In this document: positions 1 to 64,000 of the stretch, one piece after another
How the letters are laid out: each line of letters starts with the position of its first letter
How positions within the stretch are numbered: the first letter of the stretch is position 1
From: Methanobacteriota archaeon
GTDB taxonomy: Archaea; Thermoplasmatota; Poseidoniia; Poseidoniales; Thalassarchaeaceae
Assembly: GCA_016845365.1 (NCBI GenBank)
Contig: JAERST010000001.1
Span: 1 to 64,000, forward strand
Length of the DNA: 64,000 nucleotides
Direction of reading: 5' to 3'
Program-made: the position numbers and the translations under genes
The notes under the pieces: model-generated
Database searches by the model: none
Told to the model about the DNA's origin: nothing
What the model saw: only the letters and a program-made list of their open reading frames with translations

Positions 1-55
1 ATTTGAGCAAATATGAGAGGATTGTATTATTAGAAATTGAGACTCGGATTGACCT

Positions 56-1192
56 GTGAGAATCGGGCTGTTGGTCAATCCTGACGCCGGCTTGGGCGGG
101 CGCTTGGGTCTGAAGGGCTCGGACGGCCAAGCCGAATATGCCCGCGCTCAAGGTGCTGAAGACCGCGCGGGCCCGCGCGTAGCCGCTGCTCTAGCCCACT
201 TCGCGCGGCTACGCAAGGATCCATCCGCCCTAGAATGGGTCACCAGCGAAGGGCGGATGGGGACAGATTGGATTGAATCACAAATCGGTAATGTTTCAAC
301 TGTCCACACTTCTTCTGGCTTGACGACCGCCGAAAATACAGCCGAATTGGTCGAAATTTTACTTTCAAATCAAATCGATTTGCTAGTATACGGAGGCGGA
401 GACGGCACGACTCGAGACATCGTCGCAGCCCTAGCTGAGGCTGACCGCGGCGACCTACCAATCATCGGCGTGCCGTGTGGAGTCAAGATGCATTCAGGAA
501 GTTTCGCCGCCTCTCCAAAGGCGGCGGCAGAAGTGCTTTCTGCTTGGCTTGATGGGGACCTTTTGCTGGCGAGTACGGAGGTTTTGGACCTTGATGAGGA
601 GGTTTACCGGCAGGGGCGTTGGGTCGTTCGGCTGTACGCTGAGGCGATGACTCCGGCCAGTCCGCGGTGGATGCAAGGGGCCAAACAGCGCGTCGAAGCG
701 AGCGGTGAATCGGAGGTTCTCGAAGGGCTTTCTGACCACGTTCGCGAATTGCTCATGGACGGCGAAAAATTGCTCATCTGGGGCTCCGGCGGAACGCTCA
801 GGACTATCGGTAATCAGGTGGGGATTGAGCCGACACTATTGGGGATTGATGCGAGTGTCGGCGGCGAGCAGGTCGGGACTGACCTGGCTGAGGCTGACCT
901 GCTCGAGTTGATTTCTGGGCATGATGGTGAGGTTGTCATTCTGCTCTCACCGATGGGCGGTCAAGGCTTCTTGATTGGGCGTGGAAATCTGCAGCTTTCT
1001 CCTGCGGTTTTGCGGGCTGCAGGGATTGATTCTGTGCTGGGAGTTTGCACGCCTGCAAAGTTGCTGACTGTGCGGCGTTTGCGCATCGAGACTGGTGATG
1101 CTGAGTTGGATGCAGAGTTTGCTGCCAAGCGTTACATGAAGGTCTTGCAGGGATACAGAACGACTCGTGTCCTACCGATTTCCGTCGATTAA
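56..1192 (+). CDS. ATP-NAD kinase-like protein (NAD kinase / AcoX-related family)
   Basis: GTG start; MRIGLLVNPDAGLGG and YGGGDGTTRDIVAAL motifs typical of the NAD/diacylglycerol kinase fold. Confidence 0.8.
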   Translation: MRIGLLVNPDAGLGGRLGLKGSDGQAEYARAQGAEDRAGPRVAAALAHFARLRKDPSALEWVTSEGRMGTDWIESQIGNVSTVHTSSGLTTAENTAELVEILLSNQIDLLVYGGGDGTTRDIVAALAEADRGDLPIIGVPCGVKMHSGSFAASPKAAAEVLSAWLDGDLLLASTEVLDLDEEVYRQGRWVVRLYAEAMTPASPRWMQGAKQRVEASGESEVLEGLSDHVRELLMDGEKLLIWGSGGTLRTIGNQVGIEPTLLGIDASVGGEQVGTDLAEADLLELISGHDGEVVILLSPMGGQGFLIGRGNLQLSPAVLRAAGIDSVLGVCTPAKLLTVRRLRIETGDAELDAEFAAKRYMKVLQGYRTTRVLPISVD

Positions 1193-1193
1193 A

Positions 1194-1410
1194 TATCCTC
1201 GAATCCGAACCGTCGCGCCCCCTCGGGCACGACTGCGCTCATGAACAGGTCGCGCTAATCGCGCGACCGACTTCATTCAATCACGCTTTGATTCAAAATC
1301 GGATTCTTCGGATGGCATTTTCATCGATTCAAATCTCTTCTCGGCCTTTTCGGGTGGCGGGCGGGCAGCGTGCTCAATCGCGGCGTTCGCAGCGCTCTCT
1401 GCGAGAGGCC
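1194..1410. repeat. Left copy of about 210-bp inverted repeat filling a convergent gene gap
   Basis: Reverse complement of 4156-4374, only about 7 mismatches over the about 180-bp core; contains hairpins GTCGCGCCC-N4-GGGCaCGAC and GGTCGCGC-N5-GCGCGACC. Confidence 0.9.
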
Positions 1411-1412
1411 GC

Positions 1413-3059
1413 TCAAATCTTCTGACCGACGGCGGCCTTGAGTAGTCCGAGGAATGGTGGACTTGGCCGGCTCGGTCGCGACTTGAATTCCGGATGATAT
1501 TGCGTCCCGACGTAGTAAGGATGACCTTCCAACTCCATGATTTCACAGCGCTGACCAGTCTCATCCTTACCGACATAGACGAGGCCAGCCGCCTCGATAT
1601 CCTCAATCAATTCTGGATTCACTTCGTAGCGGTGGCGGTGGCGCTCATCGACATGGTCAGCCCCGCCGTATAGGCGGCGAATCTTGCAATCGTCGACTAG
1701 GAAAGGAGTCGGCTTGGTGCCGAGCCGCATTGTGCCGCCCATGTGAGTCTTGGAAATCTCGGGCATGAACACAACGGCAGGGTTTGGTGTGTTCTCATCG
1801 AACTCGGTCGAGTTCGCATTCTCAAGCCCCAACACATTGCGGCAGAATTCAATCGTTGCAATTTGCAAACCGAGACAAACTCCCAGATATGGCACATTAT
1901 TTGTTCGAGCGTAATTCGCGGCGGCAATCTTCCCTTCAACGCCGCGAATTCCGAATCCACCAGGCACAAGAATTCCATCAGCAGCCTTCAGTAAATCCCA
2001 TGCCTCATCGTGCTTATCCGAGCCCTCGGTAGGGTCGAGGTCGGTGGATTCGATCCAATCGATTACCAACTTTCTATCAACTGCAAAAGCGCTGTGCTGC
2101 AAGGCCTTGATGACCGAGAGATAGGAATCTGAAAGGCCGGTGTATTTGCCGACCATGGCGATGTGAACCTCTTCTTCCAGTTGGTCAACCTTGTCTGCCA
2201 TCGCCTTCCAATCATCTAGCAGAGGCATCGAATCTGGGATTTCAAATCCGAGATGCTGACTGACCTTTCGCAGAACCGATTGCTCGTGAAGTGAAATCGG
2301 AATCTGATACAGATTCGAGACATCGTGAGCTGACACGACCGCTTCCTTGCCTACATGACAGAAGGCTGCAAGTTTCGCTCGGGTCTCATCCTCGAGAGGC
2401 TTCTCCGAGCGGCAAACGAGGATGTCCGGAATTATTCCCAATCCTCGAAGTTCCTTCACCGTGTGCTGAGTTGGTTTGGTTTTCTGCTCGCCGACCGGCC
2501 CCATTACCGGGACTAGGCTGACGTGGACGAAGCAGACGTTTTCCTGTCCGACTCTGAATTGGAATTGGCGCAGTGCCTCGATAAACGGTGCGCTTTCGAT
2601 ATCACCAACGGTTCCTCCTAACTCGATAACACACGCGTCCGGAGTGTCGCCCGACCCGTCCGCGCTAACGTGCGCAACACGCTCTATCCAGTCTTGGATT
2701 TCATTGGTTATGTGCGGCACGACCTGTACGGTCTTGCCGAGATAATCACCACGGCGCTCCTTTTCGATTACGTTGGCATATACCTTGCCCGTGGTGATAT
2801 TATTGTCGCGCGTCAATGCAATGTCTAGGAAGCGCTCGTAATTGCCGAGGTCGAGGTCGACCTCGCCGCCATCGTCGAGGACGAAGACCTCACCGTGTTC
2901 GAAGGGGGACATGGTGCCCGCGTCGGAGTTGAGGTAGGGGTCAATCTTGACCGAGGTGAGGCGCAGTCCTGCGGATTTTAGCAGAACTCCGATGCTTGAG
3001 GCTGTGATTCCTTTGCCCAGTCCAGAAAGGACGCCACCCGTGACTACGACATACTTCAT
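1413..3059 (-). CDS. pyrG: CTP synthase
   Basis: [24 protein letters not shown] start; glutaminase segment [11 protein letters not shown]...[12 protein letters not shown] trimmed to the MKYV start. Confidence 0.96.
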
Positions 3060-3200
3060 GCAATCAACGGGGTTTGAAGCCGATGTGACTCGCCTATGAA
3101 CGTTGGCTCTGAAAATAAGTGAAATCAATTCTCTGAGGAGATTTCTTGCAGGGAAACCGGTCTACTCTCAAGTTCATGTATCGTCTGAGTCCGGAGTGAC

Positions 3201-4166
3201 TTGATGGAGGCGGCTGAGAGTAGCAGGATTCTGGTTACCGGTGCGCTTGGTCAAATCGGCACTGAGCTGACCGAGGCTTTGCGGGCTCGTTTTGGGGCCG
3301 ATGCTGTCGTTGCTACTGATGTGCGGGATTTGCCTGACCACCCTTGCGTGGTTGGTGGGCCTTACCGGCATCTGAGTGTGATTGATGCCGACGAATTCGA
3401 TAAGGTCGTGGTTGAGGAAGGCATCGGAACTGTCTATCATTTGGCGGCACTTTTGAGTGCGACTGCCGAGAAAGTGCCGGAATTGGCCGAGCGGATCAAC
3501 GTGGGCGGTTTGGTGACTGTCCTTGAAGCCGCTCGAAAGCATTCACTGCGTGTTTACGCGCCCTCTTCTATCGCCGTCTTCGGGCCGGATGCGCCTAAGC
3601 ATGCGCCGCAAATTTGCGCGCTGAATCCGACAACTGTTTACGGGCGCACGAAGGTGACGGGGGAGAGATTGGCGATGAATTATTGGAAGCAATATGGGGT
3701 TGATGTGCGTGGAATTCGTTATCCTGGGCTGATTTCCTACAAGGCTCCGGCAGGCGGTGGCACGACCGATTACGCCGTCGATATCTTCCACTCTGCCCTC
3801 GCGGATGGGCACTACGATTGCTTCGTTCGTGCGGATACTCGATTGCCGATGATGTACATGGATGATGCGATACGGGCGACCATTGCTTTGATGGATGCGC
3901 CCGCGGATGATTTGGGTGAGTCGCGGGCGGGGTACAATATCTCTGGGATTTCATTCACCGCGGCTCAGTTGGCCGATTCTGTGGCCGCGCGGGTGCCTGG
4001 ATTTACTTGTGATTTTGTGCCGGATGTGCGGCAAGAATATGCCGATTCTTGGCCGGATTCTGTTGATGATTCGGCTGCGCAGAGCGAGTGGGGTTGGCAA
4101 GCCGAGTTTGATTTAGATGCACTCTGCGATGCCATGTTCGACGGTTTGAACCAAGCCTCTCGCTGA
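3201..4166 (+). CDS. NAD-dependent epimerase-like L-threonine 3-dehydrogenase (SDR type)
   Basis: ILVTGALGQIGTELTEALR Rossmann motif; PSSIAVFGPDAPK, RYPGLISYKAPAGGGTTDYAVDIF, LPMMYMDDAIRA resemble archaeal SDR-type ThrDH. Confidence 0.85.
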   Translation: MMEAAESSRILVTGALGQIGTELTEALRARFGADAVVATDVRDLPDHPCVVGGPYRHLSVIDADEFDKVVVEEGIGTVYHLAALLSATAEKVPELAERINVGGLVTVLEAARKHSLRVYAPSSIAVFGPDAPKHAPQICALNPTTVYGRTKVTGERLAMNYWKQYGVDVRGIRYPGLISYKAPAGGGTTDYAVDIFHSALADGHYDCFVRADTRLPMMYMDDAIRATIALMDAPADDLGESRAGYNISGISFTAAQLADSVAARVPGFTCDFVPDVRQEYADSWPDSVDDSAAQSEWGWQAEFDLDALCDAMFDGLNQASR

Positions 4167-4374
4167 GAGCGCAGCGGACGGGGTAGCCAAGCACGCTGCC
4201 CGCCCGCCACCCGACAAGGCCGAGAAGAGATTTGAATCGATGGAAATGCCATCCGAAGAATCCGATTTTGAATCAAAGCGTGATTGAATGGAGTCGGTCG
4301 CGCAATTAGCGCGACCTGTTCATGAGCGCTGTCGCGCCCGAGGGGGCGCGACGCTTCGGATTCGAGGATAGTTA
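4156..4374. repeat. Right copy of about 210-bp inverted repeat filling a convergent gene gap
   Basis: Inverted copy of 1194-1410; internal hairpins GTCGCGCCC-N4-GGGCGCGAC, GGTCGCGC-N5-GCGCGACC and CTCTC-GCT-GAGAG. Confidence 0.9.
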
Positions 4375-5967
4375 ATCGTCATCGATTTGATTCGACCAAT
4401 CGGGTGTTTGTGGACCTTGATTGCTCCAGAGGACATCGTCTATTCGGAGCACGCTGATTGCGGCTTCCGTTGCTCCGGTCAGGGCTTGTCGGGCGACAAA
4501 GAGTGGGTCATTGATGCCCGCTTCAGCCATGTCGGCTTTCTCTCCGCTCATCGCGTCGAGGCCTATCCATGCTCCGTTACTTGCTTGGGCTGCTGAGAGG
4601 GCGAGAATTTCGTCGATCGGGTCGAGACCTGCGTTTTCTGCGAGGGTTCGCGGAATGACTTCTAGCGCATCTGCGAATCCCTCGATTGCGAGTTGTTCGC
4701 GACCCTTTTGGGTCGTTGAATAGGCTCGCAGGTGGCGGGCTAAGTGGGTCTGAGTTCCGCCACCACCTGGAAGAATTCCAGGTTCACGAACCAGTCGGAA
4801 TGCGACGCCGAGGGCATCATCGAATGCGCGGCTGACCTCTTCGCGCATGGCTGGCGTAGTGCCGCGCAGTAAAGCGGTCATTGCCGCGCCGTTACCATCG
4901 ATTCTCATGTGCCAAGTATTCTCGATTTTTTCTTCCGAGCGCGAGGTGTAAGCTCCAACATCCTCGGCTGTGATTCTATTTGCATCACGGATTATTCGTG
5001 CTCCGGTCAATACCGAAAGTCGCTCAAGATCGTCTCTCTCGAATCTTCGATATGCTGTGATTCCCGCTGCCTTCAGCAGTGGTGCGGCTTCGTCTGCGAT
5101 TCCGTCGCGTACGCATAATAGGTCAACATCGAGCGCTGTGAGAGCCTCGACTTGCGCTGACAATTTTGCTCGCTTGCGCTCGGCAAATCCCGCGAGCACT
5201 CCTGTGCTTCGAATCTCGATTTGTGCATCTAATTTCAGCTCGCGAGTCTCGAGCCCTCCATCGATGATGGCTATTCGCCCGCCGCCACTGCTGGCGGGCG
5301 TTGCGAAATCGAGGCGCTGCTTGCGAAGAACCAGTCCGTGAACAACCTCAGAATCAGCCGCAGCGCCGTCAGCCATCTGAGTCCTTTTCACGCGCACTCG
5401 CTCAAGGTCATCGCCTCCATCTTCATCCGCGAGTGCGCGCGCAGCATCCAGCGCGATCGTTGTCATGGTCTCTGCCAAAGCGGTGTCGACCTTGCCTGCC
5501 AGAGTGGTTCCGATGGTCGCACGAAGTTGGTCTTCGCTGGCCGTTCGTGAAATTTCGTCGAGTTGGCGTTGTGCTTCCTCGGCAGCGATTCGATAGCCGT
5601 TCATGATCAGGGTTGGATGGACGCCGATGCGGGAGAGTTCCAGTGCATTGCGGAGCAGTTCAGCGGTTAGTAGGACCGAAGTGGTGGTTCCGTCGCGAGC
5701 GATTCTGTCTTGGGCTGAACTCGTGGAAATCAACAAATTCGCCGTCGGGTGCTCAACCTTCGCCGTCTCCAAAACCGTCACACCATCGTTGGTCACGATG
5801 ACTTCGCCGTTCTCATCAACCAGCATTTTGTCGGAGCCGCGCGGGCCCAGTGTTGAACGGACCGCGCCGGCGAGTGCGAGGGCCGCGTTGGTATTGTTGA
5901 CGAGAGCCGAGCGGCCCTCGATTCGGTCGGTATCCTCCAGAGCGACATCCGGTTCGGACTCGACCAT
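4372..5967 (-). CDS. Thermosome (group II chaperonin) subunit
   Basis: LGPRGSDKMLVDENGEVIVTNDGVTVLE, GDGTTTS-like DGTTTSVLLTAELL, PGGGGTQTHLARHLR. Confidence 0.96.
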   Translation of the reverse strand: MVESEPDVALEDTDRIEGRSALVNNTNAALALAGAVRSTLGPRGSDKMLVDENGEVIVTNDGVTVLETAKVEHPTANLLISTSSAQDRIARDGTTTSVLLTAELLRNALELSRIGVHPTLIMNGYRIAAEEAQRQLDEISRTASEDQLRATIGTTLAGKVDTALAETMTTIALDAARALADEDGGDDLERVRVKRTQMADGAAADSEVVHGLVLRKQRLDFATPASSGGGRIAIIDGGLETRELKLDAQIEIRSTGVLAGFAERKRAKLSAQVEALTALDVDLLCVRDGIADEAAPLLKAAGITAYRRFERDDLERLSVLTGARIIRDANRITAEDVGAYTSRSEEKIENTWHMRIDGNGAAMTALLRGTTPAMREEVSRAFDDALGVAFRLVREPGILPGGGGTQTHLARHLRAYSTTQKGREQLAIEGFADALEVIPRTLAENAGLDPIDEILALSAAQASNGAWIGLDAMSGEKADMAEAGINDPLFVARQALTGATEAAISVLRIDDVLWSNQGPQTPDWSNQIDDD

Positions 5968-6216
5968 GAGCCGGCCGAACCACAGGCCCGATTTGAATGC
6001 GATGCCAAGCCTGTTCAGCTGCTTTTACGGCCGCCGCGCCATCACCTCTAGCGCAGCGTAACAAGTCCACAGCGCCCCATTTCACAGCGCCCGCACACGC
6101 GCCTGCACCCACGCGCAAGCGCCCCCAAGCACGCGCGCGCGAGTGTCCCTCATACCGTTCGATTCAAATATCCCCCATCGCTCGCACTATACAACCTCAA
6201 GTTGAGTAGTGATATC

Positions 6217-6864
6217 ATGAGCACCGTGGACAGGGACGAATTCGAGGACAAACTCCTCGAGGAGATGGCCAAGATGTTCTCAGATATGGGGATGCCAATC
6301 GATGTCGAACTGCTGCAAAACATGATGCGACAAGTTCGCGAGCAGTTCGAACAAATGGGAATCGACCCGGACCAGATGGCTTCATCCGAAATCCGCATGG
6401 GAACCGATGTTGACCCCGAGGAATTCCGCAAGCAGATGGAATCCATGCTCGACGGTCCGGGCGGGATGGCAGAGATGTTCCGCAATATGGGAATCAAGGT
6501 TCAATTCGAAGGTGGCCCTTCCGTTGAGGAAGCACCAGAAATCGAGGTGGCCGAAGAGCCGGAATCGTCCGAGGATTCGCAGAATCAACTTCCTATCGAG
6601 GACATTTTCATCCACGAAGACCGCATGTGCATAACGGTCGATATCTCTCGATTCACCGAGCTCGAACCCTCTGAAGTCGAACTCAACCTAACCGGTGGCG
6701 GAGAAATTCTGCAACTGATGAAAACCACACAAATGCGCCCACTGAAGCGCTACACCCTTCCTCATTCTGCGGAAAATATCGTCGAATGGGGCCTCAATAA
6801 TGGAATTCTCGATGTCAAATTCGACATCGACCCGGCGGCCATGGCTGCCGACGAAAGTGAATAA
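6217..6864 (+). CDS. Small heat-shock (Hsp20/CS-like) domain protein with acidic N-terminal extension
   Basis: C-terminal beta-sandwich-like segment ([37 protein letters not shown]...[11 protein letters not shown]); directly upstream of dnaK. ORF track starts at a TTG at 6202. Confidence 0.6.
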
Positions 6865-6875
6865 ATCTGGATGGA

Positions 6876-8783
6876 GTGAATGAGATGAGTACACCCGTGA
6901 TTGGAATAGATCTTGGAACAACGAATAGCTGTGTAGCGACCCTCGAGGGTGGTCAAGCAGTCGTCATACCGAATTCCGAAGGAAGTCGAACAACGCCATC
7001 TGTTGTCGCTTTCTCGAAAGATGGCGACCGCCTTGTTGGAATTACTGCAAAGCGACAGGCGGTCACCAATTCTGATCGCACGATTCTATCTGTGAAGCGT
7101 GAGATGGGAACCGATTGGAACAAGTCGATCGGCGAAGAAGAATACACGCCTCAGGAGGTCTCGGCCTTCATTCTGCAGAAGTTGAAGAGCGATGCTGAGG
7201 CATATCTCGGGCAGGAGGTCAAGCAGGCTGTAATCACCTGCCCGGCTTACTTTACCGATGCTCAGCGAAAGGCGACCCGCGATGCTGGACGCATCGCTGG
7301 TCTCGACGTCCTTCGCATCATCAACGAGCCGACCGCGGCTGCGCTCGCGTACGGCGTCGACAAGGAAGAAGACCAGACAATCCTAGTCTACGACTTGGGG
7401 GGAGGAACCTTCGATGTCTCAATTTTGGAGATTTATCTCGTCGATGACCAGCCTCAGATTGAGGTTAAGGCTACCAGCGGCGACAATCGCCTCGGTGGAG
7501 ACGACTTCGACGAGGTCGTAATCGAGTGGATTACTTCCGAATTCAAGAAGTCGACAGGAATCGACCTCTCCAGCGATATGCAGGCGATGAGTCGCCTGCG
7601 AGAAGCCGCTGAGAAGGCGAAAATCGAGTTGTCCGGCACTGGAACAACTCAGATCAATCTTCCATTCATCACCATGCGTGACGGACAACCAGAGCACCTC
7701 GACCTTTCGCTCTCCCGAGCTAAGTTCGAGGAACTCATCGCTAAGTTGGTCGAGCGCACCATGGCTCCAACTCGCCGAGCGATGAAGGATGCAGGCGTCT
7801 CCAAGGGAGAGGTCGACAAGGTCATTCTCGTCGGCGGTTCAACCCGCGTTCCAGCGGTCCAGACCGCCATCGAGAAGGAGGTCGGCAAGGCTCCATTCAA
7901 GGGAGTCAATCCCGACGAGGCAGTCGCTGTTGGTGCTGCTCTACAAGCTGGAATTATCGTCGGCGACGAGGGCGTGACCGATGTACTGCTCCTCGATGTC
8001 ACGCCACTAACTCTCGGAATTGAGACCCTCGGCGGCGTCACTACCATGATGATTGAGCGCAATACTACCATCCCAAGCCGCCGCTCAGAGGTCTTCTCGA
8101 CCGCGTCCGACAATCAACCTGCGGTCGAGGTCCACGTCCTGCAAGGCGAGCGTGAGTTCTCAAAGGATAACACCACGCTCGGGCGCTTCCACTTGATGGG
8201 AATCCCAGCAGCGCCACGAGGAATCCCACAAATCGAAGTCACCTTCGATATCGACGCGAACGGAATCGTCAACGTCTCCGCCAAGGACCTTGGAACAGGA
8301 ACTGAGCAATCGATCAAGATTGAGAGTCAGACCTCGCTAAGTGAGGACGAGATTCAGTCGAAGATTGCCGAGGCTGAGGAATTCGCAGAAGAGGACAAGC
8401 GCCGCAAGGCCCGCGTCGAACTTCGAAACCAAGCCGACAGCATTGTCTACCAAACACGCAAGATGCTCGAGGAATCCGGAGAGAAGCTCAACGATGAGGA
8501 CACGGCTCCGGTCAACGAGAAGCTCGACGCACTCGAGTCTCTAATCATGAAGGACGACCAACCCATCGATTTCGATGACCTCGACGAGGCTGCAATCCAG
8601 GCTACCATGAGTGAATTGGAGCAGGCCATGCACGGCGTCTCCACCAAGCTCTACGAGGCAGCCGCCGCCGAGATGGCCGAGCAGCAAGCCGCGAACGATG
8701 CAGCCGAAGGCGATGCAGCTGATGACGACGGAGTCGTCGAGGCTGACTTCGAAGTCGTCGATGGTGACGAAGACAACGAGTGA
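6876..8783 (+). CDS. dnaK: Chaperone DnaK (Hsp70)
   Basis: [45 protein letters not shown]. Confidence 0.98.
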
Positions 8784-8872
8784 ATTCGTTGAATCGCCTC
8801 TCGCAGAGAGCGCAGCGTACGCCGAAAGCGAAGTTGCGGCGCGCTTCGCCGTCAGCGAAGTCCGTGGGAACT

Positions 8873-10378
8873 TCACTGTGAAGTGATCAGCCGGTGAAGC
8901 GTGCGAACGTGTACACCAGTTCCACCGTGTGCGACACAGGCATTCGTGTCTGCGCCCCAAGCGGTTCCAGCGATGTCCAGATGAGCCCACGGAATCTGTG
9001 ATTTCTCACCGTTCTCATCCTCGCGGTCCTGAACGAATTGCTTCAGGAATGCGGCAGCGGTACAGGCTCCACCCCATCGTCCCTTGCCGCCATTCCTGAC
9101 ATCTGCAAACTTGGAACTGGTCATCTCCTTCTCGAAGGCGGGCATGAGTGGCATAGGCCAAGCGATCTCATCCTCAGCATTGCCCGCCTCGTGAATCTTG
9201 TCTGAAAGCGACTTGTCATTCGACCAAAGTCCCGAGGCCTCGTGTCCGAGAGCGACCACACAAGCCCCAGTTAGGGTAGCGAGGTCGACAATGTAAGATG
9301 GGTTGAGTTCAGCCGACTTCCAAAGACCATCGGAGAGAACATTTCGGCCTTCTGCGTCGGTGCTGAAAATCTCGATGGTCTTTCCAGAATAGGTGTCAAT
9401 GACGTCACCGGGGCGATAAGCCTCTGCGCTCGGCATGTTTTCTGCCATGCAAGTAATGCCGTTGACGCGCCCTGAATATCCGGTCGCCCAAAGGGCTTGG
9501 AAGAGCCCGAAAACGGTTGCCGAACCGTGCATATCGTACTTCATATCCCACATCCCAGCACTCGGTTTGATGGAGATTCCACCGGTGTCGAAAGTGATTC
9601 CTTTGCCGACGATGCAGGGCACTCGCTCGCCAGTTTGAGCGTCTGGATTTAGGCGGAAAAATACCATGCACGGCTTGCGGATACTGCCTTTTCCGACAGC
9701 GATTACACCCTGCATATTCTCCTTGTGAAGGCGCTCATAATCCCACACTTCAACCTCGACATTCGACTTTCCCTCGGCCCATTCCAAAGCCCTGCGCCCG
9801 AACTCCTCTGGGTACAGGCGGTTTGCTGGTTCGTTTGCGAGGTCGCGAGCGAGGTGAACGCCGGTAGCGATTGAGGCTGACTTTTGGACGGCTGCAGCGA
9901 GCCCTTCGAGGTGGCGCTCGTGGGCTTGGCACTCGAGCGACCACTCGCCCTTGTTTGCATTATCATCGTCTTTTTGTTGGTATTTGTCGAAGGCATAATC
10001 GCGCAGGATCATGCCTTCGGCGAAGGCTGCCATATTGCTTGAATTCCAGCCTGATGTGAAGCGGATTACGATATTTGTGCCGAGGTCTTTGGAGAGTTTT
10101 GCGAGGCACTTTGCTCCTGCGTCCCGAGCACCCTTGTGAGTGAGTGTCTCCTTATCGCCAACGCCGACGAAGAATACCGTGCAACCCTTCGTCCAAACTT
10201 CGAGCATATTCCCCGGCTTTCCGGTCAAAGCATCGCCAGATGCCGCGGCCTTGACAGCGATACTCGCGCCGCGGCTCAACCCAACCGTAGTATTGTTCGG
10301 AGCTTTCTCCACGCCCGCGAAAACGGGTACGATCATTATGTCTCCAGTCGCCTCAAATTTGCCGGTCGTCACCTGCAT
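8873..10378 (-). CDS. pepA: Leucyl aminopeptidase (M17 family)
   Basis: VGKGITFDTGGISIKPSAGMWDMKYDM, NTDAEGR-like STDAEGRNVLSDG, DLATLTGACVVALG. Confidence 0.95.
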   Translation of the reverse strand: MQVTTGKFEATGDIMIVPVFAGVEKAPNNTTVGLSRGASIAVKAAASGDALTGKPGNMLEVWTKGCTVFFVGVGDKETLTHKGARDAGAKCLAKLSKDLGTNIVIRFTSGWNSSNMAAFAEGMILRDYAFDKYQQKDDDNANKGEWSLECQAHERHLEGLAAAVQKSASIATGVHLARDLANEPANRLYPEEFGRRALEWAEGKSNVEVEVWDYERLHKENMQGVIAVGKGSIRKPCMVFFRLNPDAQTGERVPCIVGKGITFDTGGISIKPSAGMWDMKYDMHGSATVFGLFQALWATGYSGRVNGITCMAENMPSAEAYRPGDVIDTYSGKTIEIFSTDAEGRNVLSDGLWKSAELNPSYIVDLATLTGACVVALGHEASGLWSNDKSLSDKIHEAGNAEDEIAWPMPLMPAFEKEMTSSKFADVRNGGKGRWGGACTAAAFLKQFVQDREDENGEKSQIPWAHLDIAGTAWGADTNACVAHGGTGVHVRTLHRLITSQ

Positions 10379-10465
10379 GACCGTGCGATAAAGTTCGGAT
10401 ATACAAAGAATTTCTATTGAAATCCTTGATTTCAGACCGTTCTTATTAACGCCGCGAGCAGCATC

Positions 10466-11812
10466 TCAAGATTTGACTGCCATTTTCTCGCGGCGCGCAA
10501 ATGCCGCGCCGAGCAGGGCAATAAGATGAATCAACAGTGAAGGCGCTGGCAAGAATCCACCAGAAGCGGAAGCAGTACTCACAATGCTCGCATCGATTGG
10601 CTCTTCCACCCATTGAGAAGAATCGATGACCCGCTTCTGATAGTGAATCGACCAGACGCCACCATCAACCAGCGTCAGATTAGAAGCATCGAGAACGACG
10701 CTCGTCTCATTCGTCGCATTGACTCCAAACAGAGTCGAATGCCAAAGCATTTCACCAGCCGAATCCGAATAATGCAAGGTGGCATTCGAAGTACTCGCGC
10801 GCCCCAAATTCCTCACATCCGCGCGAACCTCATCCCCATCAATCTCAACACTATCCACGACAAGCCGAGCCCGCCAGTACCAGACATTGGTGATCAGGTA
10901 GCGCATGACGTCCAGCTCTTCGCCCAGCCTGTCAGAGAGTGCCTCGACGGTGCCCAGCAGGAATTGTTCGTCATCGGTTTCGAAGGTAAAAGTTGGATAT
11001 CCCATCACCCCGTAACCATAGTCGCGACTCGTCCCACAATTCGGGTAAAGCCCCTGGTTCGCATTGCGAATCGGGATGTCTGAAATGTTCTCATGAACCT
11101 CGTCGCGAATTCCGTGAAACAGCTCCCAGTCACTCGGTTGTTGCGGCCATTTGCCCCACGGATAGAGCATAATCCAAACGCCTGTGTGCATGGTGATGTA
11201 GAGGTCAGCGTGGGGTACAACTTCGTTCATGTATTGCGAATTTGCAGCGGTTTCTGACTCGCTGAAAGCACTACTTCCCGGTTGCGTCGTCGGGCAGGTA
11301 TTCCAGTAGTGGTCGTAATTTCGGTTGAGGTCGACTTGGTTGATATTCCAACGCGTGTCGAAGTCGTTTCCGTCCGCGTTTAGCATGATGAGAATGTGCA
11401 ATTCGGTCGTCGAAAGAACGTCGATAACCTCCTGTTCTCCGGCCGCCCATCCTTCAATGTAGAATTCAGCGACAAGGAAGGCCAACTCGGTGCCGAGATG
11501 TTCGTTTCCGTGGTGCCCGCCGTCGATGTAGACGACATCTTTGGCGGTTCCGTCGGGTTTGGTTTCTTGGCTCCAATCGGAGATTCTGAGCATCCACAGG
11601 TTTCTGCCCATCTCGGTTTGGCCTGCGACGATTAGGTCGACGATGTCGGGATGATCGTCGGCCCATTCGTTTACGTCGAGTGTTAGTGTAGCGTAGGAAT
11701 GGTACCAGTGCTCTTGCACGATGTCCGGCTGACCTACTTGGGCAGCGGCCATCGGGGATGCTGACGCGAAGGCGAGTGCAGCGATTACTGCTAGTACTGC
11801 CGAGCGGCGCAT
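10466..11812 (-). CDS. Secreted M14-type zinc carboxypeptidase with C-terminal membrane anchor
   Basis: Signal peptide; DGGHHGNEHLGTEL, NADGNDFDTRWNINQVDLNRNYDHYW; C-terminal TM followed by FARREK. Confidence 0.9.
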   Translation of the reverse strand: MRRSAVLAVIAALAFASASPMAAAQVGQPDIVQEHWYHSYATLTLDVNEWADDHPDIVDLIVAGQTEMGRNLWMLRISDWSQETKPDGTAKDVVYIDGGHHGNEHLGTELAFLVAEFYIEGWAAGEQEVIDVLSTTELHILIMLNADGNDFDTRWNINQVDLNRNYDHYWNTCPTTQPGSSAFSESETAANSQYMNEVVPHADLYITMHTGVWIMLYPWGKWPQQPSDWELFHGIRDEVHENISDIPIRNANQGLYPNCGTSRDYGYGVMGYPTFTFETDDEQFLLGTVEALSDRLGEELDVMRYLITNVWYWRARLVVDSVEIDGDEVRADVRNLGRASTSNATLHYSDSAGEMLWHSTLFGVNATNETSVVLDASNLTLVDGGVWSIHYQKRVIDSSQWVEEPIDASIVSTASASGGFLPAPSLLIHLIALLGAAFARREKMAVKS

Positions 11813-11891
11813 AGCGCCGCTGTGGAGGTGATTTGATTCAAGGCTTGCCGCTTGGCGTGTGTGGAAGCAGAGAGCTGTGATGAGCGAGTTG

Positions 11892-12935
11892 TCAGAGGCG
11901 CGAGGCTATGTGCGCGGCGAGGATTTTTGTTGCGATGAGAGCCGCGTTGAATTGTGTCAATCTATCTTCTCCCGGTGCGATTTCATTGACGTCGGCGCCG
12001 AGGATGTTCGCCTCACTTGCGAATAGTCTCTCGATGATTTCGACTGCACCCCAGTGGGTCAGTCCGCCGGGTACTGGAGTTCCTGTATCGGGGACGAGAG
12101 CCCCGTCGAGCCCGTCGATATCGAAGGTCAGCCAGACGGGTCCGGACAAATTGTCGATGCGCGCGAGCAAGGCTTCCCAGCCAGCTTGACCATCACTCGG
12201 GCTGAATAGATCGCGCGCATAGAATGTCTCGACGCGGTCATCGGCCGCGGCGAATTCTGCTTCATCGCGGCACAGCGCGCGAATTCCAATCTGCACCAAT
12301 CCACCAACACCAGCATCCAGCGCGCGCCGCGCAGCGGTGCCGTGACTGAAACGCTCACCATTCAGCGAATCACGCAGGTCGGCGTGGGCGTCGACCTGAA
12401 CAATGGTCAGGCCAGAGAGGTCACCAGCGAGAGCGGGGTGACCGGAAAGAGCCTCGACCAATGGCGGCAGAAGTCCATGTTCTCCACCGAGAACGAGCGG
12501 AAATGCCGCCCCGTCGAACCACGGTTTGAGATACTCACGAATCGACTCCAATTGCCCGAGCAAAGTTCCGGCATCTGAGCCCCAAGCCTCAGCCGTGTGA
12601 AAGGCCAGACCGCAAGGCAATTCCTCATCCAAAATCGGATCGTATAATTCGACCTGCGAGCTAGCCTCGATCGCAGCCGCAGGTCCGTGTTCAGTGCCCT
12701 CACCCCAGCTCGTAGTCATCTCGTAGGGCACTGGCAAAACCACCACATCCCAAGGCCCATCATCAGACTCCTCGAGCCCGAGGAACGTGGATGGTCCGGC
12801 GAGGTCGTTACCAAGCCCTGACCCGGGTGTGGAGCCCGCATCGGAACCAGCCTCAGAACCACCGTCCATGGGGGTGTGGCAAGTTGGGTTTCGATTAACC
12901 GCTTCGGGGCAGGAGAGCGGAGCCAAGCTTGACAA
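11892..12935 (-). CDS. Agmatinase / ureohydrolase family protein
   Basis: VLGGEHGL, VQVDAHADLRDS, SFDIDGLDGALVPDTGTPVPGG-type metal motifs. Confidence 0.9.
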   Translation of the reverse strand: MSSLAPLSCPEAVNRNPTCHTPMDGGSEAGSDAGSTPGSGLGNDLAGPSTFLGLEESDDGPWDVVVLPVPYEMTTSWGEGTEHGPAAAIEASSQVELYDPILDEELPCGLAFHTAEAWGSDAGTLLGQLESIREYLKPWFDGAAFPLVLGGEHGLLPPLVEALSGHPALAGDLSGLTIVQVDAHADLRDSLNGERFSHGTAARRALDAGVGGLVQIGIRALCRDEAEFAAADDRVETFYARDLFSPSDGQAGWEALLARIDNLSGPVWLTFDIDGLDGALVPDTGTPVPGGLTHWGAVEIIERLFASEANILGADVNEIAPGEDRLTQFNAALIATKILAAHIASRL

Positions 12936-13057
12936 TTAGGCATCATAACGGCTCATCAGTCGGCACTTTTCGAGCCGAATCCGTAGGATTCGTGAATCAG
13001 TCGAGCGATTGTTGATATAGAACGGGCTGCTATATTCTTTCACGGGGGACGGATGCG

Positions 13058-13483
13058 ATGGGTATGACGCTAGCAGAGTTGACGCAGGCCATTCGCCGCA
13101 AGGTCGACGTCGAGATGGAAGTCATCGTGGCCGAGTCGATCGCCGAGCACGCTCTCGGTTTCTTCGGCTTCTCCAACCGCATTATCGACAATGCCCTCGA
13201 ACCTACCGACCGCAACCTGTTCTACCAACTCCAGGACTACGACCTGCTGACCACTGAGTCGGAAGAGACGACGCTTTGGGATGGACGCGAGTGGCGGATT
13301 CACTATTGGAAATTCAAGGCCGACGCTCGCGAATTTGCCCGCCGCGCTATGACCGAGGATGCAAAGGCGGCTGAGGACGAGGACCCATACGCGGGAATCT
13401 ACGACGATGTGCCGACCTCTCTGTGGCGCGAGCGAATGACGGACGAGGACGAAGAGGACGATTGGGAAGAGCCCCTCTTCTGA
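13058..13483 (+). CDS. Conserved hypothetical acidic protein (possibly DUF6015-like)
   Basis: Intact ORF; FFGFSNRIIDNALEPTDRNLFYQLQDYDLLTTESEETTLWDGREWRIHYW reads as a conserved domain; family recalled from memory only. Confidence 0.65.
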   Translation: MGMTLAELTQAIRRKVDVEMEVIVAESIAEHALGFFGFSNRIIDNALEPTDRNLFYQLQDYDLLTTESEETTLWDGREWRIHYWKFKADAREFARRAMTEDAKAAEDEDPYAGIYDDVPTSLWRERMTDEDEEDDWEEPLF

Positions 13484-13530
13484 ATCCGAATTTGGACCAC
13501 TTTCGAGGCTCTAATTCGACCTCGATTACG

Positions 13531-13548
13531 CTTCGACGGCTTTGCCGT
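13531..13548. terminator. GC-rich hairpin downstream of 13483 stop
   Basis: GACGGC-TTT-GCCGTC perfect inverted repeat. Confidence 0.4.
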
Positions 13549-13599
13549 CGGCAGTCAGGGCGGGGTAGTCTTCAAACCGGAGCGAGACAGGGTGAGCGC

Positions 13600-16500
13600 G
13601 TGAAAGGCCGATTCCAAGCCGCGCTCTTGCTGACTCTGATGCTGCTCGCTCCGATGAGCGGGCTGGCGGGTGCAGACGAGGGTGAGCCAGCCCGAAGCTG
13701 CGAAATTCTCGTTGATTTCGAAGCGGATTGGAATTGGGAAGACGGTTCTGAGACAGTCATTCACCGTTATCGAACAGTTTTCACTCCAGCCTTCGATAAC
13801 GGATCCTCACCCAGCGCGGTGACCATCGATGTACAGCACACCCGCGACGGTGCGGTACTAGCGACAGAAGCCAATGCATCTTACGTGGTCGCCGGCGGAG
13901 AAATCGATGTCACCCTCGCCGATGCTCCACAATTCCTCGACGAGGTCTACATCGAGGTGAGAACGGCCGAGGCGACGTGTTCGCGAACATTGGACATGAC
14001 GATGTGGAATCAACCAGCCGCCGACCACGAGATTACTCGAGAGACGACATGGAGCCTTGAGAACGACGCTACCGGCGGCTCAAGCCTCCACTTCGAGGGC
14101 CGCGGCTGGCAGAAGCGAATGGGCGAATCCCTCACCTCGAGCGAACTCGGCAATGGAACTCTCGTGCTCGATGCCGACACCGGCACCGACCATGTCTATC
14201 TCCATCTCGAACTCGACAGAATTTGGATGAACGAGACTTACGAAGGCACCGAGATTACGCGCCAGATATTCGAGATGGAAGGCTCTGGCGCCCTCATATA
14301 CCAGCGAGGTGCAGATGGCGAGGACATTGACATCGAAGCGAATGTGCACCAAGCATACATCTTGCGCGACTGGGAAAATGGAGTCCTCACAGAACGATTA
14401 GTGCTGGAAGCAACAGGCTACCTATCTTACAACGGCGGCTCAAACAATAGCACTGAGGGAGCCTACGGCGAACTTTCCGTCTTCTATCTCGAGACCTGGG
14501 ACGAAGACGGTGTTCGCCGCCTCTCAGACACTCAAATCGATGCGAACATGAGCATCAGAATGCAATCTCCACAGGAATCGTTCACTTTCGAACTCGACGA
14601 ATTCCGTATGCGCGAGAAGTGGCTCAACGGAGTGCGCACCGAGCAATCGATGAAAATCAAAGGAGACGGCGAGTTCGGCTTCCTCGTCGACGAGGGCCAA
14701 TGGCAAGTGCAGGTAAACGGCACCATCCCCGACCTGCACATCGAGCAACTCGGCGGTGAAGTAATCCAAGACCGAATTATCGTCGACGGCGAATACACCG
14801 GCGACGCCAGCGGCTCATTCGGTTTGGTCCGCTGGATCGAAGAATCAACAGTCCAAGAAAACGCAGACGGAGACAAATACGAAGTCGATGTCATGCGCAA
14901 CGAATTCTGGCTCAACATCTCTGGAACTCCAATCGGACCAATCAGTCAAGAGATCGAAGCCGAACACAATCTGACTTTCGAGTACACGGTTCCCCAGACC
15001 GACTGGGAGAACCGAACCATACGCTATCTATACGTCGAAGACGATGGAAACACGACGAACGAGTACCCGGAGAGGTCCCCCATTCAGAAGCAACCAGAAC
15101 GGCCAGAGTATGATGGTGACATGAATATCACAGGCTTCCGAGAAGTAGGAATCGTACCGGACAAATTGCGAGTCGGAGACACCTTCCCAACCTCGCGAGA
15201 CGGATACGGCCCGCAGATAGAAATCACCGCGATTCGCCTAGGAATGGCAGACGGCCACGAGGTAGAATTGGCAGATTGGATCGATGCTGACGGCTACGAG
15301 AATTATGCCGCCTACGGGTCAGTAATCAACGAGGGGATTCTCGCGGGATTATTACACGAAGTTCACCGTGAAATCAACATCGGACTGCCTGAATTAGGTG
15401 AGAATAGTACTGGTAATGATTCGGTTACTGTGGTCGAACATCAAACGCTTGAGAGGGTTCTCTATCCCTCGGTAATTACGGCCGCGGGCAACACACCTCC
15501 TGCCTTGCTGAGCCTTGGCTTCCGAGAGGGTGCGCTGTTCACCGAGGGTGGGGTTGCGCACCTCGAGGCGAGCGTTGACGACGTCGACACGGATGTCGTC
15601 GGCGTCATGGTCGACCTGACTGAATTTGGGCTTGGAATCGTGACTTTGTCAGATGCTGGATTGAATGGTGATGAAGTGATTCACGATTCCATTTGGACGG
15701 CGAGGCTTGAGCATGATGGACTCGAATATGGCCTCGCCGATGTTCCTGTGAAGATGGATGATTTGTGGACTGATGTCGAGACTACTGCGGCGCTTGAGGT
15801 GACGAATGCTGCGCCGCGAATTACTTCGCGCGAGTACTCGCCCGACTTCGCTTATCGCGGCGATTTGGTCGATGCGAGTCTGCGCGTCGAAGATGGGCAT
15901 GGGGTTGCTTTTGTTGCCATCAGTCTACTCAGCGCGGGTGGAGAATTGACTCAGCTCGCGCTCGATGAAGAGAGCGGGCGCTGGGTTGGGCAGTTCGTTC
16001 TGCCCGATTCTTTGGCGCCCGGACAGCGCACGATTCCCGTTCAGGTTGAGGATTCTGAGGGGGCTAGTGCGCTGATTGACGCCGGTGCCGTAATCGAGGT
16101 GCTGAACGAGGCACCGTCGGTGAGTAATGTCTCATTCCTCGACGAGGGAGAATGGTCGGAGTTCGTCGAGATTCCAGCTTCTGGAGAGAAAGCCTACACC
16201 ATCGAAGTCAGCATCGACGACCCCGATGGTGTTTCCTCGGCGCAGGTCAAAATGGGCAGGCTTGCGCCGATCGGCAAATCGGAGACTTGGCTTCTGCTCA
16301 ACGATGAGGGTGAGGATGGTGACCGAGTTGCCGGCGACGGAATTTTCACGATTCAGATTCAAGTCAGATCATCCCTCACAGAGGGTGAGATGAACTTCCT
16401 TGTGCGGGCGTCGGACATCTTCCAATCGATGACGCCCGAATCCGAGCAGATCCACAGTATCGAGCTAATCGATGAGCAAGATTCTGGCAGTAGCGGTGGC

Positions 16501-16611
16501 AGTTGGCTTGCAGATAATGCTACCTCACTCGTCCTCATTGGATTGCTCATTCTGCTCGCTCTGGCTGCAACCGCACTCGTTCTAACGCTGAGAAATGCCG
16601 ACCTTGAATGA
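13600..16611 (+). CDS. Large secreted/membrane-anchored surface protein, unknown function
   Basis: GTG start gives signal peptide VKGRFQAALLLTLMLLAPMSGLAGA; C-terminal TM LVLIGLLILLALAATALVLTL; ORF track start at 13423 would overlap the previous gene. Confidence 0.75.
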   Translation: MKGRFQAALLLTLMLLAPMSGLAGADEGEPARSCEILVDFEADWNWEDGSETVIHRYRTVFTPAFDNGSSPSAVTIDVQHTRDGAVLATEANASYVVAGGEIDVTLADAPQFLDEVYIEVRTAEATCSRTLDMTMWNQPAADHEITRETTWSLENDATGGSSLHFEGRGWQKRMGESLTSSELGNGTLVLDADTGTDHVYLHLELDRIWMNETYEGTEITRQIFEMEGSGALIYQRGADGEDIDIEANVHQAYILRDWENGVLTERLVLEATGYLSYNGGSNNSTEGAYGELSVFYLETWDEDGVRRLSDTQIDANMSIRMQSPQESFTFELDEFRMREKWLNGVRTEQSMKIKGDGEFGFLVDEGQWQVQVNGTIPDLHIEQLGGEVIQDRIIVDGEYTGDASGSFGLVRWIEESTVQENADGDKYEVDVMRNEFWLNISGTPIGPISQEIEAEHNLTFEYTVPQTDWENRTIRYLYVEDDGNTTNEYPERSPIQKQPERPEYDGDMNITGFREVGIVPDKLRVGDTFPTSRDGYGPQIEITAIRLGMADGHEVELADWIDADGYENYAAYGSVINEGILAGLLHEVHREINIGLPELGENSTGNDSVTVVEHQTLERVLYPSVITAAGNTPPALLSLGFREGALFTEGGVAHLEASVDDVDTDVVGVMVDLTEFGLGIVTLSDAGLNGDEVIHDSIWTARLEHDGLEYGLADVPVKMDDLWTDVETTAALEVTNAAPRITSREYSPDFAYRGDLVDASLRVEDGHGVAFVAISLLSAGGELTQLALDEESGRWVGQFVLPDSLAPGQRTIPVQVEDSEGASALIDAGAVIEVLNEAPSVSNVSFLDEGEWSEFVEIPASGEKAYTIEVSIDDPDGVSSAQVKMGRLAPIGKSETWLLLNDEGEDGDRVAGDGIFTIQIQVRSSLTEGEMNFLVRASDIFQSMTPESEQIHSIELIDEQDSGSSGGSWLADNATSLVLIGLLILLALAATALVLTLRNADLE

Positions 16612-16616
16612 CGATG

Positions 16617-16632
16617 CGCAAGCGCATCGTGA
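16617..16632. terminator. Hairpin after stop of 13600-16611
   Basis: GATGCGC-AA-GCGCATC perfect stem directly after the stop. Confidence 0.45.
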
Positions 16633-16672
16633 CGGGCGAAGTTCCATAGCCCACGGCGGATGCTAGGACGGC

Positions 16673-19039
16673 GTGAACCGAACGAGTGTGCTCTTGATAG
16701 CGGCCCTCTCCCTGACCGCCTTGGCCAGTCCAATCATTGCGGCAGCACCCGCCGATGGGGATGAGACCGGTCAACCCCGAAGCATCAGCGTGGACTTATC
16801 ATGGCCGCATGTCGACGGTGATTATTCTCAACTCGATGGCCAACAATGGTCAGAATATTTCGAAGAGGAACTCGAGAGCGGTGGCTTTTGGAATCGAGTC
16901 GTTATTCACTCTGTTCGCAGCGATATCGGCTTTTGGTATCAGGCGGATGAATCGTGCACTATCGGTGATTTCAGCGGACAGTGCCACGTGCGTCAATTCC
17001 GTCATGGAATGCACTTTACAGCTTATGCCGATGCCTACGGCATCTCAATCGAGAACGATTTCACTGAGGATATGACTCTACGCAGGGCTATCGGTGGCGA
17101 TTGGCGAGACATGGGTTTTCGCTACTTTGAGGATTATTACATCGATTGGGGCGAATTTGGCGACGATGAGGCAGGGCGATTCTGGCGGAATACCACTTCG
17201 GAGTGGTGGGCCACCGGCGCTCCGAACTCCATGTCGGTTGGCACATTATTCACAGAGGCTTCTGAAAACTGGGAAGATTGGTCTTGGGTTGACCTCGCTG
17301 ACAATGGCAGTAGGGAGGAAGACTCGGGCTCGGAACATTGGTTCGAGAATATCACATTCGAAGGAATTCAAGAATTATCCATGGAATTCGATGGTTATAA
17401 TGCAGCCGAATCAGGTGCAAGCGGACCGACGACTTTGTCGGTTTTGCAAGTGGAGGTTCGCAATGTCACCGACTCGGGCCAGAACGATTTGTTAGCCCTA
17501 CAACTTTACTCCGAATGGGGCGGAGTTGCTGGATTTTACTACGATCCTGAGAATGCTACCGACCTAGTTCCAATGACGATGTGGAGTTCGCAGAGTGGTG
17601 GGATTCCCGATGCCGATGGTGATGGTTGTCCCAATGAGGAGGACGAGTTCCCCAACGACGCCTCCGAGTGCAGCGATTTCGATGGCGACGGCATCGGTGA
17701 TAATGCAGACCCGGACGATGATAATGATGGCTGGTCCGACGATGATGAGTGGACCTGTGTAACAGACCAATTCGATGCGAGTTCCTACCCTGCCGACCTT
17801 GACGGGGACGGCGAGTGTGATGGGCTTGACCAGGACGACGACGGAGATGGTTGGAACGATGTCATCGATGACTTCCCGCGCGATGCTAGCGAGTGGAATG
17901 ACAATGACGAGGATGGCACAGGGGACAATGCTGACCTCGACGATGATAATGACGGCTTCTCAGATGTCTACGAACAGGACTGCGGCTCAGACCACATGAG
18001 CGGCTTCTCACAACCCCTCGATACCGACCGAGACTCGGACTGCGATGCACTGGATGATGATGACGATAATGATGGTTGGAACGATGATATCGATGCCTTC
18101 CCATTGGATGAGCAGGAGTGGATTGATTCCGATGGGGATGGCATCGGCAATAATGGCGACCCTGATGATGACGATGATGGATGGGTCGACCAAAAAGAAG
18201 GCGAGTGTGGCACAGATCCTTTGGATGCAGCGAGTCAGCCCGAGGACCTCGATGGTGACTCGCTGTGCGACGCTGTCGACACCGATGATGACGGAGATAA
18301 GTGGTCCGACAGCGTCGACGCCTTCCCTCGAGATTCATCCGAATGGTTCGATACCGATGGCGATGGAATCGGAAATAATGCTGACACCGATGATGATGGT
18401 GATGGATGGTCCGATTTAGCCGAGGAGACTTGTGACGGAGATGCGGATGATGCTTCGGTCACACCAACCGATTCCGATGGGGATGGGATTTGCGATGCGA
18501 TGGACCCCGACCAAGATGGGGACGGGGTGTTGAATGAGGAGGATGCCTTCCCCGAGGACCCTAACGAATCTGCTGATACGGATGGGGATGGAATCGGTGA
18601 TAATGCCGATGCCGACGATGATGGAGATGGTCTTAGCGACCTCGCAGAGATTGCTGCAGGCACGAATCCGCTCAAGCCCGACACCGATAACGATGGCTGG
18701 GCTGATGGCTTCGATGATTTCCCGATCGACCCCAATGAGTGGGCCGATACTGATGGCGATGGAGTCGGAGATAATGCCGATGCCTACCCGAGTTTTGGCC
18801 TCTGGCAAACCACGGGAGATATGCTGCTGAGCCTCTTCGTGGTCGTGTTAATCATCGGCTTACTTGGCGGCGGGGCGTTCGTCCTTTCACGAGGAAGGAA
18901 GTCGGCGGATTCTGAGCAATGGTCTCAGGATCATTCGCATCATTTCGACCCGCCCAGTCCAATTGCGATGTACACCGATGAGCAACTTCGCGAAGCCGGC
19001 TGGACCGAGGAACAAATCGCTCAGCAGCGCGGCCGCTGA
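16673..19039 (+). CDS. Secreted thrombospondin type-3 / calcium-binding repeat protein with C-terminal TM
   Basis: GTG start, signal peptide, many D-x-DGDGIGDNADxDDDxDGWSD repeats, then TM and cytoplasmic tail MYTDEQLREAGWTEEQIAQQ. Confidence 0.9.
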   Translation: MNRTSVLLIAALSLTALASPIIAAAPADGDETGQPRSISVDLSWPHVDGDYSQLDGQQWSEYFEEELESGGFWNRVVIHSVRSDIGFWYQADESCTIGDFSGQCHVRQFRHGMHFTAYADAYGISIENDFTEDMTLRRAIGGDWRDMGFRYFEDYYIDWGEFGDDEAGRFWRNTTSEWWATGAPNSMSVGTLFTEASENWEDWSWVDLADNGSREEDSGSEHWFENITFEGIQELSMEFDGYNAAESGASGPTTLSVLQVEVRNVTDSGQNDLLALQLYSEWGGVAGFYYDPENATDLVPMTMWSSQSGGIPDADGDGCPNEEDEFPNDASECSDFDGDGIGDNADPDDDNDGWSDDDEWTCVTDQFDASSYPADLDGDGECDGLDQDDDGDGWNDVIDDFPRDASEWNDNDEDGTGDNADLDDDNDGFSDVYEQDCGSDHMSGFSQPLDTDRDSDCDALDDDDDNDGWNDDIDAFPLDEQEWIDSDGDGIGNNGDPDDDDDGWVDQKEGECGTDPLDAASQPEDLDGDSLCDAVDTDDDGDKWSDSVDAFPRDSSEWFDTDGDGIGNNADTDDDGDGWSDLAEETCDGDADDASVTPTDSDGDGICDAMDPDQDGDGVLNEEDAFPEDPNESADTDGDGIGDNADADDDGDGLSDLAEIAAGTNPLKPDTDNDGWADGFDDFPIDPNEWADTDGDGVGDNADAYPSFGLWQTTGDMLLSLFVVVLIIGLLGGGAFVLSRGRKSADSEQWSQDHSHHFDPPSPIAMYTDEQLREAGWTEEQIAQQRGR
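17600..18790 (+). repeat. Tandem Asp-rich TSP3-type coding repeats
   Basis: About ten degenerate GATGGCGATGG-type units encoding DxDGDGxxD. Confidence 0.85.
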
Positions 19040-19053
19040 CATTAGTTTAATCT

Positions 19054-19176
19054 CGAGCGCCGGGATGTTCAGACTTGTTAGAATCGATGTGGACAGATGC
19101 ACAGCATCAGCATGTCTGAACAGCCAGCGCTCGCACCATCTCAGATTGAATCTGATTGAAGAGATGGTGCGAGCGC
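19054..19176. repeat. Nested inverted repeats copying the tRNA-Gly 3' end
   Basis: GCGCTCGCACCATCTC (19127-19142) vs GAGATGGTGCGAGCGC (19161-19176), perfect 16 bp; CGAGCGC (19054-19060) / GCGCTCG (19127-19133) and TGTTCAGAC (19066-19074) / GTCTGAACA (19114-19122). Confidence 0.9.
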
Positions 19177-19239
19177 CGGGATTTGAACCCGGGTTCAAGC
19201 GTTGGCAACGCTCGGTGATAACCGCTACACTACGCTCGC
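19165..19239 (-). tRNA. tRNA-Gly (anticodon GCC), CCA encoded
   Basis: Reverse complement GCGAGCGTAGTGTAGCGGTTATCACCGAGCGTTGCCAACGCTTGAACCCGGGTTCAAATCCCGGCGCTCGCACCA folds as a cloverleaf with loop TTGCCAA. Confidence 0.95.
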
Positions 19240-19269
19240 AGTGAGCCTCGCCAACCTCGCCGCCTTTTT

Positions 19270-19653
19270 CTAAGCGTCGGTCTGTTCAGCAGACAGTCTC
19301 TCGAGGTTGGCGATGATGGTATCCCGAGTCTTTCGGTAGACCTCAATCGGCCCACCGACAGGGTCGTCGAGCCCCCAATCCTCAGCGATGGGAAGAGCTG
19401 GGCAATGAACTCCACAGCCCATGCTGATGATCATGTCCCAACCGGTCGACTCAACATCATCGATGGATTTCGGAGTCAGTCCATCTGTGGCTACTCTAAT
19501 CTCCTCCAAAACCGCCAGCGAATTCGAAGCAACAGCCGCTCCTGGATGCGTTCCTGCCGAGGCCGCCTCATGCCCGAGGTGGCGAGCCAAGGCCTCGGCC
19601 ATCTGGCTGCGACAGGTATTCCCGACACAGACGAAGTAGAGTCGCATACTCAC
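19270..19653 (-). CDS. Low-molecular-weight protein tyrosine phosphatase / arsenate reductase family
   Basis: LYFVCVGNTCRSQMAEALARH (CX5R), WDMIISMGC, DWGLDDPVG. Confidence 0.92.
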   Translation of the reverse strand: MSMRLYFVCVGNTCRSQMAEALARHLGHEAASAGTHPGAAVASNSLAVLEEIRVATDGLTPKSIDDVESTGWDMIISMGCGVHCPALPIAEDWGLDDPVGGPIEVYRKTRDTIIANLERLSAEQTDA

Positions 19654-19781
19654 CGATGAGCGGCCAGCCTACTTGAACTGAGCACCATCAGAACACAGCC
19701 CAAAGGGCTGAGAAGCGTAAATATCTCTTCTCTCCCCCCTCGCGCAGGCTTGAAGTAGGCCTCACCGCGCCCCGCAAATCG

Positions 19782-20825
19782 ATGTCAGACTCACCTATCT
19801 CCCACCACCCCGGCGGCGGCCTTCCGATGGCTGAGTCCCAAGGTGCACCGGCACAGGGTTCAGCAGAGGCTGCGGCATCACCAGAGCAGAAGGCGCAGAT
19901 GGAGCAAGCCTACGCGCAAATGCGACGCAAAATGCGCATGACTCAACTCGATGAGGAAATCAAACACAAGGTCATGGTTCTCTCGGGCAAGGGTGGGGTT
20001 GGCAAGTCCACGGTCTCGGTAGGATTGGCCCTCTCACTCGCACGCCAAGGCAAGAAAGTCGGCCTGATGGACATCGATATCACAGGCCCGAATGTCCCTA
20101 AGATGCTCGGCATCGAAGATGCCGACCTGCACGTCGAAGACGGGCAAATTTTCCCCGCCATCGGACCTCATGGTCTCAAGGTCATCTCGATGGCTTTCCT
20201 CATCGAGGACCCCGATAAGCCGGTTATCTGGAGGGGTCCGATCAAACTCGGAGCAATCCAGCAATTCATCGGCGACGTCGCGTGGGGTGAACTCGACGCT
20301 CTAATCATCGATTTCCCACCGGGAACAAGCGACGAGCCGCTCACCGTCTCTCAAGCCCTTCCCGGCATCGACGGTGTGGTCATCGTAACCACTCCACAAG
20401 ACGTAGCTCTACTCGATTCACGCAAGTCGATCAACTTCGCCAAGACCATCTCGCTTCCATGCCTTGGCGTCGTCGAAAACATGAGCGGATACACAATTCG
20501 AGGCTCAGCCGAACCCGACTCAACAATCAGCGTCATCGGCCCAACCGGAACGCCAATCGAAGCACAGACCGATTCCGATGGCGCATGGTCGCTGACCCTC
20601 GACGTCTTCAAGTCCGGCGGAGGCGCTGCCGCCGCCACCGAACTCGAAGTTCCATTCCTCGGCGCACTTCCCTTCGACCCAGGGATTGTGCGCGGCGGCG
20701 ATGACGGCGTTCACCGAATCATCGCCGAACCTGACGGGCCGACCGCAGCCGCCTTCGACGCGGTTGTCACAAATGTCCTCGCTGAACTCGACGGCAGCAA
20801 TCGCCCGAGCGTCCGAATCTCTTGA
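19782..20825 (+). CDS. Mrp/Nbp35 family P-loop ATPase with atypical C-terminal insertion
   Basis: VLSGKGGVGKSTVSVGLAL deviant Walker A, DIDITGPNVPKMLG, DFPPGTSDEPLT; the usual CxxC Fe-S segment is absent. Confidence 0.93.
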   Translation: MSDSPISHHPGGGLPMAESQGAPAQGSAEAAASPEQKAQMEQAYAQMRRKMRMTQLDEEIKHKVMVLSGKGGVGKSTVSVGLALSLARQGKKVGLMDIDITGPNVPKMLGIEDADLHVEDGQIFPAIGPHGLKVISMAFLIEDPDKPVIWRGPIKLGAIQQFIGDVAWGELDALIIDFPPGTSDEPLTVSQALPGIDGVVIVTTPQDVALLDSRKSINFAKTISLPCLGVVENMSGYTIRGSAEPDSTISVIGPTGTPIEAQTDSDGAWSLTLDVFKSGGGAAAATELEVPFLGALPFDPGIVRGGDDGVHRIIAEPDGPTAAAFDAVVTNVLAELDGSNRPSVRIS

Positions 20826-20912
20826 ACGGCGACGAATTGCAAACTTCCGAATCTCTTGAGATTCGGACAATTCCGACCAGAGATTCGGCCGTATTCAATC
20901 CGAGATTCGGAC
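20812..20912. repeat. Short interspersed repeats around the Mrp gene stop
   Basis: CCGAATCTCTTGA occurs twice (first copy overlaps the stop codon); GAGATTCGG-type units follow; CCGAATCTC-TT-GAGATTCGG is a perfect hairpin. Confidence 0.75.
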
Positions 20913-21023
20913 GATTTCCCGCCCAAAGTCGACCCCCAATGACTCAGCATCACACCCAAAATCGGCGGGGTTGCCTTCTTGACGAACCCTTGACCCCGAC
21001 CAAGCAGGGGAGCAGGGCACAGC

Positions 21024-23165
21024 ATGGCAGTCGGCTCGGGCATCTACATCTCTTGGCTGATGGGAGCGATTCTGCTCTCGGTCGCCCTGATGCCACTGAT
21101 GAAACCGCCATGGGCGAAAATTCGCATCCAAGCTTTCGTCGACATGTTCAGGCGTTACTGGGCTCACATGATCGTGGTTTTCTCGGTCTATCTCTGGAAG
21201 GATTTGCTCGATCAACTCGATCGCATTTTGATGGCGAATACGCAACTCGACATGACTCCGTACATCTACGCTGTCGAGGGTGATATCGTTCTCTGGATTC
21301 AAGACGCTTTCCAGAATGATTTGCTCTCAATCGGCTTGACTCACTTCTACGTCATGGGATTCATGACAGCCACGTTTGCCTCCTTCGTCTACCCCATCTA
21401 CTTCGACGACCGTCACATGGCCGACAGAGTCTCGCTCTCGATGTTCTGGGTCTATGTTTTGGCGATTCCATTCTATCTCTTTTTCAATGTCCGCGTGACC
21501 GGCGATCACATTCCAGCGATGGAAACGATCGCTTACGATTTGACGCCGGTGATTCACAATTGGTTCACGCGGATTGACCCGTTTACGAACGGCATGCCGA
21601 GCTTGCATATCGGGCTGCCGTTCGCGGTCTGGTTGACCTACCTCAGATGGGACGAGGATGGTCGATGGGTACGGTTCAGGGTTGCTCTGGTTGGGTTCAT
21701 TTGGTTGACTGGGTTTACGATTCTGTACCTTGGTATTCACTGGGTAGTGGATATCATTGGCGGGATTCTAGTTGCAACTCTCGCCGTTCATTTGTCGGAG
21801 CGGACACACGAGTCATTCTGGCGCTTCGCTGATGAGCGGTTGTTTACGCGCCGATTGGCTCGGATTCTGAATGATCCGAAGGCTTGGTTGAGGGCTGTTT
21901 TGAGTTCTTGGAAGAGGGCTGTGAAGCCGATTCAAGAGCCTTCGAGGACGCAGACCGGTGCCGCAATAATCGCAATACTGCTCGGCACCGGAGTGGTTCT
22001 CCTGTGGGATGCCACGCACCAAGATTTCCCTGTTGAGGGTGTCGAATGGCCAACAGATACAGCCGGTTCTGGTGAGTGGTTGGTGAGTATTCAGGAGAAC
22101 CAAGATATGTCGTATGATGTAATCGCGACGAATTCTGTTACGCGCGAATCGGAGACGATTTCGACGATTATTCTCGGTGAAGGAGGATGGACTTCGACGC
22201 CGCGGATTACTGCTTCCGAGGGCGGCTTGGTGCTATTCGATTCGTACAAGATTCAATTCTGGACTTATCCCAGTGGAGATGTGAGCTTCGATTCACTTTG
22301 GACCAACGAGGCATTTGACCAAGATGACGCGGGAATCATCGATGTCTTCCTTGCTCAAGATGCCTCGGACGAGGCTGTGGTTGCGATCGTTTACGAAGAT
22401 GGAATCGTCTACCGAGATAGTAGCGGCCACCTGATCGATGACTTGCCAACTCCGAGTGGTTCCTTCACCGCTGTGGCCGCGTCCGGCAATCTCATCGTCT
22501 CGGCGATGGAGTCTGCTGACGGCCCCGTCATCGATGTGATTTCGCTCTCGACCCAACTTAGTTTGAGTATCGAGGTCGAGGCGAATGAGGACGAACTGAT
22601 TGACGAGCACCTCGAAGATGTCTTCGGAATCGAGGTGAATTACTCCACCTCGTCTGTGGTCGATTTGGATATGGATAGTCATTGGATTGTAGCAGTTGTC
22701 GATGTTGGACCGGTGAACCGCGTCATTCTCATCGATACGGCTAGCGGTTCGCAATTACTTCTCTCAGACCCTGTTTGGCCTGCTTCGGCACCTAGCATCT
22801 CAGACGGCCGAGTCGCATTCCTGCAAATCCCACGCTTCGACCCGACCGCTGAACCCGAAGACCAGTTGACTGCTCGCGATGTCTTCCTGCACGATATCGA
22901 GGAAAATCGAACGGTGCAATTGACCATCGATGAAGATGTGGACCAATCAAATCCACAGGTGCTGCACTCGACTGTGGCTTGGATCGAAAGCAACGAAGAC
23001 GAGGAGGTCGAAATCAGAATGCACGCCCTCGAGGAGACCTTCGAACCCTATTCATCAGTCGTGCTGCAATCCGCCATCGTCCTGCTGATTCCGCTGATGA
23101 TTCTCTATGCATTCCAAGGCGCGGCCGATGCTCGCGGTCCGATCCGCCGTGAGGTCGAGGATTGA
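21024..23165 (+). CDS. PAP2-superfamily membrane phosphatase fused to an extracellular TolB/propeller-like domain
   Basis: Multiple TMs; FTNGMPSLHIGLPFAVWLTYLRW and LYLGIHWVVDIIGG (PAP2 motifs); C-terminal repetitive beta segments then a final TM. Confidence 0.75.
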   Translation: MAVGSGIYISWLMGAILLSVALMPLMKPPWAKIRIQAFVDMFRRYWAHMIVVFSVYLWKDLLDQLDRILMANTQLDMTPYIYAVEGDIVLWIQDAFQNDLLSIGLTHFYVMGFMTATFASFVYPIYFDDRHMADRVSLSMFWVYVLAIPFYLFFNVRVTGDHIPAMETIAYDLTPVIHNWFTRIDPFTNGMPSLHIGLPFAVWLTYLRWDEDGRWVRFRVALVGFIWLTGFTILYLGIHWVVDIIGGILVATLAVHLSERTHESFWRFADERLFTRRLARILNDPKAWLRAVLSSWKRAVKPIQEPSRTQTGAAIIAILLGTGVVLLWDATHQDFPVEGVEWPTDTAGSGEWLVSIQENQDMSYDVIATNSVTRESETISTIILGEGGWTSTPRITASEGGLVLFDSYKIQFWTYPSGDVSFDSLWTNEAFDQDDAGIIDVFLAQDASDEAVVAIVYEDGIVYRDSSGHLIDDLPTPSGSFTAVAASGNLIVSAMESADGPVIDVISLSTQLSLSIEVEANEDELIDEHLEDVFGIEVNYSTSSVVDLDMDSHWIVAVVDVGPVNRVILIDTASGSQLLLSDPVWPASAPSISDGRVAFLQIPRFDPTAEPEDQLTARDVFLHDIEENRTVQLTIDEDVDQSNPQVLHSTVAWIESNEDEEVEIRMHALEETFEPYSSVVLQSAIVLLIPLMILYAFQGAADARGPIRREVED

Positions 23166-23198
23166 GAAGCGAGCGAGTAGAAATTCGCCGGTGCGAAC

Positions 23199-24311
23199 TC
23201 ATTCAGCGAGCCTGAACATCTCGTCCAAGCTTCTCTGGGCTCGCTCGATTATCTCCGCGTCCAATTCGATAATCTGCTCTGGACGCGGCGCGCGCAGCGC
23301 CTGAAGAATATCCTCGAGTTGAGTCATTTTCATGTAACGGCACATCACACAAGTTCCAATCAAATTCAACTCGGAATCCGACTCTGCACGCACCCTATCA
23401 GCAGTTCCGCACTCAGTAATCAGCATGATGTCTGGCTTGCCTTCTTCACCCAATCGCAGAGCCTCTTCCATGAGTTTCTCACTACTACCGACGACATCGC
23501 TCTCAGCGATTACATCAGCATCGCACTCAGGGTGGCTCAGCACTGTCAATTCGATGCCCTGCGAGGCTGACCTCTCACGCCACGAGCGTATTTTTTCACC
23601 GGTGAAAGTGGCGTGGACATAGCATTCGCCATCGTAATTGATGACTTCTTTTCGACCGGCTAGATGTTCGGTTAGATGCTTCCCCATCAGCCGGTCAGGA
23701 ACGAAAATCAAACGGTCGCCAGGCAACTTCTCACAGATTCTCAAGAAATTGCTACTCGTCACGCAAACATCGACCTCAGCCTTGACCTCGGCACTCGTAT
23801 TGATGTAACAGGCGACCGGCACCCCCGGATAGCGCTCCTTCAATTCGCGCACATCCGCGGCAGTGATGCTGTCAGAGAGGGAACAGCCCGCTTCAGGAGA
23901 TGGATGGAGCACGGTCTTGTGCGGGCTGACAATCTTCGCCGTTTCAGCCATGAATCTCACACTCGAGAAAAGTATGGTCTGTTGGGGAGCATCCCGGGCA
24001 GCTTTGGAGAGGGAGTAACTGTCCGAGACCTCGTCAGCGACCCCGTAAACGATGTCCGGCGTTTGGTAGGAATGAGCGATCAAAAAAATGTCATTTTCGC
24101 GCTTCAATTCGTTGATTTCAAGCGTCAGAGGAGCGATGGTTCGGCACGTCTCAAGGTCCCAAAGACTCGACTGACTGATCACCTTCTGCAACCGTTGTGC
24201 CTCCGCTTCAATCTCATCTGCTGAGAACTCCTTCGGAATCAGCGAGCCGCGAGGGAGCGGGGCGGATGGCATCTGCATCGTCATCTGTGCTCGCTGTCTC
24301 CTCAGGTGCAA
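23199..24311 (-). CDS. nadA: Quinolinate synthase
   Basis: LIAHSYQTPDIVYGVADEVSDSYSLSKAA, VHPSPE-like LHPSPEAGCSLSD, ECGTADR. Confidence 0.95.
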   Translation of the reverse strand: MHLRRQRAQMTMQMPSAPLPRGSLIPKEFSADEIEAEAQRLQKVISQSSLWDLETCRTIAPLTLEINELKRENDIFLIAHSYQTPDIVYGVADEVSDSYSLSKAARDAPQQTILFSSVRFMAETAKIVSPHKTVLHPSPEAGCSLSDSITAADVRELKERYPGVPVACYINTSAEVKAEVDVCVTSSNFLRICEKLPGDRLIFVPDRLMGKHLTEHLAGRKEVINYDGECYVHATFTGEKIRSWRERSASQGIELTVLSHPECDADVIAESDVVGSSEKLMEEALRLGEEGKPDIMLITECGTADRVRAESDSELNLIGTCVMCRYMKMTQLEDILQALRAPRPEQIIELDAEIIERAQRSLDEMFRLAE

Positions 24312-24342
24312 CCGCTTTCAAGGCATCTCATCTCGGGGGGTT

Positions 24343-25002
24343 ATGGCTGAGGAGCGGATACCGATGTGGGTTCCGGATTCTGTCCTCCACATCGGGGCTG
24401 AAGCAACAGCCACGGCGGGTTCTTGGATGGGTCTTTCCGCCGTGCTGAAAAAGCGCGAACCGCGAGCCTATCGCCACCCTTCGCTTGACAGGAAATTGAC
24501 GCGCCAGAGGTTGTCGGCTGAGGCGAGAATTCTGGCGCGTCTGCAGGGAATTGGATTTCCTTCGCCGGCTTTGCTGGATATCGATGCGGAGGGTGGCTGG
24601 ATGCTGCTTTCTCGCATCGAGGGGCGGCCGCTCTACGAGGCCTTGATGGATCGAGCGGCCGGCTTGGAAGCGGTTCGGGCATTCGGCGCTTTGATTCGCC
24701 GATTGCACGAAGCCGATGTCGCCCATGGCGACTTGACAACTCACAATGTAATGATTGACGAGGCCGGAGAATTGACTCTGATTGACTTCGGCCTCGCGCG
24801 CATCGCGCCTGAAATCGAACAACTTGGACTTGATTTGCAAGTCCTGAATGAGTGTTTGACAGCCAGCCACTACACATTGGAAGGCGCGGTTGATATCATG
24901 CTCGAAGGATACCGCGCCGCAGATGCTGGCGCATCTCCAACGGCCGCAGAGGTCGTCGAGCGATTCGACGCCATCCGCGGCCGAGTCAGATATCATGCCT
25001 GA
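24343..25002 (+). CDS. bud32: KEOPS-associated kinase Bud32
   Basis: KKREPRAYRHPSLDRKLTRQRLSAEARIL, VAHGDLTTHNVMIDEAGELTLIDFGLA. Confidence 0.92.
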   Translation: MAEERIPMWVPDSVLHIGAEATATAGSWMGLSAVLKKREPRAYRHPSLDRKLTRQRLSAEARILARLQGIGFPSPALLDIDAEGGWMLLSRIEGRPLYEALMDRAAGLEAVRAFGALIRRLHEADVAHGDLTTHNVMIDEAGELTLIDFGLARIAPEIEQLGLDLQVLNECLTASHYTLEGAVDIMLEGYRAADAGASPTAAEVVERFDAIRGRVRYHA

Positions 25003-25008
25003 GGCGAG

Positions 25009-25644
25009 ATGATGCGCATCCTCTTCGCCACAGGCAATGAGAACAAAATCACCGAGGCCCGAGCAGTGCTCGATCCTCTCGGACACTCGGTCGAGGGCCT
25101 CATCATCGACGGCCAACGCCCCGATTTCGACGAACCCAAACACCTCGGGCTGGCGGCCGTCGCCCAAGCAAAAATCGACCAAGCCCTCGCCTTAATTTCA
25201 GAAACAGAATACGAGGGCGCCGCAATCCTCGTCGAGGATTCGGGAATCTTCCTCGACGCCTTCCCAGAATGGCCAGGAGCAGAATCCGCAGACGTTGAGC
25301 GCCAGATTGGACTGACAGGAATCATCTCGCGCGTAAATCAAGCTGGCGACCGCGGCGCCGAATACCGCGCGGTCGCAATTCTGTCCGACGGAGCGCAGCA
25401 ATGGCAGTCGGACGGCGTCTGCCGCGGCCAAATCGCCAACCAACCCCGCGGCAGCCACGGCTTCGGATACGATCCAATTTTCATCCCGGAACTGTCCGCC
25501 GAGGAATCTTCGACAAAAAGCACCACTGAAGGCCCTAACGAACTCACTTTTGGTGAACTCGGACCCGACGTGAAGAACGAAATTTCACACCGAACGAAGG
25601 CGATGAACGGCCTCGCACGCCTTCTCAGCGCCCCGTCAAGGTGA
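25009..25644 (+). CDS. HAM1/RdgB-type non-canonical purine NTP pyrophosphatase
   Basis: ILFATGNENKITEARAVL, VEDSGIFLDAFPEWPG, GFGYDPIFIPE. Confidence 0.95.
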   Translation: MMRILFATGNENKITEARAVLDPLGHSVEGLIIDGQRPDFDEPKHLGLAAVAQAKIDQALALISETEYEGAAILVEDSGIFLDAFPEWPGAESADVERQIGLTGIISRVNQAGDRGAEYRAVAILSDGAQQWQSDGVCRGQIANQPRGSHGFGYDPIFIPELSAEESSTKSTTEGPNELTFGELGPDVKNEISHRTKAMNGLARLLSAPSR

Positions 25645-25681
25645 ATAGAGACAAGCCGTTGTGCCGGCCGGAGGACTCCGC

Positions 25682-26671
25682 ATGGTTTCGTACACGCGAC
25701 TGCTTTTGCTGGCTCTTCTGGCGGTTGGTACGCCGCTTTTCCTCATCTTCCAGGGTGGGATGACAACGGGAATGCAAATCGCTTCCGGAACCGTACTTCT
25801 GGCCTTCCTCGCCATCTACGTTTTCTCTGGACGACAACCTCTGCCTTCGCCTCCGAAGGTACCGAGTGTTACGCTGGAAGAGGACGACGAGCCGGAGGAA
25901 CTACTGCCCGCTCCGGTCGTCGAGATGGACAGCGTCAGCGACAAGCGCGATGAGAAAATCCGACGCAGCCGAGGGCGAGTCGCTGCCCCTGCAATGCCGG
26001 CGGCGCCGGCTGTACCTGCACCTCCACCGATGCCCGGCATGCCTCCGATGCCGGCGCGTGGAATGGCTGCGCCTGGTGTGCCTCCAATGCCACCTGCGCC
26101 CGGTATTCCTCCCGCGCCTCCCGATGGCCCATTGCCACCGCCTAGCGCACCTGCGCCTACGCCACCGAGTGTGGCTGGTGATGGGGAAAACGTTGCACAG
26201 CGCCTCGTGGTTTCGCAGGATGCTCAATCTCAGATGGAGTCTGAAATCGAGGCCTACGTTCAGGAGAGGCGCGTGAAGCGAGCTGAGATTCGAGGACGAA
26301 TTGAACGCCGCCGCAGAATGGCTTTGGCCGAGCGGCGAGCGGCGAAGGTACGCATGTGGACTGAATTGGAGGACGGTGAAGACCTCGGGGCTCTGTTGAA
26401 CCGACCCGATCACGGATTGACAGTGATTGATGAGCCGGAGAATCCCGATGATTCGGCTCCACTCGGTGTCTCCTATGTTCGAATTGATGAGTCGAGAATT
26501 CTCAAATTGAGGACGCCGCTCAACGTCCCTGAGAAAGTCGAGAAAGCTCCTGCTCCAGCTGCGCCTGCAATGCCGGCTCCACCAGGATTGCCACCGATGC
26601 CTATGCCCGGAGATATGCCACCTCCGCCTGGGATGCCGGGTATGCCTCCGCCGCCACCACCTTCGCTGTGA
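25682..26671 (+). CDS. Membrane protein with Pro/Met-rich low-complexity regions, unknown function
   Basis: Two N-terminal TMs, then APAMPAAPAVPAPPPMPGMPPMPARG-type repeats; similar tail at the C-terminus. Confidence 0.7.
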   Translation: MVSYTRLLLLALLAVGTPLFLIFQGGMTTGMQIASGTVLLAFLAIYVFSGRQPLPSPPKVPSVTLEEDDEPEELLPAPVVEMDSVSDKRDEKIRRSRGRVAAPAMPAAPAVPAPPPMPGMPPMPARGMAAPGVPPMPPAPGIPPAPPDGPLPPPSAPAPTPPSVAGDGENVAQRLVVSQDAQSQMESEIEAYVQERRVKRAEIRGRIERRRRMALAERRAAKVRMWTELEDGEDLGALLNRPDHGLTVIDEPENPDDSAPLGVSYVRIDESRILKLRTPLNVPEKVEKAPAPAAPAMPAPPGLPPMPMPGDMPPPPGMPGMPPPPPPSL

Positions 26672-26704
26672 TATGTTGAAGCGCGGGGCTGGGCTGGCCG
26701 GTGC

Positions 26705-27541
26705 ATGAGCCAGGAAGTTCTACTGGTCGAGAATGTGCCTGTTGAGGGGTCGAGCCCGGCCGGTGGAGTGATTTCGGTTTGGACTTTGAACCGGCCGGAG
26801 AAGCTGAATGCTCTGAATTCGGCATCGCACGAAGCGCTGCGACAAGCCTGTGCTGATGCCGAGGCCGACGACGCGGTTCGCGTCGTCGTTATTCGGGGCG
26901 CTGCGCCACCGCCAGCGCCTGAGGGGAAGCGGCAGAAACCGGCGGCTTTTGCCGCTGGAGCGGACATCTCCGAATTTGCTGGAAAAAACTCGGACGATGT
27001 CCGACCTTTCTTCGAAAATAATGCCTGGGAGAGAGTTTGGAATTTGTCGAAGCCAACTATCGCGATGGTCGATGGCTTCGCTCTTGGAGGCGGGACCGAG
27101 CTGGCTCTTTCATGCGATTTACGAATCGCCAGCACGCGTGCAAAGTTCGGCACGCCTGAGATCAATCTGGGGCTAATTCCAGGAGGTGGAGGAACCCAGA
27201 GACTTGCTGGACTGCTCGGTTATGGCAAGGCCATGGAGATGGTGATGACTGGCGATATGGTCGGTGCGGATGAGGCACTGCGGCTCGGTTTGGCAAATGA
27301 TGTGGTCGAGCCGGGGGAGTTGGAAGCACGCGCGATGAAGATGGCAGAGACAATCGCGCGAAAGTCGCCGTACACAATCAAGGTAGCAAAGCGTGCTGTT
27401 CGTGCCGCGCTCGATTTGCCGCTGACCGAAGGGATTCTTGCTGAGCGCTCGGAATTCGTTGCCCTCTTCGATACCGAGGACAAAGAAATCGGTGTTCAGG
27501 CATTCCTCGAGCGCAAGGATGCTGAATGGGTTGGTAACTGA
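26705..27541 (+). CDS. Enoyl-CoA hydratase/isomerase family protein
   Basis: LNRPEKLNALNSAS, AFAAGADISEF, GLIPGGGGTQRLAGLLGYGKAMEM. Confidence 0.93.
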   Translation: MSQEVLLVENVPVEGSSPAGGVISVWTLNRPEKLNALNSASHEALRQACADAEADDAVRVVVIRGAAPPPAPEGKRQKPAAFAAGADISEFAGKNSDDVRPFFENNAWERVWNLSKPTIAMVDGFALGGGTELALSCDLRIASTRAKFGTPEINLGLIPGGGGTQRLAGLLGYGKAMEMVMTGDMVGADEALRLGLANDVVEPGELEARAMKMAETIARKSPYTIKVAKRAVRAALDLPLTEGILAERSEFVALFDTEDKEIGVQAFLERKDAEWVGN

Positions 27542-28120
27542 TTACAGCGCCGCCTCAATCTGACCAATCGGGTCGTCGGCGTCAGTAACATCGATGCTCA
27601 TCCAGCCTGAATTTTCAGCTAGGCGCAGCATCTCGCCCTGAATCTCTCGAATCCTTTCGATATGGTCGAGATAGTGCCGAACCGGACGACCGTTATGCTT
27701 GCGCCGAGCGGCGATCATCCGAACGTGCTCCGCATCATCTTCGACATGCAAAACCACACCGCAAGCCGTCCCGCCAGCAGCGCGCCAAGCATCGATGAGC
27801 CCGAAGGATGGAGCAAAGTGAACGCCTTCGAGCAAGAGGTCACCGCCGCGTTTCATCTCGCGCGAGATAATGGCGTTGATTGCCTCGCGCAGCGGCTCGA
27901 TAGTTGCCTTCCAATCATCGACCGCGCCCGACCCGCCCGGCTGAAATGAAGAACGATGGAGGGCGGGTGATTCCTCAGCAGAAATCGTTGTTCGAAGCGC
28001 CTCGCGAATCGAATCACTGGAGACAACCTTGCTGAATTCCAGCGAGGCAGCCACTCGAGCGGTCAGAGTCGACTTGCCAACTCCGCTCGCACCGGTGATG
28101 ATCAGCAATCTGCCGACCAT
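27542..28120 (-). CDS. P-loop kinase (2-phosphoglycerate kinase-like)
   Basis: LLIITGASGVGKSTLTARVA, VVSSDSIREALR, LLLEGVHFAP. Confidence 0.75.
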   Translation of the reverse strand: MVGRLLIITGASGVGKSTLTARVAASLEFSKVVSSDSIREALRTTISAEESPALHRSSFQPGGSGAVDDWKATIEPLREAINAIISREMKRGGDLLLEGVHFAPSFGLIDAWRAAGGTACGVVLHVEDDAEHVRMIAARRKHNGRPVRHYLDHIERIREIQGEMLRLAENSGWMSIDVTDADDPIGQIEAAL

Positions 28121-28140
28121 GCGCTCAACCTCCTCCGTAC

Positions 28141-29559
28141 TCAGCGTTGAATCGCCTTGATTTCGAGGAATTCCTCGAGCCCGTGAACCCCGAGTTCGCG
28201 CCCGTTTCCTGAGAGCTTGTAGCCGCCGAATGGTGCGCTGATATTGAACGCGCCACCATTGATGCTGACCTGACCTGTTCGCAGAGCCCTCGCAACACGC
28301 AAAGCGCGTGCATCATCGCCCGACCAAACACCACCCGAAAGCCCGTATTCTGAGTCGTTTGCAAGGGCAATCGCCTCTTCTTCGCTCTCGTATGTTGTGA
28401 TCGTCAGGACTGGGCCAAAGATTTCCTCGCGGAAGATTGTCATGTCTGAAGTGACGTCAGCAAAGACCGTCGGCTGAACGTAAAAACCGCTCTCCAAACC
28501 CTCTGGCATACCTTCTCCTCCGGCTACCAAAGTTGCTCCCTCGGACACTCCGGATGAGATGTAACCGGCGACCGATTCCTGCTGACGCGCCGAGACCATC
28601 GGCCCGCAGCGCATCGATTCATCGGTCGGGTCGCCGACCGAGTATCGCTCCATTGTTGCAGTGATGACTTCGACGACCTCGTCGCGAGCGGCAGCGGGCA
28701 CGAGGAGTCGGCTCAGACTCGAACATTCTTGTCCAGAATTATTGAAACACGCGTAGACCGCCAGCTTGGCGGCCTTCGCGATATCCGCGTCGTCGAGAAT
28801 GATGTTAGCGCTCTTCCCACCTAATTCGAGGGTGACGCGCTTCACGGTCGGTGCGGCTGCCTGCGATACGCTGACACCGGCACCGGTCGAACCGGTGAAA
28901 CTCACCATATCGACTTCAGGATGGGCGGCGAGTGTCTCGCCGATTTCGCGACCGTGGCCTGAAACCAGATTGAACACGCCCGCGGGCACACCAATCTCAT
29001 CGATGATATCAGCGAGTAGGAAGGCGTTGAGCGGGGCCTCTTTCGAGGGTTTGAGGACCATTGTGCAACCAGCAGCGAGGGCGGGTGCGACCTTGCCAAT
29101 TATCTGGTGAAGCGGGAAATTCCACGGCGTAATCATCGCCACGACGCCGATTGGCTCCTTGACGACGAGCGAGTTGCGAACCTCAGATTCCCACTCGAAT
29201 GATTCGAGCATTTTTGCGTACGAGCGAGAGACCACACGCGGCGTTCCGACCATCGCCATTCGGCTGTAATTGATTGGTGTTCCAACCTCAGCGGTGATGA
29301 GTTGAGCGATCTCCTCGCCGCGCTCTTTGATAGCCGCTGAAATCGCGTTGAGAACCTCGATTCTTTCCTCGATGCTACTATTCGACCAAGCTGGGAAAGC
29401 TGCGCGCGCTGCGGCGACTGCAGATTCGACATCCGCAGCGCTGCCAACCGGCACAGAACCGATGCACTGCTCGGTTGCTGGATTAACAACTTCAATGACT
29501 CCATCGCCACTTGCCTCGACCCATTTACCATCGATGTAGATGCTGTCTCGCGCTTGCAT
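28141..29559 (-). CDS. Aldehyde dehydrogenase
   Basis: TPWNFPLHQIIGKVAPALAAGCTMVLKPS, SFTGSTGAG, LELGGKSANIILDDAD, NNSGQECSS. Confidence 0.96.
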   Translation of the reverse strand: MQARDSIYIDGKWVEASGDGVIEVVNPATEQCIGSVPVGSAADVESAVAAARAAFPAWSNSSIEERIEVLNAISAAIKERGEEIAQLITAEVGTPINYSRMAMVGTPRVVSRSYAKMLESFEWESEVRNSLVVKEPIGVVAMITPWNFPLHQIIGKVAPALAAGCTMVLKPSKEAPLNAFLLADIIDEIGVPAGVFNLVSGHGREIGETLAAHPEVDMVSFTGSTGAGVSVSQAAAPTVKRVTLELGGKSANIILDDADIAKAAKLAVYACFNNSGQECSSLSRLLVPAAARDEVVEVITATMERYSVGDPTDESMRCGPMVSARQQESVAGYISSGVSEGATLVAGGEGMPEGLESGFYVQPTVFADVTSDMTIFREEIFGPVLTITTYESEEEAIALANDSEYGLSGGVWSGDDARALRVARALRTGQVSINGGAFNISAPFGGYKLSGNGRELGVHGLEEFLEIKAIQR

Positions 29560-29627
29560 GGCTGGGGCAAAGCGGGGCGACTTATCACATTCATGCAGTT
29601 CAAAAGTAGAGTCTCTACTGGGCGGTT

Positions 29628-30425
29628 ATGGGAATCGAAGTCTCACGCCATGACGGGGGCGTCGCTGTTGTCACACTCTCCGAAGAGGCTGCTCGAAATG
29701 CCTTCTCACGCTCCTCGATACACGAGATTTCAGATGTGATGGGTGGCTTATTGGACGACCCGTCTTGCTCTGCGATTGTGCTTACCGGGACGGGTCGATT
29801 CTTCTGTACTGGTGCTGATATCGACGAGTTCGCCGATTCGATTGATGATGGGTCTATCGCCGATCTCGTCGGGGAATTGACAGGTGTTTTGCATCCGCTT
29901 GAATTGCGGCTTCGCCGCTCTGAAACGGTATTCATTGCGGCGATGAACGGCGCGGCTGCAGGTGGTGGGCTTGGGCTCGCTCTGTGCGCGGATTATCGAG
30001 TGTGCGTGCCCAAGGCCCGTCTCGCCGCCGCCTTCTTCTCACTGGGCTTGTCTCCAGACGGCGGATCGACCTGGCTGCTCCCGCGCTTGGTTGGTAACCA
30101 GCACGCTCGCCGATTTTTCTTTGATAACGAGGTTTGGACAGGCGAGCAAGCTCTCGAATATGGGGCGGTTGACGAGATTGTTGAGGCTGAGGATTTGCTT
30201 GTGCGAGCCATCGAGGTTGCGGCCAAGTGGGGCTCGTGGGCCTCGGCGAGCCGGCAGGGAACCAAGCAATTGCTCGATGCATCTTCGACCACATTCATGG
30301 AGACTCAACTCGAATTCGAGAAGGCGCTCATCACCGCTGCCAGCCTAACGCCTGACTTTGCCGAGGGAGTCTCGGCTTTTCTTGAGAAGCGAGCGCCCGC
30401 ATTCGGGCGCTCGGAAGAAGAGTGA
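29628..30425 (+). CDS. Enoyl-CoA hydratase/isomerase family protein
   Basis: FFCTGADIDEFADS, MNGAAAGGGLGLALCADYRV, SLGLSPDGGSTWLLPRLVG. Confidence 0.92.
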   Translation: MGIEVSRHDGGVAVVTLSEEAARNAFSRSSIHEISDVMGGLLDDPSCSAIVLTGTGRFFCTGADIDEFADSIDDGSIADLVGELTGVLHPLELRLRRSETVFIAAMNGAAAGGGLGLALCADYRVCVPKARLAAAFFSLGLSPDGGSTWLLPRLVGNQHARRFFFDNEVWTGEQALEYGAVDEIVEAEDLLVRAIEVAAKWGSWASASRQGTKQLLDASSTTFMETQLEFEKALITAASLTPDFAEGVSAFLEKRAPAFGRSEEE

Positions 30426-30441
30426 TTCACTCCAGAGTGAT

Positions 30442-30714
30442 TCATTCCGCGCGGCGCAATCGAACGACGCCGACTATGATTGCCAAGATGCACGAGAGCG
30501 CCGCGATATTCGCCAGCGTCATCGCCACCGATTTGATGACCAGCCCATAGATCAACCAAAGGCTCAGTGAGGCGGAAACCAGTGCAAATGTCGGCAAGGA
30601 AATCCCCTCATGTTTTCCCTCGGACCACACCTTGCGAATTTGTGGAAACCAAGCGATGACACCAAGAAATCCTGCGCCGACTCCAATCGCTTCGACCCAG
30701 AGTGGAATCGACAA
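30442..30714 (-). CDS. SemiSWEET/MtN3-type PQ-loop transporter
   Basis: 90 aa, three TMs, WFPQIRKVWSEGKHEGISLPTF and LWLIYGL motifs. Confidence 0.88.
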   Translation of the reverse strand: MSIPLWVEAIGVGAGFLGVIAWFPQIRKVWSEGKHEGISLPTFALVSASLSLWLIYGLVIKSVAMTLANIAALSCILAIIVGVVRLRRAE

Positions 30715-30730
30715 GCCGTCCCCTCCTCAT

Positions 30731-31621
30731 TCACAGGGGCAAATCATCGCGCTCGGCCTTTTCACCAGCCGACCAATCGTAGATTCCACGCCCTGATTTC
30801 TTGCCCAAACTGCCCTCGGCGACAAGCGCCTCTAGCAAAGCATGAGGCCGATACGAATCATCATCAAAGGCCTCAGCCAAATTATTCAGAATATCACGGC
30901 GAACGTCCAAGCCGACCAAATCCGAAAGTTCCAACGGTCCCATCGGATGTCGGTATCCCAACCTCATCGCCGTGTCGATATCGGATGCACTGGCAACGCC
31001 ATCAGCAAGCATCCGAATCGCTTCATTACCCAGAATTACACCGAGTCTGCTCGTCGCGAATCCAGGCACGTCGCGCACCAAAATCGTCTCCTTTCCCATC
31101 GCAGAACCGATGGACTGCGCGGCAGAAACCGTCTCATCCGAGCAGGCATCGTGCCGAACGATTTCTAGCAATTTCATAATCGGAACCGGATTGAAAAAGT
31201 GCATCCCAATCACCCGGTCTGCACACCCAGTAGCAGCAGCGATATCGCCAATCGGAAGCCCAGAAGTATTCGTCGCCAAAATAGCATGAGCGGGAGCCAT
31301 TGACTCGAGGTCACGGAAAATATTCTGCTTCAAATCCATAATTTCAGGAACGGCTTCAATCACCAAGTCGACCCCCAACACAGCCTCAGCCAAGTCAGAG
31401 CAAGCAGTCAGATTGCCCGACCACTCAGCCTTCTGCTCAGCACTAGTCTTGCCCCGCGTAATCCCAGCATCCCAAAATGCATCGATTACGCCCATGCCCT
31501 TGGCCAGACCTTCGGGAAAGGCATCGAATAACCGAGTCTCCCAGCCGCTCTGAGCACAGACTTGAGCGATCCCAGCACCCATCGTCCCAGCGCCAATCAC
31601 AGCCACTACACGAGGTTCCAT
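30731..31621 (-). CDS. 3-hydroxyacyl-CoA dehydrogenase
   Basis: VVAVIGAGTMGAGIAQVCAQSGWETRLFD, GMHFFNPVPIMKLLEIV, RLGYRHPMGPLELSDLVGLD; trimmed to the MEPRVV start. Confidence 0.95.
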   Translation of the reverse strand: MEPRVVAVIGAGTMGAGIAQVCAQSGWETRLFDAFPEGLAKGMGVIDAFWDAGITRGKTSAEQKAEWSGNLTACSDLAEAVLGVDLVIEAVPEIMDLKQNIFRDLESMAPAHAILATNTSGLPIGDIAAATGCADRVIGMHFFNPVPIMKLLEIVRHDACSDETVSAAQSIGSAMGKETILVRDVPGFATSRLGVILGNEAIRMLADGVASASDIDTAMRLGYRHPMGPLELSDLVGLDVRRDILNNLAEAFDDDSYRPHALLEALVAEGSLGKKSGRGIYDWSAGEKAERDDLPL

Positions 31622-31709
31622 CACACCTTGCCACCTGCCCACGCGCCATAGCCGTTCCCTCAGAATCGCTTCCGAAGGATTGAAGGCGAAACACCACCAA
31701 TCGCCCACC

Positions 31710-32054
31710 ATGAAGGAATTCAGGATAGAGATGAACGACCAGCCGGGCGCATTAGCCGACCATTGTGAGGCGATAGCAAAAGAGGGTGTGAACATCCTCG
31801 CAATCGTTGCAATCGGCGACGGCTCAGCATCGGCAGCAATTCTCACCGATAATCACACAGGAACCGTCGCCGCCCTAGAAGCAATCGGGGCGCAATACAC
31901 CATTTCGGACCTCAAGAGTGCCAAATTGGACCACCGCCCCGGAGCCCTCGCGGGCTTCGCACGAGGGCTAGGAAATTCAGGTGTCAACCTCAAATCGCTC
32001 TACGTCATGTCCTCAAATGACGATTCAGCAACAATCGGCTACACCACCGATTAG
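31710..32054 (+). CDS. ACT-domain protein
   Basis: MKEFRIEMNDQPGALADHCEAIAKEGVNILAI and second LDHRPGALAGFARGLGNSGVNLKSLY repeat. Confidence 0.82.
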   Translation: MKEFRIEMNDQPGALADHCEAIAKEGVNILAIVAIGDGSASAAILTDNHTGTVAALEAIGAQYTISDLKSAKLDHRPGALAGFARGLGNSGVNLKSLYVMSSNDDSATIGYTTD

Positions 32055-32095
32055 TCATCCCAGAAAACGGTCGGGCTTCGGTAGCCCGTCAGCGC

Positions 32096-32656
32096 TCATT
32101 CGCGTCCATAGGCAGCAAGAGCAGCCTGGAATAACCGCTGCCGCGGAACATCATGCTCAAGGAAACAAGTGAACGGAGCCACATCCTTGAGCAATTCAAT
32201 CGCCGAAACATAAGCGCCGTAAATGAACGGGTCAGCGACCTCGGTCGCTGGAATATCAATCCCTAACTTAGCCAATCCTTTGCGCGTATCCTCGTCCCAT
32301 ATCGCATAGGTGTGTTGGGTGAAGTGGAGGTAGGCGGAGAGTCTGACGATGTCGGAGCGAGCGTTCGGTGTGAAGGAGTCGAGCAGAAGCGTATCGGGGT
32401 AGCGAATCGCATACATTGCGAGTTTGACCTCGCGCGTAGTCTCCTCTCGCCAATCGCGCTTCTCCAATCCCATCCACTCGTCGACCATGTCGAGCATCAA
32501 GTTTGAGTATGGTCGGTGAACGCGGTAAAGCAATTCTTCGTAGCCTTCAGCATCCTGTTCTGCTGAATGGTGATGCTGGTGAAAAAGCTCTGTCAATCTG
32601 TCAAAAAATGGCTTGCAGCGTTCTTTGTCGAATGCCAAAAGTGCTAGGTGTTGCAT
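32096..32656 (-). CDS. Conserved hypothetical, mostly alpha-helical; probable partner of the BoxB-like gene
   Basis: Intact ORF immediately downstream of the BoxB-like gene; MQHLALLAFDKERCKPFFDRL start avoids overlap. Confidence 0.65.
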   Translation of the reverse strand: MQHLALLAFDKERCKPFFDRLTELFHQHHHSAEQDAEGYEELLYRVHRPYSNLMLDMVDEWMGLEKRDWREETTREVKLAMYAIRYPDTLLLDSFTPNARSDIVRLSAYLHFTQHTYAIWDEDTRKGLAKLGIDIPATEVADPFIYGAYVSAIELLKDVAPFTCFLEHDVPRQRLFQAALAAYGRE

Positions 32657-32670
32657 CGAATCACCGCGGC

Positions 32671-33813
32671 TCAGTTGCCCTTCCACTCGCGGTATTGGAT
32701 CCATTCTTGCTGCATGTATTCGTTCATCAGACGGTCTTCGTCCTCGTCGGTTGGTAGAACCTCGATGAGGTAAGCATCCCAATCTGCGTCGGACCCCTCA
32801 AACTGGTTGCCTTCAAGCGTGTAGCGCTTTCCAGCGTATTTTCCGATGCCGCGGTTGAACTTGTCAGATGGAATCGTCAACTCAGGTTCGCCTTCTTTGC
32901 GCGCCTTGGAGATGCGTACCATCTCGTCGCGCAATTCCTGGAAGTAGAGTTCGCGGCTGGCCTCGTTGAGGTGCTCGCGGTCAGCCGCTTCAGCTGCTTC
33001 TCGCTCGTCGTATCGACCCTTGACTCCGTAGACGTAAGCCCACTGGGCCGAGGTCGAATCGTCGGTGCCGAAGAGGTCGAGTCCCGTGCTGACCCACTTG
33101 TTGATGTATTTCTGGAGCAGAGCGCACGGGATGACGCCTTGCTTGACGATTCGGCGCAGTCCGTTTGCGCCGGTGCCGAGGTGGAAGGATTCCTCCTTGA
33201 GCATCGGGCCCATCGATGCCGCGAGTGGCTGGAAGGAAGATGTGCTGAGCATCTTCAGTTGGTACTTGCCGTCGCGGTCGATGAAGTGGGTGAAGCAGAA
33301 GAAATCGAGCCAGTGGTCGATTGGAGCGTTGAAGGAACCGAGGATTCGAGTTCCTTCCTGCGCGTTTCGCTCGAGCAGCTTTGCTGCCTCGCGGACTCCG
33401 TGCTCGCCGAAGTAAGTGCAGAGTAGGTAGGCCATTTGCCATCCGTGGCGCTGTTCTTCGCACATGATTCGCAGGGCTGACTTGCGGTCGTACTCGGTCG
33501 GTGCGGTCGCCAGCAGGTGGTTCTGCTGTTCGACGCTGGCGAACTCGGTGTCGCCCTGTACGCTGACCATCGAGATGATTGCGTCGCGGATGTTTTGTTG
33601 TGGGATTTGCATTCGGCGTTGCCACTTTGGCATGCCTTCAAAATCGCCGAATTCGATTTGGTTACCTGCGGTGTCCCAATCGAATTTGATGTCGAATCGG
33701 TAGTCACCCAGCCACGAAGGGTCGAAGCCGATTCGTGTCTGCCATTCGCTGAAGTCCTGAATCCACGCCTCGAAGTTCGGGGAGTAGTCCTGAACGATCT
33801 CTGTCTCTGCCAT
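32671..33813 (-). CDS. Benzoyl-CoA epoxidase component B (BoxB)-like di-iron oxygenase
   Basis: QGDTEFASVEQQNHLLATAPTEYDRKSALRIMCEEQRHGWQMAYLL and MLKEESFHLGTGANGLRRIV (two E-ExxH-type di-iron motifs). Confidence 0.85.
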   Translation of the reverse strand: MAETEIVQDYSPNFEAWIQDFSEWQTRIGFDPSWLGDYRFDIKFDWDTAGNQIEFGDFEGMPKWQRRMQIPQQNIRDAIISMVSVQGDTEFASVEQQNHLLATAPTEYDRKSALRIMCEEQRHGWQMAYLLCTYFGEHGVREAAKLLERNAQEGTRILGSFNAPIDHWLDFFCFTHFIDRDGKYQLKMLSTSSFQPLAASMGPMLKEESFHLGTGANGLRRIVKQGVIPCALLQKYINKWVSTGLDLFGTDDSTSAQWAYVYGVKGRYDEREAAEAADREHLNEASRELYFQELRDEMVRISKARKEGEPELTIPSDKFNRGIGKYAGKRYTLEGNQFEGSDADWDAYLIEVLPTDEDEDRLMNEYMQQEWIQYREWKGN

Positions 33814-33864
33814 GTTATCACCGAATCAGTTCTGCTTATCAAAGGCTACTTCGTAGCCTGATGT

Positions 33865-34563
33865 TCAATCTCTAGGACTTTGCCTCCTCACCGAATCGGC
33901 AAACTCGTCGATAATATTCTTCTCAATTAGGTGAATCATTTCGCATAGAGTTGATTTTGAAACTCCAGCCTTTTCAGCTAATGCAGTGAGGGTGATTCGG
34001 CGCGGATTGTCGTAATATCCCTCTGACACGGCTAAATCGAAGACTTCGCGTTGCCGTACTGTGAGGAGTCTAGAAGTGGATTCCTTGGAGAGAGAATGAA
34101 TTCTATGCGGGAGTTTAGATTCTTTCAATCCCTTCACCAAATTTTTCACATGGTCGTGGTCTGTGATAAACTCCCATTCAACCCACCCATCTCTAACTGT
34201 GAATGGAGTTTGAGGCGCCACTTCCGCTCTAATAAGTGGGCGTAGAAATCCACCTCCGTGGCGAGCGATAGTGACACTCATTTCGATATTGTCTCCATGT
34301 TCTTCGAAGAACGATGCACCTTCGATGCCATCATGATTTTCTAGGTCTGAGACGAAATGTTCCATCCCGTTCCCCGCAACGACAACTGTGCTCAAACCAC
34401 GCCCTTCAGGAAGGGCCATGTGTTCATCCACTCGAATTGAAATTCCTGGATTTGACCTCGTTAAATCGCCTGCCCAATGCCCTTCAGGAAGGCGAATCGA
34501 GATCAGGAGGTGCTGCATGTCGACCTTTCTCCTGACCATGCTCTCGGCTCCTCCCATATTCAT
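33865..34563 (-). CDS. Bacterio-opsin activator (HTH_10)-type transcriptional regulator
   Basis: C-terminal LTVRQREVFDLAVSEGYYDNPRRITLTALAEKAGVSKSTLCEMIHLIEKNII; ATGA overlap with the upstream gene stop. Confidence 0.9.
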   Translation of the reverse strand: MNMGGAESMVRRKVDMQHLLISIRLPEGHWAGDLTRSNPGISIRVDEHMALPEGRGLSTVVVAGNGMEHFVSDLENHDGIEGASFFEEHGDNIEMSVTIARHGGGFLRPLIRAEVAPQTPFTVRDGWVEWEFITDHDHVKNLVKGLKESKLPHRIHSLSKESTSRLLTVRQREVFDLAVSEGYYDNPRRITLTALAEKAGVSKSTLCEMIHLIEKNIIDEFADSVRRQSPRD

Positions 34564-35243
34564 TCCTCGCCTTCCGAGTCTGTGCTTTTTTTGCGGTAAA
34601 TTTCGACAGCACCTCCGCCATGTGGAAGGATGTTAACCACGATCGCAGCGAGGAGGAGACCTAGAATAATCGATTTCCAAACCGGGGGCGAATCTGTGCC
34701 AGTCCAGACTTCTTTGGGCCCTTGTGCACTTACCTCGAAGGAATTCCACCTATCATCAGAGTCAGCAGCGCCATCTCCGTCGACAGTATTGACGAAGGCG
34801 CTGAACCTGACGTTTGTGCTAGCCTTCGATGGCGCCGTCCAGGTGAATTGCCACGACCTCTGGGCGTTTCCCTCCTCAGTATGAGTCAATTCACCCTCAC
34901 TGAGTTGTACGGACCCATCGATTGGTGATAGTTGGCCGGCAGTCGATCGTAGGTTGAATCCCGCTAGAGCAACGCCCTCGGTTGCAACTGCCGAGTTTAC
35001 CCCGAGAGTGAGCTCATATGACACACTTGGCTCCCAAACCTCTGGTAATCCAGTGAGCCGAATCTCGACTGAGTCATCTGGAACTGCGTCGCCGTGGCAC
35101 AGGCAACCGGAGTCAACTGATGAACCAGAAATTCCATTCGGCAAAGCAATTGTTGTGGGAGCCAGGGCGAGTAGGATCAGCAATGAAATGACAGACACCT
35201 TCGCCAAGAAGCCACCGAAAGGAGAAGTGAGTCTTGCTCGCAT
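34560..35243 (-). CDS. Membrane-anchored choice-of-anchor-V/Reelin-like domain protein with CxCH motif
   Basis: Signal peptide; GISGSSVDSGCLCHGDAVPDDSVEIRLTGLPEVWEPSVSYELTL...QRSWQFTWTAP; C-terminal TM; the 35258 start lies inside a palindrome. Confidence 0.75.
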   Translation of the reverse strand: MRARLTSPFGGFLAKVSVISLLILLALAPTTIALPNGISGSSVDSGCLCHGDAVPDDSVEIRLTGLPEVWEPSVSYELTLGVNSAVATEGVALAGFNLRSTAGQLSPIDGSVQLSEGELTHTEEGNAQRSWQFTWTAPSKASTNVRFSAFVNTVDGDGAADSDDRWNSFEVSAQGPKEVWTGTDSPPVWKSIILGLLLAAIVVNILPHGGGAVEIYRKKSTDSEGEE

Positions 35244-35288
35244 CTGACTCCCGAACATAGCAGGCTATGTTAGCACAATATCAATCGC

Positions 35289-35304
35289 CCCGAACATGTT
35301 CGGG
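35289..35304. promoter_or_regulatory. Candidate operator palindrome CCCGAACATGTTCGGG
   Basis: Perfect 16-bp palindrome upstream of 35243 start; related sites at 39739, 39791, 42774/42822, 43875. Confidence 0.7.
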
Positions 35305-35330
35305 TCAAAATTTCGGGCTATTTTTTGCTC

Positions 35331-35882
35331 TCAAAGGGCTTCGTGACCAATCAGTAATAGCACAACGACAGCGATCGATAACAACCTCTGCATATGCAGT
35401 AATCTCGCACCTTTTTTGACTTCTCGAGGTGGCCATTTCCAACGCATGAGTCCGCCTGATAAGGACAATACACCCATCAAAAGGAGGGCAATCCAAAGCA
35501 GAGGATTTGATTCTTCCATCATTAAACCATGAGCTATTCCGGTGAGTAGCGCTGCCAATCCAAGAATTGTGTGGATTGGAATAACCCGTTTATTCAATGA
35601 ATTCAGCCGTTTGAGATAATCTCGTCTTCCAGCCGCTTTCAACTTCTTTCTAATCGGTGGAAGAATTCGCTTCCAGCCAAAGTAAAGAAGAGTGAAGCCG
35701 AGCAACCAGGCGGATATTTCACCGAAGAATTCTCCAGTATCTTCCAACCATTCTTCACTTTCTTCATTATCATCATCATCTTCATCGTGGTCATCTGCGA
35801 CGACGTGTTGAGAAATTAAAATGAAAATTGTACAGAGAATTGTCAGAAGCCAAGTTCGTGACCCTCCTCGCATATTACTCAC
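35331..35882 (-). CDS. Membrane protein, possible b-type cytochrome-like subunit
   Basis: Signal peptide, acidic loop, 4 TMs with intramembrane His (IPIHTILGLAALLTGIAHG; LLHMQRLLSIAVVVLLLIGHEAL); downstream of COX1. Confidence 0.6.
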   Translation of the reverse strand: MSNMRGGSRTWLLTILCTIFILISQHVVADDHDEDDDDNEESEEWLEDTGEFFGEISAWLLGFTLLYFGWKRILPPIRKKLKAAGRRDYLKRLNSLNKRVIPIHTILGLAALLTGIAHGLMMEESNPLLWIALLLMGVLSLSGGLMRWKWPPREVKKGARLLHMQRLLSIAVVVLLLIGHEAL

Positions 35883-35883
35883 T

Positions 35884-38163
35884 TCAGGATGGGTTATTCA
35901 AAGCCTTTTTGCATCCTGAGCAACCATCGTTCGAACCACTTGCGCATCCACAATCATCACAGTCATGAGAGCACAACATGGTTGGTTTTTCATCCCAATT
36001 ATGTGGCGGGGGAGGGGAAGTAGTAGCCCACTCGAAGGTATGACCTCCCCATGGGTCGTCTCCAGCTTCTTCTCCATGCTTCATGCTGCGGATGAAATTC
36101 CAGAAGAAAATCAATTGAGCGACGAATACCACAAGCGAGCCGATTGTTGCCAATAAGTGCTGATCGCCCCATCCTGCTTCTTCTTGATAGACGTAGATTC
36201 TACGAGGCATATCCCATAGTCCAAACAATGGGATGAATGTTAGATTGATTCCAAAGAATGTTAGCCAGAAATGCCACCATCCAAGCCGGTCATCTAGTAA
36301 ACGACCAAACATCTTTGGGTACCAATAGTAGATTCCTCCGAGGGTCATTACAGCAACTGCCCCAAGCGTGTAGTGGAAGTGTGCGACGATGAAATATGTT
36401 CCACGCAATTGAACATCCATGGCGACACTCGAGAGATACACTCCAGTGATTCCTCCAACTAGGAAGATTCCTATTGCCCCCATGACGAACACCAATGGAA
36501 GTTTCGTGAAGTCTGGTTTCGACTTGTAGAATGTGGCGATTAGACTCAAATAAATTAGAGCGAATGGGACCGAGATTAGTTCGGTTCCAATAGTCTCTAT
36601 TTTGCGGAATGTCGGGTCGATTCCAGTGATGAACATATGGTGAGCCCAAACGAGAACGCTTAGCACTGAAGCGATCATCAATGAGTAGATGATTGTCTTC
36701 CGGCCATACAGATGCTTTCGAACAAAAGTCGGTACTACCTCCATCGCCATGCCAAGTCCTGGAAGTAGAACGACGTACACCTCAGGGTGTCCAAAGAACC
36801 AGAAAATGTGTAGCCACCATGTTGTTCCATCGATGCTCGGGTCAAAGAATAGAGTGCCGAAGACACGGTCTCCAACGAGCATCAATACGGCTCCTAATAG
36901 AGCCGGGAAAACTGCGAGCATGAGTATGACTGTGAATAGGATATTCCAAGTGTACATCGGCATATCCCACATGCTCATGCTCGGAATACGATGATTTGCG
37001 ATAGTCACTAGGAAATTCACCGTTGAAGCAGTGACCGAGATAATCAGTAGAACCAACCCCGCTCCTGCAAGAGACACTCCTGAGCCTGGGCTGTACTCAA
37101 TGCTTGTAAGAGGCGAATAGAATGTCCAACCCACGTCTGCAGCACCACCGAAGAAGAATCCAGATGCTGCAACGAGACCTCCGAGGAGGAGCGTCCAGAA
37201 TGACAAGGCATTCAGCCTTGGGAAGGCCATATCCCTAGCTCCTATTTGCAATGGGACAATGTAATTCGCGAAAGCGAAGGACATCGGTGAAATTGCGAAG
37301 AGTACCATCACCGCGCCATGCATCGTTACTGCTTGATTGAATAAATCACCAGTCATGAAGTCGTTATCTGGGACAACTAATTGTAACCTAACGAGAACAG
37401 ATAATGCCAGTCCAATCATCGAGAAAAGAATAGTTGTCCAAAGATACAGCAATCCGATATCCTTGTGATTAGTCGTGGTCAACCAATGCATCAATTCCTT
37501 CTTGCCGAAGTTCTTCTTTCGGTACAGGACATATACGACAGAGAGAATTGTTCCGAGCAGAGCTCCTACGATAATCAACCATGCTGGATCTGCAATATCC
37601 ATAATTGAACCAGACCCTGCATTCTGCCCTTGCACGGTTAGGTCCACTCTATTCCATTGATCTTCGCTGGTAGCATATCCATCTCCATTCACAGAATTAA
37701 CCAGTAGAGTGAATGTTGCACTGACCTTGTCCGAAGAGGGTGCTGTCCATTCGACTTGCCAAGATCGCTGGTCATTTCCTGATTCGGTGTGAGTTGCTGA
37801 ATCATCCGAAATTTGTACTGAATCATCGAGGGGGGTAAATGTGCCTCGTGAGGCTGCTAGATTGAACCCGCCAGAATTTTCGCCACCAACGACTGGCCCT
37901 CCCTCGAATGAGATATTGACGAGGTAAGTTTGTCCAGCGATGAATTCCTCAGGTAACCCCTCGAATGTGACAGATACCTCATCGCTGGAAACGGCGCCGT
38001 GGCAATTGCATCCCGCGCCAACTGAAGGCCCGGAGATTCCACCCGGCAGGGCGGCGAATTGTGGGGTCGCAGCGAGGAGTAAGGCGAACATCGCTAAGAT
38101 CGTTAAACTCTTACTCAGATTCAATTTTCGAGAGAGATTGGTCTGGTTCTGTCCATTCCTCAA
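35884..38163 (-). CDS. Heme-copper oxidase subunit I with N-terminal CxCH choice-of-anchor-V-like domain and Cys-rich C-terminal tail
   Basis: N-term GPSVGAGCNCHGAVSSDEVSVTFEGLPEEF...; COX1 core WLTTTNHKDIGLLYLW, FWFFGHPEVYVVLLPG, YFIVAHFHYTLG; tail CSHDCDDCGCASGSNDGCSGC. Confidence 0.95.
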   Translation of the reverse strand: MRNGQNQTNLSRKLNLSKSLTILAMFALLLAATPQFAALPGGISGPSVGAGCNCHGAVSSDEVSVTFEGLPEEFIAGQTYLVNISFEGGPVVGGENSGGFNLAASRGTFTPLDDSVQISDDSATHTESGNDQRSWQVEWTAPSSDKVSATFTLLVNSVNGDGYATSEDQWNRVDLTVQGQNAGSGSIMDIADPAWLIIVGALLGTILSVVYVLYRKKNFGKKELMHWLTTTNHKDIGLLYLWTTILFSMIGLALSVLVRLQLVVPDNDFMTGDLFNQAVTMHGAVMVLFAISPMSFAFANYIVPLQIGARDMAFPRLNALSFWTLLLGGLVAASGFFFGGAADVGWTFYSPLTSIEYSPGSGVSLAGAGLVLLIISVTASTVNFLVTIANHRIPSMSMWDMPMYTWNILFTVILMLAVFPALLGAVLMLVGDRVFGTLFFDPSIDGTTWWLHIFWFFGHPEVYVVLLPGLGMAMEVVPTFVRKHLYGRKTIIYSLMIASVLSVLVWAHHMFITGIDPTFRKIETIGTELISVPFALIYLSLIATFYKSKPDFTKLPLVFVMGAIGIFLVGGITGVYLSSVAMDVQLRGTYFIVAHFHYTLGAVAVMTLGGIYYWYPKMFGRLLDDRLGWWHFWLTFFGINLTFIPLFGLWDMPRRIYVYQEEAGWGDQHLLATIGSLVVFVAQLIFFWNFIRSMKHGEEAGDDPWGGHTFEWATTSPPPPHNWDEKPTMLCSHDCDDCGCASGSNDGCSGCKKALNNPS

Positions 38164-38903
38164 GCCGACACCTCCTCATACCAGGCATCGAAATCTTCCT
38201 CACTCATTACCTCGATTTCGCCGACCATGATAGCGTGCTCATCGCCGCATAATTCTGCGCAGCGAACGGGGAAGGTTCCTATGTCGTCCGCAAGAATCCA
38301 ACCCTCATTCACCCGGCCTGGAATTGCATCAATTTTGATCCTATGGTCCGGTAGGGCGAATGAGTGGAATACGTCTCCAGCGGTGACTTCGAAGACAACT
38401 GGAACATCAACTGGAATCTTCAGTGGTTCACCGCTGGCACTGTTTATGCTCTTACCATTTGGATATTGATAATCCCAGTAATACTGGTAACCAGTCACTT
38501 CTATTGTGAATGAATCCTCGGTTGTATGATCCTCATGCTTCTCGAAGAAATCGATCGAATCGAAGGTCGTATCTGAGAGTACTAATAGGAATACGGTTAT
38601 GATAACCGAGATGACTACTGCGCCTTTCTTGCTACCCCTGACCACTGGCATTTGACCGATTTTCATCGGTTCACCTGCGTCTTCTCCATGACTGGTCACT
38701 AATAGGTAGACGAAGTAGGCATAAACAGCGATTCCAATGACGCTACCTAATCCCCAGTAGAGGCTGAATAATTCGTCGTAAACATCGGCGTGAGCGCCAG
38801 TACCACCAAGTCCTTGGAACCAATTGAAGATAGAAGCAAAAGTCATCATCAAGATCGCGATTGAACCGACAATAATTACCAATTGTTTTTTGTTGAACTG
38901 CAT
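38160..38903 (-). CDS. Cytochrome c oxidase subunit II (CuA)
   Basis: Two TMs; YQYYWDYQYPNG; FHSFALPDHRIKIDAIPGR; VRCAELCGDEHAIMVGEIEVM. Confidence 0.96.
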   Translation of the reverse strand: MQFNKKQLVIIVGSIAILMMTFASIFNWFQGLGGTGAHADVYDELFSLYWGLGSVIGIAVYAYFVYLLVTSHGEDAGEPMKIGQMPVVRGSKKGAVVISVIITVFLLVLSDTTFDSIDFFEKHEDHTTEDSFTIEVTGYQYYWDYQYPNGKSINSASGEPLKIPVDVPVVFEVTAGDVFHSFALPDHRIKIDAIPGRVNEGWILADDIGTFPVRCAELCGDEHAIMVGEIEVMSEEDFDAWYEEVSA

Positions 38904-39700
38904 TAGATCACCTCAAGATAGACGACAAAGAATAGTATAATCCAAACCACATCTACAAAGTGCCAGTAATTGGTAACCGCGCGATATCCATCGTATCTTG
39001 CCTGAGAAAACCGATTACTGCGCATTAGGAAGAATACGACCGTGAGCATTACGAGTCCGACGAGAACGTGCAATCCATGCAGTCCAGTGAGAGCAAAGAA
39101 TGCGGTGCCATATGGATGATCACTCCAGAGGAATCCAGCATGAAGATACTCGTAGGCTTGAATGACTAAGAAGGCAGTTCCAAGTACTAGAGTCAACATG
39201 AGATAATTCATCGATTTATTCCTGTCATCTTCGAAATGTGACTCCAAAGCTCGATGCGCTGTAATTCCGGAAGTTAGTAGAATCAGAGTATTGAATCCAA
39301 CAAGGAGCATATCGTGCTCAACTCCTGAAGCCGGCCAACTTCCGCCGACCGCCCCAGACGAATTGATCGTGTGCCAGCGAGTCCAGAACCAATAAGCGAA
39401 GAAGGCTGAGAACACTATCGATTCCGTGATGATAATCCAGAGCATTCCCCACGATGCGTCGCCCCATTCCTTGCCATTTGTTCTAGCCTCGCGCTGAGGC
39501 CAGAGTTCGACCTCTTCCATCACCCAAGTTCTGATTCCATAGACCAACATTGGTAGGCCCAGAATCGCCAATGGCCAAACGAGTAATGCGCCTAGGCAGA
39601 GTGTAATCCCGAGTGAGACGATCAATGGTGCTAGGCTATTGTGGACCTCTCCGTTGGATTGATGAGAGCTACCGGTCTGAAATTCAATCAAATCATCCAT
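38903..39700 (-). CDS. Cytochrome c oxidase subunit III
   Basis: Seven TMs; SIVFSAFFAYWFWTRWH, ALTGLHGLHVLVGL, TNYWHFVDVVWIILFFVVYL. Confidence 0.94.
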   Translation of the reverse strand: MDDLIEFQTGSSHQSNGEVHNSLAPLIVSLGITLCLGALLVWPLAILGLPMLVYGIRTWVMEEVELWPQREARTNGKEWGDASWGMLWIIITESIVFSAFFAYWFWTRWHTINSSGAVGGSWPASGVEHDMLLVGFNTLILLTSGITAHRALESHFEDDRNKSMNYLMLTLVLGTAFLVIQAYEYLHAGFLWSDHPYGTAFFALTGLHGLHVLVGLVMLTVVFFLMRSNRFSQARYDGYRAVTNYWHFVDVVWIILFFVVYLEVI

Positions 39701-39738
39701 CAAAACCCGCGAATGTACCAAGCACCATTACCTGAGAG

Positions 39739-39804
39739 CCGAACACATTCGGTGTAATTCGCAACATCACTACGTTCGTTTGCCGAGTTGCCGAACATGT
39801 TCGG
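39739..39804. promoter_or_regulatory. Two candidate operators between cox3 (-) and 39844 (+)
   Basis: CCGAACACATTCGG (39739-39752) and perfect palindrome CCGAACATGTTCGG (39791-39804). Confidence 0.65.
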
Positions 39805-39843
39805 GCGAAATGTTGGGAATTGTATTCCTACGAACAGTAATTC

Positions 39844-40425
39844 ATGGAGAACAATTTCCTCCTAGCTATCTCATGTCTAGCTTTGTCAGTCATTTTGGCA
39901 ACATCACCACTGATTCTCCTCGGTGGAGGAAGCGAGGTGGTCGAGGTCACTTCGGCGGACCTTACCACTGAGCAAATCTCGAAATTGCAATCACTCGATC
40001 TCGCTCGCAATCCAGCAGATTCTCGCGAGGGTAAGACGACGATAAGCGATGTGAAATTGGTTGAAGGGACTATCGTCATAGCAGGAGTTTGGGAAGATGG
40101 GGCAATGGGATTTGAGAATCAGACGAATCGAGGAGGAAAGGATGGGTTCATCGCTTCGATAGACGCATCTGGTGAAATTGGTAATCTCACCGTGTTCGGG
40201 TCGGCTGGTGATGATTCAATACTCGTTTTAGAGGTCGAGGGGTCTTCTTTGATCGTTCGGGGATTCACCCCCGGAACGATAGATTACGAGGGTGGAGAAC
40301 TCCAGGAAGGCTCTCGTACTGAAGCATTTGAAGGACGTCTCGACCAAGCAGGATGGATAGGTTTCTGGCATATCGATGCAGAACTACTCCGTTCTCTGGA
40401 TGAGAGAATCTGGTGTGGGTTTTGA
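39844..40425 (+). CDS. Secreted hypothetical protein with SBBP-like segment
   Basis: N-terminal hydrophobic segment; NRGGKDGFIASIDASGEIGNLTVFG. Confidence 0.6.
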   Translation: MENNFLLAISCLALSVILATSPLILLGGGSEVVEVTSADLTTEQISKLQSLDLARNPADSREGKTTISDVKLVEGTIVIAGVWEDGAMGFENQTNRGGKDGFIASIDASGEIGNLTVFGSAGDDSILVLEVEGSSLIVRGFTPGTIDYEGGELQEGSRTEAFEGRLDQAGWIGFWHIDAELLRSLDERIWCGF

Positions 40426-40443
40426 GAGGTAATCTAAAATCGT

Positions 40444-40866
40444 TCAAATTTGTTCGAATGTACCCTGCATTCCGAGAATTAAATTCAGAGTAGATTCTAA
40501 GCAGCCAGTCTGAGTTACTCGACCAATGATTTCACCCTCTGAGTTGATGACATAAAGGCGGCGGATTTCATCTGAGAGCAGCAAATTCAATGCCGAGCCG
40601 ACCGGAAGGTTGCGATCGATTGTGACTAAGGGATAACTCATAATTTCTCGAAGCAAAACAAAATCTGGATTCTGCTTCGGTCGAAAGCACCGACGAAGTA
40701 AATCACGCTCTGTCACCACTCCTCGCGGTTCCCCATCTACAGTTACCACAACCGACCAGACTCCCGCTTCATGCATTCGTTCCATAGCGTGAGTTACACT
40801 TGTGTCGCCGCTCAATTTAACTACGTCAGAATCCATCATTTTTTCTACATTCAGTGGGATTCTCAT
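40444..40866 (-). CDS. CBS-domain protein
   Basis: Two CBS repeats: VTHAMERMHEAGVWSVVVTVDGEPRGVVTERDLLRR and VGSALNLLLSDEIRRLYVINSEGEIIGRVT. Confidence 0.9.
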   Translation of the reverse strand: MRIPLNVEKMMDSDVVKLSGDTSVTHAMERMHEAGVWSVVVTVDGEPRGVVTERDLLRRCFRPKQNPDFVLLREIMSYPLVTIDRNLPVGSALNLLLSDEIRRLYVINSEGEIIGRVTQTGCLESTLNLILGMQGTFEQI

Positions 40867-40886
40867 TATTGTTCCTCCAATGGTTG

Positions 40887-40915
40887 GGCGCTGGGGGCGG
40901 GGGACCCCCAGCGCC
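40887..40915. terminator. Strong GC hairpin downstream of CuA-d1 gene
   Basis: GGCGCTGGGGG-N7-CCCCCAGCGCC, perfect 11-bp stem between stop of 40924 and start of CBS gene. Confidence 0.6.
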
Positions 40916-40923
40916 GCATTTTA

Positions 40924-42726
40924 TCAGACTCCGATCTCCTCAGCTCGGAGCCCGACTCCGAAGGTTCCAGTTGGGTTAGCGATACCTTCTATCTTCCCTA
41001 GAAGGTCAAATTGACCGTCGGCTCCAGGGGTAGATTCGTAGATTAGTAGGTAGCCATCTTCCGCCCAACAAGACACGTAGACCTTCGATCCATCATGGCT
41101 GAATTCAGGGTGAAGAGTCCTGCCATCACAGTCATCATCCTTGAGGGTCCAAACCGTTGCTGCGATTGACTCATCTGTTGCGCCCGGTGTGTAAAGCTCC
41201 CGTGCATCGAGGACATAGACCTCCTTGTTCTCCTCCATATCGGTTGACAGCACCGTATCCCACCAGATGTACGGATACTGCAGGTTAGCAGGGTCCTTCT
41301 CCCACTCCTCGGACGTAATCGGGTCACCAAATTCGTAGGTTCGTGTGAACAGAGCTGGCCCTCCAATCGGTAATTCGAACTCGTTTGTCCAAGTACGAGA
41401 ATCAATGATGTTGAGTTTGCCCTCGCCGATGCTCGGTGTGAAGATGTAATCCGCCCAAACTGCACCTGGTCCAGGGTGAGGCTTCAGTCCGACCTCGACA
41501 AGAGCGACTTCTTCGAGATTTACCGCGTCTATTACAGCCATTTGATGGCTTGTCTGGCTTGCTAGGACGTAATATTGGCCATCAGGCGTGATGAAGGCAT
41601 CGTGCAACATTCCGCCTTGATGATTGAAGACTTTCACGACTGGGAATGGGCTCTCACTCCATCGTGTCTCGTCCGCGTCAATTACCCAGATTTCTCCGAG
41701 GTCCTTCATCGCCACGAAGATGTAACCATTTGCTGTGTCGAGCGCGCTCGCTGCGCGAGAGAATTGCGGTTCTCCATCAACCCAAGGTACTGGAATCTGA
41801 TACTCCATGGCGATGTCCATACTGTGCGCATTAACGATGACGAATGAGGATGGTTCGTAATTAGTAATCGCAATCCAATTTCCGTTGGACGAGAGGGCTG
41901 TGCCTCTGCTCGATTCACCGACCTTGATGTATGCTGGGACACTCAGGTCATCAAGGTCGATCTTCGAGAACCAACCACCTCGGCTAATGAGGTAACCGTA
42001 TCGGGCCTCTTCATCGAATACAACTGTGTGAGGTTGGTATCCGAGCCCGTGAATCCGACCGACGATTTCGTCGGTCGATGTGTCGACTACAACGACGGCT
42101 TCCGCCTCTCGCTCGATAACAATCATCAGATCTCCGTTTTCCCAGCCGGGAGTTCCTCCAGGGGATGTGCTAGTATCGTAAATCTCGGTTCTGATGTCGA
42201 GCGCAGTAGTATTTCCTATCGTTGGAGCTGCCTCAACTACTTGGCCGCCAGCAGGATTTACGATTACCGTTCCCAACATGTCGTTGTGTAGGTCACCGCA
42301 GAAGACTGAACAATCATATCCGAATTCTCCAACTTGATCAGCGACAAATTCGACTGTGACAGATTCCCCTACAGGTAGGTCAACCGCGATATCATAGGCG
42401 TTTAATGAGAATGAGTGGAGCAAGTATTGGTCTTGTTCACTCATCGTCGAGGTGAATGTAATGCGCACGTGGTCGCCTTCATTCACTACAATCTCATCAG
42501 GAATAAATTCCCATTGTGCAGCTTCTACATCAAATTCCTTCCACTCACCTTGCCAGATAGGTTCAGAATCATCGGGCACACATTGGTCGCCCTCGCGCTC
42601 GGTTCCTTCGCCACAAGACAGGTCGCTACTACCGATGCACCCGCCCAACAGCGGAGCAGATATCATCAATATAGCGAGCAGCATTGCGGTCTGTGTTTTG
42701 TTTTCATTCCATGGGTTTAGGTTCAT
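40924..42726 (-). CDS. Lipoprotein fusing CuA cupredoxin domain to cytochrome d1 (NirS-like) eight-bladed propeller
   Basis: Lipobox LLGGC; CuA ligands H104 (YLLHSF) and C139-x3-C143-x3-H147-xx-M150 (CSVFCGDLHNDM); d1-like REAEAVVVVDTSTDEIVGRIHGLGYQPH, GGMLHDAFITPDGQYYVLASQTSHQMAVIDA, VGLKPHPGPGA. Confidence 0.85.
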   Translation of the reverse strand: MNLNPWNENKTQTAMLLAILMISAPLLGGCIGSSDLSCGEGTEREGDQCVPDDSEPIWQGEWKEFDVEAAQWEFIPDEIVVNEGDHVRITFTSTMSEQDQYLLHSFSLNAYDIAVDLPVGESVTVEFVADQVGEFGYDCSVFCGDLHNDMLGTVIVNPAGGQVVEAAPTIGNTTALDIRTEIYDTSTSPGGTPGWENGDLMIVIEREAEAVVVVDTSTDEIVGRIHGLGYQPHTVVFDEEARYGYLISRGGWFSKIDLDDLSVPAYIKVGESSRGTALSSNGNWIAITNYEPSSFVIVNAHSMDIAMEYQIPVPWVDGEPQFSRAASALDTANGYIFVAMKDLGEIWVIDADETRWSESPFPVVKVFNHQGGMLHDAFITPDGQYYVLASQTSHQMAVIDAVNLEEVALVEVGLKPHPGPGAVWADYIFTPSIGEGKLNIIDSRTWTNEFELPIGGPALFTRTYEFGDPITSEEWEKDPANLQYPYIWWDTVLSTDMEENKEVYVLDARELYTPGATDESIAATVWTLKDDDCDGRTLHPEFSHDGSKVYVSCWAEDGYLLIYESTPGADGQFDLLGKIEGIANPTGTFGVGLRAEEIGV

Positions 42727-42773
42727 CCTTCCACCTCATTTTTGTCGAGGCTCAAGATTCCCATAGGCTGTCG

Positions 42774-42830
42774 CCCGAACATGAACGGCATTGCTGAGAG
42801 CATCGATTATTGGATTCGGAGATGTTCGGG
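42774..42830. promoter_or_regulatory. Candidate operator half-sites between 42726 (-) and 42866 (+)
   Basis: CCCGAACAT (42774-42782) and inverted ATGTTCGGG (42822-42830). Confidence 0.55.
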
Positions 42831-42865
42831 ACAATGATGAGATTCTATCCAAATTTACTCCACTC

Positions 42866-43324
42866 ATGGAACTAGATCTCCACACTCTTAGGAACGCTAA
42901 CCGCGATGCAGCCGCCAAATGGGCTCTAATGCAGCAGAAATGGCTATTCATTTGCGCCGATCATGAAACCGGCCATCCTTCTCAATTTGTAGCCGACCAA
43001 CTTCAACAGCGAGGAGACTCTGTCAAATTCGTCTGTCCGATATGTTCTCGTGAAGACAAACGAATCAAGGGATCATCGGTTTGGAATTCGATTGAAGATG
43101 TCGACGCCGAAGTTTCAGTCATCGCTATGTTCGGCGTCGAAGATCTCTGGTCCTTCGTTCCTGCGCTTTCACAGCGTATGCAATGGTTCGGAGATGTGAA
43201 AGCAGTATGGTTGGAGAGGCATCAGTTCGATGAGCGTTGGAATTCAGAGTTGTACGACTATGGGATAGCGGTAGTCAATGGTGAGTCTCTAGGTGTAAGA
43301 CTTCGCGACCCTGATTACAACTGA
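42866..43324 (+). CDS. Hypothetical protein (CXXC; Rossmann/CoA-binding-like?)
   Basis: Intact ORF; VKFVCPICSRED; MELDLHTL start chosen because it places the half-site upstream. Confidence 0.55.
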   Translation: MELDLHTLRNANRDAAAKWALMQQKWLFICADHETGHPSQFVADQLQQRGDSVKFVCPICSREDKRIKGSSVWNSIEDVDAEVSVIAMFGVEDLWSFVPALSQRMQWFGDVKAVWLERHQFDERWNSELYDYGIAVVNGESLGVRLRDPDYN

Positions 43325-43345
43325 GAAAACAAATGACGATGGCCA

Positions 43346-43840
43346 TCATCCTCGAAGAACTGAGACTCCAAGGTAGAAGATGATGATTGAAATTATCATC
43401 ATCTTTCTCGCAAACCCTACGGCTCGTCTGCGAAGTCTAAGAGTTTCCTCAGACTGAGGGTCTAACCTGTAAGCGACAATCGCTTTCGGACCTACTCTAA
43501 AATCGTGGTAGGCAACGAGTAGGAGGAGAATGAATCCGAGCACCATTTTCCAGGCGATTGTACTAGCTGGGGGTACTGAGTGACCATACGCTGAAGTGAA
43601 TGCTTCCCAACCTGAGATAATGTCGGCTAATTTAATCCCAGTAATCGTGATTATTGTCAAGGAAATCCATCCTAATCGACGGAATCGTAAGCCGATTTCG
43701 TTGAGGAATTCGATGTACTCCTCTTCATCAAAGCGAATCTTTGCATAGGGTGTAATCAGAAATGCATAGACCCCCATAGAACCAACCCATAGGGCTGCAG
43801 CACCCATGTGCAAGAAGGTGGTTAGAGTCCACTCACCCAT
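43346..43840 (-). CDS. CopD-like membrane protein
   Basis: Four TMs; FLHMGAAALWVGSMGVYAFLITP, WISLTIITITGIKLA, KMVLGFILLLLVAYHDF. Confidence 0.75.
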   Translation of the reverse strand: MGEWTLTTFLHMGAAALWVGSMGVYAFLITPYAKIRFDEEEYIEFLNEIGLRFRRLGWISLTIITITGIKLADIISGWEAFTSAYGHSVPPASTIAWKMVLGFILLLLVAYHDFRVGPKAIVAYRLDPQSEETLRLRRRAVGFARKMMIISIIIFYLGVSVLRG

Positions 43841-43874
43841 TGGTCGACGGGAGAATCAACGAGTGTTGAATGAC

Positions 43875-43894
43875 AGGCCGAACGGGTTCGGCCT
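43875..43894. promoter_or_regulatory. Candidate operator palindrome AGGCCGAAC-GG-GTTCGGCCT
   Basis: Perfect 9+2+9 palindrome 35 nt upstream of 43840; core CCGAAC-NN-GTTCGG matches the other sites. Confidence 0.6.
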
Positions 43895-43930
43895 GAGTAA
43901 TCCAATGATTACTGCGCGATCAGATGAACT

Positions 43931-44821
43931 TCAGTTGCCTTCGAAGCGAGGGGTTCGGCGGTCGACGTAAGCGGCGATTCCTTCCTTCGCGTCAGCGCTG
44001 TTGAAGAGCGCCGCTTGCAACTCGCGCTCAAGCGCGAGGTGGTACTCGAATGGCATCTCAGGACCAGATTGGCATGAGCGCTTGATGTTTCCAACAGCCA
44101 TGGTTGCCTTGTACGGCAGGCAGTACTGGCTTGCGTAGTCGAGGATGTCCTGGCGGAAGTCCTCGAGGGAGCCGTCCCAGACATCGTTGATTAGATCCAT
44201 TTCCTTTGCCTTCTCGAATGCCATCAGTTCGCCACTGACCATGTATTCGAGGGCGCGAGCCTTGCCGATGAGGCGTGTAAGGCGAGCAGTTCCACCGGTT
44301 CCAGCGAGGACACCGAGGTTGATTTCTGGTAGTCCGCACTTGCCGCTATCCTTGCGTGCGATGCGGATATCACAAGCCATTGCGATTTCGAGGCCGCCGC
44401 CGACTGCGTGACCGTTGATTGCACAAATGACGAGCTTTGGAGTCTGCTCGAGGCGGCTCAGAGTCTCGTTTGCGTGAAGGCAGAAATTGTACTTGAATCC
44501 GGGTGTAACCGAGTTCAACATCTGAATCGAAGCACCGGCCGAGAAGAACTTGTGTCCGTGGCCGGTGATCAAAATCACGCTGACATCATCATTGAAGCGC
44601 GCCTTGACAACTGCTGTGTCGATGTCGCGCATCATTTCGTGAGTGTATGTGTTCGGGCCGACCTCGTCTCCTTCAAGCGGAGCGCCTGCTGAATTGGAGG
44701 CGAGTTCGATGATAGCGATTCCATTTTCAGTGACTCCGTAGTTCACTAGGCGGTTCGGCATTGGCTCAAGTTCAGGCCATGAGGTCATAGCGCGGCCACC
44801 GAGGGTCGGATTATGAATCAC
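43931..44821 (-). CDS. Enoyl-CoA hydratase/isomerase family protein
   Basis: KFFSAGASIQML, AINGHAVGGGLEIAMACDIRIAR, GVLAGTGGTARLTRLIG. Confidence 0.93.
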   Translation of the reverse strand: MIHNPTLGGRAMTSWPELEPMPNRLVNYGVTENGIAIIELASNSAGAPLEGDEVGPNTYTHEMMRDIDTAVVKARFNDDVSVILITGHGHKFFSAGASIQMLNSVTPGFKYNFCLHANETLSRLEQTPKLVICAINGHAVGGGLEIAMACDIRIARKDSGKCGLPEINLGVLAGTGGTARLTRLIGKARALEYMVSGELMAFEKAKEMDLINDVWDGSLEDFRQDILDYASQYCLPYKATMAVGNIKRSCQSGPEMPFEYHLALERELQAALFNSADAKEGIAAYVDRRTPRFEGN

Positions 44822-44863
44822 ACGGGTGAGGTTGGACCGGCTGAGAGATGGGAAATCGGCTAC

Positions 44864-46153
44864 TCATGCATCGGTTTCGGAGAAAGAAACGCCTCCTCCA
44901 CCACGTTGGATTGACTTCCACTGCTGACCGATTTGTTCCGCTCGCTGACTTGGCTCCCAAACGTCTCGTGAGAGGGCTTTGCGGAAGGGCATTCGTGATA
45001 CCATTCGGCCGTCTGAGAGTTGCTTGCGCCGGAGCATTCCGATGCGTACGATTGGCCAGAGTGCTCGGCGCAATATTCCGGGCTGGTAGACCCATTTCAT
45101 GAAGGCCAGCCCGTCTCCTTTGCGCGCTTGGTCACGCATCCAATAGCGCGCGACCATCTTGAATCCGCGATCGCCAATTCGATTCATGAGGAATCGGTTA
45201 ATCGCGCTGACTCGAACGAGTGGAATCAATCGGCTGCGGACTTGTTTTTGGTAATCGTTCGAGCCCATTATCGAGTGGGCGGCTAGCACACCGCTGGTGA
45301 TTGCGTAGCGCATTCCGAAGCCCCACATGAAATCCTGCAGACCGCCCGCCTCGCCAACATAATGCCGACCTTCGTGGATGTAATGGTCAGGGAGTGAGAA
45401 GTCGCCCTTTCCGCCGACGCGCTTGATTGGTTGTCGGTTGAGTTCGTAGTGTTCCTCGTACCAGGCGATGGTCTCGTTGAGGTAGCGACTGGACTTCTTC
45501 TGTTGGCGCCAAAGGCAGGTGCAGATGAGCCCTATTCCGTCGATGATGATGAGGTATGAGTAAGCGCCGGGAGCGAGTTTGTCATTGAGCTGGAAGGCGA
45601 CATGGTTCGGATGGTCTGTGTGGAAGATTTCTCCGAATGCGACGGCGCTGGATTCCTTCGGGCCGGCGGCGATGATATCGCATTCGCCCGGTTCCTTGCG
45701 AGTTTCGTAGTGGATATTTGCGCCGGCGGCGAGAGCCATTCGCTTGAATCCCTGATCGATGCAATGCTCATCGGTGCCGCGTTCGACGACTCGGAAGGCT
45801 ACTCCTTCGGTCTTGGGATGGGTAATCTCGTCGTCGGGATGGACGAGGTCGATGATGCTGAATGCGTCCGATTTGAACTCGTCAGGGTCGAGGCCCCAGC
45901 CTCGCATTTCGTCGAAGAAATCGGTATCGCTCGTCCAATTCTCGATGCCTTGGAAATCTCCATCGAAGCGCGCGCCTGAATCCTTGCGAATTTCATGCAC
46001 GTGTACATCGTATCCTTCGCGCGCGAGAATGGTCGCCGCGGAGAGCCCAGAGAGCCCTGCTCCGAGGATGTCGATTCGACGGTTCACGAGGCGGCGAGCC
46101 TTAGGTCCTGTTTGAAAGGTTGCGTCGAAAGTCATCGAGGCACAGCGAGGCAT
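44864..46153 (-). CDS. FAD-dependent oxidoreductase, geranylgeranyl-reductase-like
   Basis: RIDILGAGLSGLSAATILAREGYDVHVHE; GEAGGLQDFMWGFGMRYAITSGVLAA; exact start uncertain. Confidence 0.8.
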   Translation of the reverse strand: MPRCASMTFDATFQTGPKARRLVNRRIDILGAGLSGLSAATILAREGYDVHVHEIRKDSGARFDGDFQGIENWTSDTDFFDEMRGWGLDPDEFKSDAFSIIDLVHPDDEITHPKTEGVAFRVVERGTDEHCIDQGFKRMALAAGANIHYETRKEPGECDIIAAGPKESSAVAFGEIFHTDHPNHVAFQLNDKLAPGAYSYLIIIDGIGLICTCLWRQQKKSSRYLNETIAWYEEHYELNRQPIKRVGGKGDFSLPDHYIHEGRHYVGEAGGLQDFMWGFGMRYAITSGVLAAHSIMGSNDYQKQVRSRLIPLVRVSAINRFLMNRIGDRGFKMVARYWMRDQARKGDGLAFMKWVYQPGILRRALWPIVRIGMLRRKQLSDGRMVSRMPFRKALSRDVWEPSQRAEQIGQQWKSIQRGGGGVSFSETDA

Positions 46154-46180
46154 TGAAGCGCAGGCGGAGGATGGGCCTTC

Positions 46181-46603
46181 ATGCCTCGAGTCGTCGTCCG
46201 CGTCGAGTCGGAAAGTCTCGACCCTGAGGCCTTGCGTGGCTTGGTTGACGCCGAGGGGTGTGGCAGCGTCGTCTCATTCGTCGGTTTGACGAGAGGCTCC
46301 GATGAGGGAGTTGAGGTCGAGCGATTGGAATTCGACGCTTGGGAAGAAAAATTGCCCAGCGTTCTGAACGGGCTCGCCTTGGACGCAGTAGAGCGATTTG
46401 GCGTAACATCGGTAATCATGGCTCACCGTACTGGCGTCGTGCTACCGGCTGAGCCAATCGTTTGCATTCACGTCGGCAGCCCGCATCGAGCCGAGGGCTT
46501 CGAAGCCTGTTCTTGGCTGATTACGGAGCTCAAGGCTCAGGCGCCGCTGTGGAAAAAAGAGGTGCGCAGCGATGGTGAGGTCTGGAAGGCTGGACTGGGC
46601 TGA
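46181..46603 (+). CDS. moaE: Molybdopterin synthase catalytic subunit (MoaE-like)
   Basis: GSVVSFVGLTRG, LEFDAWEEKL, MAHRTGVVLPAEPIVCIHVGSPHRAEGFEAC, LKAQAPLWKKE. Confidence 0.92.
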   Translation: MPRVVVRVESESLDPEALRGLVDAEGCGSVVSFVGLTRGSDEGVEVERLEFDAWEEKLPSVLNGLALDAVERFGVTSVIMAHRTGVVLPAEPIVCIHVGSPHRAEGFEACSWLITELKAQAPLWKKEVRSDGEVWKAGLG

Positions 46604-46621
46604 GGGCCTGGATTGGGTAAC

Positions 46622-47962
46622 TCAGCCAAGCATTGAATCGCTGACCTGACTCACGGCATGCGGCACATTCGAGGCGATTCCCTCTACCATCATCCAGCCG
46701 TGGCCTTTGACTCCATCACCGACACAGCGAATCCCTTCGATTCCAACGTCCATCGGCAATTCCGCTCCCTGCGGGGCTCGGTTACAAGGCCAATTGCGAT
46801 GGTAAGTGTGAACGCACAATTCCTCTCCATGGTCGGCGAGCCAAGGAATTGCCTCGTAGAGGTCTTCGCGCCCTTTGTCGATCTCCGATTTGACCGCCGC
46901 ATCGGGGACGAATTGGTGAGTGACCATCAGATGCTTGCCCTCGGGCGCGAGGCTCGGGTCGGAGAAGGTAGGAATTACGAAGCCTCCGACCCGCTCAAGA
47001 CTGGGCAACATTGTCACCCCGCTACTTCTCACCGGAATGTCATCATCGAGCGCGAAGCAGAATCCGATGCCGCCAACAGCCTGAGTATCACGAACCTGCT
47101 CGCGCACGCCTTCGGCCACCTCGAAATCGTCTGAAAGCGCCTTCAACAAATTCGGGTGGCCGCCATTATGCACGATAGCATCGGCGCCGACCCAACTCGC
47201 TTCATCACGCCCACGTCGGCGCACACCGACGCAGAAGCGGTGCTCCTTCGTTGATTCCTCGGCCGAACCCGGCAGAATCTCGGTCACCTCATGACTCAAT
47301 TTCACGCGCGCACCATTCTCACGAAGGTCCGCGCGCAACCCATCAATCACACCTTTACAACCACCCTTCGGAACGTGAGGTCTATCCGACCAGAATGAAT
47401 TCTGCAACATACGAACAACCGTAGAAGCAGGCATCTGGTCGAAGCGTAAACTAACCGCGAAATTCGAAAATGCATCCAAGAAATCGATGAAATCGTCACT
47501 GAATCTCCGTTCAAGAAAAGTCCGTCCATCAACAGTCTCATCCCCCCACGGACGCTTAGCACCCTTCGCCAATAAGCTCGGCAGATTCAGCGCATCCTTA
47601 GCCGAAAACCAAGGCAGAATCCCGTAAGCTGATTTTGCAGTCTGATATTTTCCATCGCTCAAGCGACAAGCAAAATGTGAGGTCGGCAAGAAATCAACAC
47701 CATGCCGACCAAGGTCCAACCCCCCCTTCGCCTTCGACCCCAAAATCAGGTCGGCAAACGGCCCCTTCTTGCCATGAGGAATCATGTGAACCGCGCCGGT
47801 GGGAATCTGATATCCATCGTGGTCATGCTGAGTAAATCTCCCACCGGCAAAGGACATCCGCTCGAAGACACTCACCTCAAATCCGCCTGACTGAGCCATC
47901 TTCGCAGCGGATGATAACCCACCGACTCCAGCCCCAATCACGATTGCCTTCGGCTTACCCAT
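46622..47962 (-). CDS. FAD-dependent desaturase/oxidoreductase (CrtI/phytoene desaturase-like)
   Basis: KAIVIGAGVGGLSSAAKMAQSGGFEVSVFERMSFAGGRFT; start trimmed. Confidence 0.85.
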   Translation of the reverse strand: MGKPKAIVIGAGVGGLSSAAKMAQSGGFEVSVFERMSFAGGRFTQHDHDGYQIPTGAVHMIPHGKKGPFADLILGSKAKGGLDLGRHGVDFLPTSHFACRLSDGKYQTAKSAYGILPWFSAKDALNLPSLLAKGAKRPWGDETVDGRTFLERRFSDDFIDFLDAFSNFAVSLRFDQMPASTVVRMLQNSFWSDRPHVPKGGCKGVIDGLRADLRENGARVKLSHEVTEILPGSAEESTKEHRFCVGVRRRGRDEASWVGADAIVHNGGHPNLLKALSDDFEVAEGVREQVRDTQAVGGIGFCFALDDDIPVRSSGVTMLPSLERVGGFVIPTFSDPSLAPEGKHLMVTHQFVPDAAVKSEIDKGREDLYEAIPWLADHGEELCVHTYHRNWPCNRAPQGAELPMDVGIEGIRCVGDGVKGHGWMMVEGIASNVPHAVSQVSDSMLG

Positions 47963-47976
47963 CCCTGCACCACCAC

Positions 47977-48324
47977 TCAGGCATAGACCAGCGCACCAGT
48001 AGGGCACCAGAGGAGGCAACGGAGGCAGTCTGTGCAGTTCTTCTCGATGACTTCACACAATCCTTCGACAACCAAGGCATCGTCCTTGCAAGCCATCAGA
48101 CAGTAAGAGCAACCGACGCAAAGCTCGCTGATTACCTGCAGTTTTTCGCCCTCAACCTTCGGTCTATCGTGGTCGACCCCAGACTCGAGTTGAGGTACGA
48201 CTCCCGGAGTCGCCTTGTCGCGAAAAGCCTCGGCCACGCTGGTCAGTTTTTCATCGGGTATTTGAGCACAATGCTGGGTTTCACGTGCTTTTGCTCGTCC
48301 GCACCTCTGAATAGAGGGGAACAC
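47977..48324 (-). CDS. Ferredoxin, 2x[4Fe-4S]-type
   Basis: CVGCSYCLMACKDDAL and CTDCLRCLLWCPTGAL; adjacent to the desaturase; start uncertain. Confidence 0.85.
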   Translation of the reverse strand: MFPSIQRCGRAKARETQHCAQIPDEKLTSVAEAFRDKATPGVVPQLESGVDHDRPKVEGEKLQVISELCVGCSYCLMACKDDALVVEGLCEVIEKNCTDCLRCLLWCPTGALVYA

Positions 48325-48347
48325 CTCCGTCCTCCCGGGGCAACCAC

Positions 48348-48833
48348 ATGGAGGATTCGTTTACTGGAATAATCGATGTTGGTTCGAAGCCGGTCGTCGC
48401 GCGCGAAGCGGTCGCGACGGGCTTGCTTCGTCTCTCTCCTGAGAGTCTCGATGTCGTCGTCAATGGACGCTCGCCGAAAGGTGATGTCCGTGAGGCTTCT
48501 ACTGTCGCGGCGATTCAAGCGGTGAAAGAGACGCCGCGAATGCTTCCGCATTGCCATCCGATTCCCATCGAGGGATGCACCGTTGATTGGGCCGTCGAAG
48601 ATGGGGATGAGGGGGGCGACGCTGGTTCGACTGGCGGTGTTCTGCGTTGTACGGTTAGCGTTCGGACGCACTGGACTACAGGTGTTGAGATGGAGGCTCT
48701 TTGTGGCGTGAACGCTGGACTGCTCTGCGCTTGGGATATGCTGAAATCGGTTGAGAAGGATTCTGAGGGGCAATATCCGGACGCGCGAATCGATGGGGTT
48801 CGAGTGCTTCGTAAGAGCAAGGGCGATGCTTGA
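48348..48833 (+). CDS. moaC: Cyclic pyranopterin monophosphate synthase (MoaC)
   Basis: KGDVREASTVAAIQAVKETPRMLPHCHPIPI, TGVEMEALCGVNAGLL. Confidence 0.94.
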   Translation: MEDSFTGIIDVGSKPVVAREAVATGLLRLSPESLDVVVNGRSPKGDVREASTVAAIQAVKETPRMLPHCHPIPIEGCTVDWAVEDGDEGGDAGSTGGVLRCTVSVRTHWTTGVEMEALCGVNAGLLCAWDMLKSVEKDSEGQYPDARIDGVRVLRKSKGDA

Positions 48834-48852
48834 TTTATGTTGCTTGAAATTT

Positions 48853-48945
48853 ACCACAGAGGCACAGAGACACAGAGATTCTCCAGTTAACTTGACTCCA
48901 TGATATTCTCTGTGTAACTCTGGGTTCTCCGCGACTCTGTGGTTA
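48853..48945. repeat. CACAGAG-type inverted repeat element
   Basis: ACCACAGAGGCACAGAGACACAGAGA (48853-48878) faces TCTCTGTGTAACTCTGGGTTCTCCGCGACTCTGTGGTTA (48907-48945); partial copy at 51143-51159. Confidence 0.85.
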
Positions 48946-49037
48946 GTCACAGAGTCCAATCAAAACCTACTCTCACCCCCCAAGATTGTAATTGATTGAC
49001 CCGTATGATTGAATGCTGAACGCTATTCGCGGCGGTC

Positions 49038-49991
49038 ATGGCAACCATCGATTTGGAGAGTCACTTCCTCGCCGCGACCGAAGCCGCTGCGATTGCAGCA
49101 TCCGCTTGGCGTGGCAAGGGAGATGGGAAAGCGGCTGACGGCGCGGCTGTCGAAGCTATGCGCGCCGTCTTCGATGGAGTGCCTTTCGATGGACGAGTAG
49201 CGATTGGTGAAGGTGAGCGCGACGACGCTCCGATGCTTTGGATTGGAGAGCCTCTAGGCTCGATGCAAGGGGTTGAAGGAGCGCCGTCAATCGACATCGC
49301 GGTCGACCCTCTTGAGTGTACAAATCACGTTGCCAAGGATTTGCCGAACGCGATGGCTGTTCTGGCTGCTGCCCCGCGTGGAACTCTACTCCATGCCCCG
49401 GATTGCTACATGGACAAAATCGCGGGGCCAGCAGAATTGGATGGTATAGTCAGCCTCGACGCTTCAACCTCGTACAATGTCGAGGCTGCTGCCTCGGCTC
49501 TTGGAAAGAAGGAGTCAGAATTGAACATCGTCGTCATGAATAGACCGAGGCATGAGAAGTTGATTTCTGAACTCCGCGCGCACGATGTAAATGTGGTGCT
49601 GATCGGCGATGGAGATGTTTCGGCCGCGCTCAACGCGGCCGACCCATCCTCAGAAATCGACATGCTGATGGGAATCGGCGCAGCGCCTGAAGGAGTCATC
49701 ACCGCCACAGCGCTTCGCGGCCTCGGAGCTCCATTTGAGGGGCGATTGGTGTTCAAGAATGAGGGTCATCGCGAGCGCGCGGAGAAGATGATCGATGGAG
49801 ATATCGAGCGTCTTTGGGACCGGGATGAACTCTGCGCAAGCGATGATGCAGTATTCATCGGCACGGGCGTCTGCCCGGGCCGAACCTTCGGTGTCGAACA
49901 ACTCTCAGACGGCAGATATTCGGTCCAGTCCGAAGTCATCGACGTGGCCAGCGGAGCGCACAGATTCGTTGACAATATCCGCTCCGCCTGA
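49038..49991 (+). CDS. glpX: Fructose-1,6-bisphosphatase class II (GlpX)
   Basis: VAIGEGERDDAPMLWIGE, DPLECTNHVAKDLPNAMAVLA, LMGIGAAPEGVITATALR. Confidence 0.96.
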   Translation: MATIDLESHFLAATEAAAIAASAWRGKGDGKAADGAAVEAMRAVFDGVPFDGRVAIGEGERDDAPMLWIGEPLGSMQGVEGAPSIDIAVDPLECTNHVAKDLPNAMAVLAAAPRGTLLHAPDCYMDKIAGPAELDGIVSLDASTSYNVEAAASALGKKESELNIVVMNRPRHEKLISELRAHDVNVVLIGDGDVSAALNAADPSSEIDMLMGIGAAPEGVITATALRGLGAPFEGRLVFKNEGHRERAEKMIDGDIERLWDRDELCASDDAVFIGTGVCPGRTFGVEQLSDGRYSVQSEVIDVASGAHRFVDNIRSA

Positions 49992-50060
49992 CATCGAAAT
50001 CACAATTCGTCGGCAAAGCCTTCATTTTCCGAACCCCGCACGTCGGCGCGGGGTTCTAAG

Positions 50061-51071
50061 ATGGACACTGAACTACTCGAGCAAACTGCGCGTGAATTGG
50101 TATCTCCTGGGCGAGGAATTCTCGCCGCCGACGAAAGTAATGGAACGATGTCGAATAGGCTGCAAGCCGTCGGCGTCGAGCCATCTCCGGAGACTCGACG
50201 AGCCTATCGCTCCAACATCTTCGCAACCTCTGGCTACGAGTCGGCGATTAGCGGGGTCATCCTCTTCGATGAGACAATCCGTCAGAAAATGGACGATGGA
50301 ACAACGATTCCTGAGTACCTCGCCAGTCGAGGCGTCCACCCCGGAATCAAGGTCGATACCGGAGCCAAGGAACTCGCGGGCCACGCTGGCGAGAAGATCA
50401 CCGAGGGTTTGGATGGACTACGCGAGCGCTGTGGGGAATACTTCGCAATGGGCGCTCGCTTCGCAAAGTGGCGAGCAGTCATCCGAATCGGAGATGGGAT
50501 GCCGAGCGAGGCGAATATCTCAACCAATGCACACGCACTCGCTCGATACGCAGCGATTTGCCAAGAACAAGGCCTGGTTCCAATCATCGAGCCTGAAGTT
50601 TTGATGGACGGCGACCACGATGCTCAGACCTGTTACGATGTCACCGCACGAATTCTCGATGCAACCTTCGCTGCTTGCGAAGTTCAAGGCGTTCACATTC
50701 CCGGAGCCTTGCTCAAGCCGAATATGATCCTCCCTGGAAAGGGCTGCTCCGACCAAGGTAGCAGAGAACAAGCAGCTCAGATGACAGTGGATTGCCTGAC
50801 CAACCACGTCCCACACAACTTACCAGGGATCGTTTTCCTCTCCGGTGGTCAATCGGATGAGGATGCGACGGCCCATCTCAATTTGATGAACGGCATGGAC
50901 GTCGACCACCCTTGGCAACTCTCCTATTCCTACGGCCGAGCCTTGCTCGCGCACGCACTACAGACTTGGGCCAGCGGTTCAAACGAGGAAAGCCAAGGCG
51001 CATTCGCTCACCGAGCGGCTATGAATAGCCTCGCTCGAACAGGCGATTGGTCGGTTGAACTCGAAGCATGA
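50061..51071 (+). CDS. Class I fructose-bisphosphate aldolase
   Basis: GRGILAADESNGTMSNRL, FAKWRAVIRIG, LVPIIEPEVLMDGDHD, LLKPNMILPG, FLSGGQSDEDAT. Confidence 0.97.
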   Translation: MDTELLEQTARELVSPGRGILAADESNGTMSNRLQAVGVEPSPETRRAYRSNIFATSGYESAISGVILFDETIRQKMDDGTTIPEYLASRGVHPGIKVDTGAKELAGHAGEKITEGLDGLRERCGEYFAMGARFAKWRAVIRIGDGMPSEANISTNAHALARYAAICQEQGLVPIIEPEVLMDGDHDAQTCYDVTARILDATFAACEVQGVHIPGALLKPNMILPGKGCSDQGSREQAAQMTVDCLTNHVPHNLPGIVFLSGGQSDEDATAHLNLMNGMDVDHPWQLSYSYGRALLAHALQTWASGSNEESQGAFAHRAAMNSLARTGDWSVELEA

Positions 51072-51219
51072 TTTGGCGCCCGAGCAGCCGTTGGCAACCG
51101 AGCAGCCAGCTGGGTTAAGGAGTCGCACAAACTCAGTGCCCACTGTGCCTCTGTGGTTAGGTGCCTCAGGGAGGTTATCCACTGCTGAGGTTCATCGAAC
51201 CAGAGAGTCGACGCCGAAC

Positions 51220-51474
51220 TCACTGCTCGCCGTCGAGGACGCCCGGCCGTAGAGTCCAGACACAGATTTCGTAGCGGCCGGAGAGAGCGCCGCCACGCTT
51301 GGTCGTAGCGACCTTGAGTATGTCCTTGTCCTTGGAGAGCACATTGCCGAGTTGTTGTGGGGTTGTGCCGTGGCGCATTGTGGAGTTGACGTGTTCGAGG
51401 ATCTCGGTGGTGTTAGCCTCTCCTCGCTCGTTCAGGAATTTCTTGATTTTCTGTCGTAGTCTTGTTGTGCGCAT
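51220..51474 (-). CDS. Small winged-helix-like DNA-binding protein
   Basis: LRQKIKKFLNERGEANTTEILEHVNSTMRHGTTPQQLGNVLSKDKDILKV. Confidence 0.65.
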   Translation of the reverse strand: MRTTRLRQKIKKFLNERGEANTTEILEHVNSTMRHGTTPQQLGNVLSKDKDILKVATTKRGGALSGRYEICVWTLRPGVLDGEQ

Positions 51475-51476
51475 AT

Positions 51477-51752
51477 TCAGCTCTCCTTTCTTTCGGACTG
51501 ATTCCTCTCGTGATGCTTGACCCAATCGCTCGATGCCCACTCAGAGACCGGGGAATCCGAGCGCCTCATCCCGCTCTTGCGAACGGTTCCGATGCGCATA
51601 ATCTGCTCATCGGATTCCAAGATGTTCGTGATGTCCGCCGGGCGGTTTTGTGGGTCGATCCGGCGTGATAGCCAGGTCGAGATCTCGATTGTGTTTCGCG
51701 GCCGCTCGGATAGGTAGTTTCGAATCAGTTCACGCAGGTTCTGCGAGTCCAT
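51477..51752 (-). CDS. Small winged-helix-like DNA-binding protein (paralogue)
   Basis: LRELIRNYLSERPRNTIEISTWLSRRIDPQNRPADITNILESDEQIMRIG; start uncertain (51752 or 51770). Confidence 0.65.
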   Translation of the reverse strand: MDSQNLRELIRNYLSERPRNTIEISTWLSRRIDPQNRPADITNILESDEQIMRIGTVRKSGMRRSDSPVSEWASSDWVKHHERNQSERKES

Positions 51753-52011
51753 TTCCGTCTCATCCTCCATCTCGACTAGGCCGCTTACCGAGTCCGTTAC
51801 CGACAGGACGGCAGGCGTTGATATAACAGTTCTGCAACTCAATGCCTCTCTTAGTTACAAATAGTTGCACTTTTTGCTATAGATTCCATGAATAAAGTCG
51901 GTGCAGAAATGAAACTGTTATGTTTTCCATAGGAAATCTGTAAGGAAATGTAATGAAAACGATTAATTTAATTAGGACTATCTAACTAATTGAATCGGGA
52001 GGGGGTGCTTA

Positions 52012-54663
52012 GTGTCGGAAGACCCGCAGTTCGGCGCTTATTCGTCTGAATTTGGCGAACTGCGGCGAATTCGCAGCGGACATCGTCGTCGCCTTCTCGA
52101 TCGGCTCACAGACGGAGGCGCGACGGTGAGCGCGCTCGCCCGCGATTCAGGATTACGAATTCCGCACGCGTCAGCAGAGCTGCGACGGATGAGAAACGAT
52201 GGACTGGTCGCCAGTGACCAAGCCGCTGGAGCCCGCGGAGCGCGCCTTCATTTGACCCGCTCTGGATGGGAGGCGATTCGTTCCGACGAGTTGGCGAGGG
52301 CGATGGAGGCAGTACCTCTGCCCTCGCCCTCGCAAAATTGCTGCTTACTCGCCCGCGACGGAGCCAACCTTCTGATCGGACTTCTGGCTCCAATTGACAG
52401 CCCACTCGTCCTGATTCCCGACCGCCCGATTCATCCCTCCTCAGCCGAGGGCGGTTCCACCGGAAGAGAAGGGGTCTCATGGACGTGGGCTGTTCTGAGG
52501 GAGCGCTCGCCTCGTTGGTTCGATTTGCGCTCCCTCGAGATGCTCCCCGAACCTCCTTCAAGCCACGACCCGGAGAGCATCTCCTCATATGTTGGTGAGA
52601 ATCACACAATCGGCATCGTCAGAGCACGATTAGTCGATGCCGATAGACCGGTGGCTCTAGCTCCAGGAATCTGGTTTGAAGCGCCGAGCCACCGACCGGA
52701 CCCACCGCTCCCAGAAGCCAGCCACCACCGAGGCGGCTGGGTCCTCGGCAATTGCCACGATCAATCTCCAGACATCAGACCGAAGGAACCGGTATCGGCG
52801 ATTATGGAGGAGAGATTGCCTCGCTCGATGCTGCTTCGAACTGCACGAGCCAACGCACTGGTCATCGCAGACCTCGGAGGTCTGGATGCAGTAGGTCACG
52901 ATTATCCAATTTCTTGCCTCGACGCCTGGATTAAGAGAGCCCACCCTCGACTCATTCCATCCGAACGCAGGCGTCGCCTCAACAGTCTCAGAGAACGGCT
53001 GACAGCCACGCGTAGAGTGAGGACCGAGGAATCGACGTGGAGGCGTTTTCGAAAGGATTGGGGGGAGGCGAGTTTCTCGACCGAAGAGAAGACGATTCGC
53101 TTGCTCGATACCCGCGGACTCGGGCCCACTGCTGTGACTTCGCTAATCGAATGGGCGACATCTGATGAGGAGCGCCCACCCTTGGTTTTGGAGGTTGGTG
53201 AGACACTCCCTGACGACGTGTTGACAACGGTGATTTCACACCCCTCACTTCGCCTAACCCTCGCTTCTTCGGCCCGTTCTGCCCTCTCGATATTCGATGA
53301 GCTGACCGTTGACCCCTTGCGGCCTTTACCGTGGCTGCGTTTGCGGACTCGAGGCGGGCGGGATATGCCCGTTCGCCTCGTCGACCCTGTGCCGATGAGC
53401 CCTGAGATGGATGAGGACGGCTCGGCGGCGCCTTCGCCTTGGGCAGTCTTGGGGATTGCTGGGGATGGTGAAGACGACTCTGATGGGGGTAGCCTCGCCT
53501 CTGATGGAGTGGTTGCCGATGCCTCTTCGATGATCGGTTCGGCGCTTGCTCAATTTCCTGAGGGAAATGAAGACTGGTCGAATATGATGGAAGCGAGTTA
53601 CCCACTTGCTGCATGGATTGCTTCGCCCGCGCGTACGCGTTGGCATCGTTGGCAGCGTTTGCGCGGGCGGCTTGACTCGGAATGGATTGCCTTGCTTGAC
53701 TTGCAATACTTGCCTTTGGAGAGGTTGGCTGAGGTGGCTGATGAGGCTCCTCCGCGGGTGCTCGAGATTTTTGCTGAGAAATTTCAGGGGATGCTTCGGG
53801 CCGAGCCTGAGATTGCATTGCGGGCTCGGCCTGCAATCGACCCTTCACAGGCTGGTCGAGGGGCTTCATGGGTGGCCGCGCAATTGCTGAGCAATGCGGC
53901 TTGGTTGCCCGATGATATGCAAACCGACCTAGTTCGTTGGGCATTGGAGGCTTGGTTGGTTCATCCGCCTGCTGATTCGTTGGAAGCGTTGCAGGCGGTG
54001 GATTGGATTTTCAGGAGCGATGGGGCGAGCCTTGCTGAATATGGGCCGGTTCTGCAAGGCGTTTTACGCCGCTCGAGCCAATTTTCGCTCGACCATGATT
54101 TGCGAGTTTGGTCTCTGTTGGTCGAGCGCATTCGAGATGGAAAGCAATTGGAAATCGAGGGGGTGGAAGCGATTGTTGAGAATCTCCCACTCGATTGGTG
54201 GGCTTTACTCGCGCCCGAACTTCTGATGAATTTGCTCGCCGAAGAGGGCTCTGTCGAGTGGTTGTTTGAGAATCCGATTCCTTGGTCCGCGGCCGTTCTG
54301 CGGCCGCGGGGAGAGGCGAGCAGTGCTCCGGGATTACGCGATAGAGTACACCCGGGCTGCTCGCCTGAGATTCGAAATGCCCTCGCGCGACGCTTGCGCG
54401 CGCGTCACGAGAGAGGGACGCTGCCCGAGCAGGCAGCTCCCTTGCTCGATTTATTGGACGCATTAGACCGAGCCACCATCGGTGGCTCGCCGTCGACCGG
54501 CAGAACCCATCCATTGGTGGGATGGTTGGCCCAGCCGGTCGAGAGATGGCCGCCCGTAAGCGCCGAGATGGCGATGGAGGGCGACCCACACGTCGCACAG
54601 AGGCTAATTCTACGCTATTCCGGCTGGCATGAAGGCCTCGCGCGCGACCATAGATCATTTTGA
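52012..54663 (+). CDS. Large protein of unknown function with N-terminal winged HTH
   Basis: GTG start; HRRRLLDRLTDGGATVSALARDSGLRIPHASAELRRMRNDGLVAS; long intact 883-aa ORF. Confidence 0.85.
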   Translation: MSEDPQFGAYSSEFGELRRIRSGHRRRLLDRLTDGGATVSALARDSGLRIPHASAELRRMRNDGLVASDQAAGARGARLHLTRSGWEAIRSDELARAMEAVPLPSPSQNCCLLARDGANLLIGLLAPIDSPLVLIPDRPIHPSSAEGGSTGREGVSWTWAVLRERSPRWFDLRSLEMLPEPPSSHDPESISSYVGENHTIGIVRARLVDADRPVALAPGIWFEAPSHRPDPPLPEASHHRGGWVLGNCHDQSPDIRPKEPVSAIMEERLPRSMLLRTARANALVIADLGGLDAVGHDYPISCLDAWIKRAHPRLIPSERRRRLNSLRERLTATRRVRTEESTWRRFRKDWGEASFSTEEKTIRLLDTRGLGPTAVTSLIEWATSDEERPPLVLEVGETLPDDVLTTVISHPSLRLTLASSARSALSIFDELTVDPLRPLPWLRLRTRGGRDMPVRLVDPVPMSPEMDEDGSAAPSPWAVLGIAGDGEDDSDGGSLASDGVVADASSMIGSALAQFPEGNEDWSNMMEASYPLAAWIASPARTRWHRWQRLRGRLDSEWIALLDLQYLPLERLAEVADEAPPRVLEIFAEKFQGMLRAEPEIALRARPAIDPSQAGRGASWVAAQLLSNAAWLPDDMQTDLVRWALEAWLVHPPADSLEALQAVDWIFRSDGASLAEYGPVLQGVLRRSSQFSLDHDLRVWSLLVERIRDGKQLEIEGVEAIVENLPLDWWALLAPELLMNLLAEEGSVEWLFENPIPWSAAVLRPRGEASSAPGLRDRVHPGCSPEIRNALARRLRARHERGTLPEQAAPLLDLLDALDRATIGGSPSTGRTHPLVGWLAQPVERWPPVSAEMAMEGDPHVAQRLILRYSGWHEGLARDHRSF

Positions 54664-54751
54664 CCCAGACTCAAAACACGCACCGAAAACGCCGAATTTT
54701 CCACTTTCACTTTGCGTTTCGACCTCCCTCCCCCTCTCCGAGGGGTTCAAA

Positions 54752-55080
54752 GAGGGACCTTCCGACGAAGATTCGCCCGACCGGCAACACCGTGTCGACG
54801 AAAGCCCCACGCCGGAGTTAGTAGGATGAACCACGGTACCACGGAACGGGATTTGCCGTATGTCGAAGACCGGAGTGAGCCACTGCTGAGCTATGATCTC
54901 CGGAGCAACACATACGGTCGGATTGTGATGGGTCCCCGGACGACCGCAAACGGAAGAGAGCGGAATGACTTACGGGACAACCCCACAGTCCAACAGACGT
55001 CCCGGGGTGGGTCAGGTGCCCGAGCATTGCGATGAAGGTCACCGTTACGCCCCGGGGCACACTCCTTTTCCAAAGTCCTC
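54752..55080 (+). ncRNA. rnpB: Structured RNA, candidate RNase P RNA
   Basis: No credible ORF; terminal pairing GAGGGACCUU (54752-54761) with AAAGUCCUC (55072-55080); hairpin CGACCGG-CAACA-CCGUGUCG before ACGAAAGCCCC; GCCCC (54804-54808) with GGGGC (55054-55058); GGAGCAAC and GAUGAAGG resemble CR-III/CR-IV; CCGUAUGU (54856-54863)/ACAUACGG (54910-54917). Confidence 0.5.
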
Positions 55081-55101
55081 AAGACTTCACACTCTGGCTG
55101 G

Positions 55102-56121
55102 TTGACGATGCACTCACTGGGCTTGGTTGGCGGAACTTTCGACCGCTTCCATGCTGGGCATCGCGCGCTGATTGATGCAGGATTAGCTGAATGCGCGCGG
55201 TTGGAAGTGTGGATTACGAGCGATCAGGTTGCGAATTCGAAGGATTCGCGAATCGAATCTTGGGCTAATCGCTCGGCAAATCTTCTCGCCGCGATGGGCG
55301 AGAAGGCTGACTTGGTCAGCGTCCATGTGCTGGAGGATGAAGATGGTCCAGCTCCGTGGCATCAGACGGCTGAGGCGATTTTGTGTACGCCGGAGACGCT
55401 TGCTGGATGTCGCCGAATCAATTCTTCGCGCGCGGAGAATGGATTGCCTGCGCTCGAGGTGATTGTAGTCGAGCATGTGCCGGCGCACGATGGTGCGCCG
55501 ATTTCGAGTTCGCGCGTGCGTGCGGGCGAAATCGATTCTGATGGTGGGGCCTACTTGCCCGATTATGCTGGGCAGGCCTCGCTTGTGATGACGCGCGAGG
55601 TCGAGTCGAATTTGAAGGACCCATTTGGGCAACTTTTCGAGGGTCCTGAGGATGACCCGAGCGTTGCGATGCGGGCTGTGTTGGAGGAGATTTTCGGAAG
55701 CGACGGCCCGGTTATTGCGGTGGGCGATGTCACTGTCAAGGCTCTACAGGATTTGGGAAGTCCAGCCGACATCGCCCTCATCGATGGTCGAACGAAACGA
55801 GAAGAATGGGAGTTGGCTTCGACCATCGACCACTCATTATACGACGATTCGCGCAACTGCGAGAACCCCCCTGGTCAACTCAGTGCGGGCTTATTCCTCG
55901 CCTGCGAAGCGGCTATTCGCGCTTGGACTGAAGATGGTCGTTCCTCTCTCATCGATGTCGATGGCGAGGAAGACCTCGCCCCTCTTCTCCTGCACCCGCT
56001 AGCCCCTTTGGGCGCAGTAGTCCTCTACGGCCAACCAGGAAAGGGAGTGGTTCTGCGCTGGACTGGTGCGGATTCGAAGTCCCGCTGCCGCGACTTGCTT
56101 GCCGCTATGGACCGGGCTTGA
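55102..56121 (+). CDS. Fused phosphopantetheine adenylyltransferase - GTP-dependent dephospho-CoA kinase (DUF359)
   Basis: N-term LGLVGGTFDRFHAGHRALID, ISSSRVRAGEID; C-term VIAVGDVTVKALQDLGSPADIALIDGRTKREEW. Confidence 0.9.
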   Translation: MTMHSLGLVGGTFDRFHAGHRALIDAGLAECARLEVWITSDQVANSKDSRIESWANRSANLLAAMGEKADLVSVHVLEDEDGPAPWHQTAEAILCTPETLAGCRRINSSRAENGLPALEVIVVEHVPAHDGAPISSSRVRAGEIDSDGGAYLPDYAGQASLVMTREVESNLKDPFGQLFEGPEDDPSVAMRAVLEEIFGSDGPVIAVGDVTVKALQDLGSPADIALIDGRTKREEWELASTIDHSLYDDSRNCENPPGQLSAGLFLACEAAIRAWTEDGRSSLIDVDGEEDLAPLLLHPLAPLGAVVLYGQPGKGVVLRWTGADSKSRCRDLLAAMDRA

Positions 56122-56198
56122 AAATCCAACCAGAGGTTGGCAAAAGCGATGGTCTCTGGACTCAGCCTTGCGGGATTCAGGATTCAGCCGGCTCGAGT

Positions 56199-56729
56199 TC
56201 AGGCCTCAGCCTTGTCGAGCAGGTTCAGCCCGACGCCGAACGTGAAAGGAGCAACGCTAACAGCGAATACTCCAGGGTCGACCCAAGTATTGTTCTGAAC
56301 CGACCAAGCCAGATAGAACATGGCGCCACCAACAATTAGCCAGTCTGCGAAGGTCTTGCGAATCCCATCGCCGGTGGAGAAGAGTCCCGATAGGCAGTTC
56401 GGGCAATCACGAATAGCTGAGATTGCACCGCCCTCGGCGGCCTTATCCAGTCCAAGGTATCCAAGGCCGGCAACAGCAAGACCAAGAATTCCAAAGACGA
56501 TATCATCGATAACGATGGACACACCATCGTGAGCGACGTAGACATCACCGAGTGCACCATCGCTGAGGAATCCCAGCCAAAGTGCCTTGAATCCGGGCGA
56601 GTAAGCCCCGATTGCGATATTCACGATGGTGAGCAATAGCACCCATCCACCGAGCAGCAGCAGGGCAGTCGAAGCCGTGCGGCTCGGGCGGGTGAGGGCC
56701 GAGTACCAGTCATTGTCAGCGAGTGACAT
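56199..56729 (-). CDS. Small membrane protein, unknown function
   Basis: Four to five hydrophobic segments; CPNC in loop; MSLADNDWYSAL start avoids overlap with cdc6. Confidence 0.65.
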   Translation of the reverse strand: MSLADNDWYSALTRPSRTASTALLLLGGWVLLLTIVNIAIGAYSPGFKALWLGFLSDGALGDVYVAHDGVSIVIDDIVFGILGLAVAGLGYLGLDKAAEGGAISAIRDCPNCLSGLFSTGDGIRKTFADWLIVGGAMFYLAWSVQNNTWVDPGVFAVSVAPFTFGVGLNLLDKAEA

Positions 56730-56814
56730 CGAGTGCGGCGACCTGTGGACTCGGTTTAACCGTTGAGGCCCTGAAGGGCCTCTCTGAAAGCGACGTACAA
56801 ACCATGCAAGCGAC

Positions 56815-58053
56815 TCAGAGATGGCTTTGCAATCGGTAGCGGCATCGAGCCGCCTCAGCGATGAGCGGGTCAGCATCGCTCATCGTCGTCACAGCGTCGA
56901 CAGTCTTCGGAATCGCTGAGTTGACTTGCTTGCTGCGACCACCTCGACCCTTGCTCACGTTGCGAGCCATGATCATGCCGAGTGTGTCGAGTTCGTTGAG
57001 CAGGGTCGAGATACGGCGAGGTGTCAAAGGTTCGACATTGACGTTGAGACAAGCGTCGGAATAAGTTCGGTACACCTCGCCAGTCGAGATATTGCGCAAT
57101 CCATTGTCCTCGTTGATGCGGATTGCGAAGAGCACGAGCTTCTGGTGCAGTGGTAGAGTTTGCAGAACCGGCGTAACCTGGTCGTGCTCCAATTGCGACT
57201 GCGCCAAGCGGACGTGTCTTGGGTCGACCTTCGTCTGTGAACGCTGCTCCGCCTTTTGCACAGAAATTCGCAGAAGGTCGAGGGCGCGGCGCGCATCGCC
57301 GTGCTCTTGAGCAGCCAGCGCCGCGCACAATTGGATGACTCCATTCTCTAGAACATCCTCACGCAATCCCGTACCCGCTCGCGCGGTGAGGATGTCTGTA
57401 ATCTCGGTCGCACCGTATGGATGGAAGATGAGGTCTTCCTGACCGAGGCGACCGGAAACTCTCGGGTCGAGTAATTGAGTGAAATGCAAATCATTGCTAA
57501 TTCCAATAATACAGCAACGCGAGCGCTGCAGGATGGTATTCAGACTCGTCAAATTGTAGAGTAGATTGTCACCTGCGCGCTCGACAAGGTTGTCGATCTC
57601 GTCCAGCACGATGATGTGGACTCCACCAGCCCTATCCATCCTCTCGACCAAATGCTCGAGGACTCGATCGGTCGGCCATCCGGTGAACGGAATCGGAACA
57701 TCGCCCCGCTGAGCCAAGCGGCTCGCCAAAGTCTGAACCACGCGATAGCGCGTGTCGATTTGACGACAATTAATCTCGTACGTGCGCACGGACTTTCCGA
57801 GTTCCGCCCCCTTCTCACGAAGTTGGCCGAGGACGAATCTGGTAACCACCGTCTTGCCACTTCCGGGGACGCCGTAGAGTAGCATATTCGAGGGGATGTG
57901 CCCATTCAGAGCGTCGACCAAATTGCGAACTAGAGCCTCGACTTCGCGGTCGCGGTGAGGAAGAGTCGTCGGTTCGAAAGCGTGATCGAAGGCCTTTCTA
58001 TCCAAGAAGAGGGAGTCTTGTCCCAGAATCTTCTCGAAAATATTTCCCTCCAT
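56815..58053 (-). CDS. cdc6: Orc1/Cdc6 replication initiator
   Basis: HRDREVEALVRNLVDALNG, LLYGVPGSGKTVVTRFVL, VHIIVLDEIDNLVERAGDNLLYNLTSLN, C-terminal wHTH. Confidence 0.96.
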   Translation of the reverse strand: MEGNIFEKILGQDSLFLDRKAFDHAFEPTTLPHRDREVEALVRNLVDALNGHIPSNMLLYGVPGSGKTVVTRFVLGQLREKGAELGKSVRTYEINCRQIDTRYRVVQTLASRLAQRGDVPIPFTGWPTDRVLEHLVERMDRAGGVHIIVLDEIDNLVERAGDNLLYNLTSLNTILQRSRCCIIGISNDLHFTQLLDPRVSGRLGQEDLIFHPYGATEITDILTARAGTGLREDVLENGVIQLCAALAAQEHGDARRALDLLRISVQKAEQRSQTKVDPRHVRLAQSQLEHDQVTPVLQTLPLHQKLVLFAIRINEDNGLRNISTGEVYRTYSDACLNVNVEPLTPRRISTLLNELDTLGMIMARNVSKGRGGRSKQVNSAIPKTVDAVTTMSDADPLIAEAARCRYRLQSHL

Positions 58054-58400
58054 TTCTTATCACACAACCGTTGCCCATTCCATGTTCACTACCTCAACGA
58101 TGTCTCGATGTCATCGGCGGCGAACGCGGATTCTTTACGAAGGCGTTCAAGGTAATGAAAGTTCCCGGACTCATGTTGAAAGACTCGACATTTCACAAAG
58201 TTCGGTCATACATATTGATTGCTCTTTGTTAGGGTCGGAAACCGGAGGAAATAACAATTCAGCACAACGGTTTCCGAAAATTGAAATCGACGCGGTTTAT
58301 TTTTTTCACCGGCCTCAACTCGGCTCGCCGCGAGGTGAGGCCGGGACGGGCGGATTGAACTCGTTCCAGGCGCCCGATCCTAGCATGATTCAGTGAATCT
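58054..58400. other. Candidate replication origin region upstream of cdc6
   Basis: AT-rich gap; TCGGAAACCG (58235-58244) inverted to CGGTTTCCGA (58268-58277); ACAAAG/CTTTGT pair; CCGGCCTCA (58309-58317)/TGAGGCCGG (58336-58344). Confidence 0.55.
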
Positions 58401-58459
58401 AGTTGGCATTGTTTGGTGCTCGTCGAACTCACCTTATTTATAGAAGTTATTTTCCAACT

Positions 58460-59245
58460 CTATTTTTTAACAAGAGAAAAGCCACCACTCTCGTCGATGT
58501 GAATCTCATCTCCATCCTCGAGTTGAACGATATTATCCCCAAGTTCTGGCTTTGGGAATCCACCTGTTCCGGCTTCGCCATCAGCAAAGTTGTGTGTGAC
58601 CAGAACCAATGCATTTGGATGGCGTTCGGCGAGGGCAATTACTTGGTTTGGTGTGTGGTGATATGGGCTATTTACGAAATCGGGTATTCCCATTTCGACG
58701 AGGATCGCATCAGCGGAAGCGGCCCGAGACTCGATTGCTTCGCACGGTCCAGAGTCTCCACAATGCAGGAGTGTGAAGCCGCTCTCATAGGTCAGAAGAT
58801 ATCCATGTGGATCAGTTGCGGGGACGTGGCTGACTGGGAATCTCTCGAAGCTCCATCCCGTTCCTTCGAGAGAACCGGACTCGGATCCGTTCCAACCGAC
58901 GTCACCCTCGATGAATTCTCCAAGACTTCCAGGGAATCCTGTTTCGCACAGGCCGGTCAAAATCTCGGTTCCTCCCGGCCTGCAATGAATCGAGAGAGGA
59001 GATTCAGGCTTGACGACGTATTTGCGTTCAAGCATCAAGAATGGGAAGCCGAACATATGGTCGGCGTGCCAATGTGTGAACAGTAGATGCTCGATGTCAC
59101 CGGGATTGATGCCAGCGCGCCGCAACTGAGGCATCAATGTCGGCGGCGCGTCGACGAGGATCTTCTCATCGATACAAGCGAGCGCGTGCATCCGACCTGG
59201 AGGGGAATGAGCATTGCCCGTCCCGAGGAACTGCACGCGCGGCAC
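58460..59245 (-). CDS. Metallo-beta-lactamase-fold hydrolase (RNase Z-like)
   Basis: GTG start VPRVQFLGTGNAH; LLFTHWHADHMFG; LLHCGDSGPCEAIESRA; ORF start at 59473 would overlap the next gene. Confidence 0.85.
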   Translation of the reverse strand: MPRVQFLGTGNAHSPPGRMHALACIDEKILVDAPPTLMPQLRRAGINPGDIEHLLFTHWHADHMFGFPFLMLERKYVVKPESPLSIHCRPGGTEILTGLCETGFPGSLGEFIEGDVGWNGSESGSLEGTGWSFERFPVSHVPATDPHGYLLTYESGFTLLHCGDSGPCEAIESRAASADAILVEMGIPDFVNSPYHHTPNQVIALAERHPNALVLVTHNFADGEAGTGGFPKPELGDNIVQLEDGDEIHIDESGGFSLVKK

Positions 59246-59378
59246 GACCTGCGGATGAAGCCACCATGACTTGAGTCGTTCGGGTAAATCACTTTCACTT
59301 TCACGCCCGCTACGCGGGCGCACCCCCTCCCCCTTCTTTGATAAACGGGCTTCGGGTCGGCGGGTCGCTGGTGGCACG

Positions 59379-60656
59379 ATGTCCGATTGGAGTGCGAAGA
59401 ATCCGTACGCCTCGAAGCTGACCGAGAATTTCGTTCTCAACGGCGAAGGTTCGGGAAAAGAGACTCGCCACATCGTCTTCGACTTGGGTGATTCCGGACT
59501 GACCTACAAGGCTGGAGATGCCTTGGGCGTCATCCCACGCTGTCCTCCAGAACTCGTCGATGATTTGTTGGCGGCTGCCAACTTTTCGGGTGACGAGATC
59601 GTCGAGACTCACCTCGGCGCTGCCACGCTGAGGGAGGCGCTGACCAACCACCTCGAAATTCATCGAGTCTCCAAGAAGTGGATCGAGAACCTCGGCAACC
59701 GACTCTCCGGCGATTCGCCGGTCGAGATTCGGATTGCTCGCCGTCAGCGCGTCTCGACCGCTGACGGCGCACTACTCGTCGATTGGTCCGGCTCGGGTGA
59801 AGGCGAAGATGTCCCCGATGGATACGAGGAGATTGGAGCTGCTTGTGACCCTGCTCAGGCGCTGTGGAGCGATTTGACCGGCGATTCGGCTGCAATGGAA
59901 GATTACATGTGGTCGCGAGATTACATCGATGCTCTCGGTGATTTCGGCCACATCGGATTCACCGCTCAACAATTGGTCGATGGAATGGACCGGCTCAAGC
60001 CGCGACTCTACTCAATCGCCAGCAGTCCTGAGCATGAGCCGGGAACGGTTCACCTCACCGTGGGAATCGTTCGATATTCACACCACGGCCGTGACCGCAC
60101 CGGTCTTTGCACAGGATTCCTCTCAGACCGCTGCGGAGTCAACGACACAGAGATTGGCGTTTTCATGTCGCCGACTCGCTCATTCATTCTGCCAGAGGAC
60201 GGCGACACGGATTGCATCATGGTCGGTCCAGGCACCGGAATCGCGCCGTTCCGTGCCTTCCTTCAACAGCGAGATTTGAATGGCGACAAGGGTCGCAATT
60301 GGCTTTTCTTCGGTGACTGGACCGAGGCGGGCGAGTACTACTACCGCGAAGAGATGGACGATTGGAAGGAGCGTGGAGTCCTCGACCGCCACGACCTCGC
60401 TTGGAGCCGTGACGGAGCGGAGAAGGTCTACGTTCAGCACTTGATGCGCAAGAATGGTGAGGAGATTTGGAAGTGGCTCGACGGAGGAGGATACTTCTAC
60501 GTCTGCGGTGACAAGTCCCGCATGGCAAAAGACGTGCACCAAACGCTAATCGACATCTGCGAAGAGCACGGCGGAATGAGCGCAGATGAAGCCAAAGAAT
60601 TCGTTGAAGTTGGGATGATGAAGACCGACAAGCGATACCTACGAGACGTCTACTGA
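59379..60656 (+). CDS. Sulfite reductase flavoprotein-like FAD/NADP reductase (CysJ/BoxA-like, no flavodoxin domain)
   Basis: YKAGDALGVIPRCPPELVDDLL, RLKPRLYSIASSPEHEPGTVHLTVGIVRY, MVGPGTGIAPFRAFLQQR, FYVCGDKSRMAKDVHQTL. Confidence 0.93.
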   Translation: MSDWSAKNPYASKLTENFVLNGEGSGKETRHIVFDLGDSGLTYKAGDALGVIPRCPPELVDDLLAAANFSGDEIVETHLGAATLREALTNHLEIHRVSKKWIENLGNRLSGDSPVEIRIARRQRVSTADGALLVDWSGSGEGEDVPDGYEEIGAACDPAQALWSDLTGDSAAMEDYMWSRDYIDALGDFGHIGFTAQQLVDGMDRLKPRLYSIASSPEHEPGTVHLTVGIVRYSHHGRDRTGLCTGFLSDRCGVNDTEIGVFMSPTRSFILPEDGDTDCIMVGPGTGIAPFRAFLQQRDLNGDKGRNWLFFGDWTEAGEYYYREEMDDWKERGVLDRHDLAWSRDGAEKVYVQHLMRKNGEEIWKWLDGGGYFYVCGDKSRMAKDVHQTLIDICEEHGGMSADEAKEFVEVGMMKTDKRYLRDVY

Positions 60657-60671
60657 TCGTATCGTTGGATG

Positions 60672-60694
60672 CTTCGACCGCCTACGGCGGTCGC
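60672..60694. terminator. GC hairpin after 60656 stop
   Basis: GACCGCC-TAC-GGCGGTC type stem shortly after the stop. Confidence 0.4.
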
Positions 60695-60732
60695 CGAACT
60701 CTACATAGGATTCAGCCCTCAGGATATATTCG

Positions 60733-62070
60733 ATGTTCAGGCGAGTGCTGATTGCCAATCGGGGCGAAATCGCCCTTCGAATCCTGCGCTCGCTGCGCAG
60801 CCTCGGCATCGAGGCTGTGATGATTCACGGGCGAGAAGACCGCTTGACTACGCCCGTTCGTCTCGCCGATGAAGCGGTATTCATCTCACGAGACGACCCA
60901 CTCGCATCCTATCTCGACATCGAAGCGATTGTCGCTGCAGCCAAAGAGGTTGGAGCGGATGCGGTCCACCCTGGCTACGGCTTCCTAGCCGAGAACCCAA
61001 TTTTCGCTGAGCGCTTGGCCGAGGAAGGCATCACTTTCATCGGCCCGAGCCCAGAAGTCCTACGGGTTCTCGGCGACAAAATCACCGCTCGTGAATCGAT
61101 GTCAAGGGCCGGACTCCCCATCGCAAAAGGCTCGCCCGGCCCGATATCCGAGCCCGCCGAAGCCGCAGCAATCGCAGACGATATCGGCTTCCCAGTCATC
61201 ATCAAGGCTGCAGCAGGCGGAGGCGGTATCGGAATGCAAGTCGTCGATTCAGCAGATGAATTTGAGTCGGCGCTCAAGCTCTGCCAAGGCCGCGCCCTCT
61301 CAGCCTTCGGAGACGACCGAGTCTTCCTCGAGAAATTCATCGAGGGCGCTCAACACATCGAATTCCAAGTCCTCGGCGACGGCACAGATGCAGTCCACTT
61401 CGGCGAGAGATTCTGCTCAATCCAGCGCCGTCACCAAAAAATCCTCGAAGAAGGGCCGTGGCTCAGCGAAGAAGTTCGCGCCGAGATCGGCGCCAAGGTT
61501 GTCGCCGGAGCAAAAGCGGTCGGATACAAAGGGCTAGCAACCTTCGAATTCCTCCGCGACGCTCACGGCGAGTTCTACTTCCTCGAAGTCAACCCTCGCG
61601 TCCAAGTCGAGCACACGGTCACCGAGATGATTACCGGCTACGACCTAGTATCGCTCGGCATCAAAGTCGCGGCAGGCGAGAGCCTGCCGGTGGCCCAGCC
61701 TGACATCGCCATCTCGGGCCACGCAATTCAGGCCCGTCTCAACGCGGAGGACCCACGAAGTCTCGAGCCATCACCGGGGAGGTTGTGGGAGTGTCATTGG
61801 CCTGCGGGACCGGGGGTTCGAGTCGATACGCACGCGCACACGGGTTACGATATGCCACCCTCATTCGACTCACTGCTAGCCAAATTGATCGTCTGGGGTC
61901 GCGACCGAGAGGAAGCGATTCGCCGCCTCGATGCGGCACTTGGGGAGACCATGATTCTCGGCGTCGAGACCTTGATACCACTTCACCGGGCAATCCTCAC
62001 CGAGGAGGATTTCGGCAATCGAGATGTCACGATTCGCTATCTCGAGGAGCACCCGAATCTGTTGAAGTGA
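60733..62070 (+). CDS. accC: Biotin carboxylase (acetyl/propionyl-CoA carboxylase subunit)
   Basis: RVLIANRGEIALRILRSLRSLGIEAVMIHG, HPGYGFLAENPIFAE, FLEVNPRVQVEHTVTEMITGYDLV. Confidence 0.97.
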   Translation: MFRRVLIANRGEIALRILRSLRSLGIEAVMIHGREDRLTTPVRLADEAVFISRDDPLASYLDIEAIVAAAKEVGADAVHPGYGFLAENPIFAERLAEEGITFIGPSPEVLRVLGDKITARESMSRAGLPIAKGSPGPISEPAEAAAIADDIGFPVIIKAAAGGGGIGMQVVDSADEFESALKLCQGRALSAFGDDRVFLEKFIEGAQHIEFQVLGDGTDAVHFGERFCSIQRRHQKILEEGPWLSEEVRAEIGAKVVAGAKAVGYKGLATFEFLRDAHGEFYFLEVNPRVQVEHTVTEMITGYDLVSLGIKVAAGESLPVAQPDIAISGHAIQARLNAEDPRSLEPSPGRLWECHWPAGPGVRVDTHAHTGYDMPPSFDSLLAKLIVWGRDREEAIRRLDAALGETMILGVETLIPLHRAILTEEDFGNRDVTIRYLEEHPNLLK

Positions 62071-62079
62071 GTTGATAGA

Positions 62080-63045
62080 GTGGATTTGGTGATCGTCGGC
62101 TCGATTGGATACGACGATATTCAGACGCCGGCGGCGAGTGGTTCTGACCTGCTCGGAGGCGCTGCAGTCTACTCTGGGCTCGCCGCTTCTTTCCATCTTC
62201 GAACCATGGATGACGAACCGACAAGGGTTGGTTTGGTCGGAGTGGTTGGTGACGATTTTTCAGTTTACGACCAGATGGTTTTGGAGAAAGCTGGACTGAA
62301 TCTGGCGGGTGTTGTTCGAGCGGAGGGCGATACCTTCCGCTGGTCGGGCAAGTACACGGGAGCGATGGAAAATGTTGAGACTCTCGCGACCGAGGTGAAT
62401 GTCTTAGCCGACTTCAAACCTCAATTGCCCGATGTCTGGAATGACCCAGAGATTCTGTTTTGTGCGAGCACGCACCCTGCTACTCAGGTTGCCGTGCTCG
62501 ACCAGTGTCCAGGGGCGCAGTTGACCGTTCTAGACACGTTCATGTTGTGGATTGAGACCGAGTTTGAGACTCTTAGTGAGGCTATGCGCAAGGTGGACAT
62601 CGCCGTAATCAATGAGCAGGAAGCATGTGCAATCGCGGGTGACGAAATTCTTCCGCGCGCGATGAAATCGATAATGTCGGGCGCGGCCCTACACGGCGGT
62701 GAAGGTGCTGGTCCTGGGCCGCGCTGCTTGATTGTCAAGCGCGGAAGCGGTGGAGTTCTCGCGATGCTTCCGGGAGGTGCTCTCGCCTTGCCATCTTACC
62801 CGACTGACAAGATAGTCGATCCGACTGGTTGTGGGGATTCCTTCGCAGGTTCACTACTGGCATATCTCATTGGCCGCAAAGGTGTCCTCAATGATCTCGA
62901 GGCGATGCGAAATGCCCTCGTCCACGCTACGGTGACCTCCTCATTCACCCTTGGAGGGATAGGCGTCACAGGCATCGGTTCTCTCGAACGAGGGTCCTAT
63001 CACGCACGCGTAGACAGATACCGTCGAATTGTTGGCTTGACCTGA
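62080..63045 (+). CDS. PfkB-family carbohydrate kinase
   Basis: GGAAVYSGLAASF; VDPTGCGDSFAGSLLAYL. Confidence 0.92.
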   Translation: MDLVIVGSIGYDDIQTPAASGSDLLGGAAVYSGLAASFHLRTMDDEPTRVGLVGVVGDDFSVYDQMVLEKAGLNLAGVVRAEGDTFRWSGKYTGAMENVETLATEVNVLADFKPQLPDVWNDPEILFCASTHPATQVAVLDQCPGAQLTVLDTFMLWIETEFETLSEAMRKVDIAVINEQEACAIAGDEILPRAMKSIMSGAALHGGEGAGPGPRCLIVKRGSGGVLAMLPGGALALPSYPTDKIVDPTGCGDSFAGSLLAYLIGRKGVLNDLEAMRNALVHATVTSSFTLGGIGVTGIGSLERGSYHARVDRYRRIVGLT

Positions 63046-63124
63046 CTAGGTTAACCTGACCTGATTTGGCTCGTCCTGCTGTGTTCGTTCGAAGCCGTCC
63101 TCACACTCGAGAAGAGCGACCTGC

Positions 63125-64000
63125 TCAGTCGAGTTGACGAATTCCGGGTAGGCGACCATCTCCTTTCTGGGTCGTTGGTCGCAATTGAGCAAATCTCAGT
63201 TCATTCGACTCGGCGAGGATTCGCGGAGCGCGCTCCTCGCCGCGCGAGACGCGACTAACCACGGTGTCGAGCGCATCGCGAGCAGATGATGGTCCAGGTC
63301 TGTGGTTACCCTGCTGAACTTGGCCGACCATGTCCGCTTGGTGGTCCTGGTCGGAGCGAAGGCGGAGGTATTGGCTGGACCTGAATCGAGCCTCGCCAGA
63401 GTGAGCTGAACCATCAGCGTCTCCGTAAACTTCGGCATAATCCATCTGCCGTTCATTCTGTGCCGGACCGAGCAATGAAGACAGCCAGTTCTGCTTCTTG
63501 GGCCGGCCCACAGCACTACGGACACGTCCCTTATTCATGCTCGAAGCCATTCTTGAGACAGCAGGAAACTCGTCCTCGAATCGCTCAGAATCGGCCGCGG
63601 CCGCCTCGGTCGCGCGCGTTTGCAGCGCGCGAGTCTGGTGCTCAGCCTGCCACGCACCACGAGCCTTTGCAGTCTTGACCAGTCCAGGGCGGCACTCTTC
63701 TCGCACGGCGCTTTCGGTTGGTGTTGGCAATCCCCAGCCGCTATTTGCTGCCGGAGCTGGTGAGCCGTGGCGAGTTCGAGCCGACCGAATCATCTGCGAA
63801 CTTGAGGGCGGTCGGCTCGGTGATTGAACAGCGGGAGTTGAACTCGGGGCAGAGTAAGAACTCGGAGGAGAGTAGGAGGTCGGCGCGCCGAAATCATCGT
63901 CGAAGAGTGAGAAATCAGCCATCATCTCGGATTCGTTGCGGGAGGTCGCTGCCTCTGTAGCAGTGCCGTAGGAATTGGTTGGGGGGGCCGCCCCGTAGGA
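63125..64000 (-). CDS. Low-complexity hypothetical protein, truncated by window edge
   Basis: ORF track starts at Met 63925 but the frame stays open upstream (...SYGAAPPTNSYGTATEAATSRNESEMMADFS), so the gene probably continues beyond 64000. Confidence 0.55.
   Translation of the reverse strand, partial: SYGAAPPTNSYGTATEAATSRNESEMMADFSLFDDDFGAPTSYSPPSSYSAPSSTPAVQSPSRPPSSSQMIRSARTRHGSPAPAANSGWGLPTPTESAVREECRPGLVKTAKARGAWQAEHQTRALQTRATEAAAADSERFEDEFPAVSRMASSMNKGRVRSAVGRPKKQNWLSSLLGPAQNERQMDYAEVYGDADGSAHSGEARFRSSQYLRLRSDQDHQADMVGQVQQGNHRPGPSSARDALDTVVSRVSRGEERAPRILAESNELRFAQLRPTTQKGDGRLPGIRQLD

Follow-up and report, generated by a model that had tools for sequence, protein, structure and literature searches.

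A CuA-cytochrome d1 fusion lipoprotein in an archaeal nirK slot beside a terminal oxidase operon: a candidate nitrite reductase

The window analyzed here, i.e., the whole 64,000-nucleotide stretch of an archaeal contig, contains on its minus strand, at positions 40924-42726, a gene coding for a lipoprotein (P0001) in which a CuA cupredoxin domain is fused to a cytochrome d1 propeller. The open reading frame starts with ATG and has 600 codons, and its coordinates were verified. As read from the sequence, the 600-aa product begins with a signal peptide with a lipobox, LLGGC (residues 1-30, with C30 as the lipobox cysteine; 42637-42726), which is followed by a CGEGT...C leader (residues 38-49; 42580-42615) also present in the leaders of cupredoxin-NirK lipoproteins of related genomes. 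The cupredoxin domain, located by profile, PDB-sequence and model matches (approximately residues 60-160; 42247-42549), carries the CuA loop CSVFCGDLHNDM with C139, C143, H147 and M150 (42277-42312) and the fifth CuA ligand, H104 (42415-42417). The propeller, located by domain and fold searches, spans residues 196-591 (40954-42141) and contains H233 (42028-42030), H375 (41602-41604) and H417 (41476-41478). The cytochrome c motif CXXCH is absent from the 600-aa protein, the N-terminal place being occupied by the CuA domain.

The gene adjoins a terminal oxidase operon, COX3-COX2-COX1 (35884-39721, minus strand; domain search), from which it is separated only by a 193-aa open reading frame and a gene for a tandem CBS protein (40444-40866, minus strand; domain search and synteny). 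The latter is one border of the slot in which the CuA-d1 gene lies; the other border is a gene for a 177-aa CoA-binding-like protein (42791-43324, plus strand; PF13380, 8e-7, and synteny). The initial annotation of this DNA had reported the lipobox, a complete set of CuA ligands and the terminal oxidase neighborhood, and all of these are borne out together with its residue numbers for the five CuA ligands and the three propeller histidines. At its N terminus, the COX1 protein of the operon (35884-38163) bears a Reeler-like domain that includes the motif GCNCHG, and the neighboring gene at 34560-35258 encodes a second copy of this domain, with GCLCHG.

The N-terminal domain is, by its sequence, a complete CuA-type cupredoxin, for which a copper centre is predicted. 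In Pfam searches, the full protein matched Cupredoxin_1 at 9.4e-7 (residues 63-156), while the isolated domain matched Cupredoxin_1 at 8.6e-8 and COX2 at 8.1e-5. Among PDB sequences, the N-terminal part matched the CuA domain of N2O reductase (N2OR) at approximately 5e-8, and COX2 was matched too. Over the CuA domain, the full-length structural model was of low quality; a better, domain-only model superimposed on the N2OR CuA domain with a TM score of 0.75-0.80 and an rmsd of approximately 1.7. The side-chain ligands H, C-x3-C, H and M are placed in the cupredoxin fold as in COX2 and N2OR, and all five are invariant in 7 aligned haloarchaeal homologs.

The remainder of the protein matched Cytochrom_D1 (PF02239) over residues 196-591 with an E-value of 2.8e-45. 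Both profiles that the initial annotation had named for checking, Cytochrom_D1 and COX2/cupredoxin, were thus matched, and its reading of the propeller as a d1 domain is confirmed by the fold search as well: all of the best 30 structural matches of the model are NirS, NirN or NirF (8e-28 to 1e-24), and the next propeller follows at 3e-17, after a gap of seven orders. The AlphaFold2 pLDDT is mostly 80-95 across the propeller, with blocks of 55-79 beyond residue 450. The PDB sequences matched were those of NirF (3.7e-28), NirN (3.4e-26) and NirS (6.5e-13). When the protein is aligned with members of the NirS, NirN and NirF families, assigned by domain content and gene clusters, H233 falls on the invariant proximal ligand and corresponds to the residue that binds the d1 heme proximally in NirS. 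H417, the second distal catalytic histidine, aligns with a histidine common to the three families, and H375, the first distal one, aligns with a histidine found among them only in NirS, its place being taken by Asp in NirN and Tyr in NirF. Column by column, this agrees with the assignment of the three residues in the initial annotation as the heme d1 ligand and the two catalytic histidines. The three residues do not vary among 17 homologs and, as judged from the alignment to solved NirS, would meet in the centre of the propeller.

NirS is usually recognized by the combination of cytochrome c with d1. The window protein resembles NirS (1NIR, 1QKS/1AOF) in its d1 propeller fold, in the proximal and both distal histidines and in its extracytoplasmic location. 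It differs from NirS in having CuA instead of the N-terminal cytochrome c domain, in being a lipoprotein, in the placement of its d1 domain outside the NirS clade, and in the lack of a nir operon and of detectable heme d1 biosynthesis. The absence of a histidine at the first distal position, which marks NirN and NirF, does not apply to it, as H375 is present.

In three relatives, G337 and G460 from one other genus and G481 from a further one, the slot between the CBS and CoA-binding genes holds a cupredoxin-NirK lipoprotein. All three score above the curated equivalog cut-off, the NirK of G337 reaching 349 bits against TIGR02376 (cut-off 296). In G014, which belongs to the same genus as the source genome, the slot is empty, the two border genes lying approximately 160 bp apart, and NirK is encoded elsewhere in the genome. 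Altogether, NirK above the TIGR02376 equivalog cut-off is present in 9 of 149 genomes of the family, and the source genome (G000, 84% complete) gave no NirK match. The N-terminal approximately 200 residues of the window protein (12-207) match the NirK lipoproteins of relatives with 30-36% identity, including the CGxGT...C leader. The same slot and the common N-terminal leader imply that the CuA-d1 protein stands in the place of NirK. The family cupredoxin-NirK proteins (G337, G460, G481 and others) are thus similar to it in locus, in lipoprotein leader and in having an N-terminal cupredoxin as the presumed electron entry, but their catalytic domain is a copper nitrite reductase and their cupredoxin ligands are plastocyanin-type rather than CuA. 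It was reported that Marine Group II nirK is expressed in suboxic water of the Gulf of Mexico (PMC5596340), which fits a nitrite-reductase setting if the host belongs to Poseidoniales (Marine Group II). A second small cupredoxin gene lies beside NirK of the relatives (L002:198-674, L007:1456-2067); its CuA-like loop CAIYCGETENGR keeps both Cys and has lost His and Met.

Three matches to a palindrome were found in promoter regions of the window, a number reached in 0 of 100 shuffles. The perfect palindrome CCCGAACATGTTCGGG (35289-35304, 0 mismatches) is located upstream of the gene at 34560-35258 and of a gene at 33865-34563 for a Bat-like HTH_10 regulator; GCCGAACATGTTCGGG (39790-39805, 1 mismatch) is located upstream of the COX3-COX2-COX1 operon; and the half-palindrome CCCGAACATG (42774-42789, 3 mismatches to the full palindrome) lies between the CuA-d1 gene and the gene of the 177-aa protein, in their divergent promoter. 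No strand is assigned to these sites. Similar sites, in part degenerate with 2-3 mismatches, are present at oxidase promoters and near the NirK promoters of G337 and G481. The CuA-d1 gene and the oxidase operon may have a promoter motif in common, and our guess is that the HTH_10 regulator binds the palindrome. The occurrence of CCCGAACATGTTCGGG in respiratory promoters of three genera (the window, L033 and L039) beside an HTH_10 regulator gene outlines a candidate regulon.

Among the genomes of the order, a full-length d1 domain was found in one of 324, the source genome itself, and searches of the phylum and of the family revealed no second full-length copy of the protein. Scans of genome contigs with the single protein as a query and of viral sequences gave no match. 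A profile scan of GTDB genomes detected the lipobox-CuA-d1 layout in Natrinema, Halorubrum and Natronomonas, and a CuA-d1-type protein is encoded by 12 of 300 sampled haloarchaeal genomes; the architecture is therefore not confined to the window gene. The scan also detected d1-only proteins in haloarchaea and d1 proteins with an N-terminal cytochrome b5 domain in Patescibacteria. The haloarchaeal lipoproteins have the same order of lipobox, CuA and d1 and the same eight ligands, and their CuA domains are 38-43% identical to that of the window protein. They differ in having a Tat-type leader and propeller genes as neighbors, and in 7 of 7 loci a NirJ1/AhbC/NirJ-family radical-SAM gene is located downstream, approximately 4 kb from the start of CuA-d1; such a neighbor is absent from the window locus. 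Furthermore, the d1 domains of the haloarchaeal proteins are not sister to that of the window protein.

The closest d1 domains, with up to 41% identity, belong to Patescibacterial proteins in which an N-terminal cytochrome b5 precedes d1 (b5-d1; L068, L075, L079, L083); a protein of this type is encoded by 2 of 384 Patescibacterial genomes sampled. The d1 tree places the window protein as the sister of this group, with support of 97/93. Joining it to haloarchaeal CuA-d1 is rejected (AU p = 0.00018) and joining it to NirS is rejected more weakly (AU p = 0.011); this placement, suggested by the sequences, is provisional because of the long branch. The tree of the cupredoxin/CuA domains has unresolved branching. 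Either CuA would have joined d1 twice, or there would have been one CuA-d1 ancestor with a later swap of the electron module; these scenarios require about equal numbers of changes on the d1 tree. The b5-d1 proteins share with the window protein the three histidines and hosts in which no true NirJ was found, but they have a transmembrane anchor and cytochrome b5 where the window protein has CuA.

The route from siroheme to heme d1 runs through NirE/CobA, NirDLGH and NirJ. The initial annotation had pointed to a search for heme d1 biosynthesis genes, and the three markers searched for, NirE/CobA, NirDLGH/AhbAB and NirJ/AhbC, were found neither in the source genome, with its completeness of 84%, nor in 38 relatives, among them 19 genomes of 90% or higher completeness and 5% or lower contamination. 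The best NirJ-family score in the source genome is 47 bits vs 330-374 bits in haloarchaeal carriers. NirDLGH/AhbAB gave no match, with Haloferax, Sulfolobus and Methanosarcina controls being positive; CobA gave no match in the source genome and nothing above the cut-off in the relatives, with 13 of 14 controls being positive. It is possible that one gene cluster was missed in the source genome, as it is 84% complete, but, judging from the genomes searched, the entry to the pathway is absent across the lineage. In three of the four Patescibacterial carriers of b5-d1, there was likewise no NirJ-family match, and the fourth has generic radical-SAM matches only. Since no d1 biosynthesis was found, heme d1 is unproven as the cofactor, and the likeliest answers are scavenged heme d1 or another tetrapyrrole. 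The literature searched gave no report of heme auxotrophy in Marine Group II.

With a probability of roughly 0.55, the window protein is a lipid-anchored enzyme that reduces nitrite to NO outside the cytoplasm, with an N2OR/COX2-like CuA centre in the role of cytochrome c as the supplier of electrons to the NirS-like d1 propeller; we infer the catalysis, nitrite as the substrate, the donor and the electron path. A donor on the membrane side or in the periplasm, possibly the same that supplies CuA of the neighboring oxidase, would reduce CuA, and CuA would pass one electron to the tetrapyrrole iron carried by H233. Nitrite bound to this iron would be protonated by H375 and H417, and NO and water would leave. 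Such an enzyme could serve as a low-oxygen side branch, co-regulated with the oxidase, and take the role of the copper nitrite reductase encoded at this locus in relatives. The nirK slot and the promoter motif possibly in common with the oxidase operon fit a nitrite-active enzyme, and the NirS-type histidine pattern and the NirJ-family gene next to the haloarchaeal CuA-d1 homologs also speak for this reading. The lack of a detectable d1 pathway, the single carrier genome in the order, the absence of cytochrome c and the placement of d1 outside NirS (AU p = 0.011) count against it. Of the proposal in the initial annotation that CuA replaces cytochrome c in an electron-transfer chimera, there stand the position of CuA at the place of cytochrome c, the three NirS histidines and, in addition, the nirK slot; the occurrence of this architecture elsewhere and the missing d1 markers require it to be amended.

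It is also conceivable, though rather unlikely, that the propeller binds another tetrapyrrole, heme b or an imported precursor, the protein then being a CuA-heme protein that reacts with or senses O2 or NO. That no heme d1 pathway was found in the lineage speaks for this, as does the failure to find a true NirJ-family enzyme in the Patescibacterial hosts of the closest d1 relatives, but the retention of all three catalytic histidines of NirS and the position of the gene in the nirK slot argue against it. An improbable alternative, consistent with the fact that NirF and NirN give the best sequence scores, is a NirN- or NirF-like handler of heme d1, i.e., a carrier or a dihydro-d1 dehydrogenase; H375, where NirN has Asp and NirF has Tyr, contradicts this, there is no detectable d1 pathway to be served, and CuA would have no obvious role in such a protein. 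That the gene is an assembly chimera, a contaminant or a decaying gene, as its presence in a single genome of the 324 might suggest, is very improbable given the intact 600-codon frame on a 146-kb contig, both flanks being syntenic with relatives, the GC content of 51%, intermediate between the left and right neighbors, the N-terminal leader common to lipoproteins of relatives, and the intact ligands of both domains. Finally, a circularly permuted N2O reductase with CuA and a copper-cluster propeller (clade III lactonase-type N2OR) was rejected as scarcely credible: L-NosZ is the best NCBIfam match (4.2e-24), and among solved CuA domains that of N2OR comes closest, but the L-NosZ signal comes mostly from the CuA part, the propeller alone matching L-NosZ at 2.6e-7 vs 7.5e-46 for cytochrome d1, and N2OR fold matches lie 14 orders below NirS. 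NosZ does have CuA with the same ligand spacing, but at the other end of the protein, its propeller is related by fold only, and there is no sign of CuZ in the window protein.

A broader reading, tentative and with the odds somewhat against it, takes the CuA-d1 protein of the window and the Patescibacterial b5-d1 proteins together as d1-site enzymes of cells that are unable to make heme d1: either heme d1 would come from neighboring denitrifiers as a shared cofactor, or the NirS active site would have moved to another tetrapyrrole, and cytochrome c, CuA and cytochrome b5 would have replaced one another as the electron-entry module. If CuA-wired (and b5-wired) d1 enzymes are real, NO-forming nitrite reduction goes unnoticed in some archaea and Patescibacteria, NirS-type enzymes can work with different electron-entry modules, and a d1 enzyme can take the place of nirK within its locus. 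Since d1 synthesis is apparently lacking, the question arises of whether heme d1 is ever scavenged.

In Chloroflexi, cupredoxin-C1-C2-NirS chimeras were described with a copper domain N-terminal to NirS and two cytochrome c domains between them (PMC8756737); unlike the window protein, they retain the cytochrome c domains, and their copper domain is described as cupredoxin/plastocyanin-like. A haloarchaeal survey found that every retrieved Nir was NirK and none was NirS (PMC8400030). A later global survey noted a haloarchaeal NirS-like clade without cytochrome c and, for that reason, left it out of its NirS counts (PMC10999283). Neither b5-d1 nor a CuA-d1 protein lacking cytochrome c was described in the literature searched, though the supplement of the global survey may say more on the N-terminal domain.

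Several loci met in the course of the searches deserve mention. The Patescibacterial b5-d1 proteins (L068:1572-3113, L075:9527-11095, L079:9557-11101, L083:2701-4248) consist of a membrane anchor, a cytochrome b5 (PF00173 at 7e-8 in L083) and a NirS-like d1 with the three histidines, and three of the four genes are adjoined by a gene for a small membrane protein that is DoxX-like by eye and has no Pfam match. In Thermus (L065:5488-8307), a plasmid-borne nirS is followed by a TIGR04053 radical-SAM gene with no nirDLGH annotated nearby, so that heme d1 synthesis in this host may use another NirJ-like enzyme. The haloarchaeal clusters in L069-L074 and L082 combine CuA-d1 with more d1/YVTN propellers and a NirJ-family radical-SAM gene, the one in L073 also containing a DMSO-reductase-type molybdoenzyme, and look like a little-described nitrate/nitrite respiration cluster. 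A match on a Natrinema plasmid was set aside, as the record shows a disrupted reading frame and the protein has nothing N-terminal to d1; L077 contains an intact relative. The L077 protein is one of four haloarchaeal d1-only proteins (L076, L077, L078, L080) that keep the three NirS histidines and, having no evident signal peptide, are possibly cytoplasmic.
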